Positions 1 to 64,000 of a DNA stretch of 64,000 bases are shown here, piece after piece (position 1 is the first letter of the stretch; every line of letters starts with the position of its first letter). This DNA is from Pleurocapsa sp. PCC 7327 (GTDB taxonomy: Bacteria; Cyanobacteriota; Cyanobacteriia; Cyanobacteriales; Microcystaceae), in the NCBI RefSeq assembly GCF_000317025.1, contig NC_019689.1:310001-374000 (forward strand), written 5' to 3'. The position numbers were made by a program, and so were the translations under genes. The notes below the pieces were generated by a model. It saw nothing but the letters and a program-made list of their open reading frames with translations. It was not told the DNA's origin and did not search any database.

Positions 1-453
1 AGTGACTGTGGTTGTAATTCTGAAGCCACAAAACGGGCAAAGCTAGGTGAGACAACTATAGGGATGTAAAATAGATTGCCGACATAAATTGACATAAAAC
101 ACCTCCAGAATCAAAGGGTGTAGAGATTTAGATTCGGAGAGAAGTCTATAAAGTTTAGTTAAATAACCGAAAATATTTCTCAGTAATCTAACTTTAACGT
201 CGAACTCTACACAAATGCCATAAAGACACAATTCTTATTGAGGCATCCTCATTTCTAGAGGAACCACGGGTTCTATCACGGTGAAATAATCTACAAAGTT
301 GTTACCGAAGACGTGGAAACTGAACCAGAACGAGGAGTGTAGCTACTAGGGACAAGGCATGTAGAGACGCGATCGCTCGCGCCTCTAAAACTATCCAGAT
401 TCAATGCCTGGTAGATCGTGTCGAACAATGACCATTCGATCGCTTACCTCGTA
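1..453. other. Left-edge stretch with no recognised gene
   Basis: I see no convincing gene here. A 62-codon open frame on the minus strand at 43-231 has no ribosome binding site and no family resemblance. A HIP1 octamer sits inside an imperfect inverted sequence near 361-390, similar in style to other GAGACGCGAT-type palindromes in the window. Confidence 0.5.
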
Positions 454-594
454 TTAGTTGACAGCGTAAGCAACCCTGAGCGCCCACACGATCAGGGCAG
501 CGATCGTACCTAACACGAGTAATGCCGAGACAGCGACAACCGCAGGTTTGTCCGCTCCCTCGAATTTCATAATTCCACGATTTAGATCTGACAT
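454..594 (-). CDS. Small single-span membrane protein (46 aa), unassigned
   Basis: The frame encodes 46 residues starting MSDLNRGIMKFEGADKP, followed by one hydrophobic helix (about residues 18-44) rich in Ala, Val and Leu, and ending AYAVN. A good ribosome binding site (AGGAG, about 8 nt before the ATG) supports translation. Size and topology (short polar N-terminus, one helix, tiny C-terminal tail) match the low-mass subunits of cyanobacterial photosystems, cytochrome b6f or NDH-1. I do not recognise the sequence well enough to name it. It is transcribed away from dnaB, so the two would share the 595-882 spacer as a divergent control region. Coding is fairly likely; the function is inference only. 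Confidence 0.65.
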   Translation of the reverse strand: MSDLNRGIMKFEGADKPAVVAVSALLVLGTIAALIVWALRVAYAVN

Positions 595-882
595 AGAAGC
601 TTGGCTCCTTTCTCAGGTTAAACGCGCGATAAAATACTATTCCTCGTCCAGATTAGCGAAGATTAGCCCTCATTGGGCGAACAATAAAAAGATTTAATAA
701 CTGCTTTAGCTTTGTTGCAACAGCGCGATCGCGTCGCTGATGATTGGCTACCTATCAAACCAGGGATTGCTAGGAAAAAACCTGTCACTCCGAGGCTTGC
801 GGACATCTTTATTTATACTAGATGAGAGATAGAAGTAGCGCCAGCCCAGTATAGGAGTATATCAAGTATATCAAAGATTCAA

Positions 883-2232
883 ATGACAGAATTTTTTCCT
901 CAGATTTCTAACAACTCTCTTCCCCCTCAAAATATAGAGGCTGAGGAATCTATTCTAGGCGGAATTTTACTCGATCCAGAAGCGATCGGACGGGTTGTCG
1001 ATGTGCTTTTGCCAGAAGCTTTCTATGTAAAAGCACATCAGGATATTTATGAAGCTGCCCTGAAGCTTCACGCGCAGGGCAAACCGACGGATTTAATGAC
1101 AGTTACCAGTTGGCTGCAAGACTGCCACCTGCTAGAGCGAGTCGGCGGGACGATGAAATTAGTTCAGTTACTAGATCGTACTGTATCGGCTGTCAATATC
1201 GATCGCTATGCGGCATTGGTAATGGATAAATACCTGCGCCGTCAATTGATTTCAGCAGGACACGAAATCGTCGATTTGGGTTACGATACGGCAACCGAAT
1301 TAGATATCGTTTTAGATGAATCAGAGAAGAAAATTTTTCGCCTGACTCAAAAGCGTCCTCAAGAAGGTTTGATCCCTATTGGCGATACTTTAGTTCAAAC
1401 CTTGAACGATATTGAAAAACTGCATCAAAAAGTTGCTCAGCCGGGAATTCCTTGCGGTTTTTACGATTTGGATGCTATGACTAGCGGTTTTCAGCGTTCC
1501 GATCTTATTATTATTGCTGGAAGACCGTCAATGGGGAAAACCAGCTTTGCTCTTAATATCGCTCATAATGTTGCCAAACAAAATCTTCCAGTTGCTATCT
1601 TTAGCTTAGAAATGTCTAAAGAACAGCTAGCCTTAAGATTGCTAGCTAGCGAAGCAGGAATTGAAAGTAATAAATTGCGATCGGGGCGACTTTCTCAGAA
1701 AGAATTAGAACCTTTATTTGAAGCTTTAGGAACGCTTTCTAGTCTACCCATTTTTATCGATGATACTGCCAATGCGACAGTCATGCAAATGCGATCGCAA
1801 GTCCGTCGCCTGCAAACAGAACATAAAGGAGAAATAGGATTAGTTTTAATCGATTACCTCCAATTAATGGAAGGAAGCGGCAGCGATAATCGCGTACAAG
1901 AATTGTCGAGAATTACCCGTTCTCTCAAAGGATTGGCACGGGAAGTTCAGACGCCTGTTATTGCTTTATCCCAACTCAGTCGCGCCGTCGAATCGCGAAC
2001 TAATAAGCGTCCGATGATGTCAGATTTAAGAGAATCGGGTTCGATCGAACAAGATGCAGATTTAATTATTATGTTGTATCGCGATGAATATTATCATCCA
2101 GACACCCCCGATCGCGGCATATCAGAAGTTATCGTTACCAAACATAGAAATGGGCCTACAGGCACTGTCAAACTGTTATTCCAGCCCGAATTAACTAAGT
2201 TTCTTAACTTACAAAGAAAACAACCTTATTAA
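883..2232 (+). CDS. dnaB: Replicative DNA helicase DnaB
   Basis: Hexameric 5'-3' helicase that unwinds the fork during chromosome replication and recruits primase. The 449-residue protein has the usual two parts: an N-terminal DnaB domain beginning with the typical PQNIEAEESILGG motif (about 16-120) and a C-terminal RecA-like ATPase. Walker A is GRPSMGKTS at about 213-221 and Walker B is LVLIDYLQ at about 320-327; SLEMSKEQL and the DLRESGSIEQDAD signature follow. Many cyanobacterial DnaB proteins carry an intein at the Walker A site; here the motif is uninterrupted and the length is that of an intein-free protein. The glycosyltransferase downstream starts 27 nt after the stop, so co-transcription is possible. 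Confidence 0.98.
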   Translation: MTEFFPQISNNSLPPQNIEAEESILGGILLDPEAIGRVVDVLLPEAFYVKAHQDIYEAALKLHAQGKPTDLMTVTSWLQDCHLLERVGGTMKLVQLLDRTVSAVNIDRYAALVMDKYLRRQLISAGHEIVDLGYDTATELDIVLDESEKKIFRLTQKRPQEGLIPIGDTLVQTLNDIEKLHQKVAQPGIPCGFYDLDAMTSGFQRSDLIIIAGRPSMGKTSFALNIAHNVAKQNLPVAIFSLEMSKEQLALRLLASEAGIESNKLRSGRLSQKELEPLFEALGTLSSLPIFIDDTANATVMQMRSQVRRLQTEHKGEIGLVLIDYLQLMEGSGSDNRVQELSRITRSLKGLAREVQTPVIALSQLSRAVESRTNKRPMMSDLRESGSIEQDADLIIMLYRDEYYHPDTPDRGISEVIVTKHRNGPTGTVKLLFQPELTKFLNLQRKQPY

Positions 2233-2258
2233 TTTGCATCAAAACTATTAGAGCGTCA

Positions 2259-3863
2259 ATGAAAAAAAATTGGTTGGTTTGGAAAAGAAGACAAACTTCT
2301 CTCACTCATCAAAGATGGTTTCAATTGCTACTAGCTATCCTCTTAATTATTGGGATTTTTTTTCACTTCTTCAATCTCGATAAAAAACTCTATTGGCACG
2401 ATGAAGCCTATACTTCTATGCGAGCAGCTGGCTATACTCGTACAGAACTCGATCGCGATCTATTTCCAGATAGTTTACTTTCAGTTGAGGACTTACAAAA
2501 AGCTCAGCAAATTAAGCCAGGAAGTACATTTAAAGATACAATTAACTCTCTTGTCATAGAAGATCCGCAGCATCCACCTTTGTATTTTTTAATGGCTCGT
2601 TTTTGGATGCAAAGCTTCGGCAGTTCTCTGACAGCATCGCGAACTTTACCCGTATTGATTAGTCTTTTATCATTACCATTAATCTATCTTTTATCCCTAG
2701 AATTATTTTCTTCAAAACTAGCTGCCATACTCGCGACAATTTTTTTAGCTCTCTCTCCTTGCGATATTCTTTTTGCTCAAACGGCGCGACAATATAGTTT
2801 ACTAACATTGACAGTAATTGCTAGTAGTTTAGTGCTTTTAAAAGCCTTAAAAATTTCTAACTGGAAAACTTGGAGTCTCTATACTGTAGTCTGTACGGTT
2901 GGATTTTATACCCATCCCTTTTTTATTTTGACGCTAATCGGTCATACCGTCTTTCTTCTTGGTGTTTGGTTATTTGATAAGTTAGAAATCAAAAAAATCT
3001 TATCATTTGGATTGGCGATCGCTGCTACGGCTATTCTTTATAGTCCTTGGATATTTGTCCTTACTACTAACTATCAACGTGCCTTAAATACGACTGACTG
3101 GGCGCGTTTGAGGGTCGAGTTATCTTATTTAATTAAACTCTGGACTTTGAGTTTTACTTCTCTATTTGTCGATCTAGATTTTGGCTTTGATAATATCCAA
3201 ACTTACGCCATAAGATTTCCGTTTGTTTTACTTATTCTTTTCTCTGCTTATGCTGTCTGTCGCCAAACAAAGCAATCGACTTGGCTATTTATTATTACAG
3301 CAATTTTTGTTCCTTTCTTGTTACTCGCACTGCCAGATTTAATCTCAGGAGGAAAGCGCTCCGCCGTAACTCGCTATCTCCTTCCTAGCTTTCCAGGCGT
3401 GCAATTAGCTGTCGGTTATTTAATGGCTCGATTACTTATCAAAGGAAAACAATTTTGGCGAATAATTTTTGCGGCGATAATGTCAGTTACTATTTATTCC
3501 TGTACGCTTAATGCTTTAGCCGATACTTCTTGGAGCAAAGATTTGAGCTTTCATAATTGGGAAGTTGCTAGAACAATCAATGCGAGTTCGTCACCCTTAC
3601 TAATTAGCGATCGCGGCGACGATTGGACTAATCTTGGCGACTTACTTTCTTTAGGTTATATACTCGATTCCGACGTTCGCCTCGCATTGTTTAGTTATCC
3701 GACTAATCCAGAAAAAGTTCGGGAAATCTTGGCAGAAAATCAATCTGAAGTATTTGTTTTTCGTCCGAGTACAAAACTATTTTCTGCTATAGAAAAAGCG
3801 GGAGGTAAACTCGAAACTGTTTCAGTGCAAGGTAGGCTTTTGAAGCTTAGTTCTCAATCTTAA
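2259..3863 (+). CDS. GT39-like integral membrane glycosyltransferase
   Basis: A 534-residue membrane protein with about ten or more hydrophobic helices. It resembles the dolichyl-phosphate-mannose protein mannosyltransferase/ArnT (GT-C) superfamily: a first helix at about 20-38, then the periplasmic-loop acidic motif HDEAYT (about 48-53), where these enzymes place their catalytic acid, and a conserved HPPLYFL segment (about 104-110). Such proteins move a sugar from a polyprenyl-phosphate donor to a lipid or protein on the outer face of the membrane. Donor and acceptor cannot be read from the sequence. The start is ATG with weak upstream purines; the 27-nt gap to dnaB suggests read-through. 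A second GT-C protein lies at 14.6-17.1 kb and a third at the right edge. Confidence 0.8.
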   Translation: MKKNWLVWKRRQTSLTHQRWFQLLLAILLIIGIFFHFFNLDKKLYWHDEAYTSMRAAGYTRTELDRDLFPDSLLSVEDLQKAQQIKPGSTFKDTINSLVIEDPQHPPLYFLMARFWMQSFGSSLTASRTLPVLISLLSLPLIYLLSLELFSSKLAAILATIFLALSPCDILFAQTARQYSLLTLTVIASSLVLLKALKISNWKTWSLYTVVCTVGFYTHPFFILTLIGHTVFLLGVWLFDKLEIKKILSFGLAIAATAILYSPWIFVLTTNYQRALNTTDWARLRVELSYLIKLWTLSFTSLFVDLDFGFDNIQTYAIRFPFVLLILFSAYAVCRQTKQSTWLFIITAIFVPFLLLALPDLISGGKRSAVTRYLLPSFPGVQLAVGYLMARLLIKGKQFWRIIFAAIMSVTIYSCTLNALADTSWSKDLSFHNWEVARTINASSSPLLISDRGDDWTNLGDLLSLGYILDSDVRLALFSYPTNPEKVREILAENQSEVFVFRPSTKLFSAIEKAGGKLETVSVQGRLLKLSSQS

Positions 3864-3926
3864 ATCTTTATCTAGATTGCTTTTTGATAACTGAAGAATT
3901 CATTCATTCCCCCTCTCTAGTTATAG

Positions 3927-6152
3927 CTAAGTAGATTTAGGCAAAAGTACTTTTGCTTTCTTATTCGACCAAATTAAAAATACTATCGGTCGCAGTAAAA
4001 TTTTTATTAGAAGCCAAAGCGATCGCAGTTCTCCTGGCGCATCTCGGCGCTGCCACTGTTCTGGATGACAAAAGAGAATATCTACTAAACGTCGATAGCG
4101 ATCGAGATCGAGCGTTTCAAATTTAACTCGTACTCTTAGCATTTTTTTGGTCAAATTAGTATAAATCAGTTGCGCTTGCAGCTTTAATCCTTCTTCAGGA
4201 ATTTCTAAGGTTAAAATGCTGCTTAAATCGACAGGTTGCTTCAATTCGATTTCAGCCCCTATTTCGGAGAGTTTGGTCATCGTGCCGCAGACAGTCCCTT
4301 CGCTGCTGGTTAAGCGTACCTTATGCTGAACGGGCAACCATTCATAAATGTCTGTTTTGGGAACGTCTAGCAAACCTAATAAAGCAACGCCAAGAATAAT
4401 TAGGTTGTAAACATCCCAAACTAAAATCAGACTGAAACCATTCGTATGAGTAGAATCGAGCAGCCCTAAACTACTACAAAAACTGATAGAAATTCCAACA
4501 AAAAATACGATCAAAGGTAAGGCTAGCGACCAATTATACTGACTTTTATGTCTAAAAATCCCTTTTGGCGTCACTCTAAACCCTTGTCCGAAGGGATTGA
4601 GCATGACTTTGATAATCGTAATAAATAGGGGAAAACACGATGGAATCGCATAGACGTCGGAGAAGATTAAAGAACGCGATCGCAAGTTTAACCAAGAAAA
4701 AGCAGTTAACTGGAGAAAATAATAAGGAACGAAGAAATAAAGCATTTCTTGCATGCTGACGACAAGCGGCTCAATGCTAAAGAAAGTGTAGAGGATCGGC
4801 AGCATTAGGAAAAACAAACGAGGAATAATCGCAAACCAAGTCAAAAATCCTTCTAAATGCGCCAATCTTTGTCGTAAGCTCAACCCTGGTATCGTGAAAG
4901 GATTAGAATCGATAAAAAGTCCCTGTAGCGTACCCCGCGCCCAACGGATTCTCTGAACGATATGGGCAGCCATGCTTTCGGCTGCCAATCCCGCACTCAA
5001 GTTTTCATTGAGATATACTAATTCGTAACCTTTTGCCGACAGGCGAATCCCCGTGTAGTAATCTTCGCTAATCGAATCCGTCACGAAACCGCCGACTTCT
5101 AAAAGAGCGCTACGCTTGACGATAAAAGAGGTTCCCGAACAAACGACGCTACCCGCACCATCCTTAATCAATTGAACTTGGCGATAAAAAATTTCTTCTT
5201 CAGAAGGTAAAATCTTTTCTAATCCTAAATTGATAGCAATGGGATCGCTATTGTAAAAACTTTGCGGCGTTTGAACTAAAGCAATTTTGTTATTTTGAAA
5301 AAAACCTACCGTGCGCGTCAAAAAGTTTTTGGCGGGGATAAAATCGGCATCGAAAACAGCAATCAATTCTCCTTTAGTTTTTTGAATGGCATTGTTTAAG
5401 TTGCCAGCTTTTGCAAAATGGTTTTTTACTCGCGAAATGTAATAACAGCCTAGTTCTTTAGCTAATTTTCTAATTTCTGGTCTTTTGGTATCATCTAATA
5501 AATAAACTTTTTTGTTAGAATAATCTATAGCTTGACAACCAATAATCGTTCGCCGCAAAACAAATTCTGGTTCGTTATAAGTAGGAATTAAAATATCGAC
5601 TGAAGGAAAGTAGGTGCCATCTTGGACGGCTTGACTGTATCGGTCGGCTTCGCGACGGCGATCTTTGATATCTAGCATTAAATATAGCTGGATGGTTCCT
5701 CCGGCAACCACCATCATTTCTAGGAACAGTAAGGCAAGACTAAAAATCCCATCGAGGGGGTTGGAGAGATTTAGCGTAGAGAACAATCGCCATAGGATAT
5801 AGCGAAGGGTTAAAGCCAGTAAAATACATACAACTATCGTCCGCGACCAAGGTTTGGGTTGGGGCGATAACTTCATGATTGTGTATACAATACTAAAGAG
5901 AATTATTGTCGGAAATAATAAAAAATAGGGATTGCTAAACTCCGGTACGGCTAACCAAAAAGGAGGATTTTCTTGCCAGAAATACAACCGTTCAAAAAGT
6001 TCTGAAATCGTTCTTTCCTCAAGAAACCAGGCAGTTGCGATCGCTCCGAAAAACCCTATTATTCCTAAAAGGACTAGCGTGGCTGTCCGCAGTGGCAGTA
6101 TTGAATTACTCGGTTCGGCAATGGGTTTAAAGATTTGCATGATAAACGGCAA
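3927..6152 (-). CDS. Cellulose-synthase-like GT2 membrane glycosyltransferase with degenerate PilZ domain
   Basis: A processive family-2 glycosyltransferase of the BcsA type, 741 residues. Order: two N-terminal helix pairs, a cytosolic GT-A domain (about 190-430), further helices (about 440-590), and a C-terminal PilZ-like beta domain (about 605-710). GT motifs visible are LDDTKRPE, DADFIPA (metal-binding DxD), SEDYYTG in place of the TED motif, and QRIRWARG (QxxRW, acceptor site). In c-di-GMP-binding PilZ domains one expects RxxxR and (D/N)xSxxG; here these read QHKVR (609-613) and KLSEIG (627-632), so one Arg and the Asp/Asn are missing. No BcsB, XcsB or endoglucanase gene is adjacent. It probably makes a beta-glucan or related polymer; product and c-di-GMP control are uncertain. 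The start could also be the ATG four codons downstream. Confidence 0.88.
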   Translation of the reverse strand: MPFIMQIFKPIAEPSNSILPLRTATLVLLGIIGFFGAIATAWFLEERTISELFERLYFWQENPPFWLAVPEFSNPYFLLFPTIILFSIVYTIMKLSPQPKPWSRTIVVCILLALTLRYILWRLFSTLNLSNPLDGIFSLALLFLEMMVVAGGTIQLYLMLDIKDRRREADRYSQAVQDGTYFPSVDILIPTYNEPEFVLRRTIIGCQAIDYSNKKVYLLDDTKRPEIRKLAKELGCYYISRVKNHFAKAGNLNNAIQKTKGELIAVFDADFIPAKNFLTRTVGFFQNNKIALVQTPQSFYNSDPIAINLGLEKILPSEEEIFYRQVQLIKDGAGSVVCSGTSFIVKRSALLEVGGFVTDSISEDYYTGIRLSAKGYELVYLNENLSAGLAAESMAAHIVQRIRWARGTLQGLFIDSNPFTIPGLSLRQRLAHLEGFLTWFAIIPRLFFLMLPILYTFFSIEPLVVSMQEMLYFFVPYYFLQLTAFSWLNLRSRSLIFSDVYAIPSCFPLFITIIKVMLNPFGQGFRVTPKGIFRHKSQYNWSLALPLIVFFVGISISFCSSLGLLDSTHTNGFSLILVWDVYNLIILGVALLGLLDVPKTDIYEWLPVQHKVRLTSSEGTVCGTMTKLSEIGAEIELKQPVDLSSILTLEIPEEGLKLQAQLIYTNLTKKMLRVRVKFETLDLDRYRRLVDILFCHPEQWQRRDAPGELRSLWLLIKILLRPIVFLIWSNKKAKVLLPKST

Positions 6153-6186
6153 ATTAATAATTAACAGTGAAGTATTGGGGAATTAA

Positions 6187-6618
6187 TTATAGATGTCAAC
6201 TCCCATTTTGCCTATGACACCTCAAGCTGATTTAGCATCAGTTAGTCAGTAACGTTGCTGTCAATTTTACACTTCTTAATAAGAAATTCGGTTAAATCTT
6301 GCCCAAAAGCTTTTACTCTTCTGCCTTCGGTAAGAGTTTGACAATAGGTTGTTTTCATGCATGTCAGTCTATAGAGAAAATAAACTTTCTAGTTGTTCTA
6401 TCCCAAATCTTGACTCAAACGAAGCCGTGTGACTTCTCAAGAACAAAATAGATAGTCGTTGAAGTAAACTATATCGAGAGCTGGACTTTTTTCTCCTGTG
6501 TCCCTCCCAAATCCCCAGATTTTTACACAATAATGGTAAAAGGCAAAAAAGCGTATATTTTTAGATAAAGCTAACGCCCATCGCTTTAAACGAGTCGCAT
6601 TAACCTATGAATTGACCC
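6187..6618. other. Divergent spacer between the GT2 gene and metH
   Basis: About 430 bp that must hold the promoters of both flanking genes. I looked for a cobalamin riboswitch in front of metH and saw no B12-box-like core. A weak hairpin (ACTCTT/AAGAGT arms, near 6316-6340) is the only structure noticed. Confidence 0.5.
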
Positions 6619-9600
6619 ATGAATAGTTCCTTCCTCAATCGCCTTCGCAGTCCAGAACGTCCCGTCCTCATCTTCGACGGTGCCATGGGAACTAACCTGC
6701 AAATGCAAAATTTGACCGCAGAAGACTTTGGCGGTTCTCAATATGAAGGATGCAACGAGTATCTGGTACACACCAAACCAGAAGCTGTAGAGGCGGTACA
6801 TCGAGGCTTTTTAGAGGCGGGTGCGGACGTAATTGAAACCGATACTTTTGGCGGAACTTCCATTGTATTGGCAGAATACGACTTGGCAGACAAGGCTTAT
6901 TATCTCAACAAAACTGCCGCCCAACTAGCCAAGCGAGTCGCCGCAGAATATTCCACGCCTGAAAAACCTCGCTTTGTGGCGGGTTCAATGGGACCGGGAA
7001 CCAAACTGCCAACGTTGGGACATATTGACTTCGATACGCTTAAAAATGCCTATGTCGAACAAGCAGAAGGACTTTATGACGGCGGAGTTGACTTATTCGT
7101 CGTCGAAACTTGCCAGGATGTCCTACAAATTAAAGCGGCGCTAAATGCCATAGAAGAAGTTTTTCTCAAAAAAAGCGATCGCATTCCGCTCATGGTTTCT
7201 GTCACTATGGAACAACAGGGAACTATGCTCATCGGAACGGAAATTGGCGCGGCGTTAGCGATTTTAGAACGCTATCCCATCGATATTTTGGGTCTCAATT
7301 GCGCGACGGGACCCGATTTAATGAAACCTCATATCAGATATCTCTCCGAAAATTCTCCCTTCATTATCTCTTGTATTCCCAATGCAGGATTGCCAGAAAA
7401 CCTCGGCGGTAAAGCACACTACCGATTGACTCCGATGGAGTTGAGAATGGCATTGATGCACTTTGTCGAAGATTTGGGAGTACAAATCATTGGGGGTTGT
7501 TGCGGAACTCGTTTCGATCATATCCGACACCTCGCCGAGATGGCGAAGGATTTAAAACCCAAAGAACGTCATCCTCACTACGAACCATCGGCGGCATCAA
7601 TTTACACCACCCAACCTTATATCCAAGACAATTCTTTCCTAATTATTGGAGAAAGATTGAATGCCAGCGGTTCTAAAAAATGCCGCGATTTGTTAAATGC
7701 AGAAGACTGGGATGGTTTGGTTTCTCTGGCAAAATCTCAGGTCAAAGAAGGCGCACACGTTCTCGATGTTAACGTAGATTACGTGGGAAGAGATGGCGTG
7801 CGCGATATGCGCCAATTGGTCTCTCGTTTAGTTAATAATATCACCTTGCCACTGATGTTAGACTCGACAGAATGGCAAAAAATGGAGGCAGGATTAAAAG
7901 TTGCTGGCGGGAAGTGCATTCTCAATTCCACTAACTATGAAGATGGCGAAGAAAGATTTTTAAAAGTCTTAGAATTAGCCAAAAAATATGGTGCTGGCGT
8001 CGTTATTGGCACTATCGATGAAGAAGGAATGGGAAGAACGGCAGATAAGAAATTTGAAATTGCCAAACGGGCCTATCATGCTGCTGTTGAATATGGAATT
8101 CCGCCTCGCGAAATCTTTTTCGATACGCTAGTTTTGCCTGTTTCTACGGGGATTGAAGAAGACAGAGAAAATGGCAAAGCAACCATCGAAGCTGTTCGCC
8201 GCATTCGTCAAGAATTTCCAGAATGCCATATCGTTTTAGGGGTTTCTAACGTTTCTTTCGGTTTAAATCCTGCCGCACGTCAAGTACTCAATTCAGTTTT
8301 CTTGCACGAAGCAATGCAAGCTGGTTTGGATAGCGCGATTGTCAGCGCTAGTAAGATTTTACCCCTCTCTAAAATTGAACCAGAACATCAAGAAGTTTGT
8401 CGAGATTTAATTTACGATCGCCGTAAGTTTGAAGGAGAGATCTGCGTTTACGATCCTCTCACTAAGCTAACCGAATTATTTGCTGGAAAAACCACTAAAC
8501 GCGATAAGTCCGCTGAAGCTAATTTACCTGTAGAAGAAAGGCTAACGCGCCACATTATCGACGGCGAACGAATCGGTTTAGAAGAAGCTTTAGAAGAAGC
8601 ACTCAAGCAATATTCTCCACTAGAGATTATTAATACCTTCCTGTTGGATGGAATGAAAGTTGTAGGAGAATTATTTGGTTCGGGACAAATGCAGTTACCA
8701 TTTGTGTTGCAGTCCGCACAAACAATGAAAGCTGCGGTAGCGTATTTAGAACCTTTCATGGAAAAATCAGACACCAATGGAGGTACTAAAGGAACGTTTG
8801 TCATTGCAACGGTAAAAGGCGATGTTCACGACATTGGTAAAAATTTAGTCGATATCATTCTTTCTAACAATGGCTATAAAGTTATTAATCTAGGAATTAA
8901 ACAACCAGTAGAAAATATTATTCAAGCTTATAGAGAACACAACGCCGATTGTATCGCCATGAGTGGTTTATTGGTAAAATCGACGGCGTTTATGAAGGAG
9001 AATTTAGAGGTATTTAACGAACAAGGCATTACCGTTCCTGTTATTTTAGGCGGTGCGGCACTAACGCCAAAATTTGTTTATGAGGATTGTCAAAATACCT
9101 ATAAAGGTCGAGTCGTTTACGGAAAAGATGCCTTTGCCGACCTTCACTTCATGGATAAATTAATGCCTGCAAAAGCCGCAAATCAATGGGACGATATTCA
9201 AGGATTTTTAGGCGAATATGCTGAAGAGAATGGCAAAGGAAAACATCAAGAAGCTGAATCAGAATCTCAAGTTAATCCCGATACTTTAATTATCGATAAA
9301 GCAGATAGACAAGAAGCAGAATCCCAAAAAATAGATACTAGACGTTCTGAAGCAGTAGAAGTTAATATCAATCGTCCTACACCGCCATTCTGGGGAACAA
9401 AAATTTTACATCCAGGAGAAATTTCTCTTGAGGAAGTCTTCTGGTATTTGGATCTGCAAGCTTTATTTGTCGGACAGTGGCAATTTCGAAAACCAAAAGA
9501 ACAATCGCGGGAAGAATACGATCGCTTTTTAGCCGAGAAGGTTTATCCTATTTTAGAAGAGTGGAAGCAACGAATTATTAAAGAGAATTTGTTGTATCCG

Positions 9601-10203
9601 ACAGTAATTTATGGCTATTTCCCCTGTCAGTCTGAGGGAAATACTTTATTGGTTTACGATCCAGAAGTTATTACAACAGAGGGAAAGATACCAGATAATT
9701 TGGCACCCATTGCGACATTTGAGTTCCCGCGTCAAAGATCTGGTCGTCGCCTCTGCATCGCCGATTTCTTTGCACCCAAAGACTCTGGTATTATCGATGT
9801 CTTCCCCATGCAGGCGGTGACGGTTGGAGAAATTGCTACGGAATATGCCAAGAAGCTATTTGATGGCAATGAATACACAAATTATCTCTACTATCACGGT
9901 ATGGCAGTACAAACGGCGGAAGCGCTAGCAGAATGGACGCATGCCAGGATACGGCGGGAATTAGGATTTGGCGATAAAGAACCGAATAATATTCGCGATG
10001 TCCTGCAACAACGCTATCAGGGATCTCGTTACAGCTTTGGTTATCCTGCTTGTCCGAATATTGCAGATCAGTATAAGCAGTTGGAGTTGTTGAAATGCGA
10101 TCGCATTAATATGTATATGGATGAAAGCGAGCAATTATATCCCGAACAGTCTACGACGGCGATTATTACTTATCATCCGGTAGCGAAGTATTTTAGTGCT
10201 TAA
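6619..10203 (+). CDS. metH: Cobalamin-dependent methionine synthase MetH
   Basis: Transfers a methyl group from 5-methyltetrahydrofolate to homocysteine through methylcobalamin, making methionine. The 1194-residue protein has all four modules. The homocysteine domain (about 1-325) has zinc cysteines in LGLNCATGP and IIGGCCGTR. The folate domain (about 340-610) includes [11 protein letters not shown] and [10 protein letters not shown]. The cobalamin cap and Rossmann domain (about 640-880) carries the [10 protein letters not shown] motif, whose His is the lower axial cobalt ligand, and SGLLVKS. The C-terminal AdoMet reactivation domain (about 930-1194) contains [10 protein letters not shown]. 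Length is close to the usual about 1200. The linker at about 875-915 is rich in Glu, Ser and Lys. ATG start; an alternative in-frame ATG is not seen close by. It appears monocistronic. Confidence 0.98.
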
Positions 10204-10327
10204 TGTGATGGCAATACCTGATTATCAAACAATTATGCTACCTCTTCTTAATCCTCTTCTTAATTATGCAAGCGATCGAGACAAGAGCATTCGCTTCGTG
10301 AAGCCATCTCTTAAACATTAAAATCTC

Positions 10328-10349
10328 GCCAAGAAATAAATTTCTTGGC
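10328..10349. repeat. Palindrome, copy 1 of a degenerate repeat pair
   Basis: Perfect 10-bp arms (GCCAAGAAAT / ATTTCTTGGC) around a 2-nt centre. Similarity to the second copy at 10853-10874 continues for about 30 nt on the right side (CTAA..AAGT....GAC), so the repeat unit is about 55 nt. Neither copy is followed by a T-run, so a terminator role is unlikely. Confidence 0.7.
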
Positions 10350-10578
10350 TAACAGCATAAGTCCATTAAAATAGACTAAAAGCCTTATTTAGTCATCATT
10401 TAGTCCTAGAGGCGAGGACTTTTGCGATCGAGCTTGGGAATTCATTCCCTTGTTGAGTGAAGCGTAGGTGAAAGATCTGAGCTAAGCAAAAACCCCGAAG
10501 CTATTAATGTTAGGTTTCTAGAGAAATTTGATGAATTTATTGAGTTTCAATAATTAAAAAAAGAACAAATAGATCTAA

Positions 10579-10733
10579 TTATTTATCTGAATTATCAATA
10601 GGAAACACTTTCATTTGTTTCCAAAAATACTGTCCTAGCTTTTCTAAATCGTTAAGCTGCAACAAACCCAAACGAATTGCGTGCTCGTTAATTTGGACGT
10701 TTTTTCTAGATTTTTTTCAATCAAACCGCTCAT
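10579..10733 (-). pseudogene. Frameshifted small gene remnant (about 51 aa if repaired)
   Basis: An ATG at 10733 opens a frame reading MSGLIEKNLEKT, which soon meets a stop. In a neighbouring frame the DNA reads NVQINEHAIRLGLLQL, then LEKLGQYFWKQMKVFP, ending at TAA 10579-10581. The 155-nt span is one base short of a whole number of codons. Adding one base in the A-run near 10700 would join both halves into a plausible charged, helical protein of 51 residues. I do not recognise the family. It lies between the two palindromic repeats at 10328 and 10853, in a 720-bp spacer otherwise without genes. A sequencing slip in the A6 run is an alternative explanation. Confidence 0.5.
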
Positions 10734-10852
10734 AGTTTTTGGTTAAGTAATCTATACCTGGCGCGGCGAGTAGGAGCTTTAGATGAGAGGGCGATCGCTA
10801 GTAGCAATGAGGAGGAGAAGATTAAGCTCTTAGCCTTTAAAATTCCTCATGT

Positions 10853-10874
10853 GCCAAGACATTAATTTCTTGGC
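10853..10874. repeat. Palindrome, copy 2 of a degenerate repeat pair
   Basis: GCCAAGACAT..AATTTCTTGGC, an imperfect version of the palindrome at 10328-10349 in the same orientation, followed by a similarly diverged right flank. The two copies bracket the frameshifted mini-gene. Confidence 0.65.
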
Positions 10875-10925
10875 TAATATACCAAGTTTACTGAAGTGGA
10901 CTCTTTATCAATTTGTGCAACAGAA

Positions 10926-12188
10926 CTATTTCCTGACTCGATAACCGATGTCGCGTCGGCAGTACTTGCCTGCAAATTCGATGCAATCTACGGCTTGGTA
11001 AACGCGAGCGATCGCATTTGCAAACGTATCTCCCGTTGCAGTTACGCCGAGAACGCGACCGCCGTCAGTAACGAGTTGCCTGTTTTGGAGTTTCGTTCCC
11101 GCATGAAAGACAATTGCGCCTGATGCTTCGGCTTTATCTATTCCCGCGATCGCCATTCCTTTTGCATACGCTCCCGGATATCCGGCAGAAGCTATGACTA
11201 CGCATACTGCACTGCCTGCTTTCCAGCGCAGCGGCGGGAAGTCGGCTAGTCGTTTTTCTGTGCAAGCGAGGAGCAGTTCGTCTAGAGGAGTCTCTAACAG
11301 AGGAAGAATAGCTTGCGTTTCTGGATCGCCAAAGCGACAATTGAATTCTAGTACTTTAGGCTCGCCTTGAGGCGAAATCATCAAGCCCGCATAAAGAACG
11401 CCTCGATAGTCGATTCCTCGACGGCGCAAGGCTTCAACAGTCGGTTTGAGGATGTCTTGCTCGATCTGCTGCATTAATTCTGGCGTAGCTATAGGAGCTG
11501 GGGCATAAGCGCCCATTCCTCCCGTATTGCTGCCCGTATCGCCTTCCCCAATGCGCTTGTGGTCTTGTGCCGGGAGTAGGAAACGGACGGTAAAACCGTC
11601 AGTTAGCGCGAGTACTGAGACTTCTTCGCCTAGCAAATACTCTTCAACGATTAGCTTGGTAAAGCCTTCTCGAAATAAAGTATCGATCGCAGCTTGCGCT
11701 TCTTCTACAGTAGCTGCTACGATAACTCCTTTTCCGGCTGCCAATCCGTCGGCTTTGACGACAATCGGCGCACCCTGTTGGGCAATGTAGGTTTTAGCGG
11801 CTTCGGCTTCTGTAAAGGTAGCCGATTTAGCAGTGGGCACGCCAGCTTCTTCCATCAATGCCTTTGCCCAAGACTTGCTCGCTTCGATTTGTGCTCCCGC
11901 TTGAGTGGGACCGAAGACTTTAATCTTATCGCGTTGGAGGCGATCGGCAATTCCCAGAGACAGAGGGAATTCCGGTCCGACTACCACCAAATCGATTCCT
12001 CTTTCTTGGGCGATGCGAGCGATGCTGTCGAAATCGTCTACCGATACCGCAATATTCTGACAGCCTTTTAGCCCTGCCGTGCCACCGTTACCCGGAGTGC
12101 AAATACAGCTTTCTACCTGGGGAGATTGTAGCAGTTTCCAGGCTAAAGCGTGTTCCCGACCCCCATTTCCAACAACTAGAACTTTCAC
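10926..12188 (-). CDS. purD: Phosphoribosylamine--glycine ligase PurD
   Basis: ATP-grasp enzyme that joins glycine to phosphoribosylamine in step two of purine synthesis. From the GTG at 12186-12188 the protein has 420 residues and begins with the family hallmark KVLVVGNGGREHALAWKLL. The open frame extends 31 codons further to 12281, but that extension is Arg/Ile-rich and unlike PurD, so GTG is preferred; an AGG lies just upstream. Visible motifs: VVVGPEFPLSLGIADRL, the ATP-grasp loop VVKADGLAAGKGV, GDTGSNTGGMGAYAP, and the metal-binding EFNCRFGDPETQ. The C-terminal DUF/PurD-C region follows at about 325-420. It is divergent from chlD with about 180 bp between their preferred starts. Confidence 0.95.
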   Translation of the reverse strand: MKVLVVGNGGREHALAWKLLQSPQVESCICTPGNGGTAGLKGCQNIAVSVDDFDSIARIAQERGIDLVVVGPEFPLSLGIADRLQRDKIKVFGPTQAGAQIEASKSWAKALMEEAGVPTAKSATFTEAEAAKTYIAQQGAPIVVKADGLAAGKGVIVAATVEEAQAAIDTLFREGFTKLIVEEYLLGEEVSVLALTDGFTVRFLLPAQDHKRIGEGDTGSNTGGMGAYAPAPIATPELMQQIEQDILKPTVEALRRRGIDYRGVLYAGLMISPQGEPKVLEFNCRFGDPETQAILPLLETPLDELLLACTEKRLADFPPLRWKAGSAVCVVIASAGYPGAYAKGMAIAGIDKAEASGAIVFHAGTKLQNRQLVTDGGRVLGVTATGDTFANAIARVYQAVDCIEFAGKYCRRDIGYRVRK

Positions 12189-12367
12189 CCTGCGCGATCT
12201 GTCTAACGTTTCATCTTTTAAGATTATCAGGGTTTTGGATAAGATAGAGGCGATCGCACCATAAATTCGTCGATCTACCAAAAGCGCGATCGCGCTCCAA
12301 CCTTTGAAGCCAACCCCCTTTGTGTTCTAAACTGGATCGTGCCAACCCAAATTCATCTTTCATTCCA

Positions 12368-14374
12368 ATGCCTGCTCTAACAACTTCTCGCACTAGCCTG
12401 AGCTTTCCTTTAACTGCCGTTGTCGGACAAGAAGCCATCAAACTCGCTCTGCTATTGGCTGCCGTCGATCCGGGATTGGGAGGGGTGGCGATCGCGGGTC
12501 GTCGGGGGACGGCAAAATCGGTATTAGCACGGGGAATTCACGCCCTACTGCCGCCGATTGAAGTCATTAAAGGCAGCCCTTTTAATTGCGATCCGGCTAA
12601 CCCGGACGAATGGGACGACAAAACGCAGCAATTGTATGGGAATGCGGCAGAAATTCCTACTGAAGTCATTCCTGCGCCTTTCGTACAAATTCCTTTAGGC
12701 GTGACAGAAGATCGACTGTTGGGATCGGTAGATGTGGAAGAGTCGGTCAAACGAGGGGAACCCATCTTTCAACCCGGATTGCTGGCAGAGGCGCACCGAG
12801 GCGTGTTGTACGTCGATGAGATTAACTTGCTCGACGACCAAATTGCCAATCAACTGCTAACCGTTTTAAGCGAAGGGCGCAATCAGATCGAACGGGAAGG
12901 GATTAGCTTTCAGCATCCATGCAAACCTATCTTAATTGCCACCTACAATCCAGAAGAAGGGGCGCTGCGAGAGCATTTACTCGATCGCATCGCGATCGCG
13001 CTTTCGGCGGATGGCGTGTTAAATTTAGACCAGCGAGTGGAAGCCATTAATCACGCGATCGCCTACGCCAATTCTCCCCAAGCTTTTATCGAGCAGTATG
13101 CTGGCGAGATAGACGACCTTAAAACCGAGATTATTCTGGCGCGGGAATGGTTGAAAGATGTCAAGATTAGCCGCGACCAGATTGCCTATCTCGTTGAAGA
13201 AGCCATTCGCGGCGGGGTAGAAGGACATCGGGCGGAAATTTTTGCCGTGCGAGTTGCCAAAGCCGCCGCCGCCCTAGAAGGACGCGATCGCGTTACGGCA
13301 GAAGACTTGCGAAGGGCAGTAGAATTCGTTATCGTGCCCAGGGCAACTCTACTGCAACCGCCACCGGAAGAGGCTCCCCCACCGCCTCCACCGCCTCAAG
13401 AACAGCCCAAAGACGAATCGCAACAAGACCAAGAGGAGCGAGAAGAGGAAAACCCAGAAGAACCCGAACAAGAACCCCCAGGCATCCCAGAGGAATTCGT
13501 TTTCGATCCCGAAGGAGTCGTTCTCGATCCCGCCGTGCTTTACTTCGCGCAGATGGCGCAGCGACAAGGGAAATCGGGAAGCCGCAGCTTGATTTTTTCG
13601 GAGGATCGAGGGCGCTATATCAAGCCGATGCTGCCCAAGGGCAAGGTCAAACGCATCGCGGTAGATGCCACCCTGCGGGCGGCTGCCCCCTACCAAAAAG
13701 CCCGCCGCTTGCGCCATCGGGATCGCAAGGTGATTATAGAAGAAGGGGATATCCGGTCAAAGCGACTCGCCAGAAAAGCGGGGGCATTGATCGTATTTGT
13801 GGTGGATGCTTCCGGTTCGATGGCCCTCAATCGCATGCAGTCGGCAAAAGGCGCAGTTTTGCGATTGCTTGCTGAAGCATACGAGAATCGCGACCAAGTT
13901 GCCTTGATTCCCTTCCGAGGCGAAAGGGCAGAGGTCTTGTTGCCGCCGACTCGTTCGATTGCTTTAGCGCGACGGCGCTTAGAAACCTTGCCCTGTGGCG
14001 GAGGTTCTCCTTTAGCCCACGGTTTGACGCAGGCGGTACACGTGGGGATGAATGCCAAGTTGTCTGGCGATATCGGTCAAGTGGTCATCGTGGCGATTAC
14101 TGACGGACGAGGAAATATTCCCTTGGCGAGATCGCTGGGCGAACCCTTACCTGAAGGAGAAAAGCCAGATATCAAGGGAGAGTTGTTAGAAATTGCTGCC
14201 AAGCTTCGTGCCCTGGGGATGAAGCTGTTAGTCATCGATACGGAAAGCAAGTTCGTATCGACTGGATTTGCCAAGGAGATAGCACTCAAAGCAGGTGGCA
14301 AATATTATCACCTGCCTAAAGCCAACGAACGCGCGATCGCGCAGATGGCTAAAGGCGCGATCGCGTCTCTATAA
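12368..14374 (+). CDS. chlD: Magnesium chelatase subunit ChlD
   Basis: ATPase-like subunit of the ChlIDH complex that inserts Mg2+ into protoporphyrin IX, the first committed step of chlorophyll synthesis. The frame is open from an ATG at 12320, but the ATG at 12368 (668 residues) starts nearer the conserved [19 protein letters not shown] region. An AAA+ domain comes first, with AGRRGTAKS in the Walker A position (about 43-51) and [12 protein letters not shown] as Walker B. A poly-Pro/acidic hinge follows (about 335-385). The C-terminal von Willebrand A domain carries the MIDAS motif DASGSMA at about 480. This AAA+-hinge-VWA layout separates ChlD from the shorter ChlI. It diverges from purD. 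Confidence 0.97.
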
Positions 14375-14380
14375 ATTGGT

Positions 14381-14545
14381 TTAACGCCCCCCAGGCAGGT
14401 CGAGAAAAAGAATTGCCATAATCAGAGCAAGAGTGACGAAGGGGACGACAGCAAAAACGAATAAGATTATGGGGGTCAACTGAGGATTTCTCAAGATTAG
14501 GTCGAGAGGAGTTCTGAAATTTGAGAACTTTTCTGAGTTTTTCAT
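14381..14545 (-). CDS. Small membrane protein (54 aa), unassigned
   Basis: A complete frame of 54 residues: a polar N-terminus (MKNSEKFSNFRTPLDLILRN), one long hydrophobic helix at about 24-49, and the tail DLPGGR. An AGGGGA ribosome binding site precedes the ATG by about 7 nt. The gene converges on chlD, with 6 nt between the two stop codons, and no other gene explains this spacer. I do not recognise the family. A single helix with a short stromal-side leader resembles the accessory subunits of thylakoid complexes, but no partner can be inferred from the sequence alone. Confidence 0.62.
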   Translation of the reverse strand: MKNSEKFSNFRTPLDLILRNPQLTPIILFVFAVVPFVTLALIMAILFLDLPGGR

Positions 14546-14628
14546 CTTCGTTCCCCTACTGCTAGTAAGAGATCTATGCTTCTAATTTATCGGCTGGCGC
14601 TTTTGTAGGATTCGGTGCGAATCAATTC

Positions 14629-17121
14629 TTATAAAAGAGGGGAAAGAATCATCCAAGCTTTAATTAGGTTTCCCTGCATGAGGGCGGCAATGCCATTTAA
14701 CGCCTGAATTTCGCGGTCATCGGGTTTGAGTTCTAGGGCAGGTTGAAGTACCTTCTGTGCTGCTTTGGGTTGCCAGTCATAGAGATAGACAAAGGCAAGA
14801 TAGGCATGAGCGTAGGCGTTGTTTGGATCGAGTTGTACGAGATTTTTTAAAGCCGCGATCGCGCTGGGCGCATCTTCTTGCAAAACTCTAGCTAAAACTA
14901 ACCCATAAGTCCAATCCAATTTTTTGTCTCCAATTGGAGACATTTTCGTCAAACGATATTCTAAAGTCTGTGCTGCTTGCTCTAAATAGTCTTGAATGGG
15001 ATCGTATTGATTCAGGCGTGCAACTTGCTCGAACACGGGTGCCAAGCCTTTCGGTCCTTTTTGTAAATTTAACGCTAGTTTTCTCAATTGCGTGACCAAA
15101 TCTAATTCTGGTGCGGGTACGGCAGGCGCATTGGGGTCGATCGCAATGGTGGCTGGGGGAACGGTTAAGGGATAGGTTTCTCCCGTGGCGCGATTGAGAT
15201 AGGTAGCAGTGAGGATATAATCGCCCCCCGCGACTTCTGCATCAGGAAGCATGGCAGTCTGTTCGATGACGCGAAAAGCTTGACTGGTAGCATTGGATTG
15301 TCCCGAATATAAAGTTCCCATGCCAATGCCGCGATCGTGCAGCCAAAAAGAATTCGAGTTAGATTGTGAAATTTCCTTTGGAATCCAAGTCAACAATACT
15401 AAACCCGATTCTAATTGTTCCCAGGAACCCGACCACTCGTAGGTAATAGGGACGGGAACGCCAGGAGGAACTCTAGTAGGAACGATGACGCGATCTAAGT
15501 ACACCTTTTCCCTCGTTTGAGAGAGGGGTTCGACGGTAACGGAAGGCGATCGCCGATGATAAAGCTTGAGAGTAGTATCATCTGGCAATTGCCAACTTTG
15601 CTGGAGACGAAAGGCTGGATTAGTCTCTAAACGGTTAGCGAAGGCTAATTGTGCTTCTCGTGCCATGCCATTATCGCCTGTTTTGGCCAGCAACCAATCG
15701 AGCGATCGCTCGTCCTGCGCCACTTGTTCTACACTAGAACCGAGTTCTCGTCCGTATACCTGACGTTTTTCTAGTGCCCCAAAATAGTTGAGCGTATCGT
15801 GATTAATTGAAGGCGTACTGGGAATTACACCCAAATTCGCCCGCAGATAAGGAGTCGTCTCAATAATTTCCTCAATGACTTGAGGATTGGGCACTTCTGC
15901 ACCCAGATAGGGATAGGATAAACCACCGGGACTTAACGCGATCGCAACTCCTCCCATTCCTGCCAGGGGAAACAATTTGCCGCACATCACCAAAAAAGCC
16001 AATCCTACCGTTAGCCAACGAACGATTTGCCATCGTCCTCGCCACAGAGTCAGACAATAGGCTAAAAATACTGCCAGGATTGGCAGGTATGACATGATAT
16101 AGCGATTATCTTTATTAAAAATGGCAGAACAGATTAAATAAGCGCTAATAAAATAAAGGGCTAACCAAGCTATACTTCTGCTTACTTTCTTGTTATCTAA
16201 CTCTTTAGGAAATCTCCCCAATAAATGCAGCAGCAAACCGACTAAAGGAACGATTAGCAATGCCCAAGAAAAGGCTTTTGGCAAATCGTTCCAATAATAG
16301 GTCCACGCTGCTAGCGTATTAAGGGGAGGATCTCCCTCAAGCGTGGCAGGAATTGCATTTGAGTTCTGGGCAGTACTGAATAGATAAATCCAGTTAGTAC
16401 GATACCAAGGCATCCAAATAGGAACAGAAACCAGAAAACTTGTTATTAATTGGGCGATTCTCGACCATTTTCGCTGCCAGAGATAACTAACTCCCAACCA
16501 CAGCAGAGGCACGAATATAAAAAACATGACACTCTGTTTGGTTAATAGGGCTAAACCCCAACTAATTCCGAAAATTACTGCCCATAGCCATTCTCCTAAC
16601 CAGGTTTTCTGACTGCGCCAGATGGTTAAACAGCAAAAAGAGGCGACGGTTAAAGTCATCAATGGAGTATCGATGAGATAAGTCAGTCGCGCTTCATACA
16701 GTCTGGGCAACAGCACGCACAACCCCGCCGCCCATAAACCAACTTGCCCACTGAAGAGGGTTTTACTGATGCGGTATGTTGAAATCAGCAAAATCGCACT
16801 GTAGAGGAAATTGACCAGTAATGCTTGGTCATTTCCCGTTCCAAAAACTTGTTGAAAGGGTGCAGTGAGAATATAAGTAAGAGGCGGATATTTCGTCGAA
16901 AGCATCCAAAAGCTTCGCCACCATTGCCCGTCGAATAATTGAGGATTTTGGAGAGCATCTAAATATTTTAGAGAGAGAGTGAGGTGATTACTTTGATCCC
17001 AAGCTGGGACAGAACGATCCAAAGCCAACCACAGGCGATCGCACAAGTTACTCGCTAACCAAATCATTCCCAGAATTTTTATCGCCTGAGATTTGGTTAT
17101 GGAAACTTGCTCTTTTGGCAT
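14629..17121 (-). CDS. GT-C membrane glycosyltransferase with C-terminal TPR-like domain
   Basis: A large membrane protein of 830 residues from the ATG at 17121 (a TTG six codons upstream is possible but less likely). The first half holds roughly ten to twelve hydrophobic helices. An acidic motif, AWDQSNHLTLSL, lies in the first external loop, followed by STKYPPLTYIL, as in PMT/ArnT-type GT-C enzymes. A soluble beta-rich region follows (about 500-690). The last roughly 100 residues repeat a TPR-like pattern (LVQLDPNNAYAHAYLAFVYL, then ALELKPDDREIQALNGIAAL). It probably transfers a lipid-linked sugar at the outer membrane face; substrate unknown. It is divergent from the hydratase-like gene at 17168, with a shared promoter region of under 50 bp. 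Confidence 0.8.
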   Translation of the reverse strand: MPKEQVSITKSQAIKILGMIWLASNLCDRLWLALDRSVPAWDQSNHLTLSLKYLDALQNPQLFDGQWWRSFWMLSTKYPPLTYILTAPFQQVFGTGNDQALLVNFLYSAILLISTYRISKTLFSGQVGLWAAGLCVLLPRLYEARLTYLIDTPLMTLTVASFCCLTIWRSQKTWLGEWLWAVIFGISWGLALLTKQSVMFFIFVPLLWLGVSYLWQRKWSRIAQLITSFLVSVPIWMPWYRTNWIYLFSTAQNSNAIPATLEGDPPLNTLAAWTYYWNDLPKAFSWALLIVPLVGLLLHLLGRFPKELDNKKVSRSIAWLALYFISAYLICSAIFNKDNRYIMSYLPILAVFLAYCLTLWRGRWQIVRWLTVGLAFLVMCGKLFPLAGMGGVAIALSPGGLSYPYLGAEVPNPQVIEEIIETTPYLRANLGVIPSTPSINHDTLNYFGALEKRQVYGRELGSSVEQVAQDERSLDWLLAKTGDNGMAREAQLAFANRLETNPAFRLQQSWQLPDDTTLKLYHRRSPSVTVEPLSQTREKVYLDRVIVPTRVPPGVPVPITYEWSGSWEQLESGLVLLTWIPKEISQSNSNSFWLHDRGIGMGTLYSGQSNATSQAFRVIEQTAMLPDAEVAGGDYILTATYLNRATGETYPLTVPPATIAIDPNAPAVPAPELDLVTQLRKLALNLQKGPKGLAPVFEQVARLNQYDPIQDYLEQAAQTLEYRLTKMSPIGDKKLDWTYGLVLARVLQEDAPSAIAALKNLVQLDPNNAYAHAYLAFVYLYDWQPKAAQKVLQPALELKPDDREIQALNGIAALMQGNLIKAWMILSPLL

Positions 17122-17167
17122 GAGAGTATATTTAAACAATCTTACTTCTTACTCACTCTATCAAACT

Positions 17168-18112
17168 ATGAAAAAAAATAAAGTTTTTGTTTTGTCTTTT
17201 CTAATTGCCCTTCAAATCATCTTTTTACAGTCAGTTACACCAAGGATTTCTTTATCCAAAATAGGAAAAGAGATATCGCGTTTTAAGCAAAATCAAAAGT
17301 CGATAACGATCGCTCAATTTAATAACCGAGCTTTAGCTAAAGAAATTGCCGATCGCTATCTCAAGAAAATTCCTCTCCAATCGCTTCCCGATAATTTAAC
17401 TTTAGGGCAGGCTTTACAAGTTCAAGACCAATTTGTTCGACTTCTTGTTCCGAGTTACGGCAAGCCGATTGGTTATAAAGCTGGACTGACTAATAAAGAC
17501 GTACAAGCTAAATTCAATAGCGATCGCCCCGTTTCTGGCATCTTGTTAGAAAAAATGTTACTCAAAAGTGGTGCGACTGTTCCAGCAAATTTCGGCACTC
17601 GACCTCTAATCGAAGGCGATTTGATGGTTAGAGTCGGTAGCGAAACAATTAATACTGCCAGAACGCCACAAGAAGTTTTAGCCGCACTCGATGCCGTTAT
17701 TCCCTTTTTAGAATTGCCCGATCTAGTTTATGCAGAAAATATCAAATTAACTGCCCCAAAAATAGTCGCTATTAATGTTGGTGCTAGATCGGGAATTATG
17801 GGAGAATCGATTCCTTTAACTAATATTAATGAATGGCAAGAAAAGTTAGGAAAAATTCAACTAATTATTCGCGATCGCGATGGAAAACAACTAGCCATTG
17901 GAGAGAGTAAAACTTTATTAGGCGACCCAGTAAAAGCTATTGTTTGGTTACGAGATGACTTGCAATCGCGAGGAAAATTCCTAAAAAAAGGAGATTTATT
18001 ATCTTTAGGAACGATTACACCGGTTATTTCCGTAAAATCTAAAATGATAATTTGCGCTCAATATATCGGTTTAGATGACAACCTAGTGAAGATATTTGTC
18101 AAGTTTAAATAA
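17168..18112 (+). CDS. Exported 2-keto-4-pentenoate hydratase-like (FAH superfamily) protein
   Basis: A 314-residue protein whose body (about 50-314) resembles MhpD-type 2-oxopent-4-enoate hydratases of the fumarylacetoacetate hydrolase fold: GYKAGLTNKDVQ, SGILLEKML and the metal-site segment PLIEGDLMVRVG are recognisable. In cytosolic relatives the enzyme hydrates a dienol from aromatic meta-cleavage. This one has an unusual N-terminus: MKKNKVFVLSFLIALQIIFL is a positively charged start plus one hydrophobic helix, as in a signal peptide or anchor. No aromatic catabolism genes are nearby. The ATG at 17168 is preferred over upstream in-frame starts because it begins exactly at the signal-like segment. 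A catalytic role in the periplasm is inference. Confidence 0.75.
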   Translation: MKKNKVFVLSFLIALQIIFLQSVTPRISLSKIGKEISRFKQNQKSITIAQFNNRALAKEIADRYLKKIPLQSLPDNLTLGQALQVQDQFVRLLVPSYGKPIGYKAGLTNKDVQAKFNSDRPVSGILLEKMLLKSGATVPANFGTRPLIEGDLMVRVGSETINTARTPQEVLAALDAVIPFLELPDLVYAENIKLTAPKIVAINVGARSGIMGESIPLTNINEWQEKLGKIQLIIRDRDGKQLAIGESKTLLGDPVKAIVWLRDDLQSRGKFLKKGDLLSLGTITPVISVKSKMIICAQYIGLDDNLVKIFVKFK

Positions 18113-18297
18113 CAATTTTTTACTCTAGTAAATCTCAAAAATCTATCAGCAATCTAGACAGGTATTACTAACAAAATCAATTAAATTTTTCATTATTGTT
18201 ATTACTTCTTGCTTCTGTTATATTAAAATTTGCTCAGAAATCAAAATCAATAAAACTCTAAAGCGATCGTAAAATAGGATTTTTATTTTCTTGTCTG

Positions 18298-19611
18298 TTA
18301 AAAAATAAAGGTAAGTTCTAGTTCCCAAATTTGAGATTGAAATCGAATAATTTCAATTTGTTGGATAAATTCTCGAAAATAAAATCGCCGTTCCGCTTCT
18401 GATAAATCGAGCCAAAACTGAGGTAGGGATACAGCTTGAGCGATAACTTTTAAATCTCCGGGCGGCAAACTATTGAGTTTACTTGTCAATTGAGAAATTT
18501 CTGTCTGCAATTTATAACGGCGTAATGCAGCTGTTTCTTCATCTAAAATTCCTTGTTTTTTTAGAGAAGATAATTGCTCAATAATTGCTTGTTTTGTATG
18601 GATTTCCGATCTGAGCCTTTCTTTAATTCCCTCTGGATTAGGTAAGTTTAATTTCGCTACTGTTCGAGGTAAATCTTCGCAGATGCGATCGATAGTTTTT
18701 TCGAGGACTTCCTGATAGGAAATAGCGCTACATTTCGGAAGCAAAGGACAGTTCATCGGACGCAGATAGAGATATTCTTTTTTTTTCCCTCTGGCAGTCA
18801 CGCGGGTAATTGTCATGTGAGATTGACACTGCCCACAGATAACTAAACCTGCTAGAGAACGGGGGGCGCTAGCAGTCCGAGAGGGCAAACGTCCGTTGCG
18901 ACGCAGCAGGCGATCGATCTGAGCCGCTTCTTCTCTCGATATAATGGGGACGTGAGTATCGGGGACAATCTCATTATTTTGATAGGCGAGATCGCCTCGA
19001 TAAACTGGATTGGTCAACCAATTTCGACCTGTAGATACTGAAATTTTTTTCCCGTACCTTTTTTCTAGATAGCGGACGGCGCCGCGTAGGGAACCAAATA
19101 GCAAAAAGCGTTCAAAAAACTCTTTAACGACTGGGGCAGTGCTGCGATCGAGGATATAGCGATCTTTGCCGCGACGATAGCCGTAGGGGGCTTTTCCTGG
19201 CGGCGGTAAAGCTTTGATTCGGTTGCGGGCGTGCCCTTGACGGAGGCGGCGGCGATGCTTAATATATTGTATTTCGTGCAGGAGTTTAGTTAAATTTGCT
19301 CGAAGATCGCTCGTGGGAGCATCTTTCAGTTGGAAAGAATTGTAATTTTGTTCTGTGGCAACGATCGCTACGCCGAGAGTTTCAAGTTGAGTCATGCGAT
19401 CGCTAATTTCTTTTACAGAATCTCCTAATTCTTCTAAGTTACGAATTAATAAGTACTCTGGAGTATTTATTTGACAATCTTCTAATAATTGAAATAACTG
19501 CTGGCGCTTGCCCAAATCTTGATAAATTTTATCGACTTCTAAACCCCAAATCGATCGATCTGGCGGAGATTCTAGGAAAGGGTCGCTGTAGGAATAGGCG
19601 ATAATTTTCAT
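18298..19611 (-). CDS. Large serine recombinase-family protein
   Basis: A 437-residue member of the resolvase/invertase superfamily with the large-serine-recombinase architecture. A resolvase-like N-domain (about 1-115) comes first. A recombinase domain (about 140-230) follows with GKAPYGYRRGKDRY and LTNPVYRGDLAYQNN, then a zinc-ribbon (CGQCQSHM ... NCPLLPKC, about 260-295) and a C-terminal coiled-coil-like region (about 315-370). Active enzymes start with a Y-x-R-x-S motif; here the N-terminus reads IIAYSYSDPFLES, so a serine is present but the neighbouring Arg is not, and LIRNLEELGDSV stands where the Arg-rich helix is expected. No att sites, phage genes or transposon ends are evident nearby. 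It could be a conserved cyanobacterial recombinase of the XisF type, or an enzyme with an altered active site. Confidence 0.85.
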   Translation of the reverse strand: MKIIAYSYSDPFLESPPDRSIWGLEVDKIYQDLGKRQQLFQLLEDCQINTPEYLLIRNLEELGDSVKEISDRMTQLETLGVAIVATEQNYNSFQLKDAPTSDLRANLTKLLHEIQYIKHRRRLRQGHARNRIKALPPPGKAPYGYRRGKDRYILDRSTAPVVKEFFERFLLFGSLRGAVRYLEKRYGKKISVSTGRNWLTNPVYRGDLAYQNNEIVPDTHVPIISREEAAQIDRLLRRNGRLPSRTASAPRSLAGLVICGQCQSHMTITRVTARGKKKEYLYLRPMNCPLLPKCSAISYQEVLEKTIDRICEDLPRTVAKLNLPNPEGIKERLRSEIHTKQAIIEQLSSLKKQGILDEETAALRRYKLQTEISQLTSKLNSLPPGDLKVIAQAVSLPQFWLDLSEAERRFYFREFIQQIEIIRFQSQIWELELTFIF

Positions 19612-19616
19612 GGGAT

Positions 19617-19645
19617 GAATTCTGAATTTTGAATTCTGAATTCTA
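19617..19645. repeat. Heptad tandem repeat (GAATTCT type)
   Basis: Four imperfect tandem copies of a 7-nt unit (GAATTCT, GAATTTT, GAATTCT, GAATTCT) between the recombinase start and the VOC gene end. It belongs with the other 7-nt tandem repeats in this window. Confidence 0.75.
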
Positions 19646-19647
19646 AC

Positions 19648-20010
19648 TTACGCTTGACCGATCTCGATAATATTGCCGTCGGGATCTTTGGTAAAACAAG
19701 CCGATCGCCCAGAGGCACTCATTTGTACGGGATATCCTTGCGATTGCAAGAGGGCGATCGCTTCGCCTAAATTATCGACTGCTACGGCAAAATGGGGATT
19801 GCGACCCCATTTTTCTGTATTGGACAGAGTTGTAGAGAAATTGGAATGAACGATGAGATGAATTTGATAATCGCCGATTTGATACCAAGCCCCAGGATAT
19901 TTTAAAGTGCGATCGACTTTAGATAAACCTAAAACTTTGCCGTAGAAATGTTCGGCTTTTTCCAGATTAGAAACTAAAATTGCCGTATGAAGGCATTTTG
20001 TTATTTGCAT
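19648..20010 (-). CDS. VOC-family (glyoxalase/bleomycin resistance-like) protein
   Basis: A 120-residue protein with the paired beta-alpha-beta-beta-beta modules of the vicinal oxygen chelate superfamily. The N-terminal half has LHTAILVSNLEKAEHFYGKV with the metal-ligand His (His8), then WYQIGDYQIHLIVHS. The second half contains HFAVAVDNLGEAIALL and ends FTKDPDGNIIEIGQ with the terminal Glu ligand. The fold and H/H/E pattern suggest a small divalent-metal enzyme such as a lactoylglutathione lyase relative. A glyoxalase II gene (gloB) is only 450 bp further along on the same strand, which fits a role in aldehyde detoxification, but the reaction cannot be fixed from sequence alone. Confidence 0.85.
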   Translation of the reverse strand: MQITKCLHTAILVSNLEKAEHFYGKVLGLSKVDRTLKYPGAWYQIGDYQIHLIVHSNFSTTLSNTEKWGRNPHFAVAVDNLGEAIALLQSQGYPVQMSASGRSACFTKDPDGNIIEIGQA

Positions 20011-20057
20011 AAAAAATTAACTGACAAAAATTTTCTAATTCTAATTTTTTCAAGTTT

Positions 20058-20087
20058 TGTAGAGACGCGATGTATCGCGTCTCTACA
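20058..20087. repeat. 30-nt near-perfect palindrome
   Basis: Arms TGTAGAGACGCGAT / ATCGCGTCTCTACA, 14 bp each, separated by 2 nt. There is no T-run on either side, so it is better described as an interspersed palindromic repeat than a terminator. The same GAGACGCGAT word recurs near 361 and 31560. Confidence 0.8.
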
Positions 20088-20104
20088 GTTGCTTGTTTAA
20101 GAAC

Positions 20105-20389
20105 TTATGGTTCTACCTTTACTCCCTTCCAAAATGCAACGTATCCTTGAATATTTTTTGCCTTTTCTTTGGGATTGGGATAGTACCAAGCAGCATCTTT
20201 ATTCTGCTGCCCGTCCACTTCAATGGTGTAGTAACTTGCTTCTCCTTTCCAAGGACAAGTCGTGTGAGTATTGCTGTCTTTAAAATATTCTTTGTTAATT
20301 GCGTCGGGAGGAAAATAGTAGTTCCCTTCTACGATTTCGCACTTATCGCTTTGGGCTAAAACGGCACCATTCCAGATTGCTTTTGGCAT
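20105..20389 (-). CDS. DUF427 domain protein
   Basis: A 94-residue protein that covers the full DUF427 fold. Family features visible are the start PKAIWNGAVLAQSD, VEGNYYFPPDAIN, the strongly conserved TTCPWKGEASYYTI block, and AAWYYPNPKEKA near the end. DUF427 proteins are small beta-barrels of unknown biochemical role, common in cyanobacteria and actinobacteria. The gene is alone between a VOC protein and gloB on the same strand; spacing of about 75 nt to gloB would allow co-transcription. Function remains unknown. Confidence 0.9.
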   Translation of the reverse strand: MPKAIWNGAVLAQSDKCEIVEGNYYFPPDAINKEYFKDSNTHTTCPWKGEASYYTIEVDGQQNKDAAWYYPNPKEKAKNIQGYVAFWKGVKVEP

Positions 20390-20463
20390 GAGGAATTTGA
20401 CTCAATAAACTCTCTAAATATTATTATGCCGCGACAGGAGATTAGCGCGCGGCTAGAAAAGAG

Positions 20464-21237
20464 CTAAAATAGATCCTTCATTCCTCGCAAACGAGCAAAA
20501 ACCCTAACGGGATCGTTGCTGTTCGCGGCTGACTGCAATGCTCGATCGTCCCATCGCAAAAAGGGATTAGTGCGCTTTTCGATTCCCAAAAGGGAAGGAA
20601 CGGTTGCTTCTCCTCGGTGGCGTGCCTCTTGCACTTGGCGATAGCGGGTTTGCAAGTCTGGGTTTTGGGGATCTACTGTTAAGGCAAACTGTAAATTTTT
20701 CTGGGTGTATTCGTGAGCGCACCAGACGCGCGTGTTGTCTGGCAGCGTCCGCAGTTTGCTCAGAGAATTGACCATTTGGGCGGGAGTGCCTTCAAATAGT
20801 CTGCCGCATCCGCCTGCAAAGAGCGTATCCCCGCAGAATAATTCTCCGGGATCGCCTTCCGTTGTCGGAGGAAAGTAGTAGGCGATATGAGCGCGGGTAT
20901 GACCGGGAACGAAGAATATTTCGCCAACTCTCCCGGCAAATTCAACACGATCGCCCTCTTGTAAAAACACTTGCTGTCCGGGGATTCTCCCGCGATCTTC
21001 TACTCCGCCATAGATGCAGAGATTGGGAAAGTGCCGTATCAGTTCTCGGTTGCCCCCAACGTGGTCGCCGTGGTGGTGAGTGTTGAAAATCGCCACTAAC
21101 TCCGCCCCCAGGGTTTCTAAGCAGCGCAGGACGGGTCGAGCTTCTGCCGGATCGACGACCGCTGCTGTATTTTGATTGCGATCGTGGAGGAGAAAAATGT
21201 AATTATCAGACAAAGCTGGAAGCCGTTTGACCTGCAT
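20464..21237 (-). CDS. gloB: Hydroxyacylglutathione hydrolase (glyoxalase II) GloB
   Basis: Metallo-beta-lactamase-fold thioesterase that hydrolyses S-lactoylglutathione to lactate and glutathione, completing methylglyoxal removal in the cytosol. The metal-binding [10 protein letters not shown] motif is clear, as are [12 protein letters not shown] and [17 protein letters not shown]. The C-terminal glyoxalase II region with [13 protein letters not shown] (the substrate-binding part) runs to residue 257. The ATG at 21235-21237 is preferred over an upstream in-frame start that would overlap the frr stop, because it gives the usual [19 protein letters not shown]-terminus. It lies just after pyrH-frr on the same strand. 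Confidence 0.96.
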
Positions 21238-21260
21238 TGATAGTCTCCTCTTGAGTCGGA

Positions 21261-21809
21261 TCAAACCGTTGTAATATCCTTTTCTTTAGCCGCCAGTAAC
21301 TCGTCAATTTTAGCGGTAAAGCGATCGGTAATTTTTTGGATTCGATCCTGCAAATCCTTGGATTCGTCTTCGGAAATTTCGTGATTTTTTTCCTGCTTGC
21401 GCACCGAATCGATCGCGTCGCGACGAATATTGCGCAAGGCAACTTTCCCCTCTTCCGCCAACTTCCCCGCCAATTTGACCAGTTCCTTGCGTCTTTCTGC
21501 GGTCAGGGGAGGAATATTCAACCGAATGACCTGACCGTCATTATTCGGCGTTAAACCCACATCTGACATTGAAATAGCTTTTTCGATTTGTGCCATGCTG
21601 CTCTTATCGTAAGGCTGAACGATAATCGTGGTTGCATCGGGCGTGCTGATATTCGCCAGAGACTTAAGCGGGGTTTCAGTCCCATAGTAATCCACCGTAA
21701 CGCGGTCTAACAGTGCAGCATTGGCGCGACCCGTGCGAATGGTATTAAACGCTCGCTGGGTGGCTTCAATGGTCTTTTGCATGTTTTCTTGAACGTCAGC
21801 TAACTTCAC
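21261..21809 (-). CDS. frr: Ribosome recycling factor
   Basis: RRF splits post-termination ribosomes together with EF-G. From the GTG at 21807-21809 the protein is 182 residues, the usual length, starting (M)[17 protein letters not shown] with the signature [22 protein letters not shown] stands 5 nt before this GTG. The frame is open further upstream but that sequence is simply pyrH read in another frame. The first 14 nt of frr overlap the end of pyrH, a layout expected to couple their translation. The three-helix bundle and the central beta domain ([17 protein letters not shown]) are both recognisable. Confidence 0.97.
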
Positions 21810-22518
21810 AAAAACCTCCGACAATGGTTCCAACAGGTTCTCCTTTGATGGCTCGAAGGATATTGCCTCGAACCGAAAGATCGAAAACAACAATAGGAAT
21901 GTTATTTTCTTTACACAAAGCGATCGCCGTTCCGTCCATTACTCGCAAGTCATGGGTAAGGACATGACCGTAATTCAAGCTCCGATAGCGACGGGCGCTA
22001 GGATTGACGTGCGGATCGCTATCGTAGACTCCATCGACTTTGGTAGCCTTAAAAACGACTTCAGCATCGATTTCTGCTGCTCTGAGCGCTGCTGTAGTAT
22101 CCGTGGTAAAGAAAGGGTTGCCCGAACCCGCCCCAAAAATCACCACGCGCCCTTTTTCGAGATGGCGAATGGCTCGACGGCGAATGTAGGGTTCTGCCAC
22201 TTCTTGCATGGCGATCGCGGTGAGAACCCGCGTTGGAATATTATTGCGCTCTAGAGCATCTTGCAAGGTCATGGCATTCATGACAGTCGCAATCATGCCA
22301 ACGTAATCAGCCGTTGCCCGATCCATTCCTGCTGCGGCTGCTTTTACCCCGCGAAAAATGTTACCGCCACCAACAACGATGGCTAGCTGGGTACCCAGTT
22401 GAACGACATCTGAAATTTCCTGAGCAATGTCTGCGACTACTTTGGGGTCAATGCCATAACCCAAATCCCCCATTAATGCTTCGCCGCTCAGCTTGAGTAA
22501 AACTCGATGGTAAGTCAT
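21796..22518 (-). CDS. pyrH: UMP kinase PyrH
   Basis: Phosphorylates UMP to UDP in pyrimidine nucleotide synthesis; a hexameric amino-acid-kinase-fold enzyme. The ATG at 22516-22518 gives 240 residues with the standard start [17 protein letters not shown]. Further motifs: [30 protein letters not shown], and the ATP-site [14 protein letters not shown]. An upstream in-frame extension of 24 codons lacks family similarity. pyrH-frr is a conserved bacterial pair, here overlapping by 14 nt. Promoter elements are not obvious in the 245-bp spacer upstream, which contains heptad repeats. Confidence 0.97.
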
Positions 22519-22582
22519 GCCTTTGCCGCAACTACGATCTCTATTGTTAATTTTCTCCCCATAAACATAGCATTTTTGGTCG

Positions 22583-22608
22583 CTAGTCATTAGTCATTTG
22601 TTATTGGA
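22583..22608. repeat. Heptad repeat patch (TAGTCAT type)
   Basis: CTAGTCATTAGTCATTTGTTATTGG: imperfect 7-nt periodicity of the same (T/A)GTCATT family seen at 31256, 43149 and 52544. A second patch with CTAACCACTAACTACTAACT lies around 22701-22722 in the same spacer. Confidence 0.6.
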
Positions 22609-22763
22609 AAAAGGAAGAATTCAGAAGTTGGAACTGGGTAGCGGAGGGCAGGGAGGCAGGGAAGACGACGGGACTCCGAAGAAGAAGAACAAGACAATCT
22701 ACTAACCACTAACTACTAACTCTTACCAATCCTTTCATCGAAAATTTAATAATTGGTCATTGA

Positions 22764-23681
22764 CTAAAACCATCCTTGAGTAAGTGCTTGATAACCGATT
22801 AATTTATAAAGCAATTTGGCAGTGGTATACTCGGAAACGACGGAATCGACGATGGGGGCTAATTCCATGATGTCACAACCGATAACCTGATGGGTTTCAA
22901 ACACTCGCCTCATAAATTTAGTGATGCCATACCAATCCAAGCCTCCAGGTTCTGGGGTTCCTACGCCGGGGATTAGACTGGGGTCGATCCCATCTACATC
23001 GATGGTAATGAAAACTTTAGGGGTTGATATCTGCGCGATCGCGTCTTCTATCCAATTCGGATTGTTAGCGATATCTCTCGCCCAAACGACGGGAATTTGT
23101 TTTTCTTCGATTAATAACGCTTCTTCTTGACAAATACTGCGGATGCCGACCGACAGCGTTGGCAATCCCATCTCTAAAACCCGGCGCATTACGCAAGCAT
23201 GATTGTGCAAGGAACCTTCGTATTCGTGGCGCATATCCCCGTGAGCATCGATTTGTACGACGGTAAAGGAAAAGGGATCGTTTATCGCTTGCTGGTACGC
23301 CCTGATGATTCCAGTCGTAATCGCATGTTCGCCGCCTACAGCAATAACAAATTTATTGTCGGCAATGAAGCGAGAGACAGTTTCGGTAGTGACTGCTAGC
23401 ATTTCGTCAGCACAAAGATCGGGATTTTGGCGCGTATCGGCGATGGCGGGGTGGGTGTAAATCCCAACTTCGATACAGGTTTCCCGTTTTAGTTCTTCAT
23501 CATAGGCTTCTAGTTGGTCGGATGCTTCTAGCAAGGCATCGGGACCTTTTTCACAACCTTTGCGAAAGGTGGTGGTGGCTTCGTAGGGAATAGGCAAAAT
23601 CACGACTTTGGCAGCTTCGTAAGTCGATGTGGCTTCCAAGCCAAGAAATTGCCTTACGGCTGGAGTAGATTGTAAGAGCAT
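22764..23681 (-). CDS. speB: Agmatinase-type ureohydrolase
   Basis: A 305-residue arginase/agmatinase superfamily hydrolase. The binuclear metal site is intact: GGEHAITTG, DAHGDMRHEYEG and DVDGIDPSLIPGVGTPEPGG. Length and motifs fit the agmatinase (SpeB) branch, which splits agmatine to putrescine and urea in polyamine synthesis, better than the longer arginase-like and guanidine-hydrolase relatives found in cyanobacteria. Substrate assignment within this superfamily by sequence alone is risky, since some cyanobacterial members act on guanidine. The ATG at 23681 is the only sensible start. It is separated from pyrH by 245 bp of repeat-bearing spacer. Confidence 0.85.
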   Translation of the reverse strand: MLLQSTPAVRQFLGLEATSTYEAAKVVILPIPYEATTTFRKGCEKGPDALLEASDQLEAYDEELKRETCIEVGIYTHPAIADTRQNPDLCADEMLAVTTETVSRFIADNKFVIAVGGEHAITTGIIRAYQQAINDPFSFTVVQIDAHGDMRHEYEGSLHNHACVMRRVLEMGLPTLSVGIRSICQEEALLIEEKQIPVVWARDIANNPNWIEDAIAQISTPKVFITIDVDGIDPSLIPGVGTPEPGGLDWYGITKFMRRVFETHQVIGCDIMELAPIVDSVVSEYTTAKLLYKLIGYQALTQGWF

Positions 23682-23746
23682 AGACCAAAATTATATTTTT
23701 CTAACCTCTAATAATTATGACGCGGGCGATCGCGACTGCGTTTTTA

Positions 23747-24370
23747 TTAATTATCGGAGAGCAAACGCTGTTGGAACTCGATCGCTTGTTGTCGGTCGGG
23801 AATTTGATTGGCTATGGCTTCTACGAAGTCAGATGCCGACAATTCGGGATTTTGGGCGAGGACATGCTGGCAAACGATCGGAGCGATGGGACCGATAAAT
23901 TCTACTAATTCCTGTTGGCAATCGTGGATGAAAGACGAATCGACCTGGGTTTTCGTTATGTCGGCGTTTCTAGTTTGGGGATTGTCTAAAAACAGTACGA
24001 GTTCGACTGAATTAATTTTCTCAAATTCGGCTTTTAGTTTTGCGATCGCGCGCTTGATGTCATCCTCGAAAAACCCCAATGGAGCTTTAATCGTTCTCAT
24101 CAACAAAAAAATCTGCTGGTAACAAGGGATGAGCGTAATGTAACCTTCTTCTGCTTGCACGGAAATTTTTTGAACCCTTTCCCACCTAAATTCCTGACGA
24201 ATGTGCTCTCCCAAGCTCAGCATTACGATCGCGGTAATCAGTGCCCTTTCATATCCTATACCTATCGATGACGTGAGTGGTTTTCCCTGAGACGACACCA
24301 AAACGACTCCCTCAATTCCAGGCGTTCGAGCTGCAAGTTCTCGTAGAATTTGGTTGATTTTTCGATTCAT
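23747..24370 (-). CDS. Roadblock/LC7-domain protein
   Basis: A 207-residue protein starting at the ATG 24368-24370. Residues about 4-115 form a Roadblock/LC7 domain: INQILRELAARTPGIEGVVLVS with the SxGxPL turn (SSQGKPLTSS), then ISVQAEEGYITLIPC and IFLLMRTIKAPLGFF. In bacteria such proteins (MglB-like) dimerise and regulate small Ras-like GTPases in polarity and motility. The acidic C-terminal extension (about 125-207) is not part of the domain. No MglA-type GTPase is adjacent, so its partner is unknown. An in-frame upstream extension to 24448 is Cys/Arg-rich and unlikely to be translated. Confidence 0.82.
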   Translation of the reverse strand: MNRKINQILRELAARTPGIEGVVLVSSQGKPLTSSIGIGYERALITAIVMLSLGEHIRQEFRWERVQKISVQAEEGYITLIPCYQQIFLLMRTIKAPLGFFEDDIKRAIAKLKAEFEKINSVELVLFLDNPQTRNADITKTQVDSSFIHDCQQELVEFIGPIAPIVCQHVLAQNPELSASDFVEAIANQIPDRQQAIEFQQRLLSDN

Positions 24371-24564
24371 AACTCTACTTTTTCTCAAGCTCGCGCAACA
24401 ATTGCGATCGCAGCTAGACTGCCTTGAGCTAGAGAAATATTGCTGCAACTAGCAACTTCAGATTATATCCGTTCTGAATTAAGAATATAAGTCTCTTCGT
24501 TAACCTGCAAGCTCTGGTTGCGGGAATGAGAGTTCGCCTAAAGTTGCCAATTCCTCTCTCCTTC

Positions 24565-25476
24565 TCAATGGCGGGACAAATTGAGGTTGAGAATTGACAA
24601 TCCCAAAATGACTAAAAACAAAACTAAGCCGATAGTGCAACCATAGCTGTAATCTGAAGCAGTGAAGGCTTGCTCGTAGACGTAATAAACGACAGTCTTG
24701 GAACTATTGAGCGGACCTCCGCGAGTCATGATATAGACTTCTTCAAATACTTTCATTGCAGAAATCGAAGAGATAACCGCAACTAGCAGTAAATAGGGAC
24801 GCATCAACGGGACGGTAAGATCCCAATGCTTTTTCCATCCATCCGAACCATCGAGGGAGGCAGCTTCATACAGTTCTGCGGGAATCGATTGCAACCCGGC
24901 TAAATAAATGACCATATAATAGCCCAAGCCCTTCCAAATCGTTACCGCCATCACGCTCCAAAGGGCTAATTGTGGGCTAGTCAACCAGCGAATCGACTCT
25001 GTAAAACCGATCGCTTTCAGCCCTTGATTGAAGATGCCGTTAGTATCATACAACGCCCGCCAAGCAATTCCAGCTACGATAGTAGAAATGATGACGGGCG
25101 TATAAAAAGATAGCCGAAACCAATGAATGCCTCGCAGTTTTCGGTTGACTAGAATAGCTAGTCCTAGAGGGGCAACCACCAAAATAGGCACAACGCCGAC
25201 GAGATAGAGAAAAGTATTTTTTAGCGTTTCCCAGAAAACTTTATCTATCCACAACCTTTGAAAATTCTCCCATCCTATCCATTGAGGGGGTTGGGTAAAT
25301 CCTTCATAACGAGTAAAACTCAAAGAAAAGGCTTGCAAGACTGGATAAAATACTGTCAGTCCCAGCACGATTAAAGCGGGAAGCAAAAATAAATAGGGCG
25401 TTAGTTGCTTTTTAAGTTTATAGTGTTTGCTCGTTTCCCGGCTCTGTTTGGAGATGGGTTTTTCTATAGTTTTCAT
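24565..25476 (-). CDS. ABC sugar-transporter permease (MalF/UgpA type)
   Basis: A 303-residue inner-membrane permease with six predicted helices and the BPD_transp_1 fold. The EAA loop that docks with the ATPase is present as EAASLDGSDGWKKHWDLTVP (about 203-222). The N-terminal region (LTPYLFLLPALIVLGLTVFYP) is typical of the first permease of carbohydrate ABC systems. Such a subunit works with a second permease, a periplasmic binding protein and an ATPase; none is encoded nearby, so it is an orphan here. In cyanobacteria, scattered carbohydrate ABC subunits often share a common ATPase. The transported sugar is unknown. Heptad repeats directly precede the start codon. Confidence 0.88.
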   Translation of the reverse strand: MKTIEKPISKQSRETSKHYKLKKQLTPYLFLLPALIVLGLTVFYPVLQAFSLSFTRYEGFTQPPQWIGWENFQRLWIDKVFWETLKNTFLYLVGVVPILVVAPLGLAILVNRKLRGIHWFRLSFYTPVIISTIVAGIAWRALYDTNGIFNQGLKAIGFTESIRWLTSPQLALWSVMAVTIWKGLGYYMVIYLAGLQSIPAELYEAASLDGSDGWKKHWDLTVPLMRPYLLLVAVISSISAMKVFEEVYIMTRGGPLNSSKTVVYYVYEQAFTASDYSYGCTIGLVLFLVILGLSILNLNLSRH

Positions 25477-25510
25477 AGTAGTTATTGGTTAGTAGTTAGT
25501 TGTTGGTTGT
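25477..25510. repeat. Heptad repeat patch (GTTAGTAGTTAGTTG type)
   Basis: Imperfect tandem 7-nt units of the GTTAGTA/GTTGGTT kind directly upstream of the ABC permease start codon. The related word CTAACTACTAAC is found in inverse orientation at 22701 and 60270. Confidence 0.65.
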
Positions 25511-25540
25511 CTCCCCACACTCCCCCACTCAATAAGCCAT

Positions 25541-27325
25541 CTATCCCAAATAAGAAATTCTATTTTCCTCTGGATGGGGATTGCGCCACTCGCCGACGAC
25601 ATCGAGGCTGCCTTCCAAAAATTTAGCCCGACAGGTGCGGCGTTGAATCTTGCCGCTGGTAGTTTTGGGAAGGGTGCCCGTTTTCAACAGTTGAATCGCA
25701 TAGACATCAACCGAGTGTTCTTGAGCGATTGCCTGACGAATCGCCGCCACGACTTCCTCGACGACTAAGCATCGTAGATGGCTTCGCTCTACCTCGTGAG
25801 CGATAATCAATCGTTCTTCTCCTGCTAATTCTACTGAAAAAGCAGCCCCGCAATTGGGTCGCAAGGAAGGATGGCTTTTTTGCGCCGTCGCTTCGATTGG
25901 CTGGGGATAGCGATTGCGTCCCCATAGGATCATTAAATCTTTGATGCGACCTGTAATAAACAGTTCGTCATTGTCGAGATAGCCTAAGTCGCCAGTGCGC
26001 AGAAAAGGTCCTTCTCCCGTGGCAAGATAGGCTTGAAAATTGCGTTTGGTTTCTTCGGGTAGATTCCAATAGCCCTTGCTGACTCCTGCACCCGATACCC
26101 AAATTTCTCCCACACAGCGATCGCGACATTGAGTTAAAGCATCGGGATCGACGATAATAATTTTATCGCCCAACCACGGACGACCACAGCCGACGATCGC
26201 TCTCGCGTTTTCTCGGGAAGGTTCGACGGGAATGACGCGATGTTGTTCCAAGGCGTTTCCATCGACATACTGAATCTTTGGACGGGCTTTTTTCTTTCCC
26301 CCAGAAATAAACAAAGTCGTCTCAGCCATTCCGTAACAGGGATAGAAAGCTTCCCGACGAAAGCCGCAAGGCTCGAAGGTAGTAGCAAATTGCTCCAAGG
26401 TTTCTGCACGGACGGGTTCGGCGCCAGAAAAGGCGACTTCCCAAGAACTGAGATCGAGATGCTCTTTTTGTGCGGGAGTAACTAGGTGGGTTACGAGATC
26501 GTAGGCAAAATTGGGTCCGCCGCTAGTAGTAGCTTTGTAGCGAGTAATGGCTTGCAACCAATACAAAGGTTTTTGCGCTAATGCCACGGGCGACATCAAA
26601 ACAACGGGAAATCCGCCATAAAGAGGCTGCACTACGCCGCCAATTAGTCCCATATCGTGGGAAGGCGGCAGCCAAATCACTCCTTGGCTGTCGTCGCGAT
26701 GCTCGAAAGACTGATAGATAATTTCTGAGTTGTGCAGGAGATTGCCATGAGTTACCATGACACCTTTTGGTTTTCCGGTAGAACCAGAGGTGTATTGTAG
26801 GAAGGCAAGGGCATCTCTAGTCAGTTTGGGTTCGTGCCAGTCCGAGGCGCTAGCGGCAGAAATCTCATCGGTGGCTATCCACTCGATTTGAGCTAATTTA
26901 GGGGCTAAGTCGGGATTTTGGGCTAATTTTTCTTTAATGTTCCCTAAAAGTTCTTTCGTCGTCAAGCCGACGGTTGCTTGCGAGGAAATGACCCGTTCTT
27001 GCAGTTTATCGAGTGCTTTGCTGTGGCGTGGGGGATTGTCGGTAACGGCGACGACTCCCGCATAGAGACAGCCAAAGAAGGCGGCAATGAATTCTAAACC
27101 AGCGTGATAGGGATAGACGACTAGCGCTTGAGATCCCGTTGCATCTAACGCTTGTAGGCGAGCTGCGATCGCTCTTGCTTGTCGATCTAGGGTTTCGTAG
27201 GTTAAATGACCGGATTCGGTTTCTCCATCGGCGAGGAAAGTATAGCCAATTTGCTGGGGTTGGAAAAGAGCGCGCTCGCGCAAGATTTCTACAATACTCG
27301 AATAGCTGGTTCTTGGACTTGCCAT
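25541..27325 (-). CDS. Stand-alone fatty acyl-AMP ligase (FAAL)
   Basis: Adenylate-forming enzyme of 594 residues that activates a fatty acid as acyl-AMP. Core motifs: LQYTSGSTGKPKGVMVTHGN (P-loop-like A3), WLPPSHDMGLIGG, CYGMAETTLFISGG and the A8-like FITGRIKDLMILWGRNRYP. The HDMGLIGG motif and the family-specific insertion after RTGDLGYLDNDELFITG point to FAAL rather than acyl-CoA synthetase. FAALs normally hand the acyl group to a carrier protein for polyketide or lipopeptide synthesis; no carrier, PKS or NRPS lies next to it. The ATG at 27323-27325 (MASPRTSYSSIVEIL) is preferred over the one twelve codons upstream. Product unknown. Confidence 0.88.
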   Translation of the reverse strand: MASPRTSYSSIVEILRERALFQPQQIGYTFLADGETESGHLTYETLDRQARAIAARLQALDATGSQALVVYPYHAGLEFIAAFFGCLYAGVVAVTDNPPRHSKALDKLQERVISSQATVGLTTKELLGNIKEKLAQNPDLAPKLAQIEWIATDEISAASASDWHEPKLTRDALAFLQYTSGSTGKPKGVMVTHGNLLHNSEIIYQSFEHRDDSQGVIWLPPSHDMGLIGGVVQPLYGGFPVVLMSPVALAQKPLYWLQAITRYKATTSGGPNFAYDLVTHLVTPAQKEHLDLSSWEVAFSGAEPVRAETLEQFATTFEPCGFRREAFYPCYGMAETTLFISGGKKKARPKIQYVDGNALEQHRVIPVEPSRENARAIVGCGRPWLGDKIIIVDPDALTQCRDRCVGEIWVSGAGVSKGYWNLPEETKRNFQAYLATGEGPFLRTGDLGYLDNDELFITGRIKDLMILWGRNRYPQPIEATAQKSHPSLRPNCGAAFSVELAGEERLIIAHEVERSHLRCLVVEEVVAAIRQAIAQEHSVDVYAIQLLKTGTLPKTTSGKIQRRTCRAKFLEGSLDVVGEWRNPHPEENRISYLG

Positions 27326-27381
27326 ACCTCTTGAGTCTGGAATTTGGAAACTGATGTTCAATAGGATAGGTTACGCTAAGA

Positions 27382-27444
27382 GCGATCGCAATTTTTAGAA
27401 AAAAAGCGATTATCATTCGTTCCTACTGCATTCATTGGAAATTC
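27382..27444. repeat. 63-nt direct repeat, copy 1
   Basis: Starts with GCGATCGCAAT and ends with CTACTGCATTCATTGGAAATTC. It lies between the FAAL start and the DUF1295 gene start, that is, in the divergent control region. Copy 2 is at 28127-28189 in the same orientation; the last about 40 nt differ at only two positions. Confidence 0.85.
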
Positions 27445-27450
27445 GGATCG

Positions 27451-28107
27451 ATGAAAATTAAACACGCAATCAATCTCCATAAAGCTTTTACCTTCCTAGT
27501 CATTCTCGGATTGATGGTAGCTTATGATAACTTTACTACTGGAGCTTGGGTTTACCTTGCCCTTCACGGAACCTATGGCATTATGTGGCTGTTCAAAGAC
27601 CGCATCTATCCCGATAAACAGTGGGAGCAAGAAATTTCTTTTGGGATGGGTATGACGACTTTTATTCTCCTGGGATTATATTGGGTTGCGCCCTTTATTC
27701 TCATCAGTCGCGGGATCGAACCTGCACCTCCTCTCATTGCTGCTGCTGTTGCGATTAATCTATTCGGAGTCTTTCTGCACTATAGCAGCGACGCGCAAAA
27801 ATACTATACTCTCAAATATCGACCCGGATTGATTACAGAAGGTTTCTTTGCTCGTTGCCGCAATACTAATTATCTCGGAGAAGCATTCATTTATCTCGGC
27901 TTTGCTCTACTGGTTCAACATTGGCTGCCCTTTGTCATTTTGGGATTCTTTTTCAGTCTCGTTTTCGTTCCCAATATGCTCAAAAAAGATAAGTCGCTTT
28001 CTCGCTATCGAGAATTTGAAGACTATAAAGCCAATTCGGGATTGTTCTTGCCAAAGTTATTAGGGACGAAAACGCAAGAAACAAAAAAGGGCGCGATCGC
28101 CTCATAG
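27451..28107 (+). CDS. DUF1295/ICMT-like membrane methyltransferase or reductase
   Basis: A 218-residue membrane protein with about six helices. The C-terminal part (RPGLITEGFFARCRNTNYLG, about 128-147, then FVPNMLKKDKSLSRYREFEDY) matches the shared C-terminal region of isoprenylcysteine carboxyl methyltransferases, phospholipid methyltransferases and steroid 5-alpha-reductase-like DUF1295 proteins, in which the RNPNY-type motif binds the nucleotide cofactor. The substrate may be a lipid or prenylated compound; this is inference from the fold. The gene lies exactly between two copies of a 63-nt direct repeat (27382 and 28127), suggesting it arrived, or was duplicated, together with its upstream region. 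It is divergent from the FAAL gene. Confidence 0.78.
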   Translation: MKIKHAINLHKAFTFLVILGLMVAYDNFTTGAWVYLALHGTYGIMWLFKDRIYPDKQWEQEISFGMGMTTFILLGLYWVAPFILISRGIEPAPPLIAAAVAINLFGVFLHYSSDAQKYYTLKYRPGLITEGFFARCRNTNYLGEAFIYLGFALLVQHWLPFVILGFFFSLVFVPNMLKKDKSLSRYREFEDYKANSGLFLPKLLGTKTQETKKGAIAS

Positions 28108-28126
28108 AAGAAAAATTGCTAGATCG

Positions 28127-28189
28127 GCGATCGCAATCTCGATCAAAAAAGCGATTATCGTTCGTTTCTACTGCATTCATTGGAAATTC
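28127..28189. repeat. 63-nt direct repeat, copy 2
   Basis: Second copy of the element at 27382-27444, immediately downstream of the DUF1295 gene and about 120 nt upstream of the CHAT gene. The central 12 nt have diverged; the right 40 nt are nearly identical. Confidence 0.85.
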
Positions 28190-28311
28190 TGACAATGGAT
28201 ATCGATCGCATCCTGCTTTTAAAAAAATATTTCGATCCGTAGCGCTATTTGCATAATTTAGAGTAGCTGTTGCTACTAAATCGAGAAGTGTATGAGTTAG
28301 ATGTATAAGTC

Positions 28312-29682
28312 GTGTTGAGAAAAAAAACCAGACAACTTTTGTTATTTTTCATAGCAATTTGCGTCATTGCTATTAGTAGCTTCACCAGTCATTCACAAGC
28401 GATTCCTAGTAAAGGGCGCGATCGCAGTATAGATAGACTTACTATAGACAATCGCCAAAAAGCAACAAACGATGGCTTACAAAACTGGGGTAGGGTCATT
28501 ACTGGGGTTGAAAGTCAATGGGAAAAACAATATGAAGAGTATTTTGAGGAAGATTTTATCAGCTCGAAGCTAACTCCCGAACAAATCGCCAAAAAACTGA
28601 GAGAAATAAGTAGAGAAACTGGGAAAAAACCCGCCGTCCTATGGGTAATGTCGCAGCCAAAACAGCTTAATTTGCTTTTGATTACGCCTCAAGGAGCGCC
28701 AGTTAGCCAAGAAATTAGGGCAGCGGATCGAGAAACGCTCTCAAAAGTCTCCCAGGATTTTGTCGAAAAACTTAGCAATCTTTCTAACGGTTATCTTGCC
28801 TCGGCACGGTTATTGCATCGGTGGCTGATTTCTCCGATCGAACCTTACTTAGAAGCCGAGCAAATAGATACTTTAATTATGTGTCTCGGAGGTGGATTGC
28901 GGACGCTTCCCTTCGCTGCCTTATACGATGGGGAGCGTTTTTTAATAGAAAAATACAGCCTCACCCGAATACCTGGCTTTTATCTAACGCCGATAAGTCA
29001 CGGCAATTTGAGCGATGCAAAAGTTTTGGCAATGGGGGCTACCGAATTTGAAGAGCAAGTCTCTTTGCCTGCTGTAGCTGTAGAATTATCGGCTATTACT
29101 CCCGATCCTTGGCAAGGAAAGACAATTCTCAACGAAGGATTTACCGTCGAAAATTTAGAAGCTCAACGCGATCGCGAACCTTTTCAAATCATTCATTTAG
29201 CTACCCATGCCGACTTTGTTCCCGGGAAGCCTCGCGATTCATACATTCAATTTTCCGATCGCAAATTAACCCTAGACCAGCTCAACGAGCTAGGCTGGAA
29301 AGAGCCTCCCGTAGAGTTGTTAGTCCTGAGTGCCTGTCAGACGGCGGTAGGCGATCGCACTGCCGAGATGGGTTTTGCTGGTTTAGCCCTTCAATCGGGC
29401 GTGCGATCGGCATTGGCAAGCCTTTGGTACGTCAGCGATGCCGGAACTTTAGCCCTGATGAGCGAATTCTATCAACAGTTGAAAAATATACCCCTAAAAG
29501 CAGAGGCGCTCAGACAGACACAAATTGCCATGCTCAAAGGAAAAGTCTATTTGCGAGAAAGGGAACTCGTCAATTCTAGAGGAGATATTTCCCTGCCGCC
29601 AGCCTTAGCCGAAAGCCAAGAAACCAATCTCTCCCATCCCTTCTACTGGGCGAGTTTTACTTTAATCGGCAGTCCTTGGTAA
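28312..29682 (+). CDS. Exported CHAT-domain caspase-like protease
   Basis: A 456-residue protein with an N-terminal signal peptide or anchor (QLLLFFIAICVIAISSF, about 8-24) and a CHAT domain over about 190-455. The catalytic His lies in IIHLATHADF (His299) and the Cys in LVLSACQTAVGD (Cys342), both intact. Many cyanobacterial CHAT proteins carry long TPR arrays; this one has none and a short region (about 60-190) with KPAVLWVMSQPKQLNLLLITPQ-like strands instead. CHAT enzymes are caspase-related proteases, some of them activated in defence or stress. No gsdm, TPR or effector gene is adjacent, so the target is unknown. The start is GTG at 28312; TTG at the next codon is possible. There is no obvious operon partner. 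Confidence 0.88.
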   Translation: MLRKKTRQLLLFFIAICVIAISSFTSHSQAIPSKGRDRSIDRLTIDNRQKATNDGLQNWGRVITGVESQWEKQYEEYFEEDFISSKLTPEQIAKKLREISRETGKKPAVLWVMSQPKQLNLLLITPQGAPVSQEIRAADRETLSKVSQDFVEKLSNLSNGYLASARLLHRWLISPIEPYLEAEQIDTLIMCLGGGLRTLPFAALYDGERFLIEKYSLTRIPGFYLTPISHGNLSDAKVLAMGATEFEEQVSLPAVAVELSAITPDPWQGKTILNEGFTVENLEAQRDREPFQIIHLATHADFVPGKPRDSYIQFSDRKLTLDQLNELGWKEPPVELLVLSACQTAVGDRTAEMGFAGLALQSGVRSALASLWYVSDAGTLALMSEFYQQLKNIPLKAEALRQTQIAMLKGKVYLRERELVNSRGDISLPPALAESQETNLSHPFYWASFTLIGSPW

Positions 29683-29690
29683 GTTTTTTG

Positions 29691-30425
29691 TTAGCTGCGA
29701 ATCACTGATAAAAATGCTTCTTTGGCAGCTGCTTGCTCGGCAGCTTTTTTCGATCTGCCCGTGCCCACACCTAATTTGCGATCGTTGAGCCAGACTTCTG
29801 CTGTAAAGCGTTCTCGATCGCCATTCGCCTGTTGAATTTCTCGTACCCGATAGTCTGGCAGAATTTTGTACTGCGCCTGCGTCCATTCTTGCAGGGCATC
29901 TTTGTAATTTTGGCGAGCGGGATCTTGACGAATTTCAGCCGCTTTCTCCTTGAGTAGATCGTCTAGCCACGGGCGCACCAATGCCATTGTCTGGGTGCTG
30001 AGATAAAGCGCTCCCAATACGGCTTCAAAGGCATCTGCCAAACGCGACACCCTTCCCGCTTTGTCAGCAGCAGCACTGCTAGAGATCGATAAATAGCGCT
30101 CTAATCCGTAACTTTCGGCAAACTCGGCAAGAGTGCGATCGCTGACCATAATCGATCGCACGGCGGCAAATTCTCCGACGGCAGCATCGGGATAAGTTTC
30201 TAGCAGCACTTCAGCCGCCGCCAGTCGCACCACTGCATCGCCAACAAACTCTAGCTGCTGATAATTTCTTTCTTTAGAAATACTCGGATGGGTTAAGGCT
30301 AAGTCTAGCAGCGACCAATTAACGGGAGCCGTTGTAGGCAATCCCAATTTTTGCACTAATGTTTGTAACTGTTTGCTGCGTCGAGGATCGGGAATCATAT
30401 TGGAAGTGAGATAGGGTGTAACCAT
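29691..30425 (-). CDS. rnc: Ribonuclease III
   Basis: Double-strand-specific endonuclease for rRNA processing and mRNA or antisense decay. The RNase III domain (about 15-150) has YQQLEFVGDAVVRL in place of the usual ERLEFLGDAVL signature, keeping the catalytic Glu and Asp, and the second acidic pair in RLADAFEAVLGALYLS. A dsRNA-binding domain follows (about 165-240; NYKDALQEWTQAQ ... GRSKKAAEQAAAKEAFL). The start at 30425 lies 3 nt after the stop of the TPR gene, suggesting translational coupling; an internal ATG at 30398 (MIPDPRRSKQL) would also give a normal enzyme. It converges on the CHAT gene with only 8 nt between them. Confidence 0.95.
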   Translation of the reverse strand: MVTPYLTSNMIPDPRRSKQLQTLVQKLGLPTTAPVNWSLLDLALTHPSISKERNYQQLEFVGDAVVRLAAAEVLLETYPDAAVGEFAAVRSIMVSDRTLAEFAESYGLERYLSISSSAAADKAGRVSRLADAFEAVLGALYLSTQTMALVRPWLDDLLKEKAAEIRQDPARQNYKDALQEWTQAQYKILPDYRVREIQQANGDRERFTAEVWLNDRKLGVGTGRSKKAAEQAAAKEAFLSVIRS

Positions 30426-30428
30426 ACC

Positions 30429-30989
30429 CTAATCGGGTTTTTGGAATTGTTCTAAGCCTTGAATAATTTCTAAGGCTTGCTCGTAGGACATCATATCGCC
30501 TTCTTGTTTGGATAGTGCGGCGCCTTGGCGAAAGTCTGCAATCGCCCCTTTCTTGTCGCCCAGTTCTATGCGAACATAGCCGCGATTGTAGTAGGCGATA
30601 GTCAGTTTGGGGTCGAGACGAATTGCTTGGTTATAATCCTCTAGGGCTTGTCGAAATTTTTTGAGCCAGAAATAGGAAGTTCCTCTGTAGTTATAAGCCT
30701 CTGCGCGATTGGGATCGAGTTCGATGACCCGACTAAAATCTGCGATCGCGCCTGGAAAGTCTTCTTGGCTGTGAGAGCGAATCATCCCGCGATGCATGTA
30801 AGCATTCGCGTCGTTAGGATTGGCGCGAATCACTTTTTCAACGCCTTCTAGTTCGTCGATATCGTAGTGAGCGACGTATCGATGGACGGGGATTTCCTCA
30901 AAAGGAATTCCCCAAGCTGGGAAGGTTGCCAACTCAGCAACTGCGATCGATAGAACAATTGCCGATAGAGAAAAAAATTGAGCTTTCAT
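30429..30989 (-). CDS. Exported TPR-repeat protein
   Basis: A 186-residue protein with a signal peptide (MKAQFFSLSAIVLSIAVAEL) followed by three or more tetratricopeptide repeats: NPNDANAYMHRGMIRSH, LDPNRAEAYNYRGTSYFWL and LDPKLTIAYYNRGYVRIEL are successive A-helix segments spaced by 34 residues. TPR domains mediate protein-protein contacts; no catalytic domain is present. The ATG at 30987-30989 starts the signal peptide; the frame continues upstream but runs into the rnpB 3' end. Gene order rnpB, TPR protein, rnc on the same strand could form a transcription unit. The partner is unknown. Confidence 0.85.
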   Translation of the reverse strand: MKAQFFSLSAIVLSIAVAELATFPAWGIPFEEIPVHRYVAHYDIDELEGVEKVIRANPNDANAYMHRGMIRSHSQEDFPGAIADFSRVIELDPNRAEAYNYRGTSYFWLKKFRQALEDYNQAIRLDPKLTIAYYNRGYVRIELGDKKGAIADFRQGAALSKQEGDMMSYEQALEIIQGLEQFQKPD

Positions 30990-31008
30990 AGCTATAGAGA
31001 AACAAAAG

Positions 31009-31450
31009 GAGAAAGTAAGACGTAAGCCGGATTCTGTTCGTACAATCAATAGCTTAGCTTACAGCGATCGGCTAACTGTTGCACGGGCGGTTATCTATCT
31101 GGGATGTCTGTTACCAGACACCTCAAGCGGTTCTCTCGCAGCGGGACTGGTAAAAGACCAACCGTAGTCCCTTCGACCTTGCTCCCAACCGGGGTTTACC
31201 GAGCCAGCACCTCTCGATGCTGCTGGTGCGCTCTTACCGCACCTTTGCACCCTTACCAATTTTGTCCTTTGTCCTTTGTAAAAAACAAATGACAAATGAC
31301 AAATGACTAATTGGCGGTATGTTTCTGTGGCACTATCCTCGCGCTTGCGCACACTGGGCGTTACCCAGCAAGTTTGGTCTTTCGGGAGTCCGGACTTTCC
31401 TCAGATTGGCAAATTTTGCCAATCCGCAACCACCTCGCTTACTCTCTCCT
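31009..31450 (-). ncRNA. rnpB: RNase P RNA (bacterial type A)
   Basis: Catalytic RNA of RNase P, which trims tRNA 5' ends. On the minus strand the RNA begins around 31450 with AGGAGAGAGTAAGCGAGG, then shows the CR-I element GAGGAAAGTCCGGACTCC, a GCGAGGATAGTGCCACAGAAA segment, the CR-IV-like GGTAAACCCCGGTTGGGAGC stretch, and ends near the conserved CAGAATCCGGCTTACGTC. These are standard landmarks, so identity is firm; exact ends are estimates. The RNA carries an extra hairpin of heptad repeats at 31256-31314 in the P12 region. Heptad-repeat insertions in rnpB are known from heterocyst-forming cyanobacteria. Confidence 0.95.
31256..31314. repeat. Heptad-repeat hairpin inserted in rnpB
   Basis: CCAATT / AATTGG clamp a 59-nt segment made of TTTGTCC units on one arm and CAAATGA units on the other, joined by an A6-rich loop. 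In the RNA, GUCAUUUGU pairs with ACAAAGGAC with one A-G mismatch per 7-nt unit, giving a long extended hairpin. The same element in inverse orientation is seen inside the mannosidase gene at 52544. Confidence 0.88.
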
Positions 31451-31596
31451 ACTTTCTACTTTATAGTATGAACGACGATGAAGCGATCGGCATTCTAATT
31501 GCATGTAAACTGGCAGTTTTTCGCCTGATGAGAGTAATAAACTGACGGAGTTAAACGGAACGCGATCGCTTGCGTCTCTATTCAAAAGATCTATGT

Positions 31597-32604
31597 CTAA
31601 TTTCTGTGCGTCAGTTCTGCTGGAGTTTCAGGAACAGAAGCTGCCTTAAGGGTGCGTTTGAGCATGAAGACGGCTAAGACAATTCCTACCATTGCCAAGC
31701 CTGCTGTAGGATAGAAGAAAGCAGTGTAAGAGCCAAAGAAATCTCTGATCCGACCAGCTATGAGCGTACCTGCTAATGCGCCTGCTCCATAGGCAGTAAA
31801 GACAATACCGTAGTTTTTTGCATAGTCTTCTGCTCTAAACAAGCTCAAGGTTGAATTAGGAGCGATCGCTAGCCACCCTCCAAGACAGAAGAAAAATATG
31901 GAGAATGCAACCAAATAAGTCGGTACTTCCCCTTGTCTGGCATTTAGCATCATAATCGAGCCAATGACGATCGGTACGAAGGAAACAATTGTCGCTATTT
32001 TGGAACTAGTGCGATCGGTCAGCCAACCAAAGAAGGGACGACCTGCTCCGTTAAATATCGCAAACAGAGATAGTGTGTTCGCTGCCGTATTTGCATCTAG
32101 TCCGATAATTTCCTGCGCTGCCGAGCTGGTAATTCCGATCGCCGACAATCCTACAAAAGACCCGATAGTGTAGTATAGCCAAAGACCATAGAATGTCTGA
32201 GTTTGGAGCATAGGCTTACGCTGTACTAGCCCATTTGCCGTTACAGATTCGAGAGGATTCCAACCCGCAGGTTTCCATCCTGTTGGAGGAGCCTTCAAAG
32301 TAGTCGAGATTACCAATATGATTGCTGTAAAGGCGATCCCTAGAATAATGAAAGTTGGTTGCACCCCATAAGCATTAATGAGCTGTTTGGCGATGGGAGC
32401 GGTGACTAGGGGAAACAAACCAAAACCAATTACTGTCAAACCAACAGCTAGTCCTTTCTTGTCTGGAAACCACTTAGCTGAAATGGCAAGCGGTACGCCG
32501 TAAGCCATTCCCACTCCTATGCCTGCAATTATGCCATAGGTGAGTACCAACAGGGTAATGTTGCTGGTGAGGTTAGAGAGAATATATCCTACTCCCGTTA
32601 TTAC
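31597..32604 (-). pseudogene. 5'-truncated OFA-type major facilitator transporter
   Basis: The frame encodes the last eight or nine helices of an oxalate/formate antiporter-like MFS protein: VLTYGIIAGIGVGMAYGVP, SAKWFPDKKGLAVGLTVIGFG, GWKPAGW, FNGAGRPFFGWLTDRT and ICxGGW-like FFCLGGWLAIAPN. Family members have about 420-440 residues with twelve helices. Reading upstream of 32550, homology continues (TGVGYILSNLTSNITLL) until a stop at 32605-32607, and the first about 90 residues are gone. No plausible start codon with a binding site precedes the remainder. The break coincides with a 50-nt dispersed repeat at 32615. It is most likely a decaying gene; translation of a shortened protein from TTG at 32550 cannot be excluded. 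Confidence 0.75.
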
Positions 32605-32614
32605 TTAGTAATTC

Positions 32615-32664
32615 GCAATTATCAGTTCGCAATTAGTCAGCAGTTCTATGTGTGGTGAGTTTTT
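32615..32664. repeat. 50-nt dispersed repeat, copy 1
   Basis: Begins GCAATTATCAGTTCGCAATT and ends GAGTTTTT. It matches 54991-55040 in the same orientation with three mismatches. It abuts the truncation point of the MFS gene. Confidence 0.88.
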
Positions 32665-32761
32665 GTACTTCTGTGAATTTTAAGAAACATGCAGATAAAA
32701 AATAGCCTCAAAAGTGAGTATAATAGGAGGCTAAATCTTTTGATTTTTTTTAATCTTTATT

Positions 32762-34378
32762 TTACTGAAATGTGTCTTTTGCAACAGAGATAGCAAACTT
32801 AGATGGCTCGAACATAACTTCAGTTGCGATCGCTTGTGCCCGTTCTATCTGACCGTAGGAAAATATCCAAGGTAATTCTGACGGGAGTTGAGAACGAAAC
32901 CACTCCAAAATATAGGGGCTGCCGTAAATAATTAGTCCTTGAATCGAACCGCCCCGGAGCAATTTCTCATAAAAATCCCTTCCTTGAGGCGTTAATCCGG
33001 CAATTCCTCGGAAGGGATTAGCCCGAATAAAGACTTGTAGCAGCGTTTTTCTAGGATCGTCGCCAACAAAATTTAGGGTGGTTTGGTCTACTAATTGCAA
33101 CTCGTAACCGAGTTGTTTGGGAATGGTAACTGCTGGCGTGTGGCGATCTAAAAAATCGCAATTGAGCAGATCGTCAACTACGATTAAATTTCTTCCCTTC
33201 TCCTCGCTAGAAGGTTTTAGCGGCAAAGAACCGCCCACTTGCATCGAGTCTCGCAAAATACGATCGACTGTTTGAATTGCCGCAGGTTGTTCTAATTGTG
33301 AAATAAAGAATAAAGACTCTTTTTCTGTCTTATCGCGGAGGATTTTTCGTTTCGCTTGCCAAATTCTCTCTATGGATTCGTGAATTTTTGCTTCGCTCAA
33401 ACGTCCCGATCGCACTGCGCGATCGACTGCTTCAATTGCGACTTCGGGATCTCCAGGCATTAACAAAATATCTGCTCCCGCTTCGACTGCCATCACGGCA
33501 ACTTCTTCTGGCGAGGCATAGTTAGCAACGCCGCCCATAATCAGGGCATCGGTGACGATTAATCCGGCAAACCCTAACTGTTGTCGCAGTTGACCTGTGA
33601 GAATGGGTTGAGAAAGGGTTGCAGGACGATCTGAGTCCCAAGCAGGGATGAGTAAGTGAGCGCTCATAATGCTATCTACCCCTGCCGCGATCGCGCTTTG
33701 AAAGGGGGGTAACTCCACTTCTGCCAGTCGGGAGGCAGCATGAGGCAGGACGGGTAAATCTAGATGGGAGTCGGTAGCGGTATCTCCGTGCCCTGGAAAA
33801 TGTTTAGCGGTGGTAAGGACGGGATAGGATTTTGCGCCTTCGATAAAAGCTGTTATAAGTTGACCGACGAGTTCGGGCGTATCCCCAAACGAACGAACGT
33901 TGATGACTGGATTATCGGGATTGTTATTGACATCGGCAACGGGAGCATAGATCCAATTAATGCCGATCGCTAACGCTTCTTGAGCGGTAATTGCGCCCAT
34001 TTGGGTAGCATAATATTTGGCGCGATCGCGATCTTGCTCGGCAATCGCTCCGATTGCCATCGGCGGCGGAAACCATGTCGCACCCGCAAAGCTCTGTCCG
34101 ACTCCTTCTTCAATATCCGCGCCAATGAATAAAGGAATCGTCGCCCAACTTTGTAACTGTTGCGATCGCAGGGCAATTTCGGCAGCACTACCTCCTAATA
34201 AGATGACCCCGCCCAGGTTTAACGTCTGCAACCAATAGCGTAACTTAGCAGCAGGCGGTTCCCAAGCGGGATAGCGAATTTGTCGGTCGAACAAATAGCC
34301 AGAGGCACGTACCACTACCATTTGTCCGATCTGTTCCTTGAGAGAGAGTTGCGTCCAATCGGGTAAATAGTCAGTCAT
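32762..34378 (-). CDS. GH3 beta-N-acetylhexosaminidase-like glycoside hydrolase
   Basis: A 538-residue family-3 glycoside hydrolase of the NagZ type. The N-terminal TIM barrel (about 10-350) shows the diagnostic AKHFPGHGDTATDSHLDLP motif, with the His-Asp general acid-base pair of NagZ enzymes, and the nucleophile Asp in GLIVTDALIMGGV. A further C-terminal domain (about 380-538) makes it longer than the single-domain proteobacterial NagZ. Such enzymes remove N-acetylglucosamine from muropeptides in peptidoglycan recycling; a broader beta-glycosidase role is possible. No signal peptide is apparent, so it should act in the cytosol. ATG start, preceded by heptad repeats at 34382-34440. Confidence 0.9.
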   Translation of the reverse strand: MTDYLPDWTQLSLKEQIGQMVVVRASGYLFDRQIRYPAWEPPAAKLRYWLQTLNLGGVILLGGSAAEIALRSQQLQSWATIPLFIGADIEEGVGQSFAGATWFPPPMAIGAIAEQDRDRAKYYATQMGAITAQEALAIGINWIYAPVADVNNNPDNPVINVRSFGDTPELVGQLITAFIEGAKSYPVLTTAKHFPGHGDTATDSHLDLPVLPHAASRLAEVELPPFQSAIAAGVDSIMSAHLLIPAWDSDRPATLSQPILTGQLRQQLGFAGLIVTDALIMGGVANYASPEEVAVMAVEAGADILLMPGDPEVAIEAVDRAVRSGRLSEAKIHESIERIWQAKRKILRDKTEKESLFFISQLEQPAAIQTVDRILRDSMQVGGSLPLKPSSEEKGRNLIVVDDLLNCDFLDRHTPAVTIPKQLGYELQLVDQTTLNFVGDDPRKTLLQVFIRANPFRGIAGLTPQGRDFYEKLLRGGSIQGLIIYGSPYILEWFRSQLPSELPWIFSYGQIERAQAIATEVMFEPSKFAISVAKDTFQ

Positions 34379-34381
34379 AAT

Positions 34382-34440
34382 AGTTCAAAGTTTAGAGTTC
34401 AAAATTCAAAATTACCTCAAACTTTGAACTTTGAATTTTT
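34382..34440. repeat. Heptad-repeat hairpin (TTCAAAG type)
   Basis: Left arm GTTCAAAG..AGTTCAAAATTCAAAAT and right arm CTTTGAACTTTGAATTTTT are complementary, forming a hairpin of 7-nt units between rbfA and the GH3 gene. On the plus strand it ends in T5, so it might also act as a terminator in that direction. Confidence 0.75.
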
Positions 34441-34460
34441 CACGATTTTAGTCGCGCGCG

Positions 34461-34865
34461 TTACCCTAAATCCTCTTGCTCAAGATTATCTATCTCTTCG
34501 TCCTCTTCTCGATGAGTGTCGCGAATTTGGTTTAACAGATGTAAGGTGCGATCGCCTCGCTCTAGAGAACGATCTTCGACAAACACGACTTCTGGCGTTC
34601 GGCGCAGTCTAATCCGCTGACCGAGTTCGCGGCGCACGAAGGCAGTAGAAGATTTCAATCCTGCCATCGTCTCGGCTTTTGCCGCTTCTGTGCCATAGAT
34701 GCTGACGTATATTTTAGCATGTTGCAGGTCGCCAGAGACATCGACATCTGTAACGCTGACCATACCAGCGCCCACGCGATCGTCTTTGATCTCGTTGAGC
34801 AACATCTGGCTAACTTCGCGTTTGATTAGAGAAGAAACGCGCGAAACCCGACGATTATCAGCCAT
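34461..34865 (-). CDS. rbfA: Ribosome-binding factor A
   Basis: Small KH-fold assembly factor for the 30S subunit, needed for 16S rRNA 5' maturation and growth in the cold. The 134-residue protein has the family pattern: [62 protein letters not shown] and [12 protein letters not shown]. The C-terminal acidic tail ([15 protein letters not shown]) is typical of cyanobacterial homologues. It follows the DUF751 gene on the same strand with a gap of about 115 nt, an order seen in other cyanobacteria, and precedes the GH3 gene. Confidence 0.97.
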
Positions 34866-34979
34866 AATTTTCGCCCCCTTTTTTTGACTATGGGCAATTT
34901 TAGGTATTATCCCTTGTCTATTGTCGGTTATTTTGCGGTTTTCGTTTCGGAAAACTAATGACTTTCAGGTTGCGATTGG

Positions 34980-35183
34980 CTAGGCTGCTGATAACCCCAG
35001 CATGGCTCTGAGCGTGAAGGCGATAAAGGCAAATCCGCCTGCTAATATCCCTACGATTGCAATTGCCGTTACAGGATTTTTGAACCAGGGTTTTAAGCTG
35101 TCAAAAAAAGCAATAAAAATTCCCAGAATCAGACTCAGAAGATAGGTCGGGTAACGAGAAACATTGATAAAAAAGTCTTTCAT
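34980..35183 (-). CDS. DUF751 (Ycf33-like) membrane protein
   Basis: A 67-residue protein with two hydrophobic helices (about 12-30 and 39-60) separated by a short charged turn (DSLKPWFKNP). The pattern matches the DUF751/Ycf33 family that is conserved in cyanobacteria and in some algal plastids. The biochemical role is unknown. It is located directly upstream of rbfA on the same strand, so the two are probably co-transcribed. The upstream 240 bp contain only short, unrelated reading frames. Confidence 0.88.
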   Translation of the reverse strand: MKDFFINVSRYPTYLLSLILGIFIAFFDSLKPWFKNPVTAIAIVGILAGGFAFIAFTLRAMLGLSAA

Positions 35184-35425
35184 CGCTCAGCAGGGCATTC
35201 TACATTACATCTTTATGGTGTAGCACCTGTTCGGGTACTTAGACAACCGTTCGAGGTGAGAATTGGAAAATCTCCAACTCGCCGATGATGGTATGCTATG
35301 ACAATCTTCTCGGATTTGTGAGTACGAGCGTCTTGAAAAGTGCGTGTTTAAAAATCGCGAGCAAGACGCGAAGCGTCCTGAGTGTAAGCAAAGGATCTTT
35401 CGCACTACCTAAATTACAATTCTCG

Positions 35426-37237
35426 TTAGGCAGGAACTCGAACGATATCTTGCCCTGCTAGTCCAAAAGCTTCGTGAACGGCTTGTAAGGCTTTAATACC
35501 ATCTTCTTTGGTTACTACGCAACTGATTTTAATTTCAGAGGTAGTAATCATTTGAATGTTGACGTTCTGCTGGGCTAAAGATTCAAAAAATCGAGCCGCA
35601 ACCCCTGGCTGTCCTGCCATTCCAGAGCCGACAATGCTAACTTTAGCCACATTGGTATCTACCTTAACTTCGCCGCAACCCGTGCTAGCAGCTAGGGCTT
35701 CTAGGGCTATCCGTGCTGCTTCTGCGTCTGCCTGGGCGACGGTAAAAGCGATGTCGCGGGCGGGGGTGCCGTTAATGATGCGACAGCGTTGGGACTGAAT
35801 AATCGTGTCTACGCTGATATTTTTCTCGGCAAGCGCTCCAAAAATTTGCGCCGCCATGCCGGGGCGGTTTGGCACGTAACGAATCGCAATTTGTGCTTGA
35901 TTGGTATCTAAGGCGACTCCGCGCACGGGTGGAGAGTCGGCAGATTCGGTAACGACGGTTGGGGGGAGGAGGGGAGAATCTTCTACTTCAAATGCTTCGC
36001 ACAAGGCTTTAATAGCGCGATCGCACTCGTCTTCAGCAATGACACAACTCACCTTTACCTCGGAAGTCGAAATCATCTCGATATTGACGTTTGCTTCGGC
36101 TAAGGCTTTGAACATCCGGGCGGCAATCCCCGGACGGCCGATCATGCCTGCCCCCGCGATGGAAATTTTGGCAATGCGTTTTTCTACCATGACTTCGGCT
36201 TCTTCAGAATTTGTCGGATGGGAGCGCAAAGCGGGGGCGATCGCTTCTGCTACGGCTTCGGCTTTGACGAGCATGTCTTTGACGACGGTAAAGGCAATGT
36301 CGTTGCTATTGCCTTCGTGAATTGACTGGATGATGAGATCGACATCGACGTTTTGACGGGCAATTTCGCCAAATAACCGCGCTGCAATGCCGGGGCGATC
36401 GGGCACTCGTAGGAGCGCGACTTTTGCCTGATCTGCGTCGAACCCGACTGCATCGACTGTCTTGGTAATTTCTAATCCGACTAAGGGACGAGGTTTTGGT
36501 ATGGGCGAGATAACTTTCGTTCCCGGTTCGTCACTCCAACTCGAACGGACGACTAGGGGCACGCCGTAATTTTTGGCTATCTCAACTGCCCTCGGATGGA
36601 GAACTTTTGCGCCCAAGCTGGCCAACTCCAGCATTTCGTCGCAGGTAATTTCGTCCATTAACTTCGCCTGTGGTACGATGCGAGGATCGGTGGTGAGAAT
36701 GCCGGGAACGTCGGTATAAATTTCGCACAGATTGGCTTTTAAAGCGGCAGCCAAAGCAACGGCTGACGTGTCCGATCCCCCGCGTCCCAGGGTCGTGATT
36801 TCTAGGTCGTCAATGCTGCTAATGCCCTGAAAACCAGCTACGACGACGACTTTTCCTCGTTCGAGATGGTGCTGGAGACGTTTTGTCTTGATTTCTAAGA
36901 TTCTGGCACGGCTGTGTTCGGCTTCGGTGACGATGCCAACTTGGGCACCCGTTAGCGAAATGGCAGGCTGTCCCAATTCCTGCAATGCCATACTCATCAG
37001 CGCGATGGATACCTGTTCCCCAGTCGAGAGAAGCATGTCCATCTCCCGGCGACAGGGATTAGGGGAAATTTGCTTGGCTAAGTTGACCAAACCATCGGTG
37101 GTTTTTCCCATTGCAGAAACGACAACGACGACTGCGTTGCCGTCTTGGACGCTTTGCCGTACCCGTCGGGCTACTGCTTGAATGCGATCGACCGAACCAA
37201 CGGAAGTTCCACCGTATTTTTGGACAATGAGTGCCAT
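35426..37237 (-). CDS. lysC: Aspartate kinase
   Basis: Phosphorylates aspartate, the entry to lysine, threonine and methionine synthesis. The 603-residue protein starts with the kinase motif [14 protein letters not shown] and has [15 protein letters not shown], followed by [18 protein letters not shown]. After the kinase domain (about 1-245) the regulatory region is duplicated: two ACT pairs at about 265-415 and 440-600, both with the pattern [14 protein letters not shown] / [14 protein letters not shown] and [13 protein letters not shown] / [14 protein letters not shown]. Four ACT domains are characteristic of cyanobacterial aspartate kinases and imply feedback control by end products. ATG start; probably monocistronic. 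Confidence 0.97.
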
Positions 37238-37373
37238 GCGTTTTCCTTTTTAGACCCAGGGTAGTCTATCCTATCAATTTTCTAAATTATCAAACTTGTG
37301 GAAACAAGTAGAAAAGGACAAAATAAGAAATCAAGCGATCGCCCGACTCAATTATTCCAACTTTTCTCTCCTG

Positions 37374-38504
37374 TTAGCTATTTGCATCTACTAACCGAGA
37401 AGTCTTGAAGCGATTCATCCATCTTTCTAGATAAGCCCGATTGGCTTTTTTCTTTTCTGGATCGGTAGTATCTAATGGATAGGGTGCCAATCCCTTAATG
37501 GCTGCTGTCGTCACGCAAAACATAGCCTTTTGGAAACTTTGACAAATTTGCACTAATAAGTCATCTTCTTTACGGAAACTCTGGCGGTAGATTTCATGGA
37601 GATATTCCGGCAGAAAATGACGCATATCCTGCATTAGCAAGGTTGGCGGGATGCCTGCACCTCCGGTTGGCAAAGGATCGGCATACAGTGCCCCATAAGC
37701 AAACATCTCTTGGTCGTAGGGAATTTGATAAGCTTGAGCATTGTAAGAAATCGTGCCGGGGAAGGGCGTTCCCCTAAAAAATACTGACTCTACATAAGGA
37801 ACTGCCGTATCGGGAAGAAATGTTAAGCCTGCCGATTTGGGAATCAGATCGTAAACCTGACCTTTAAGTTTAACTTGATAAGTAATCGGTTTATTGGCAG
37901 CGGCGACTAAACCATCCAAGATGTGTTGTACTACTTGCGGGATAGATTGAATTTCGCCGCGATCGTAGCGATCTGATAGATTGAGAAAAATATCGGCCAT
38001 CACTCGCCAAAATTGTCCCAATCCGCTATAATAAGCCATCTGCCGCATTTGTTCGGGCAAAAACTCCGGGAAGATTTTGTGTAGTCCTAGCATCGCTACA
38101 TTGCCCCTGAATTTAGCTTGGATGACTTTTTCTGCGGCTTTCCTAAAGGCTGGCGTATCGCAATAGGCATCTAATCCGCCGCCGCCGTGCCAGAACATCA
38201 CTTTCATGCAGTATTCGGCATACTCGAAGTTAATGCGATCGTGCCACCAATGACGCAGTAACTTGGCAAACGTGATTTCTCCATTGAAATATTTGAAAAA
38301 AGGAAATAGTACCAAAAACTGATTTTCGGCAATATAAATTAAATTGCGCGAATAGGCATCTAGCACGACCCCGTAACTTTTGAGAATGCCGACCACTTCG
38401 GTGACGTTTTCAGGAGAGTCTTTCAATAGCGCGTCTCCTGACTCTAGGCGATAGATATATTTGGCTAGGGGATGTTTGGATGGCTCTAGTTGAGTGCTAA
38501 CCAT
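37374..38504 (-). CDS. cupB: CO2 hydration protein of the NDH-1 CO2-uptake complex, CupB/ChpX type
   Basis: A 376-residue soluble protein of the ChpX/ChpY (CupB/CupA) family that docks on a specialised NDH-1 complex and converts CO2 to bicarbonate at the thylakoid surface. Family-specific segments are FWHGGGGLDAYCDTPAFRKA, LGLHKIFPEFLPEQMRQMAYYSG and FLPDTAVPYVESVFFRGTPFPG, containing conserved His and Cys residues near the proposed zinc site. It follows ndhD and ndhF on the same strand (gap 40 nt), forming one operon. Its length and position beside the ccm genes suit the constitutive NdhF4-NdhD4-CupB system more than the inducible CupA system; no cupS follows. The paralogue choice is inference. 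Confidence 0.88.
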   Translation of the reverse strand: MVSTQLEPSKHPLAKYIYRLESGDALLKDSPENVTEVVGILKSYGVVLDAYSRNLIYIAENQFLVLFPFFKYFNGEITFAKLLRHWWHDRINFEYAEYCMKVMFWHGGGGLDAYCDTPAFRKAAEKVIQAKFRGNVAMLGLHKIFPEFLPEQMRQMAYYSGLGQFWRVMADIFLNLSDRYDRGEIQSIPQVVQHILDGLVAAANKPITYQVKLKGQVYDLIPKSAGLTFLPDTAVPYVESVFFRGTPFPGTISYNAQAYQIPYDQEMFAYGALYADPLPTGGAGIPPTLLMQDMRHFLPEYLHEIYRQSFRKEDDLLVQICQSFQKAMFCVTTAAIKGLAPYPLDTTDPEKKKANRAYLERWMNRFKTSRLVDANS

Positions 38505-38544
38505 GACAGGCTCTTATTTTAGGGATGGGGATCGAATTTTGTTA

Positions 38545-40047
38545 TCAATTACTGTTATTATTGCCGATTATCTGAGTGGCGATCGCGTCTTCAGTACCAG
38601 TCAACAAGATCGCTGCCTGGGGTTCGCTCCAACGCACCATCCAATTTGGCTGAACGCCTAAAATAACGATAAATAAGGCGAGAACGATCGCAGGCATCCG
38701 TTCCGACCACAAAACTTGCGGTAATTGAGATAATTCTGGGGTAAGGCGACCAAAAAAGACGCGGTTAACCATCAGCAAGAAATAAACTGCCGTCAACCCG
38801 CTACCTATCAGGCAGAGCAAAGTTTGTAGGGGAAAAATGGGGAAACTGCCTCGAAAGACCAGAAATTCTGCAATAAATCCTGCCATTCCCGGAATTCCCG
38901 CACTCGCCATCACGCCCAAAATCATCAGACTTCCAGCGATGGGCAACCCCCGTTCGGGGTTAAGCAATCCTTTTAAGAAATAGACATCGCGACTTCCAGT
39001 TTTTTTATACACTACCCCTACCAGCAAGAACAGCAAAGCAGAAATCAAACCGTGACTGACCATTTGGAAAATTGCAGCGGTGATGCTGAGGCGAGTAGTA
39101 GCTGCCGCCGCCAAAAGAATATACGCCATGTGAGCGATGGAGGAGTAGGCAACCACTTTTTTCATGTCTTGTTGAGCGATCGCGCAGGAAGCCCCATATA
39201 ATGCACTAATTGCAGCTAAAGTTGCCATAGCGGGTGCTAAAATCGCCCAAGCATCTAAGAATAACCCTACGCCAAACCGCAGCAAGCTATAGGTTCCCAG
39301 CTTCAACAATACCCCGGCTAACAGCACAGAAACCGGAGTAGAGGCCTCCACGTGAGCATCTGGCAGCCAAGTATGGAACGGGAAAATCGGAATCTTGATC
39401 GCTAAACCAACCAGAAGTGGGGCGAGTAAGAGGAGTTGCGTCCCTACGGGTAAAGTATGCGATCGCAACGGTGCATAATCAAAACTAGAAGCTCCCGTCA
39501 GCCATACCAGTCCTAAGAAAGAGACTAGCACCAAAAAACCCGAAATCGCCGTATACAGAAGAAATTTCATCGCTGCATAGCCTCGGCGTTCTCCTCCCCA
39601 AATGGCAATTAAGAAGTATAAGGGAATAATTTCTAGTTCGTAGAACAGGAAAAATAGCAGTAAATCCTGTGCCAAGAAAGCGCCAGCAATGCCGCTACTG
39701 AGGAGAAGTAACAGAGAATAGTAAAATCGGGGTCGATGGATGGACTGACTCGTGCTGTAGATAGCAATTAAGCTCAGCAGGCTATTCAAGAAAATCAAAG
39801 GAAATGACAGCCCATCAATTCCCAAATGGTAACTCAAACCGAGCCAGCTAATCCAAGGAAGATATTCGGATAGTTGAATGTCGGGGTTGGTTGGATCGAA
39901 CTCAAATCCCAAAACTAAATTCAGAAATAATACGCAACTGGCAATCGCCAAAGCTATCGTCCTGGTATGAAAAGCCTCTAGCTTCCCCGGATAAAATGCA
40001 ATTAGTACTGCTCCTAATAAAGGCACCCAGATTAAGGCACTGAGCAT
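38545..40047 (-). CDS. ndhD4: NDH-1 subunit NdhD (CO2-uptake type, probably NdhD4)
   Basis: Proton-pumping, antiporter-like subunit of the NDH-1 complex, 500 residues and about fourteen helices. Recognisable NuoM/NdhD motifs: FFLFYELEIIPLYFLIAIWGG with the key Glu, FHTWLPDAHVEASTPVSVLL, and DMKKVVAYSSIAHMAYILLAA. Middle gene of the ndhF-ndhD-cup operon: 104 nt after ndhF, with heptad repeats in the gap, and 40 nt before cupB. Linkage to a cup gene marks it as a CO2-uptake-type subunit (D3 or D4) rather than the respiratory D1/D2. The D4 label follows from the cupB-type partner. Confidence 0.93.
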   Translation of the reverse strand: MLSALIWVPLLGAVLIAFYPGKLEAFHTRTIALAIASCVLFLNLVLGFEFDPTNPDIQLSEYLPWISWLGLSYHLGIDGLSFPLIFLNSLLSLIAIYSTSQSIHRPRFYYSLLLLLSSGIAGAFLAQDLLLFFLFYELEIIPLYFLIAIWGGERRGYAAMKFLLYTAISGFLVLVSFLGLVWLTGASSFDYAPLRSHTLPVGTQLLLLAPLLVGLAIKIPIFPFHTWLPDAHVEASTPVSVLLAGVLLKLGTYSLLRFGVGLFLDAWAILAPAMATLAAISALYGASCAIAQQDMKKVVAYSSIAHMAYILLAAAATTRLSITAAIFQMVSHGLISALLFLLVGVVYKKTGSRDVYFLKGLLNPERGLPIAGSLMILGVMASAGIPGMAGFIAEFLVFRGSFPIFPLQTLLCLIGSGLTAVYFLLMVNRVFFGRLTPELSQLPQVLWSERMPAIVLALFIVILGVQPNWMVRWSEPQAAILLTGTEDAIATQIIGNNNSN

Positions 40048-40085
40048 TGTCTTTTAACTTATCTCCTTATAAAAATGATGGTTTG

Positions 40086-40150
40086 ATTGGTTGCTAGTCG
40101 TTAGTAGTTAATCGCTCCTTGACTTATTAACTACTATCCACTAACCGCTA
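40086..40150. repeat. Heptad repeats between ndhF and ndhD
   Basis: 7-nt units (TTGCTAG, TCGTTAG, TAGTTAA, then TTAACTA, CTATCCACTAACCGCTAA) form two arms of opposite sense around TTGACTTATT, so the transcript could fold into a hairpin between the two coding regions. Confidence 0.68.
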
Positions 40151-40151
40151 A

Positions 40152-42050
40152 TTATTGACTGAGAAGCGACGACCAATAATTTGTTACGATCGTCCACTGA
40201 CCGCTAAGCACCGACCATAGCAAGAAACTTACGCCTAGCACAATGGTCAGCAGATAAAACTGAGACTGACCGGAAACGTTGTATTTAAGGGCATTGCCGC
40301 CAAAAATGGTAGCCAGACTGACAAAGTTAACGACTCCGTCGATAACGTAGCGATCGAACCAAGATGCTAATTTCGATAGCGACGCTACTAGCCAAACTAC
40401 AGTGAAATTATAAATTTTATCGACGTAAAAGTCGTAAGCAAACAAATCTTGGAAAAACCGCAGGTAAAGTTGCGTCGGTCTTGCCCATGACCTACGCAGT
40501 TCCATGGTAGCTCCCATAATACAGCCAAATAAACCCGATGCCACCAATAAGGGGATTGCATATTGAAAAATAGCGCGATCGCTATTGGCTAGGGGAGTTG
40601 TCGGACTCAACCACAACGGCCATCGAATCGGAGCTAAGGGAGTCAGTAGGACAATAACCGTCAAAACGACCATTGGTAATGCCATCGGCCAAGGCACTTC
40701 TGGCGCTCTGCGGGTTTTGCTTTGCGCTTGAGAGAGAAACACTAAACGAAAGACGCGAGTCAAATTCAATGCACTCAGGAAATTAACGAATAGCAGTACC
40801 CCTAACAACCACCAATCCACTTTCCAAGAGCCATTCAACCAACGCTGCCACGTCCAAAACATCCCCATCGGCATCAGCGCGATTAAACCAGAAGCTCCCA
40901 CGACGAAAGCAGAGGTTGTAGCGGGCATCCGCGACCACAGACCGCCAAGTTCTGTAATATTTTGGTTGCTGGTAGTCATAATAATCGACCCCGCACTCAT
41001 AAATAAGAGGGCTTTAGCAACCCCATGGGTTAATAGCAGCAAAAAGGCAATGTCTACGTGCCCCAACCCTACCGCAATAAAGACCAACCCCAAATAAGCG
41101 CTCGTAGAATGGCAGAGCGTTCGCTTGATATCGATTTGTGCGAGAGCAATTAACGACGTGCCAATCGCCGTGATCGTACCGATCGCGATTAAGGCATCTG
41201 AGGCAATGGGCGATAAAGTAAATACAGGCTGGAGTTTAATCAATACATATGCTCCAGCAGATACGACGATCGAATTTCGCATAATCCCTGCGGGGTTCGG
41301 TCCCTCCATTGCCTCATCCAGCCAAAGATTAAGGGGAAATTGAGCGCATTTCCCCGTCGGTCCTGCAATCAGAGATAGTCCTACCAGCGCTGCTGTCAGT
41401 GGCGCTAACGGCGAAGTAGACGCCCAATTTTCGAGTTGGGAGAAAGAAAGCCCAGCGCCGTAACTAGAAAGTGCCACTAATCCCATCAGCAAAATAATGT
41501 CTCCGACTCGTTTGGTTAAAAAGGCATCTCTGGCGGCAGTGACGACTAAAGGTTGTGCATACCAGAAGCCCACTAACAAGTATGTAGACAAGGTGAGCAT
41601 TTCCAGGAGAGCATAACTGAGAAAGAGAGAGTCGCTTAAAGCAATGCCCCCTAGTGCCGCTTCAAAGAAGCCCATCAGACTATAGAATCTAGCCAACGAC
41701 CAGTCTTTTTCCATATAGCCGAGAGCATAGATTTGCGCTAGCAAGCTGATACCCGTGACTACTTCTAATGCTCCCAGACTGACGGGAGACAGCTCTATCG
41801 ACAAGGTCAGATTTAAGTCTGCAACTTGAAGCCAGTGAAAAACTAATTGTTCTGTCTGTCGTTGCCAAATGAAATAAAAGGCTATCGAGCCGTGCACAAA
41901 GCCGATAGCTGTCATCAATAAATTGAGGTAGGCTGCTGGTCGGGGTCCCGTCTGACGAACGATTCTCATCGACCATGGCAGCGTTAAAAAAGAGCCTATC
42001 AAGCTGTAAAAAGGAATAAACCAACAATGTTCGAGAAGGAAATCGCTCAT
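40152..42050 (-). CDS. ndhF4: NDH-1 subunit NdhF (CO2-uptake type, probably NdhF4)
   Basis: NuoL-like membrane subunit of NDH-1, 632 residues from the ATG at 42048-42050, which gives the expected MSDFLLEHCWFIPFYSL start; an upstream TTG at 42071 is less likely. Conserved regions: FEAALGGIALSDSLFLSYALLE, LWLDEAMEGPNPAGIMRNS (in place of the HxWLPDAMEGPTPVSALIH of respiratory NdhF; this altered motif is typical of the CO2-uptake subgroup), and DIKRTLCHSTSAYLGLVF. The C-terminal lateral helix is represented by the 560-620 region. It is the first gene of the ndhF-ndhD-cupB operon and diverges from ccmK2 over a 785-bp spacer. Confidence 0.93.
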   Translation of the reverse strand: MSDFLLEHCWFIPFYSLIGSFLTLPWSMRIVRQTGPRPAAYLNLLMTAIGFVHGSIAFYFIWQRQTEQLVFHWLQVADLNLTLSIELSPVSLGALEVVTGISLLAQIYALGYMEKDWSLARFYSLMGFFEAALGGIALSDSLFLSYALLEMLTLSTYLLVGFWYAQPLVVTAARDAFLTKRVGDIILLMGLVALSSYGAGLSFSQLENWASTSPLAPLTAALVGLSLIAGPTGKCAQFPLNLWLDEAMEGPNPAGIMRNSIVVSAGAYVLIKLQPVFTLSPIASDALIAIGTITAIGTSLIALAQIDIKRTLCHSTSAYLGLVFIAVGLGHVDIAFLLLLTHGVAKALLFMSAGSIIMTTSNQNITELGGLWSRMPATTSAFVVGASGLIALMPMGMFWTWQRWLNGSWKVDWWLLGVLLFVNFLSALNLTRVFRLVFLSQAQSKTRRAPEVPWPMALPMVVLTVIVLLTPLAPIRWPLWLSPTTPLANSDRAIFQYAIPLLVASGLFGCIMGATMELRRSWARPTQLYLRFFQDLFAYDFYVDKIYNFTVVWLVASLSKLASWFDRYVIDGVVNFVSLATIFGGNALKYNVSGQSQFYLLTIVLGVSFLLWSVLSGQWTIVTNYWSSLLSQ

Positions 42051-42231
42051 TAAAATTGCCCTTGGACTCAAAGCGAGAAAAACACCCGCTTAAGCGGTTT
42101 TTTGATTCGATCTGTATTGCCGTTCTAAAAAGTGTTACGTCAATTGAGTTGCTTAATTTAGCCTAACCTTAGAGATTAAGCCATAAACTTTTTAACTCAA
42201 TAGATAATCTTATGAGAATGGTAATTTTTTC

Positions 42232-42261
42232 TAATCATACCGAATCAGTTCGGTATGATTA
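42232..42261. promoter_or_regulatory. Perfect 13-bp inverted repeat, candidate operator
   Basis: TAATCATACCGAA and its exact reverse complement are separated by TCAG. It lies about 170 bp upstream of ndhF4 and about 570 bp upstream of ccmK2. Neither side has a T-run in the right place for a terminator. Dyad length and position suit a binding site for a dimeric regulator acting on one or both operons; the regulator is unknown. Confidence 0.55.
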
Positions 42262-42519
42262 CCTAGCAAATCTGAAGAAACTCTCTTTGGGATAGAAGAA
42301 TCGTCTCTCTAGATAAATTTTGCGAAAATAGACTTATTGCTTCGCCCGATCGAGACAATAGTCAAACCCTTATCCTGCATTACTTTTGCCGATCTAAGTC
42401 CTGTTTTCTAAATCGATTAGTATAAAAAGATTATAAAACAGTCTTAACCCCTCAAGGAGTTTTCTGCTTGCGATGGCTTGATAGAGTCCAATCAATCCTT
42501 AGGATTAACTTTTATTAAC

Positions 42520-42525
42520 TATAAT
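42520..42525 (+). promoter_or_regulatory. Candidate -10 element for the ccm operon
   Basis: An exact TATAAT in an AT-rich context. A matching -35 is poor (TTAGGA at 15-nt spacing). If used, the ccmK2 transcript would have a leader of about 300 nt. Confidence 0.3.
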
Positions 42526-42834
42526 ATTAAAAAATATCATCGCGATTTATATTGTCAAAGGGAACAAGGTTTCCTATGCTTGATTTTAAGGGCTGATAAG
42601 TTAGCCAATCCCGTCAAGTTTTTCAACCAGCTAAGTGGAGTGGGATAGTTCAGACGTAAGGCATATCAGCGATCGGAGCTAGTAGCGGCTCGGTCCGCCG
42701 CAGCCCTAAAAGAAGCCGGAGTCGATCGTTGTCCTTCCCAAGTTGGAAAAGAAGCAAGGTAGGAATTTGTTTTTGCTTACTTATTTCAGTTTGTAAATCG
42801 GTTTAATTTGGCTTGATAAGCGAGGAAATCAAAA

Positions 42835-43146
42835 ATGCCAATTGCAGTAGGAATGATTGAAACTCTAGGTTTTCCAGCCGTTGTAGAAGCAGCCGACGCG
42901 ATGGTTAAAGCTGCCCGCGTGACTTTAGTGGGTTATGAAAAAATTGGTAGCGGTCGCGTGACGGTTATCGTTCGCGGAGATGTTTCTGAGGTGCAAGCTT
43001 CAGTCTCCGCAGGAATCGATGCAGCTAATCGCGTTAATGGCGGTCAAGTTCTCTCTACTCACATTATCGCTCGTCCCCACGAAAACCTAGAGTACGTGCT
43101 GCCAATTCGCTATACAGAAGAAGTGGAGCAGTTCCGAACGTATTAG
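42835..43146 (+). CDS. ccmK2: Carboxysome shell hexamer protein CcmK2
   Basis: A 103-residue single BMC-domain protein that forms hexamers tiling the carboxysome facets; the central pore passes bicarbonate and metabolites. The sequence begins [23 protein letters not shown]-like, with [20 protein letters not shown] and the pore-lining [10 protein letters not shown] region, and ends [20 protein letters not shown]. Its 103-residue length and first place in the cluster match CcmK2 of the common ccmK2-K1-L-M-N order. It is followed after 86 nt by a near-identical paralogue. An AGGAAA element stands about 7 nt before the ATG. Confidence 0.96.
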
Positions 43147-43148
43147 AT

Positions 43149-43214
43149 TTAGTCATTAGTCATTAATTATTGGTCATTCGTCCTTAGTCAAAGGATAAAT
43201 GACAAACAACAAAG
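43149..43214. repeat. Heptad-repeat hairpin between the two ccmK genes
   Basis: Left arm AGTCATTAGTCATTAATTATTGGTC and right arm TAGTCAAAGGATAAATGACAAACAAC are partly complementary 7-nt-periodic sequences of the same family as the rnpB and mannosidase insertions. It fills nearly the whole spacer between the two shell genes. Confidence 0.75.
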
Positions 43215-43232
43215 ATTCTGGAGTAGAGATTT

Positions 43233-43571
43233 ATGTCAATTGCAGTTGGAATGGTGGAAACCTTGGGTTTCCCAGCCGTCGTAGAAGCAGCCGACGCGAT
43301 GGTTAAAGCTGCCCGCGTCACCTTAGTCGGTTATGAAAAAATCGGCAGCGGTCGGGTTACGGTAATTGTTCGAGGCGACGTTTCTGAAGTGCAGGCTTCT
43401 GTATCCGCAGGCATCCAAAATGCTAAGCGAGTCAGGGGCGGAGAAGTTCTTTCTCACCATATCATTGCTCGTCCTCATGAAAACTTGGAATACGTGCTGC
43501 CAATTCGCTATACCGAAGCAGTAGAGCAGTTTCGTGAGAGTGTTAATCCCCAACCGCTGAGAAGAGTATAG
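43233..43571 (+). CDS. ccmK1: Carboxysome shell hexamer protein CcmK1
   Basis: A 112-residue BMC shell protein, nearly identical to the upstream CcmK2 through residue about 60 and again in [20 protein letters not shown], with differences concentrated at about 62-75 ([18 protein letters not shown]) and a C-terminal extension ([11 protein letters not shown]). The longer tail and second position match CcmK1. The nucleotide sequences of the two genes are also very similar in the shared part, pointing to gene conversion or recent duplication. It is followed by ccmL after 16 nt. Confidence 0.95.
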
Positions 43572-43587
43572 AGCAACTGAACTAGGA

Positions 43588-43911
43588 ATGCAAATTGCTA
43601 AAGTTCGGGGCACGGTTGTTAGCACCCAAAAAACCCGCAGTCTGACGGGAATGAAGCTCTTGCTGTTGCAGTTTATCGATGCCGACGGACAACTTCTCCC
43701 TAAATATGAGGTCGCCGGAGATACGGTAGGCGCAGGGATTGATGAATGGGTGCTAGTTTCCAGAGGCGGCGCAGCCCGCATTGAGAGTGACTGCGAAAGT
43801 CGTCCGCTAGATGCAATGGTGGTTGGAATTATCGATACGATAACGGTAGAAAATCGCCTACTTTACAGCAAAAAAGACGAATATAGAAGACTGGCACTCG
43901 GCGCTCAGTGA
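43588..43911 (+). CDS. ccmL: Carboxysome vertex pentamer protein CcmL
   Basis: A 107-residue EutN/CcmL-family protein; pentamers cap the twelve vertices of the carboxysome. The start MQIAKVRGTVVSTQKTRSL-, LLLLQFIDADGQLLP-type strand and DTVGAGIDEWVLVSRGGAAR are characteristic, and SRPLDAMVVGIIDTI follows. The start ATG lies 16 nt after ccmK1, so translation within the same mRNA is expected. The C-terminal tail (YSKKDEYRRLALGAQ) is slightly longer than in some relatives. Confidence 0.96.
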   Translation: MQIAKVRGTVVSTQKTRSLTGMKLLLLQFIDADGQLLPKYEVAGDTVGAGIDEWVLVSRGGAARIESDCESRPLDAMVVGIIDTITVENRLLYSKKDEYRRLALGAQ

Positions 43912-44059
43912 CCAATACAAGCTTGGAGTTATCGTTCTTAATTGGGAACTCCAAATCCTAACAACTGGTAATTGACAATGGGCAACTAATGTACAGACAC
44001 GGACGCGATAAGAGCGCGTCTTTACCACTGATAAGTGACATTGGGAGGAATGAGTAAAA

Positions 44060-46057
44060 ATGGTAGTCCGCACTAAGGCGGCTCCCCCGACTCCTTGGTC
44101 GAAAAGTTTAGCTGAACCGCAAATAGATGAAAGCGCCTACGTACATTCCTTCTCGAATTTGATCGGGGATGTCAAGGTCAATGCCAACGTGTTAATCGCT
44201 CCCGGAACGTCCATTCGCGCCGATGAAGGAACGCCATTTTATATCGGCGAAGGCACAAATATTCAAGATGGTGTCGTCATTCACGGTTTAGAAAAAGGAC
44301 GGGTTGTCGGGGATGATGGCAGAGAGTATTCGGTCTGGATTGGCAAACAGGCATGTATTACTCACATGGCATTGATTCACGGACCAGCTTACGTCGGCGA
44401 TCGCTGTTTTATCGGCTTTCGCTCGACGGTGTTTAATGCCAGAGTAGGCGAAGGCTGTATCGTTATGATGCACGCCTTGATTCAAGATGTGGAAATTCCG
44501 CCAGGAAAATACGTTCCATCGGGGGCGACGATTGTCAACCAGCAACAGGCAGATCGACTGCCGGACGTGCAGGAGAGCGATCGCGCTTTTGTCTATCACG
44601 TGGTGGAAGTTAACGACGCCCTGCGAGAAGGGTATCAATGTGCGGAAAGTGCTGCTTGTATTGCTCCCATTCGGCAACAGCTAAAGCGATCTGAACAAGA
44701 CACTAATGAAACTAACTATATAAATTCAATGGAGAGTATGGGTTTAAGTTCGGATATCAGAGCACAGGTACGTTCCTTGTTGTCTCAAGGCTATACCATC
44801 GGTGCGGAACACGCAGACAAGCGCCGCTTCAAGACTAGCTCTTGGCTCACCTGCGGCACGATTTCAGGTAAGCGCGAAGACCAAGTTATGCAAGAGTTGA
44901 ATGCTTACCTAAACGAGTATGAAGACGAGTACGTGCGCTTGATCGGTATCGATCCCAAAGCCAAGCGGCGCGTATTAGAGATGATTATTCAACGCCCTGG
45001 AGATGCGCCCGCTCCCGTTGCTAGCGCTAAAACAACCAGTTACAAGGCGGCAACTAACGGAACGGCCGTCAGATCGGGGGACGGCAACGGAAGTATCAGC
45101 GGCGATATAGCGTCTCACGTGCGATCGCTACTTAACCAAGGCTACAAAATCGGCACTGAATTTGCCGACCAACGTCGTTTCAAGACTGGCTCTTGGCTGA
45201 CGGGTTCTACCATCGATGCCAGACAGGAATCGGAGGCTATCCGTGCCTTACAAGCAACGATGAGCGAGCATGAAGGAGAATACGTGCGTCTGGTAGGAAT
45301 CGACCCCAATGCCAAACGGCGCGTTTTAGAATTAATTATTCAAAGACCCGGCGAAACAGCAAGCATTAGCTCAAATGGCTCGTCAGTCAGGGGAGCTAGC
45401 AACGGCACTAAAGCTGGTGTTGCCACCAGTAACGGCGGCTTGAGTGCCGAAGCAATTGCCCAAATTCGCTCCCTTTTGATGCAAGGCTATAAAATCGGCA
45501 CCGAACACGCCGATAAACGCCGCTTCAGAACAAGTTCTTGGCAGAGTTGCGCTCCCATCGAGAGCAATCGCGAATCTGAGGTCATTGCTGCTCTGGAAGC
45601 TTGTCTGAGCGAACACCAAGGCGAATACGTCCGCTTGCTGGGCATCGATCCAAAGGCAAAACGGCGCGTACTGGAAACTATCATTCAACGCCCAGGAGAT
45701 AGCGCTCAAAACGGTTACAACTCTACAACAGCAGCCTCAACTTCTAGCGACTCCAGCTACAGCACATCAAATAGTGCGAATGTAAAAGTTAGCAGTAGCT
45801 TAGATGCCGAAACCATCTCCCAAGTGCGCTCCCTTTTGATGCAAGGCTATAAAATCGGCACCGAACACGCCGATAAACGCCGCTTCAGAACAAGTTCTTG
45901 GCAGAGTTGCGCTCCCATCGAGAGCAATCGCGAATCTGAGGTCGTTGCTGCTCTGGAAGCTTGCCTGAGCGAACACCAAGGCGAATACGTCCGCTTAATT
46001 GGCATCGACCCCAAAGCTAAGCGGCGTGTACTGGAAACCGTTATTCAACGCCCATAA
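44060..46057 (+). CDS. ccmM: Carboxysome core protein CcmM: gamma-carbonic anhydrase with four Rubisco-small-subunit-like domains
   Basis: Scaffold of 665 residues that condenses Rubisco and links it to the shell. The N-terminal gamma-carbonic-anhydrase domain (about 1-210) keeps the metal-site histidines in [14 protein letters not shown] and [11 protein letters not shown]. Cys194 and Cys200 ([10 protein letters not shown]) match the disulphide pair needed for activity of the Thermosynechococcus enzyme. Four SSU-like modules follow, at about 228-312, 343-428, 459-545 and 579-665, each with the YxIGxExADxRRFxTxSW and EYVRLxGIDPxAKRRVLExxIQRP pattern, joined by Ser/Gly/Asn/Ala-rich linkers. Repeats 3 and 4 share a 117-nt identical DNA block. 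An internal start giving a short, SSU-only form (M35-like) is known in this family; candidate ATGs lie just before module 1 (MESMGLSSD). Confidence 0.97.
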
Positions 46058-46061
46058 CAAA

Positions 46062-46130
46062 GTAAAAGGGCAAAAGGAAAAAGGCAAAAGTATTTCTTTT
46101 TTCCTTTTTCCTTATTCCTTTTTCCTTTAC
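46062..46130. repeat. Purine/pyrimidine heptad-repeat hairpin between ccmM and ccmN
   Basis: AAAAGGGCAAAAGGAAAAAGGCAAAAG is followed by TTTTTTCCTTTTTCCTTATTCCTTTTTCC, giving a long, imperfect hairpin of 7-nt units. It could slow ribosomes or partially terminate transcription between the two genes; this is inference. Confidence 0.72.
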
Positions 46131-46135
46131 CAAGT

Positions 46136-46831
46136 ATGCATTTACCGCCCTTACAACCTGTCAGTTATTCAGAATTTTATGTGAGTGGGGATGTCACTAT
46201 TCACGAGAGTGCGGTAGTTGCTCCAGGCGTTATCCTCAACGCCGCTCCCAATAGCCGGATTGTCATTGGAGCCGGAGTCTGCGTTGGTATGGGCACTGTT
46301 CTTAATGCTTGCCATGGCGAGATCGAAGTGGGAGAGGGTGCCGTTTTGGGAGCGGGAGTGTTGACGATCGGTCGAGTTAAAATTGGCAGCAACGCCTGTA
46401 TTGGTTCGGCAACAACTATCTTTAACGCCTCCGTAGATAAGATGGCTGTGATTCCAGCGGGTTCCTTAATTGGAGATCCTTCTCGTCAGGTCGCTATTGT
46501 TGTAGAAGCCCAGACAGATAACTTGAAAACGTCAGTAGCTGATAACAACTCCTCTACTTCAGTACAGGAATCCAAGAAATCTCCCCTCAAACCGAAAAGG
46601 AAATTGGAGAGCGAGGAACGTCCAGAGAAAACTAAATCGCCTTCTGAAGTAGAAAGTGGTAAGTCCGCTGTAGAATCAACCGTTGAAGTCGATACTCACC
46701 AGACTAAGCCCGAATCGTCTTCCCAGACCTCAAAGCCTCCCGTTATCGGTCAAGTATATATCAACCAGCTATTGGTATCGCTTTTTCCAGAACGCAACTC
46801 TTTTAAGCGCTCTCAACCAGATAAAGATTAG
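46136..46831 (+). CDS. ccmN: Carboxysome assembly protein CcmN
   Basis: A 231-residue adaptor between CcmM and the shell. The N-terminal half (about 15-130) is a left-handed beta-helix with hexapeptide repeats (GDVTIHESAVVAPGVILN, GMGTVLNACHGEIEVGEGAV, IGSNACIGSATTIFNA) that binds the CcmM gamma-CA domain. A charged, low-complexity linker (about 140-205; Lys, Glu, Ser, Pro) leads to the C-terminal encapsulation peptide VYINQLLVSLFPERNSF, an amphipathic helix that docks on CcmK2. ccmO is not found downstream; the next gene is rbcL after 616 bp. Confidence 0.95.
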   Translation: MHLPPLQPVSYSEFYVSGDVTIHESAVVAPGVILNAAPNSRIVIGAGVCVGMGTVLNACHGEIEVGEGAVLGAGVLTIGRVKIGSNACIGSATTIFNASVDKMAVIPAGSLIGDPSRQVAIVVEAQTDNLKTSVADNNSSTSVQESKKSPLKPKRKLESEERPEKTKSPSEVESGKSAVESTVEVDTHQTKPESSSQTSKPPVIGQVYINQLLVSLFPERNSFKRSQPDKD

Positions 46832-47447
46832 AGAGATTTATAGCCATTTTTTGCAAAAATTCTGGAGCTATTCCAAGAACTTCTCTAAAGCTAGATTTTG
46901 AGAGACAATTAGTGTTATTTTTAGTTAACTTTACCCATAAAGATAATTGAAGAATAAAAAAGTTTTTCTTCAAAAAATCAACAAAGTTAAAGAGCGAGAA
47001 AATTATCAAAACTGTGAGTGAGTAATTAAACTAAAGGAAACAATTGAATAAAGCTTTTTGCGCTCTGAACAGTAGCTTGAGAGCGATAGGGCTTCTATTG
47101 TCGATCAGTTTTTAGACAAAAATCTTAATGCTCAAGTATTGATAGATAACGTTTTATTAATTTTTTTAACAAAGAAAAATTGCGATTAGCTGAATTAATA
47201 GACCTGAAAAAATTTTCTAATCAGAAATTTAAAAAAATCAGAAAAAATTTTGTCTGAATAATCTAAAATTTATGTTAAGATGAGAACTCGAAAAACAGAT
47301 AGTCAAACTGGATGGTTGGCTTCAGAATTTTCTAGAAGCTTAAGAGTTTACTATAAAGAATTTCTCAGAGAGACCGTGGCGATCGCACCCCGGCGCTCGA
47401 CCTTAAAGAGTGAGAAATACAAATGACATTTATGGAGGAATGACCTA
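46832..47447. other. rbcL upstream and leader region
   Basis: About 615 bp, strongly AT-rich, ending in a GC-rich leader with a HIP1 octamer (about 47380-47402) and the ribosome binding site GGAGGAATGACCT just before rbcL. No gene is seen. Promoter elements could not be fixed with confidence; TATAAAG at about 47353 and TTAAGAT at about 47274 are possible -10 sequences. Confidence 0.6.
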
Positions 47448-48863
47448 ATGGTACAAGCCAAATCAAAAGGGTTCCAGGCTGGTGTAAAGGATTACCGCCT
47501 GACTTACTATACTCCCGACTACACCCCTAAAGATACTGATGTTCTTGCCTGTTTCCGCGTAACGCCCCAACCTGGCGTTCCTCCTGAAGAAGCAGGAGCG
47601 GCAGTAGCGGCAGAATCTTCCACCGGAACTTGGACGACGGTTTGGACGGACAACTTGACCGACCTCGATCGCTATAAAGGTCGTTGCTACGACATCGAGC
47701 CAGTTCCCAACGAAGATAATCAGTATTTTTGCTTTGTCGCCTATCCTTTAGATCTATTTGAAGAAGGGTCAGTCACCAACATGCTGACCTCTATCGTTGG
47801 TAACGTTTTCGGATTCAAAGCGCTACGTGCCTTGCGCCTAGAAGACCTGCGCATTCCCGTTGCCTATCTGAAAACCTTCCAAGGTCCTCCTCATGGTATT
47901 ACTGTAGAGCGAGATAAGTTGAACAAATACGGTCGCCCTCTACTCGGCTGTACCATTAAACCCAAACTGGGTCTATCGGCTAAAAACTACGGTCGTGCCG
48001 TTTACGAGTGTCTGCGCGGCGGCTTAGACTTAACCAAAGACGACGAAAACATCAACTCTCAACCCTTCATGCGCTGGCGCGATCGCTTCCTCTTCGTACA
48101 AGAGGCGATCGAAAAAGCCCAAGCCGAAACCAACGAAATCAAGGGTCACTACCTCAACGTAACGGCTCCTACAGTCGAAGAAATGCTCAAGCGGGCGCAA
48201 TTCGCCAAGGAAATCGGCACGCCCATTATCATGCACGACTATCTCACGGGTGGTTTCACCGCTAATACTACCCTGGCGAAGTTCTGCCGCGATAACGGTT
48301 TGTTGCTTCATATCCACCGTGCGATGCACGCCGTAATCGACCGTCAGAAAAACCATGGCATTCACTTCCGCGTATTGGCGAAGTGCTTGCGCATGTCTGG
48401 TGGCGATCACCTGCACTCCGGTACTGTCGTTGGTAAACTCGAAGGCGAACGCGGTATCACGATGGGCTTCGTCGATCTGATGCGCGAAGACTACATCGAA
48501 GAAGATCGCGCTCGCGGGATCTTCTTCACCCAAGACTGGGCTTCCATGCCTGGAGTATTCCCCGTCGCTTCTGGCGGTATTCACGTATGGCATATGCCTG
48601 CGCTGGTAGAAATCTTCGGCGATGATGCTTGCTTCCAATTCGGCGGCGGTACGCTCGGACACCCCTGGGGGAACGCACCTGGTGCAACGGCTAACCGCGT
48701 GGCTTTGGAGGCTTGTATTCAAGCTCGTAATGAAGGTCGTTCGCTAGCTCGCGAAGGTAACGACGTGATCCGCGAAGCCGCTCGCTGGTCTCCCGAACTC
48801 GCTGCTGCTTGCGAACTGTGGAAGGAAATCAAGTTCGAGTTTGAGGCAGTGGATACACTCTAA
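47448..48863 (+). CDS. rbcL: Ribulose-bisphosphate carboxylase large subunit (form IB)
   Basis: Catalytic subunit of Rubisco, 471 residues. The carbamylated lysine and metal ligands are in [12 protein letters not shown] (Lys197 here, 201 in plant numbering). Further active-site segments: [34 protein letters not shown], loop 6 [18 protein letters not shown] and [18 protein letters not shown]. The N-terminus [22 protein letters not shown] is typical of cyanobacterial form IB. It is the first gene of rbcL-rbcX-rbcS; an efficient GGAGG lies upstream of the ATG. The enzyme is packed into carboxysomes through CcmM encoded just upstream. Confidence 0.99.
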
Positions 48864-48944
48864 TCCTTAGATGATTGTTAGTTTTGAAGGAAAACAAATC
48901 TTTCATAACTAACAACACAGCCCTGTTGGGACAGGTAGGCATTA

Positions 48945-49355
48945 ATGTATCCTAAAAAAATTGCTCGCGATACGGCAAAAGTTTTACAGAGTTACCTGAC
49001 TTACCAAGCAGTTCGTACCATCATCGATCAGTTATCGGAAACGAATCCGACTCAGGCAATTTGGCTCTCGCAGTATTCCTCTACTAATAACATTCAGGAT
49101 AGCGAGGCTTACCTTGAAGGCTTGATGGCAGAAAACAAGGAATTAGTCTTGCGGATCATGACGGTAAGAGAACACCTTGCTGAAACCGTATTAGACTTCC
49201 TGCCAGAAATGGTACGTACGGGTATTAGTCAGGCGAATATGGAACGCCGTCGCCAGTTATTGGAACGCCTTACTCAGACCCAATCTACCACTTCAAGGCC
49301 TCATTCAGAATCCCCCGATTCGGAGCCAAACGAATCTTCAGACTCACAACCATAG
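48945..49355 (+). CDS. rbcX: Rubisco assembly chaperone RbcX
   Basis: Homodimeric helical chaperone that clamps the C-terminal peptide of RbcL during assembly of the RbcL8 core. The 136-residue protein begins MYPKKIARDTAKVLQSYLTY, has the conserved QAVRTIIDQLSETNPTQAIWLSQYSS segment lining the binding cleft, and ends in a Ser/Thr/Glu-rich, probably disordered tail. The position between rbcL and rbcS, with gaps of 81 and 28 nt, is the standard arrangement in beta-cyanobacteria. Confidence 0.97.
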   Translation: MYPKKIARDTAKVLQSYLTYQAVRTIIDQLSETNPTQAIWLSQYSSTNNIQDSEAYLEGLMAENKELVLRIMTVREHLAETVLDFLPEMVRTGISQANMERRRQLLERLTQTQSTTSRPHSESPDSEPNESSDSQP

Positions 49356-49383
49356 ATTTTAGATTGATAGAAAGACAGAACCC

Positions 49384-49719
49384 ATGAAAACATTACCCAA
49401 AGAGCGCCGTTACGAAACTCTCTCCTATTTGCCTCCCATGACGGATCAGCAAATTGCCAAGCAGATCCAGTACATGTTAGACCAGGGATATATTCCTGCG
49501 GTTGAGTTTGAAGAAAATCCCCAACCTAGCGATCACCACTGGACTTTGTGGAAGTTGCCGCTATTTAGTGCGACTTCTCCCCAAGAAGTTCTTAATGAAG
49601 TGCGCGAATGCCGTGCTGAGTATTCCAACTGCTACATTCGCGTCATTGGCTTTGACAACATTAAGCAGTGCCAAACGATGAGCTTTATCGTTCACAAGCC
49701 TAATTCCAGCCGTTACTAA
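49384..49719 (+). CDS. rbcS: Ribulose-bisphosphate carboxylase small subunit
   Basis: The 111-residue small subunit that caps the RbcL8 core. The sequence carries [42 protein letters not shown] and [20 protein letters not shown]. The fold is the one imitated by the SSU-like repeats of CcmM. Last gene of the operon; a strong hairpin terminator follows at 49752. Confidence 0.99.
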
Positions 49720-49751
49720 AACGAAAAAGCTATAGTGTAAGCACGACGAGC

Positions 49752-49785
49752 GAGGTGATGCGTTTCTGCGTCACCTCTTTTATTT
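49752..49785 (+). terminator. Rho-independent terminator of rbcLXS
   Basis: GAGGTGATGCG pairs with TGCGTCACCTC (seven Watson-Crick pairs plus wobble-containing upper stem) and is followed by TTTTATTT. It lies 33 nt after the rbcS stop. Confidence 0.85.
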
Positions 49786-49801
49786 GATAGGCGATGTAAT
49801 C

Positions 49802-50335
49802 TTAGCGGATATGCAACTCGACTACGCTATCTCTAATCGTTACATCGTGACCGCCAAAGAAATTTTGTCCCAGAAGTCCTATGGGAAGATGGGGAGAAAC
49901 TAGGACATCTAAGTCTCTAATAACCATTCCGCCAGCTTGAACTGAAGCAACGCGTCCTATACCCGCTTGAACGACTCCACCAGCAGTTGCTACGGGGATT
50001 TCTCTATCTATGTTAACGCCAAGTGCTTTAGCCATTTCGGGACTAATTGTCGTCGCGCTTGCCCCGGTATCTAAGAGCATCTCGAAGCGTTGTTTTCCAT
50101 TAAATGTCACGTCAATAACGGGAATTCCAGCATCTCGGCGTTTAATTGGGACGCGAAACGTTCCCGATGCAGAGGTTTGAGGTTGAACGGTAGTGTCTGC
50201 GCAGACATATCCGAGGTCAACTAACTGACCATTGGAACCGCGCATGAAACAGCCTGAATGTTCTTGAGGACGGACAGCTAGGGGAGTCAGAACAACCCCC
50301 GATACAACAACTAAGGCACTTAGAATCGTCTTCAT
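49802..50335 (-). CDS. Exported retropepsin-like aspartic protease
   Basis: A 177-residue protein with a signal peptide (MKTILSALVVVSGVVLTPLA) and a single retropepsin-type domain at about 65-175. The catalytic motif is LLDTGASATTIS; the hydrophobic-hydrophobic-Gly partner is IGLLGQNFFGG near the end. Such clan AA proteases act as dimers; the bacterial TIGR02281-like proteins are poorly characterised. A short Cys-containing segment (GCFMRGSNGQLVDLGYVC) follows the signal peptide and might form a disulphide. It converges on rbcS with the terminator between. The substrate is unknown. Confidence 0.87.
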   Translation of the reverse strand: MKTILSALVVVSGVVLTPLAVRPQEHSGCFMRGSNGQLVDLGYVCADTTVQPQTSASGTFRVPIKRRDAGIPVIDVTFNGKQRFEMLLDTGASATTISPEMAKALGVNIDREIPVATAGGVVQAGIGRVASVQAGGMVIRDLDVLVSPHLPIGLLGQNFFGGHDVTIRDSVVELHIR

Positions 50336-50430
50336 CGGAGTAGCTATCGATCGATAAGGGAGTTTAATGTTACACTTATAGATTGCCCGAAAAAGCTCGT
50401 CAAGTTAACATCTTCTGCCCGATGCCTTTC

Positions 50431-50772
50431 TCAACCGGGGGGCCATTTCATCTGGCGATCGCCTAAAATATGTAAATGGAGATGAGAGACGGTTTGACCG
50501 CCATCATGACCATTGTTGATGACCACTCGATAGCCGTTACCCAGTCCTACTTGCTCTGCAACTTTTTTAACAGTTAGCAGTAAATGACCCAGTAAATCTC
50601 GATCCTCTGGAGTAGCGGCATCTAGCTGAGGAATCGGCTTTTTAGGAATAACAAGGATATGTGTTGGGGCTTGAGGGTTTATATCTCGGATAGCCAAAGA
50701 TAATTCATCCTCGTAGACAATATCTGCTGGAAGCTCTCTTCTTATAATCTTACCGAAGACTGTATCGCTCAT
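50431..50772 (-). CDS. HIT-family nucleotide-binding protein (HinT-like)
   Basis: A 113-residue histidine-triad protein with the active-site motif HLHLHILGD (His97, His99, His101). The N-terminal region [21 protein letters not shown] and [18 protein letters not shown] are typical of the HinT/PKCI branch, which hydrolyses purine nucleoside phosphoramidates and AMP-lysine adducts in the cytosol. The length is standard. It stands alone, with the DUF2256 gene 134 nt upstream on the same strand. Confidence 0.95.
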
Positions 50773-50906
50773 AGCTTACATTAAAGATCGTTTAGCTATT
50801 TTTTTCTGCTCGATCCTATTATCATCGATCGACAAACACTCACAAGTTTTTAACGAGCCAATCGGTTTATGTAACAGACGATGCAAATTAAGAGCAAATT
50901 AAGACA

Positions 50907-51062
50907 TTATTGCTCGGCTGGCGATCGCCGTCTGCGACAACGTTCCGAACAATATTTGACATTATCCCAACATTTTGCCCACTTTTTGCGCCAAGTAAAA
51001 GATAGCCCGCAGACGGGGCAAATCTTTGTAGGAAGATCGAATTTGGAGCGCTGACGTGCCAT
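50907..51062 (-). CDS. DUF2256 small zinc-ribbon-like protein
   Basis: A 51-residue protein not long enough for most gene calls. It contains four well-placed cysteines plus one (C15-x2-C18, C31, C38-x3-C42) around the conserved [12 protein letters not shown] segment, then an Arg-rich end (CRRRRSP). This matches the DUF2256 family of short putative metal-binding proteins. Function unknown; nucleic-acid binding is suggested only by the basic residues. ATG start with modest upstream purines. Confidence 0.88.
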
Positions 51063-51126
51063 CTTCGAGCGGCGATCGGTTAATAGGAGCTAAAATTTAC
51101 TATATTAATCGCTATGCTGGATCGAC

Positions 51127-54100
51127 TTGTCTGACTCTATCTTAGTAACAATCGCTCAAACGCAAGAAAAGCTGCGCCAACTAACACAGATTGACGTACA
51201 GACTAGCTGGCGTTATGCTAGCGAAGATTTATCGGTTGAGGCGATCGATCCCTCCAATTGGCAACTCGCTCAGCCTAACGAAAAAGGATACCTCTGCTGG
51301 TCGTCGGGTCGTCAAGTACAATGGTTAGTGCAGCAATTTATTATTCCCCAAGACCTACAAGGCTATCCGCTAGAAGGACTGGTATTGCGACTAGTTTTGA
51401 CTTGGTGGGCAGAACAAGCGCAAATTTTCATTAACGGCAAATTAGTACAAGAAGGCGATTTATTCGATTCCTCTGTACGACTTCTCCTTACCCCTTCAGC
51501 CAAACCCGGAGAAAAAATCACTGTTGCTTTGCGCTTAGTCAGTCCCGGACACGATATTGGGGCATTAATGCGATCGCAATTAATCTATGAAAAAAACCAA
51601 AATCCCATCGAACCCGGTTTTGTTGCCGACGAATTGACGGTACTGCATAAATATTTAGAAACATTTGAACCTGAAAAATTAAACGCTCTTGCAACAGCCA
51701 TACAACAGATTGACTGGAATGTTGTCTGTGATGCAGAAAAATTCGATCGCTGTTTGTCAACTCTGCGTCAAACCCTTCAACCCCTTGCCGCATCCATAAA
51801 AAAACGTTGCTTCCATCTACTCGGTCACGCCCATCTTGACATGGCTTGGCTGTGGACGACTAGCGAAACCTGGGAAGTTGCCCAACGCACCTTTGAATCG
51901 GTTCTCAATTTACAACAAGATTTTCCCGAACTCACGTTTTGCCACACTAGCCCCGCTCTTTATGCCTGGATAGAAAAACATCGTCCAGACCTCTTTAAAG
52001 CGATTCAAGAGGCTGCTAAAGCTAAATCCTGGGAAGTTTTAGGAGGGATGTGGGTCGAACCGGAAGTCACCATAACCTCTGGAGAATCTATCGTTCGCCA
52101 ACTTCTGTACGGTCAACGCTACATCAGAGAAAAATTTGGGGCAATTACTCAAGTCGCATGGTTGCCAGATAGTTTTGGTTTTTCTTGGCAACTCCCACAA
52201 ATCTTTAAGCAAAGCGGGATTGAATATTTTGTTACTGGAAAATTGCACTGGAATGATACGACTAAGTTTCCCCATGGCGTTTTTTGGTGGCAATCTCCCG
52301 ACGGAACTCAGTTATTAACGCTGATGTCTCCTCCCAACGTGATGGGAGTGATGGATACCAATCCGATTGCGATGGCGAACTATGCCATTGATTGGGAACG
52401 TCAAACAGGATTAAAAGATACTTTTTGGCTTCCTGGCGTAGGCGATCGCGGCGGAGGTCCAAGTCGAGATATGTTAGAAGTGCAGCGGCGCTGGCGGCAA
52501 TCTCCTTTTTTCCCTCAGATAAAGTTTGCGAAAGCAGTTGAGTATTTGTCATTGGTTATTGGTCATTTGTCATTTAAAAAACAATCAATGACAAAGGACA
52601 AAGGACAAAGGACAATCCCCATTTGGAACGACGAACTATATCTAGAATTCCATCGAGGTTGTTATACGACTCATGCGGATCAAAAATCCTACAATCGTCG
52701 TTGTGAGGGATTGTTATATCAAGCAGAACTTTGGGCTTCTTTAGCAACAATTATTCTGGGTCAAGCTTATTCCAAAACCGAACTAGAAGACGCTTGGAAA
52801 AAAGTACTTTTTAATCAATTTCACGATATTCTACCCGGAACGTCTATTCCAGAAGTATTTGTCGAAGCGAATGAAACTTGGCAAGAAGTAAAAAGAGTCG
52901 GGCAGAAAATATTAGATGGATCATTGAGTGCGATCGCCTCCCAGATTACCTTACCTCCACCGCCTCACCCAAACGCTCGACCTATTATCATCTTTAACTC
53001 TCTCAATTGGCAACGATCTGAAGTTGTTGTTTGTTCCATTCCTTCAGGTAACTGGGAAATCTACGATTTAGCAGGACAAAAACTTCTATCCCAGTTATCG
53101 GCAGACGGTCAACTTCTCTTTCTAGCCAAAAATATTCCCTCAGTTGGTTATCGTCTCTTCTGGCTATGTCCGTGCCAACAACCAACCACCGCTCGCCAAC
53201 CCCTAACCTCACATCAAAACTTTATTTTAGAAAACGAGAAGCTTAGAGTAACTATCAACCCCGAAACCGGAGACTTAAATAGCATCTTTGATAAAATCGC
53301 TCGACGGGAAATTCTCAAAGGAGCAGGAAATCAACTACAAGCGTTTGAAGACAAAGGTCAATACTGGGATGCTTGGAATATCGACCCCAACTATGCTCAA
53401 CATCCCTTACCGCCCGCACGATTAAAATCTATTGAGTATTTGGAATGCGGCCCCTTGCAGTGGCGAATACGGGTTATCAAACAACTCAATAACTCAGAAT
53501 TTTGTCAGGATTATGTTCTTCATGCCAACTCGCCTATTCTAAAAATCGCCACAATGGTAAACTGGCAAGAAACCCACGTCCTGGTAAAAGCGGCTTTTCC
53601 TTTAAACGTAGAAAGTGACTTCGCAACCTATGAAATTCCCTGTGGGGCTATCAAACGTCCCACCAAGCCTCAAACCCCAGCCGAAAAAGCCAAATGGGAA
53701 GTTTATGCCCTGCGCTGGGCAGATTTAGGCGATCGCGAATACGGTGTTAGTCTTCTCAACGATTGTAAATACGGCTACGATAGCCAACCGGTTCAGTTAC
53801 GCCTCACCTTACTTCGCAGTCCTCAATGGCCCGATCCTAACGCAGATAAAGGCACTCATCAATTTACCTACGCTATCTATCCTCACCAGGGAAGTTGGCA
53901 AGCAGCAAAGACAGTTCGTTACGGATATGAGTTGAATGTTCCGCTAACAGTTCTCTCATGCGAACTAGATAACAGGGAAAAGACTCATTCTTTGCCTGCT
54001 ACGAGTCAGTTATTAGATTTGGATTCAGAAAATCTGATTTTAATGGCATTCAAACAGTCTGAAGACGATCCAAATGCTTGGATTTTACGCTGTTACGAAT

Positions 54101-54252
54101 GCCATGGAAAAACGGTGAAATATTCCCTCAAGGGCGATCTGCAATGGGCAAGCGAGACTCCCGTCGATTTATTAGAACAGCCATTAAAGAAAATATCTGA
54201 GATTAATCCTTGGAAGATTGTCAGCTTCAAGCTAAGGCCATCTAAAACCTAA
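51127..54252 (+). CDS. Alpha-mannosidase (GH38)
   Basis: A 1041-residue family-38 glycoside hydrolase. The N-terminal region (about 1-200) is the accessory beta domain. The catalytic domain shows GHAHLDMAWLWT with metal ligands and WLPDSFGFSWQLPQ with the nucleophile Asp; ELYLEFHRGCYTTHADQK follows. A middle helical domain and a long C-terminal beta domain (about 640-1041) complete the fold. It trims alpha-mannosides, probably in the cytosol, since no signal peptide is present. The start is TTG at 51127. Residues about 472-496 are encoded by a heptad-repeat element in frame (see 52544). Gene and stop are otherwise intact. Confidence 0.92.
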   Translation: MSDSILVTIAQTQEKLRQLTQIDVQTSWRYASEDLSVEAIDPSNWQLAQPNEKGYLCWSSGRQVQWLVQQFIIPQDLQGYPLEGLVLRLVLTWWAEQAQIFINGKLVQEGDLFDSSVRLLLTPSAKPGEKITVALRLVSPGHDIGALMRSQLIYEKNQNPIEPGFVADELTVLHKYLETFEPEKLNALATAIQQIDWNVVCDAEKFDRCLSTLRQTLQPLAASIKKRCFHLLGHAHLDMAWLWTTSETWEVAQRTFESVLNLQQDFPELTFCHTSPALYAWIEKHRPDLFKAIQEAAKAKSWEVLGGMWVEPEVTITSGESIVRQLLYGQRYIREKFGAITQVAWLPDSFGFSWQLPQIFKQSGIEYFVTGKLHWNDTTKFPHGVFWWQSPDGTQLLTLMSPPNVMGVMDTNPIAMANYAIDWERQTGLKDTFWLPGVGDRGGGPSRDMLEVQRRWRQSPFFPQIKFAKAVEYLSLVIGHLSFKKQSMTKDKGQRTIPIWNDELYLEFHRGCYTTHADQKSYNRRCEGLLYQAELWASLATIILGQAYSKTELEDAWKKVLFNQFHDILPGTSIPEVFVEANETWQEVKRVGQKILDGSLSAIASQITLPPPPHPNARPIIIFNSLNWQRSEVVVCSIPSGNWEIYDLAGQKLLSQLSADGQLLFLAKNIPSVGYRLFWLCPCQQPTTARQPLTSHQNFILENEKLRVTINPETGDLNSIFDKIARREILKGAGNQLQAFEDKGQYWDAWNIDPNYAQHPLPPARLKSIEYLECGPLQWRIRVIKQLNNSEFCQDYVLHANSPILKIATMVNWQETHVLVKAAFPLNVESDFATYEIPCGAIKRPTKPQTPAEKAKWEVYALRWADLGDREYGVSLLNDCKYGYDSQPVQLRLTLLRSPQWPDPNADKGTHQFTYAIYPHQGSWQAAKTVRYGYELNVPLTVLSCELDNREKTHSLPATSQLLDLDSENLILMAFKQSEDDPNAWILRCYECHGKTVKYSLKGDLQWASETPVDLLEQPLKKISEINPWKIVSFKLRPSKT
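52544..52616. repeat. In-frame heptad-repeat hairpin inside the mannosidase gene
   Basis: Left arm TTTGTCATTGGTTATTGGTC plus ATTTGTCATTT, A6 loop, right arm ATGACAAAGGACAAAGGACAAAGGACAA. It reads in frame as LSLVIGHLSFKKQSMTKDKG plus QRT between the conserved KFAKAVEYL and PIWNDELYLEFHRG. The DNA is the inverse-orientation counterpart of the rnpB insertion at 31256. Confidence 0.88.
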
Positions 54253-54256
54253 CGAT

Positions 54257-54760
54257 CTACTCTGATAGTTGCTTTCTCAACGCTTCTAGGGATGCCCAGC
54301 GAGTATCTATGCTAGGTTCGTTTTGAGAATAGGTGGGGACGGCTGGCTGACAATCTTGACTGCATAATTGTCGCAGTGGCAGCAGCAGGGATAGCTGTTC
54401 GTACAACCAGGTATCCGGTTCAAAGTAGCCATCAAACGGCAGTGTTTCTGACAAATCTTCCATCGAAATTTCCCGTTCCAAGGGGATAGCTTTATCCTGG
54501 TCGGCATTTTTATCAAGCCAGATAATTTCGGAAGTATCGAGAGACAGGCGATGGTTGTACTGCTTCAAACAGCGATCGCAAGTCAACGTCACAATCGTCT
54601 CTGCCTTAGCAAAAACTTCTAGAAAATTTCCTCGATGGTTGACTGTCATGCTTCCCCGCACGGGCGTTAAAGTCTCTAAACCGGGAATAAATTCCTGGAT
54701 CTGTAGCGTCTCTTTTCTCTCTAGCGCTTTGAGGAGTTGCGGAATATAAATAGCTTCCAT
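54257..54760 (-). CDS. DUF177 (YceD-like) protein
   Basis: A 167-residue protein of the DUF177/YceD family. Visible features: the conserved TLTCDRCLKQYNHRLSLDTSEIIWL block with two Cys, and a distal Cys pair near the C-terminus (LPLRQLCSQDCQ). In plants and bacteria members support 23S rRNA accumulation; rpmF, the usual neighbour, is not adjacent here. It converges on the mannosidase gene with 4 nt between stop codons. Cytosolic. Confidence 0.88.
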   Translation of the reverse strand: MEAIYIPQLLKALERKETLQIQEFIPGLETLTPVRGSMTVNHRGNFLEVFAKAETIVTLTCDRCLKQYNHRLSLDTSEIIWLDKNADQDKAIPLEREISMEDLSETLPFDGYFEPDTWLYEQLSLLLPLRQLCSQDCQPAVPTYSQNEPSIDTRWASLEALRKQLSE

Positions 54761-54858
54761 GGCAAATGAAGGGCAACTATACTCCTATCATAGAAATTTT
54801 TCCACCATTATGATAAGTCTTGCTCGATTACTAATAACCAAACGCAGACAAATTCATC

Positions 54859-54882
54859 CTGATGTTACAGCTGATGTTACAG
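54859..54882. repeat. Two 12-nt direct repeats
   Basis: CTGATGTTACAG occurs twice in tandem immediately before the MITE-like segment. Confidence 0.8.
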
Positions 54883-54885
54883 GTT

Positions 54886-55170
54886 ATCCCAAAAGTATAG
54901 AATGTCATGTTGAGCGGAGCGATCGCGAAGCGAAACATCTTCTACCAATTCGCCGATGCTCCTCCACTTCGTGGAAGTCCGCGTCGGTTGGCAATTATCA
55001 GTTCGCAATTAGTCAGCAGTTCTGTGTGCGGAGAGTTTTTGACAGTAACTGTACTTGAAGTCCCTTCTCTCCTTGTGGGAGAAGGGATGAGGGGATAAAG
55101 ATTTATCAGTCAACCAGGATTCTTCGTTACGTTCTCCTGCACTGGGAGTGACAAAATGGACTTTTGGGAT
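54886..55170. mobile_element. MITE-like segment with 11-bp terminal inverted repeats
   Basis: ATCCCAAAAGT at 54886-54896 is matched by its inverse complement ACTTTTGGGAT at 55160-55170; beyond these the ends keep partial inverted similarity (TGTCATG/GTGACA words). The 285-bp interior has no gene, but holds a HIP1 octamer, the AGCGAAACATCTTCTACC word common in interspersed repeats, and the 50-nt repeat shared with 32615-32664. No target-site duplication was confirmed. It fills most of the spacer between DUF177 and the O-methyltransferase. Confidence 0.5.
54991..55040. repeat. 50-nt dispersed repeat, copy 2
   Basis: Same as 32615-32664 with three mismatches (all near the 3' half). It lies inside the MITE-like segment. 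Confidence 0.88.
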
Positions 55171-55176
55171 GTCCTC

Positions 55177-55842
55177 TTAGCCGCGCTTGAGCGCCAACGT
55201 TAATCCATCGGCAATAGGAACTAGACTCATCGTAACGCGATCGTCTTGATGGATCTTTTGATTTAACCGTCGAATCACTTGGGTTCGATTATCTGTCGCG
55301 TTGGGATCGGCTACTTTTCCTCCCCAGAAAACGTTATCGATCGCGATTAGCCCTCCCGGACGCACTAATTGCAAAGCTTGTTCATAATAGTTATCATAAT
55401 TGCTTTTATCCGCATCAATAAAGGCAAAATCAAAGGTGTTAACTTGTCCTTGAGCGATTAATTGCTCTAAAGTTTCTATCGCGGGAGCAATACGAAGATC
55501 GATTTTATGAATTACGCCTGCTTTTTCCCAATAGCGGCGAGCGATCGCCGTGTATTCTTCGCTGATATCGCAGGCAACGATCGTTCCCTCTGGTGGCAGT
55601 GCCAAGGCAACTGCTAAAGTACTGTACCCCGTAAATACGCCAACTTCTAAAGTTTTTTTCGCTTCCATCAATTGGACGAGCAATGCCATAAATTGACCTT
55701 GTTCGGGAGCGATTTGCATGTTCGCCATTGGATGTTTGGCGGTTTCTTGGCGAAGCTGAGTTAAAATTTCTGGCTCTCGCAAAGCAATCGATCGGAAATA
55801 TTCATAAAGATTGCGTTCGATTCCAAGAGTTTTATTAGCCAT
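55177..55842 (-). CDS. Class I SAM-dependent O-methyltransferase (caffeoyl-CoA OMT-like)
   Basis: A 221-residue methyltransferase of the Methyltransf_3 family. The SAM-binding motif I reads TLEVGVFTGYSTLAVA, followed by VACDISEEYTAIARRYW and the metal-binding FDFAFIDADKSNYDNYYE and IAIDNVFWGG. These cation-dependent enzymes methylate catechol-type hydroxyls; in cyanobacteria their substrates include phenolics and natural-product intermediates. No biosynthetic cluster is adjacent, so the substrate is open. ATG start at 55842. Confidence 0.93.
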   Translation of the reverse strand: MANKTLGIERNLYEYFRSIALREPEILTQLRQETAKHPMANMQIAPEQGQFMALLVQLMEAKKTLEVGVFTGYSTLAVALALPPEGTIVACDISEEYTAIARRYWEKAGVIHKIDLRIAPAIETLEQLIAQGQVNTFDFAFIDADKSNYDNYYEQALQLVRPGGLIAIDNVFWGGKVADPNATDNRTQVIRRLNQKIHQDDRVTMSLVPIADGLTLALKRG

Positions 55843-56253
55843 TTTTCATTTCTCAATCGACAAGTAATAGAATCAAGGTCCAATCCCGGTCAATCCAATT
55901 TGCAATTCCCAATTATTAATTCACTCAATTCACAATTACCATCAGTTTAATATGAAATCGATGCTCTGACGGTGGAACGACTTCACAGAAAACGAAATTG
56001 GAGCGAGCGATCGACTTAGTTGAGAACACCGAAGTCACGTACAAACAAAGTCATTTTGGCTTGGTTTGGGCAGCCGATTTTTTTGGATTGGAGTCTCGTT
56101 CGGGATTTTAGAGAAAATCTCAGCATAAACACTGAGATCGTAAAGTTGCATTCTCAAGATTTCAGTGAAATGCCGATAGTACCAAGGGGGTCAGATGCGG
56201 ACAATAAGGATTAGTTAAATAAATCAATTGCTGCATCTCAAACACTAGGACTC
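55843..56253. other. Spacer upstream of sigF
   Basis: About 410 bp. CAATTCCCAATT-type heptads occur at about 55900-55945 and a 7-bp hairpin (ATCTCAG / CTGAGAT) at 56117-56138. A 64-codon TTG-started frame at 56020-56214 has no recognisable similarity, and I do not count it as a gene. Confidence 0.5.
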
Positions 56254-57021
56254 ATGACCACTCAGTCTTCTACTATTCGTAACATTGAACTTTTGAGCGC
56301 CTACTCTCGCAACCCTTCCTTAAAACTTCGCAACAAACTGGTAGAGTTAAACGCCGGACTGGTACGCCAAGTTGCCCACCGTCTCAGCAAGCAATGCACC
56401 GAATCTTACGAAGATTTAGTCCAAATTGGTTTTATCGGTCTCATTCGTGCGATCGAGCGGTTTAATCCCCAACAAGGTTGCGCGTTCAGTTCTTTTGCCA
56501 TTCCTTACATAAGAGGCGAAATTCTTCACTATCTGCGGGATAAAGGTCATATCATGCGCATTCCTCGCCGCTGGCAAGAGCTTTATGCTAAAGGAAAAAC
56601 CTTGCGCAAGGAATTGACGCTTTCTCTGGGACGCTCGCCTAGAGAAAGCGAAGTAGCCAAAGCTCTCGGCGTTTCTCTCCAAGAGTGGCATGAGTGTCAG
56701 CTAGCCCAACAAAATCGCTTGCTGGTTAGTTTAGATGCTACTATCGGTCAATCGACAGATTCCCAAATTACCTTCGGCGATACTTTACCCGATCCTCGCT
56801 GTCAAGCTGAGGCAGCGATCGCAGAAGAACGCCTGCAACTGCAAAGAGCGATGAATCAGCTTGAGGACAAAACCAAAGCAGCAATCGAATGTGTGTTTTT
56901 ACGGGATTTACCTCGCAAAGAAGCAGCCAAGCAAATTGGGATCAGTCCCATGACGGTAACGCGCCACTTACAAAAAGGAATCGATCGGTTGGGAGTCCTA
57001 TTACAACCTCAAGCAGCATAG
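56254..57021 (+). CDS. sigF: Group 3 RNA polymerase sigma factor SigF
   Basis: A 255-residue alternative sigma factor with regions 2, 3 and 4. Region 2 contains CTESYEDLVQIGFIGLIRAIERF and CAFSSFAIPYIRGEILHYLRD; region 3 starts at IPRRWQELYAKGK; region 4 has an HTH (LPRKEAAKQIGISPMTVTRHL). The wording of regions 2 and 3 is that of cyanobacterial SigF, which controls pilus, motility and cell-surface genes. No anti-sigma factor gene is adjacent. A hairpin terminator follows 43 nt after the stop. ATG start with AGGA upstream. Confidence 0.93.
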   Translation: MTTQSSTIRNIELLSAYSRNPSLKLRNKLVELNAGLVRQVAHRLSKQCTESYEDLVQIGFIGLIRAIERFNPQQGCAFSSFAIPYIRGEILHYLRDKGHIMRIPRRWQELYAKGKTLRKELTLSLGRSPRESEVAKALGVSLQEWHECQLAQQNRLLVSLDATIGQSTDSQITFGDTLPDPRCQAEAAIAEERLQLQRAMNQLEDKTKAAIECVFLRDLPRKEAAKQIGISPMTVTRHLQKGIDRLGVLLQPQAA

Positions 57022-57064
57022 ATTTATCCTCTAGAGCCGATAATCTATAAGCAGCAATATTTCG

Positions 57065-57105
57065 GGCGAGCAAAGACCAAAGATTTTGCTCGCCTTTTAT
57101 TATTT
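57065..57105 (+). terminator. Rho-independent terminator after sigF
   Basis: GGCGAGCAAA and TTTGCTCGCC form a perfect 10-bp stem over a 10-nt loop, followed by TTTTATTATTT. Confidence 0.9.
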
Positions 57106-57157
57106 GTATAAAAGTACCAGTCTAGGAAGAAGTTTTTAATCGAACTGGAGAATATCT

Positions 57158-57757
57158 ATGTCTGGAAAACGAATCCTTATGGTCGTCGGCGATTTTGTCG
57201 AAGACTACGAAGTTATGGTTCCCTTCCAAGCCTTACAAATGGTCGGTCATACCGTCCATGCCATTTGTCCTGGCAAGAAAGCCGGCGAAAAAGTTCGCAC
57301 TGCCGTCCACGACTTTGAAGGCGATCAAACCTACTCTGAAAAACCCGGTCATTACTTTACCCTCAATGCCACCTTTGATGAGGTGCGAGCCGAAGATTAC
57401 GATGCACTGGTCATTCCCGGCGGACGAGCGCCAGAATACATTCGCTTGAATGCAACGGTTATCGAAATGGTGCAACATTTTGCTCGCGCTAATAAACCGA
57501 TTGCCGCGATTTGTCATGGCGCTCAACTTCTTGCGGCAGCCGACGTGCTGCAAGGAAAGCGATGCTCTGCTTATCCTGCTTGCAGTCCAGATGTCGTCCG
57601 CGCGGGGGGACAATACATAAATATCCCAGTCGATGAAGCCATTGTCGATGGTAACTTGGTTACGGCTCCAGCTTGGCCCGCTCATCCTCGCTGGCTGGCA
57701 GAATTTCTCAAGCTATTGGGAACGAAAATCGAGCATTTAGCTATGGCTGGTGTTTAA
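57158..57757 (+). CDS. DJ-1/PfpI superfamily protein
   Basis: A 199-residue class I glutamine-amidotransferase-like protein of the PfpI branch. The nucleophile elbow [12 protein letters not shown] holds Cys119, and the N-terminal acidic residues lie in [13 protein letters not shown] (Glu15, Glu18). [17 protein letters not shown] is also characteristic. Members act as chaperone, protease or deglycase-like enzymes under stress; the exact activity is not predictable. It lies between sigF and the Host_attach gene on the same strand, separated from sigF by a terminator. Confidence 0.93.
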
Positions 57758-57805
57758 AGGAGTCAATCATCCGATCGATCGCCTTGATTAAAAACCCTCT
57801 GTTTT

Positions 57806-57835
57806 TGTAGGGAGAGTTCGCGAATTCTCCCTACA
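57806..57835. repeat. 30-nt imperfect palindrome
   Basis: TGTAGGGAGA / TCTCCCTACA arms around TTCGCGAA-like centre, with one mismatched pair. It resembles the palindrome at 20058-20087 in size and outer TGTAG/CTACA ends. A T5 run precedes it on the plus strand, so it may terminate transcription on the minus strand poorly, if at all. Confidence 0.75.
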
Positions 57836-57998
57836 GAGTTAGAATTAAGGTGGTATCGGCGATCGCCGTTTGTTGATTTAGTTTTGTAAATAAAAATCCC
57901 GATCTAGATACAATTTTAAGCTTTATTCCAGAGTGTCGTAGGATACATCTGACTCTTGTTAAGATGAAGAATCTATCAATATAGCTCTTGAAGTTGTT

Positions 57999-58493
57999 AT
58001 GAATCAATCAGTTGTTGCTGTTATTGACGGTACTAAAGCTCGTTTCTTTATCCTAGAACAAGCAGAAGTACCAGAATATCAGTCGGGTCCCAACTTGGTA
58101 GAAAAAGATAGCCTTGCCAATACAGCTAACGAATTGCACGGGAAAGACCTCTGGTCAACGACTAAGACGGGACGCAATCGCGGTGCTGCCGGACAAGCTC
58201 ACGGCTACGACGACCACCGTCAAAATCATTTGAATGAGTTCGAGCGCAGCTTTGCTAAGGAGATTGTGAATAAGATAGTCGAATTGACGCAAGCTTATCA
58301 CGCTCAAAAGCTTCTTTTGGTTGCCGAGCCTCAAATTTTAGGACTGTTACGAGAAGCTATTGCGCCGCACCTCCCCAAACACCTCAAGATTCAAGAATTG
58401 GCGAAAGATTTGTGCAAATTGAAACCCTTAGAACTTCACCAATATCTGGCAGATAAAGAATTGCTCCCAGCCCGCAAAATTGTGTCCCGATAA
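57999..58493 (+). CDS. Host_attach-family protein
   Basis: A 164-residue protein of the family named 'protein required for attachment to host cells' (Host_attach), related to the eRF1/baeRF group of RNase-H-like folds. Features: VVAVIDGTKARFFILEQ at the start, HGYDDHRQNHLNEFERSFAKEIV in the middle, and KLLLVAEPQILGLLREAI followed by a short helical end. The name comes from Agrobacterium genetics; in a cyanobacterium a role in attachment is not implied. The ATG at 57999 is clear. Its biochemical function is unknown. Confidence 0.88.
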   Translation: MNQSVVAVIDGTKARFFILEQAEVPEYQSGPNLVEKDSLANTANELHGKDLWSTTKTGRNRGAAGQAHGYDDHRQNHLNEFERSFAKEIVNKIVELTQAYHAQKLLLVAEPQILGLLREAIAPHLPKHLKIQELAKDLCKLKPLELHQYLADKELLPARKIVSR

Positions 58494-58735
58494 TTAAATC
58501 GTAGGAGTCAGAATTCAGAAAAAATTGCTTTTATCTTCTCTTCAGATTTTCTGGCTCCCGTAATCTGAGGAAAAAACACGACAAACATTGCCAAAATAGT
58601 TTTTAGCGTCGGCGATCGCTCGCCCAAACTAAAGAAGGGATAGGTTAGCTTATCCGACGTTCCCGATTAAGTGATAATCTAAAAGATGGCAAATTTCACA
58701 TTTCGTAAAACTCTTGCCCATAGCCTAAATTATAA

Positions 58736-60208
<1,473 letters not shown>

Positions 60209-60210
60209 TT

Positions 60211-60308
60211 GCAGTTAGTTGGTAGTTAGTGGTTGTTGGTTAGCGGATAATATTCTTCCCTAACGACTACCGACTAACTACTAACGACCTAATGACTAAC
60301 GACTAACC
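60211..60308. repeat. Heptad-repeat hairpin between atpB and atpE
   Basis: Left arm of GTTAGTTGGTAGTTAGTGGTTGTTGGTTAG, right arm of CTAACGACTACCGACTAACTACTAACGACCTAATGACTAACGACTAACC read with a 7-nt period. The arms are complementary. It occupies nearly the whole 111-nt intercistronic gap. Confidence 0.85.
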
Positions 60309-60319
60309 TTAATAAAAAT

Positions 60320-60736
60320 ATGACCTTAACAGTACGAGTAATTACCCCAGACAAAATTGTTTGGGACGATGCAGCTCAAGAAATTATTTTGCCTAGCACG
60401 ACGGGGCAATTAGGAATTCTCACAGGACACGCTCCGCTGTTGACGGCTTTGGACATTGGCGTGATGCGAGTTCGTCCCGGTAAAGATTGGCGAGCGATCG
60501 CGCTGATGGGGGGATTTGCTGAAGTCGAAAACAACGAGGTCAAAGTTCTTGTCAATGCTGCCGAACTGGGCGACAAAATCGATCGCGAAGCGGCGCGTGC
60601 CGAATATACGCAGGCACAAGCAAATTTAGAAGAAGCTACTAAAAGTGGCGATCGCGCCAAACTCATCCAAGCCGAGCGAGCCTTTAAACGAGCCAGAGCG
60701 CGTTTTCAAGCTGCAGGCGGCATGGTTCAAGTCTAG
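60320..60736 (+). CDS. atpE: ATP synthase F1 subunit epsilon
   Basis: Central-stalk subunit (138 residues; named AtpE in cyanobacteria and plastids, AtpC in other bacteria). The N-terminal beta sandwich ([40 protein letters not shown]) and the C-terminal helical hairpin with [11 protein letters not shown] are complete. It couples rotation to catalysis and inhibits wasteful hydrolysis. It is the second gene of the atpBE operon, with a terminator downstream. Confidence 0.98.
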
Positions 60737-60772
60737 AATATCCGATTCTAGGCTTGCAATTTAAAAATGACC

Positions 60773-60799
60773 AGGGCAGACAAACGCCTGCCCTTTTTG
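60773..60799 (+). terminator. Rho-independent terminator of atpBE
   Basis: AGGGCAG and CTGCCCT form a 7-bp stem over an 8-nt loop, followed by TTTT GT. Confidence 0.85.
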
Positions 60800-61035
60800 T
60801 CAATCGTACAAATATGTGAAGTGCCATCCCGATGGGCTGGCTTCCTGGACTCAGCTTTCCATGGTTTAGGCTGATGTCCTAGTCTTGCAACTAGCTTCTC
60901 AGGCGTTAATTCCGGCACTTCCTGCCGTACTAATGTATAGCGTAACACAACGATCGATCTTCAGCTACCGTGGAACTGTAACAATCCACTCGTGAAGCTC
61001 GAATTCAACGCAGCTATTTTGAATGAGGGGATCTC

Positions 61036-62133
61036 GTGCCGCAATTTCTTTCGCTTCCTCTATTGAAGCTGCTTCTATTAGTCTTTATCCCTCTGTCGAT
61101 CGCAGCCAAATGGTTGGATTGGGGAACTCTAGCCGTTTTTCTCACCTCAGCCTTAGCCATCGTGCCCCTGTCTCTTTGGTTGGGCACCGCTACCGAAAAA
61201 GTTGCTATTGTTACGGGACCTTCTGTAGGCGGTTTAGTCAATGCCATCTTTGGCAACGCAACGGTATTGATTATCACCCTTATCGCTTTGAGAGAGGGAT
61301 TGGTCGATCTAGTTAAAGCTAGCATTACCGGCAGTATTCTCAGCGATTTGCTCCTGTTTTTAGGGGCAGGAATGCTAGCGGGTGGATTGCGCTACAAAGA
61401 ATTAGAATTTCAGCCGATCCTGGCACGGGTCAATGGTTCGTCGATGACGCTGGCAGCCTGCGCGATCGCTCTCCCGACTATGGTAATCTATACCTCAAAT
61501 GTAGTCGATGCTATCGCCATTACAAACCTCTCGATTATTGTGGCTACAGTGCTAGCGATCGTCTACGGTTTGACGCTTCTCTTTTCCCTAAAAACTCACA
61601 GCTATCTCTATGATGTCGGTTTAGCGGATGAAGAAAATTCTGACTTATCCGACACCGATAAGGCTAAAATGCCTTCTCTGAAAGTTTGGCTGTCAGTTTT
61701 GCTAGTATCGACTGTCGCGGTTGCCTACGAGTCAGAACTCTTCGTTGAAGTCGTCGAATCGGCCATACAGGGATTGGGACTAACTCCCTTATTTACCGGA
61801 GTCATTCTCCTGCCTCTCATTAGCGATGTTTCGGGAGTTGTTACCGTCGTTCGGCTAGCCCTCAAAAATAAGATGGATCTGACGGTTTCTGTAGCGATGG
61901 GAGATAGCCTGTTAATTTCCCTCTTTGTTGCGCCCTGTTTGGTGCTGGTGGGACAACTAATGGGTCAAGATATGGATCTCAATTTTAATCCCTTTGAAGT
62001 CGTCGCCCTCGCTGTTGCGGTCACGGTGTCGAATCTGATTAGCTTTAGCGGACGTTCTAACTGGTTAAATGGCATTTTGTTACTGGCAACTTATATTATC
62101 TTAGGGGTCGCTTTCTACTACCATCCAGCCTAA
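61036..62133 (+). CDS. CAX-like calcium/cation exchanger lacking signature glutamates
   Basis: A 365-residue membrane protein of the Ca2+/cation antiporter superfamily, CAX branch, with ten to eleven helices and an acidic cytosolic loop (ADEENSDLSDTDKAK, about 197-211) between two halves. Flanking sequence is typical (GPSVGGLVNAIFGNAT; KASITGSIL; LALKNKMDLTVSVAMGD). The two alpha-repeat signatures are altered: GNATE reads GNATV (Val77), and GNAAEH reads DVSGVV (Gly267). In the family both glutamates bind the ion and are needed for transport. It may be a divergent, possibly non-transporting paralogue. The start is GTG with GAGGGGA upstream. Confidence 0.85.
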   Translation: MPQFLSLPLLKLLLLVFIPLSIAAKWLDWGTLAVFLTSALAIVPLSLWLGTATEKVAIVTGPSVGGLVNAIFGNATVLIITLIALREGLVDLVKASITGSILSDLLLFLGAGMLAGGLRYKELEFQPILARVNGSSMTLAACAIALPTMVIYTSNVVDAIAITNLSIIVATVLAIVYGLTLLFSLKTHSYLYDVGLADEENSDLSDTDKAKMPSLKVWLSVLLVSTVAVAYESELFVEVVESAIQGLGLTPLFTGVILLPLISDVSGVVTVVRLALKNKMDLTVSVAMGDSLLISLFVAPCLVLVGQLMGQDMDLNFNPFEVVALAVAVTVSNLISFSGRSNWLNGILLLATYIILGVAFYYHPA

Positions 62134-62208
62134 ATACGATTGGCACTCGATTTCCATTCAGCCCCTACGAACAATCTTGCGCTGTCCTTCGTCAATTTAT
62201 CAATCCTC

Positions 62209-62232
62209 AACTCGGCGCGATCGCGCCGAGTT
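62209..62232. repeat. 24-nt perfect palindrome centred on HIP1
   Basis: AACTCGGCGCGA and its exact complement with no loop, with the HIP1 octamer GCGATCGC at the centre. It lies after the CAX-like gene; there is no T-run, so a terminator function is doubtful. Confidence 0.8.
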
Positions 62233-62282
62233 AACTATCTCTCCTAGTTTCATGCTAACTTTACACCTGGAGGGAGGAGATT

Positions 62283-64000
62283 TTGACCTTGAAGCTAGCT
62301 GATACGATTAAAGACTGGTGGCAATCGTTTGAGAAATCCCCTAAGAGTGCTTGGGTATTTTCGATTATCTGGTTAGCGTTTGTTTGCTGGCTGGCATTTT
62401 TGTGGAATCTTGGCAGGATCGGATTGATTGACGAAACCGAACCCCTATTTGCTGAAGCTGCCCGCCAGATGATTGTTAGGGGAGATTGGATTACGCCCTA
62501 TTTTAATGAGGTGACGCGCTTCGATAAGCCACCTCTCGTTTATTGGCTGATGGCGATAGGCTACAAGCTAATCGGAGTCAATGAATGGGCTGTTAGATTA
62601 CCTTCGGCACTAGCCGCGAGCGCGATCGCAATTCTCTGCTTCTTTACCTTACGCTATTTTGGCTTCGCTACGCCTGCGGCAGCTCAAACGCACCAACTCA
62701 GAAGAACTCAGCGTCAATTATGGCTTTCTGCTTGGCTTGGGGTTGCGCTAGTGGCTCTCAACGCCCATACGATCGCTTGGTCGCGCCTAGGCGTTTCTGA
62801 TATGCTGCTGAGCGGGTGTATGGGAACGTCTCTGCTGTGCTTTTTTTGGGGCTATGCAGAAGAAGGAAAAAAGACGAATGCTTTATTTTTCCTTCCCAAT
62901 CGCTGGTATTTGGGTTTTTATATATTAAGTGCGTTGGCGGTTTTGACAAAAGGCCCGGTTGGGATTGTTTTACCCGGACTAATTATCGTGACTTTCCTGC
63001 TTTATGTGGGGAAGTTGCGGGAAGTTTTGCAAGAGATACGCTTGATTGGGGGAGGACTAATTTTTCTGGCTGTCTGCTTGCCCTGGTACATTTTAGTAAC
63101 GATAAAAAATGGAGAGGCTTTTCTTAATTCTTTCTTTGGCTATCATAATTTCGATCGCTTTACCAGCGTCGTTAACAATCATTCGGCTCCCTGGTATTTT
63201 TATTTTTTAATCGTACTGGCTTTATTTGCTCCCTGGTCGATCTATTTACCTCTGGCTATTACGCGCCTTCGTTTTTGGCAGCGTTCTTTTTGGACTCAGC
63301 AGCCCCGTCGCGCTCATCTGAGTTTATTTGCGCTTTTTTGGTTTGTCGATATTTTTGTCTTCTTTACTATTTCGGTGACTAAACTACCCAGCTATGTTTT
63401 GCCCTTGATTCCCGCTGCGGCGATCTTGGTTGCGTTAGTTTGGAGTGAAGAACTATCTCGCGATTCGCAATGCAATTGGGCAGAAAATAGCTTCTTAAAA
63501 ATTAATTATGGCTTGTTAATTAGTGCGAGTTTGAATATTTTTTTGTTGTTTCTTTTGGCTATGGTTTCTTTACAAATTCCTAGCTTAGTTGGCAGCGATG
63601 CCGCTATGGAGAATTTATCTGAGTTAATTCAGCGATCGGGAGTTTATTTACGCGGGGGAATTATTTGGGCGATCGCGGGTATTGTCAGTCTTCTTTTTCT
63701 CAGAAAAAGAGCTTCTTGGCGTTGGATAATTGGCGCTAATCTCGTCGGTTTTATTGCCTTTACGATTTTCTTTATCAGTCCGGGCTATGCTTTGATGGAT
63801 GCAACTCGTCAACTTCCCCTGCGGCAACTTTCTGAGGCGGTCACTCAGGTAAGACAACCGGGAGAAAGGTTAATGATGGTCGGTTTCAAAAAGCCAAGCG
63901 TTGTTTTCTACACTCAACAGTCGGTTGGCTTTTTCTGGACGTGCGATCGCTCAGCTACCAGTTTTCTCCAAAATCTTGTCAATACCTCTCCTGATGACTC
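62283..64000 (+). CDS. GT83/ArnT-like membrane glycosyltransferase (3' end beyond window)
   Basis: The frame is open from a TTG at 62283 to the window edge, at least 572 residues, so it is partial. GGAGGGAGGAG lies about 6 nt before the start. The first helix is followed by LIDETEPLFAEAARQMIVRG, with the acidic DE pair in the first external loop, then VTRFDKPPLVYWLMAIGYKL, both diagnostic of ArnT/GT83-type GT-C enzymes. LTKGPVGIVLPGLI and FFTISVTKLPSYVLPLIPAAA follow in order. Such enzymes move a sugar from a polyprenyl phosphate donor to lipid A-like or protein acceptors. Residues about 127-146 (FGFATPAAAQTHQLRRTQRQ) look like an inserted short repeat. Third GT-C protein in this window. Confidence 0.88.
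   Translation, partial: MTLKLADTIKDWWQSFEKSPKSAWVFSIIWLAFVCWLAFLWNLGRIGLIDETEPLFAEAARQMIVRGDWITPYFNEVTRFDKPPLVYWLMAIGYKLIGVNEWAVRLPSALAASAIAILCFFTLRYFGFATPAAAQTHQLRRTQRQLWLSAWLGVALVALNAHTIAWSRLGVSDMLLSGCMGTSLLCFFWGYAEEGKKTNALFFLPNRWYLGFYILSALAVLTKGPVGIVLPGLIIVTFLLYVGKLREVLQEIRLIGGGLIFLAVCLPWYILVTIKNGEAFLNSFFGYHNFDRFTSVVNNHSAPWYFYFLIVLALFAPWSIYLPLAITRLRFWQRSFWTQQPRRAHLSLFALFWFVDIFVFFTISVTKLPSYVLPLIPAAAILVALVWSEELSRDSQCNWAENSFLKINYGLLISASLNIFLLFLLAMVSLQIPSLVGSDAAMENLSELIQRSGVYLRGGIIWAIAGIVSLLFLRKRASWRWIIGANLVGFIAFTIFFISPGYALMDATRQLPLRQLSEAVTQVRQPGERLMMVGFKKPSVVFYTQQSVGFFWTCDRSATSFLQNLVNTSPDD

Follow-up and report, generated by a model that had tools for sequence, protein, structure and literature searches.

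The question raised by this locus is how a dispersed, hairpin-forming DNA repeat can come to be read as part of a conserved enzyme, and what fills the corresponding site in related genomes. The enzyme is a GH38 alpha-mannosidase of the cyanobacterium Pleurocapsa sp. PCC 7327, encoded within the window (i.e., the entire stretch of 64,000 nucleotides that was analysed, to whose numbering the coordinates below refer). The reading favoured here, to which a probability of roughly two in three is given, is that tolerant linkers receive dispersed repeats, by entry or by exchange, and keep only those that are stop-free and in frame. A copy of a dispersed, hairpin-forming heptad repeat resembling the STRR type fills the linker that separates the N-terminal domain of the mannosidase from its middle domain; on this reading it would have come either from other copies, through recombination or template switching, or by insertion, and would have passed a filter that retains only what keeps the frame, lies in a tolerant loop and contains no stops.

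The hairpin and its host gene

The host gene (51127-54252, + strand) is an intact open reading frame of 1041 codons, the product of which matches PF01074 (289.5 bits), PF09261 (104.5), PF07748 (232.8) and PF17677 (51.6), all above the Pfam cut-offs; with its GH38 N-terminal, middle and C-terminal domains it is a member of the GH38 alpha-mannosidases. An AF2 model, based on an alignment of only 30 sequences, has a mean pLDDT of 86.3, and a structure search with this model retrieved solved GH38 enzymes, with Ams1 as the best match, a result that confirms the GH38 fold only. Comparison with the sister species, linker excluded, yields a dN of 0.023 and a dS of 0.121 (dN/dS of about 0.19) and shows the gene to be under purifying selection; a pseudogene reading was rejected on the basis of this ratio and of the open frame.

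The hairpin occupies 68 nt on the + strand (52548-52615; contig positions 362548-362615). As read from the sequence, it consists of a left arm of GTCATTN-type heptads (52548-52575) directly adjoining an A-rich loop with a run of six A (52576-52586), followed by a right arm composed mostly of GGACAAA heptads (52587-52615), which contains no stops in the gene's frame. TRF finds a period of 7 at 52544-52575 and again at 52590-52615--that is, the tandem 7-nt units typical of STRR-type repeats--so that the heptad build proposed in the original prediction is seen on both arms. When folded as DNA, the hairpin is more stable than its shuffled counterparts (z = -3.08; 0 of 200 as good); when folded as RNA, its advantage is slight (z = -1.67; 11 of 200 shuffles do as well). 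RNAalifold found weak covariation (10 pairs, one of them with both sides changed), and therefore no conserved RNA structure is claimed. A known RNA family was rejected for the hairpin, as an Rfam search of the whole window at the gathering threshold returned RNase P only.

Translated in the mannosidase frame, the hairpin reads SLVIGHLSFKKQSMTKDKGQRTI, which corresponds to residues 475-497; the linker codons involved (52549-52617, + strand) vary between species, as judged from orthologues. A tryptic peptide deduced from the sequence, AVEYLSLVIGHLSFK, reaches into the insert. The earlier claim that a hairpin is read in frame within an intact alpha-mannosidase gene is thus upheld; two of its details are not. 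The insert had been placed between segments of the catalytic domain, but the PF01074 match extends to residue 478 and PF09261 begins at residue 507, and the insert sits in the linker between them. Nor is it a clean addition of about 24 residues: the linker has 23 residues here versus 8-13 in short orthologues (i.e., a net gain of about 10-15), and within it the ancestral linker residues are unrecognisable. In the AF2 model a predicted helix runs up to residue 486 and pLDDT falls below 50 at residues 485-494, so that the insert is predicted to extend a helix and then to become disordered; it would be translated as a passive spacer.

Orthologue alignment, as originally proposed, found the insert residues in only two of the 92 loci with an extractable linker, both from the window's own genome; none of the distant orthologues carries them, nor does the 94%-identical sister. 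The reading of the insert as a conserved domain segment was rejected because orthologues differ there. The same protein has a second variable linker (CQQPTTARQPLTSHQN; 53173-53220, + strand), which looks repeat-like by eye only; near residue 691, 19 of 42 orthologues carry at least 5 extra residues, and some relatives as many as 84.

A dispersed family with copies in several genes

When the window's own genome (a single contig of 4,986,817 bases) was searched by blastn with a 201-nt query surrounding the insert, at least 36 matches were found besides the query itself (37 rows, with 40 of 136 first-look candidates scored), all of them between query positions 56 and 142, which is to say within the insert (69-136) and its edges. 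A covariance model (CM) built from 14 copies, which match by construction, returned 70 rows at E <= 0.01; merging these by strand gives at least 48 distinct loci, a lower bound because scoring covered 150 of 2540 first-look candidates. The mannosidase copy, itself part of the model, scores 81.5 bits. Seven of the 48 loci lie in long ORFs, one in rnpB and 40 elsewhere; hence there are many copies, mostly outside genes, as is typical of STRR-type repeats. (Nine ORFs of at least 100 aa contain a copy; the 101-aa one within rnpB was left out of the genic count, as was a 104-aa one, which was taken as spurious and whose copy is among the 40.) The mannosidase repeat is termed STRR-like here on the basis of its 7-nt units and this dispersal. 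STRR-type heptad hairpins, built of complementary heptads and placed in a tolerant loop, occur in rnpB, and Elhai et al. 2008 reportedly describe small dispersed repeats of Nostoc, which, going by the title, are mobile and very small.

Directionality is evident in most full copies, which have GTCATT-type heptads on the left, GACAAA-type heptads on the right and often an A-rich loop; their arms vary in length by heptads. Within the window, the CM also detects a copy outside any ORF of at least 100 aa (43152-43219, + strand) and one (31256-31314, - strand; used in building the model) inside the Rfam-identified RNase P RNA gene rnpB (31008-31445). The proposal that the rnpB and mannosidase inserts belong to one hairpin family is supported. 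The further proposal that one is the inverse of the other, including the A6 loop, is right about the loop, which does run the opposite way (A6 in the mannosidase but T6 in rnpB), and wrong about the arms, the order of which is the same in the sense direction (GTCAT.. on the left, GGACAAA.. on the right).

All seven copies in long ORFs are in the sense orientation and in frame, a count that is biased because gene-breaking copies would go unrecognised, only ORF-preserving ones being recognisable. In these coding copies TGAC and GGAC words number 3 and 14, versus 50 and 38 in the 40 other copies (Fisher p = 0.0035), a comparison that is less independent than it looks because some of the kinase hosts described below are paralogous. 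Such GGAC enrichment would follow from a purging of TGA-containing arms: a sense copy having GGACAAA instead of TGACAAA heptads in its right arm could be read through. In the 40 other copies, open frames make up only 17 of 120 in the sense direction and 10 of 120 in the antisense direction.

The genome search for further in-gene copies that had been suggested at the outset revealed in-frame family members in Mfd (TIGR00580, 899 bits), in ChlH (NF009140, 1930 bits) and in three hybrid histidine kinases, in each of which the HATPase match spans the copy; a weak copy (29.7 bits, E = 0.006) lies between two domains of a DhaM-HPr-EI fusion. The paralogues yielded a fourth hybrid histidine kinase that has heptad DNA in this HATPase loop, so that the heptads are present in 4 of 24 extractable loops (from 30 loci, of 60 rows, with three loop sequences listed twice). 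Two of the four kinases of this genome concerned (L251-L254), namely L251 and L252, are encoded by neighbouring genes with copies 2.6 kb apart, and may share one insertion through duplication.

For ChlH and Mfd, 39 genomes were searched and 30 loci each compared. The ChlH loop has 7-10 residues in 27 of the 30 loci, among them the two remaining members of the genus with 10; the other three loci have 16 (this genome), 19 (the sister) and 18. This genome and its sister differ by 9 nt in this loop, and ancestral residues are unrecognisable in its filled form. The Mfd loop has 7-12 residues in 20 loci, 18 in five, 20 in one and 26 in four. The 26-residue form has recognisably the same hairpin in all four genus members (here and in the sister it differs at 5 of 78 nt), and is therefore older than the sampled members of the genus; judging from these sequences, the ChlH hairpin seems to be younger. 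Another genus (g9), probably Microcystis, provides a clean pair at the Mfd site: 27 nt of other sequence are present in frame in L242 and absent from L249, with no target duplication evident in this pair, a difference that may reflect an insertion or a deletion. The 27 nt lie where the present genus has its hairpin, and L244-L247 are filled like L242, as seen for instance in STLRRSSGQTLISHQDAG versus STISHQDAG for the empty L249.

The mannosidase linker in related genomes

The insert differs even from its counterpart in the sister species (G001), the linker of which is identical to that of Hydrococcus rivularis NIES-593 (L014), the closest named record among the matches listed. Outside the linker, 2925 of 3054 nt are identical (95.8%) and 45 of 1018 residues differ; inside it, 31 of 69 nt and 19 of 23 residues differ. 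Given a four-fold site divergence of 9.2% (39 of 424), so many changes within the linker have a probability of 9e-15, and therefore the linker has been swapped or reworked, beyond what point mutation alone would produce. The sister's linker is a hairpin of another heptad class (the GTTAGT type), and hairpins resembling it, at 74-80% identity, are found in both genomes.

More widely, linkers could be extracted from 92 of 109 mannosidase loci and comprise 64 distinct sequences, 30 of them with 8-13 residues and 34 with 14-77. (The 17 loci left out, seven lacking an anchor and ten having a zero-length linker by the anchors, all come from records not titled cyanobacteria, as do five of the 30 short linkers.) The 34 long linkers fall into 27 blastn groups (E <= 1e-3), between which there is no detectable DNA similarity. 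These include AATTCAG and TTTGCGT heptads, 9-mers (GGGAGACAA), a Moorena repeat (GGCCTTTTGGCCAAGG) and GTAGGGGC palindromes, which in two linkers (L022 and G003) look by eye like GTAG REPs. A record titled Candidatus Gracilibacteria (L063) has the same linker as the cyanobacterium G002; it is probably a misbinned contig.

Six linkers were searched against their own genomes, of which four have strong matches elsewhere, one modest and one weak. With the query included, the rows number at least 152 for Moorena (where matches reach 88% identity over query positions 1-126), at least 104 for Nostoc linckia, at least 40 for the UBA11153 MAG and at least 37 for the present genome, compared with at least five short matches for G002 and three, two of them weak, for the sister. 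With different scattered repeats thus occupying the one gap in different relatives, gaps of this kind seem to be places at which repeat DNA is time and again converted into protein.

As a control for position, insertions were located throughout 42 orthologues: the linker is the commonest internal insertion site, with at least 5 inserted residues in 30 of the 42 and 744 of 2769 inserted residues overall; other linkers of the enzyme are variable as well, and two other sites have longer single insertions (84 and 96 versus 69 residues). When the long linkers were folded as DNA and compared with windows of the same gene, the linker of this genome had a z of -2.95, four of the 34 had a z below -2 and five more lay between -1.8 and -2. 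Since only four of 34 are clear hairpins, the site is not accounted for by one type of element, and a universal rule of hairpin insertion was rejected. Parsimony requires six changes between short and long linkers (58 rows, with L015 and one duplicate row left out), a count that is only a rough guide because it rests on a quick tree with an absurdly long L076 branch. The host site, as much as the repeat element, is the phenomenon.

Possible routes of entry and relation to known repeats

One alternative to the favoured reading, and an unlikely one, is that a non-autonomous mobile element of the MITE, REP or RPE kind entered the gene in a single transposition, with a transposase acting on the hairpin. 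This would accord with a directional hairpin family that has many two-armed copies among its 48 dispersed loci, and with a ChlH loop that is filled in two members of the genus and short in two. Against it, neither a target duplication nor fixed element ends are seen at the GH38 and ChlH sites, for which no clean empty/filled pair was found among the compared relatives (so that a duplication would be unrecognisable there); moreover, the arms vary in length by heptads, and ancestral residues can no longer be discerned in either filled linker.

Less likely still is local slippage, by which tandem heptads or 9-mers would have grown within the linker from short seeds, nothing being copied from elsewhere. 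In other species, several long linkers do consist of tandem arrays--five copies of AATTCAG in L057, and GGGAGACAA in L046 and L059--and some of these may be products of slippage, as might the 9-nt difference in ChlH. Direct-repeat slippage alone, however, does not give a two-armed hairpin with a loop, nor does it account for linkers with matching dispersed copies at other places in the same genome, as seen for the Moorena linker at 88%.

That the variable linker is adaptive, as a tunable spacer, for example, or a contingency locus altering enzyme behaviour, is improbable: the length range is large and lineage-specific in a gene under purifying selection, but 30 of the 64 distinct linkers stay at 8-13 residues, part of the insert is predicted to be disordered and the same repeat is found in unrelated proteins. 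Linkers in general vary fast; yet an ordinary unconstrained linker that resembles a repeat by chance or low complexity is scarcely credible and is contradicted because the genome search found repeat copies, the matches being confined to the insert and its edges, and because 31 of 69 nt have changed against a four-fold rate of 9.2%.

On the reading preferred here, the repeated occupation of the mannosidase linker would reflect mainly tolerance and reseeding rather than a dedicated choice of target site. A broader proposal, made tentatively and at somewhat less than even odds, is that conserved cyanobacterial proteins offer general landing pads in their interdomain linkers and loops; unrelated dispersed repeats would replace one another there through exchange, and the length and sequence of these linkers would largely depend on which family is amplifying in the lineage.

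The best-known parallel, to which the original prediction pointed, is the Rickettsia palindromic elements (RPEs), which, according to PMC2229807, are dispersed, Rickettsia-specific palindromes of 105-146 bp that lie in frame within conserved protein-coding genes (19 reading frames) and also occur in RNA genes. The parallel stands as regards behaviour, since here too a single dispersed family occupies several conserved protein genes in frame and is present in an RNA gene (rnpB). The differences are that this is a cyanobacterial hairpin built of heptads and variable in length (46-107 nt in the CM matches over the 48 loci and 68 nt in the mannosidase, unlike the 105-146 bp of RPEs), and that its site is a hypervariable linker that holds other repeats in other lineages. 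Thus the family appears to work like RPEs, by analogy of behaviour, without being identified as one.

In-gene palindromes outside Rickettsia include the GTAG/CGTC REPs, many in DNA repair genes, with REP families in cyanobacterial genomes; the portion of PMC3733652 available names no cyanobacterial in-gene case. Like these, the present family consists of short palindromes inside genes, one of which, Mfd, is a DNA repair gene; unlike them, the mannosidase copy, on which alone this was judged, is built of heptads, starting with GTCATTG and finishing with GGACAA rather than carrying GTAG/CGTC tags. In the P6b loop of the Nostoc trnL intron, according to PMC4476775, complementary heptads form a hairpin in which one heptad class is repeatedly replaced by another, much as between this species and its sister; unlike the rnpB and trnL hairpins, which lie in RNA genes, that of the mannosidase lies inside a reading frame.

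The suggestion that in-frame coding by STRR-type elements is little described needs qualification accordingly: in-frame palindromic repeats are already known from Rickettsia and the GTAG/CGTC REPs, and, among the open-literature matches listed, no title or abstract opening concerns either in-frame STRR-type heptads or recurrent repeat exchange at one protein linker, an absence that speaks only weakly for novelty. What appears to be little described is the recurrent exchange at a single linker. It provides material for comparison, since repeat DNA has turned into protein over and over at homologous sites and close relatives show both short and filled forms; it makes the spread of small cyanobacterial repeats, and a possible exchange of hairpins by gene conversion, directly testable. 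It also calls for caution with the fast-evolving linkers of cyanobacterial proteins, since these may consist of repeat DNA and not of functional sequence.

Several other repeats occur in the window. A 54-nt repeat (TTCGCAATTATCAGTTCGCAATTAGTCAG...) is present at 32612-32665 and 54988-55041 in copies that are 93% identical, and probably represents another dispersed family; four direct copies of a 257-nt sequence, spaced about 350 nt apart and 65-100% identical to the reference copy, lie at 44742-46054; and a CTAACGA heptad array of 6.7 copies lies at 60260-60307.
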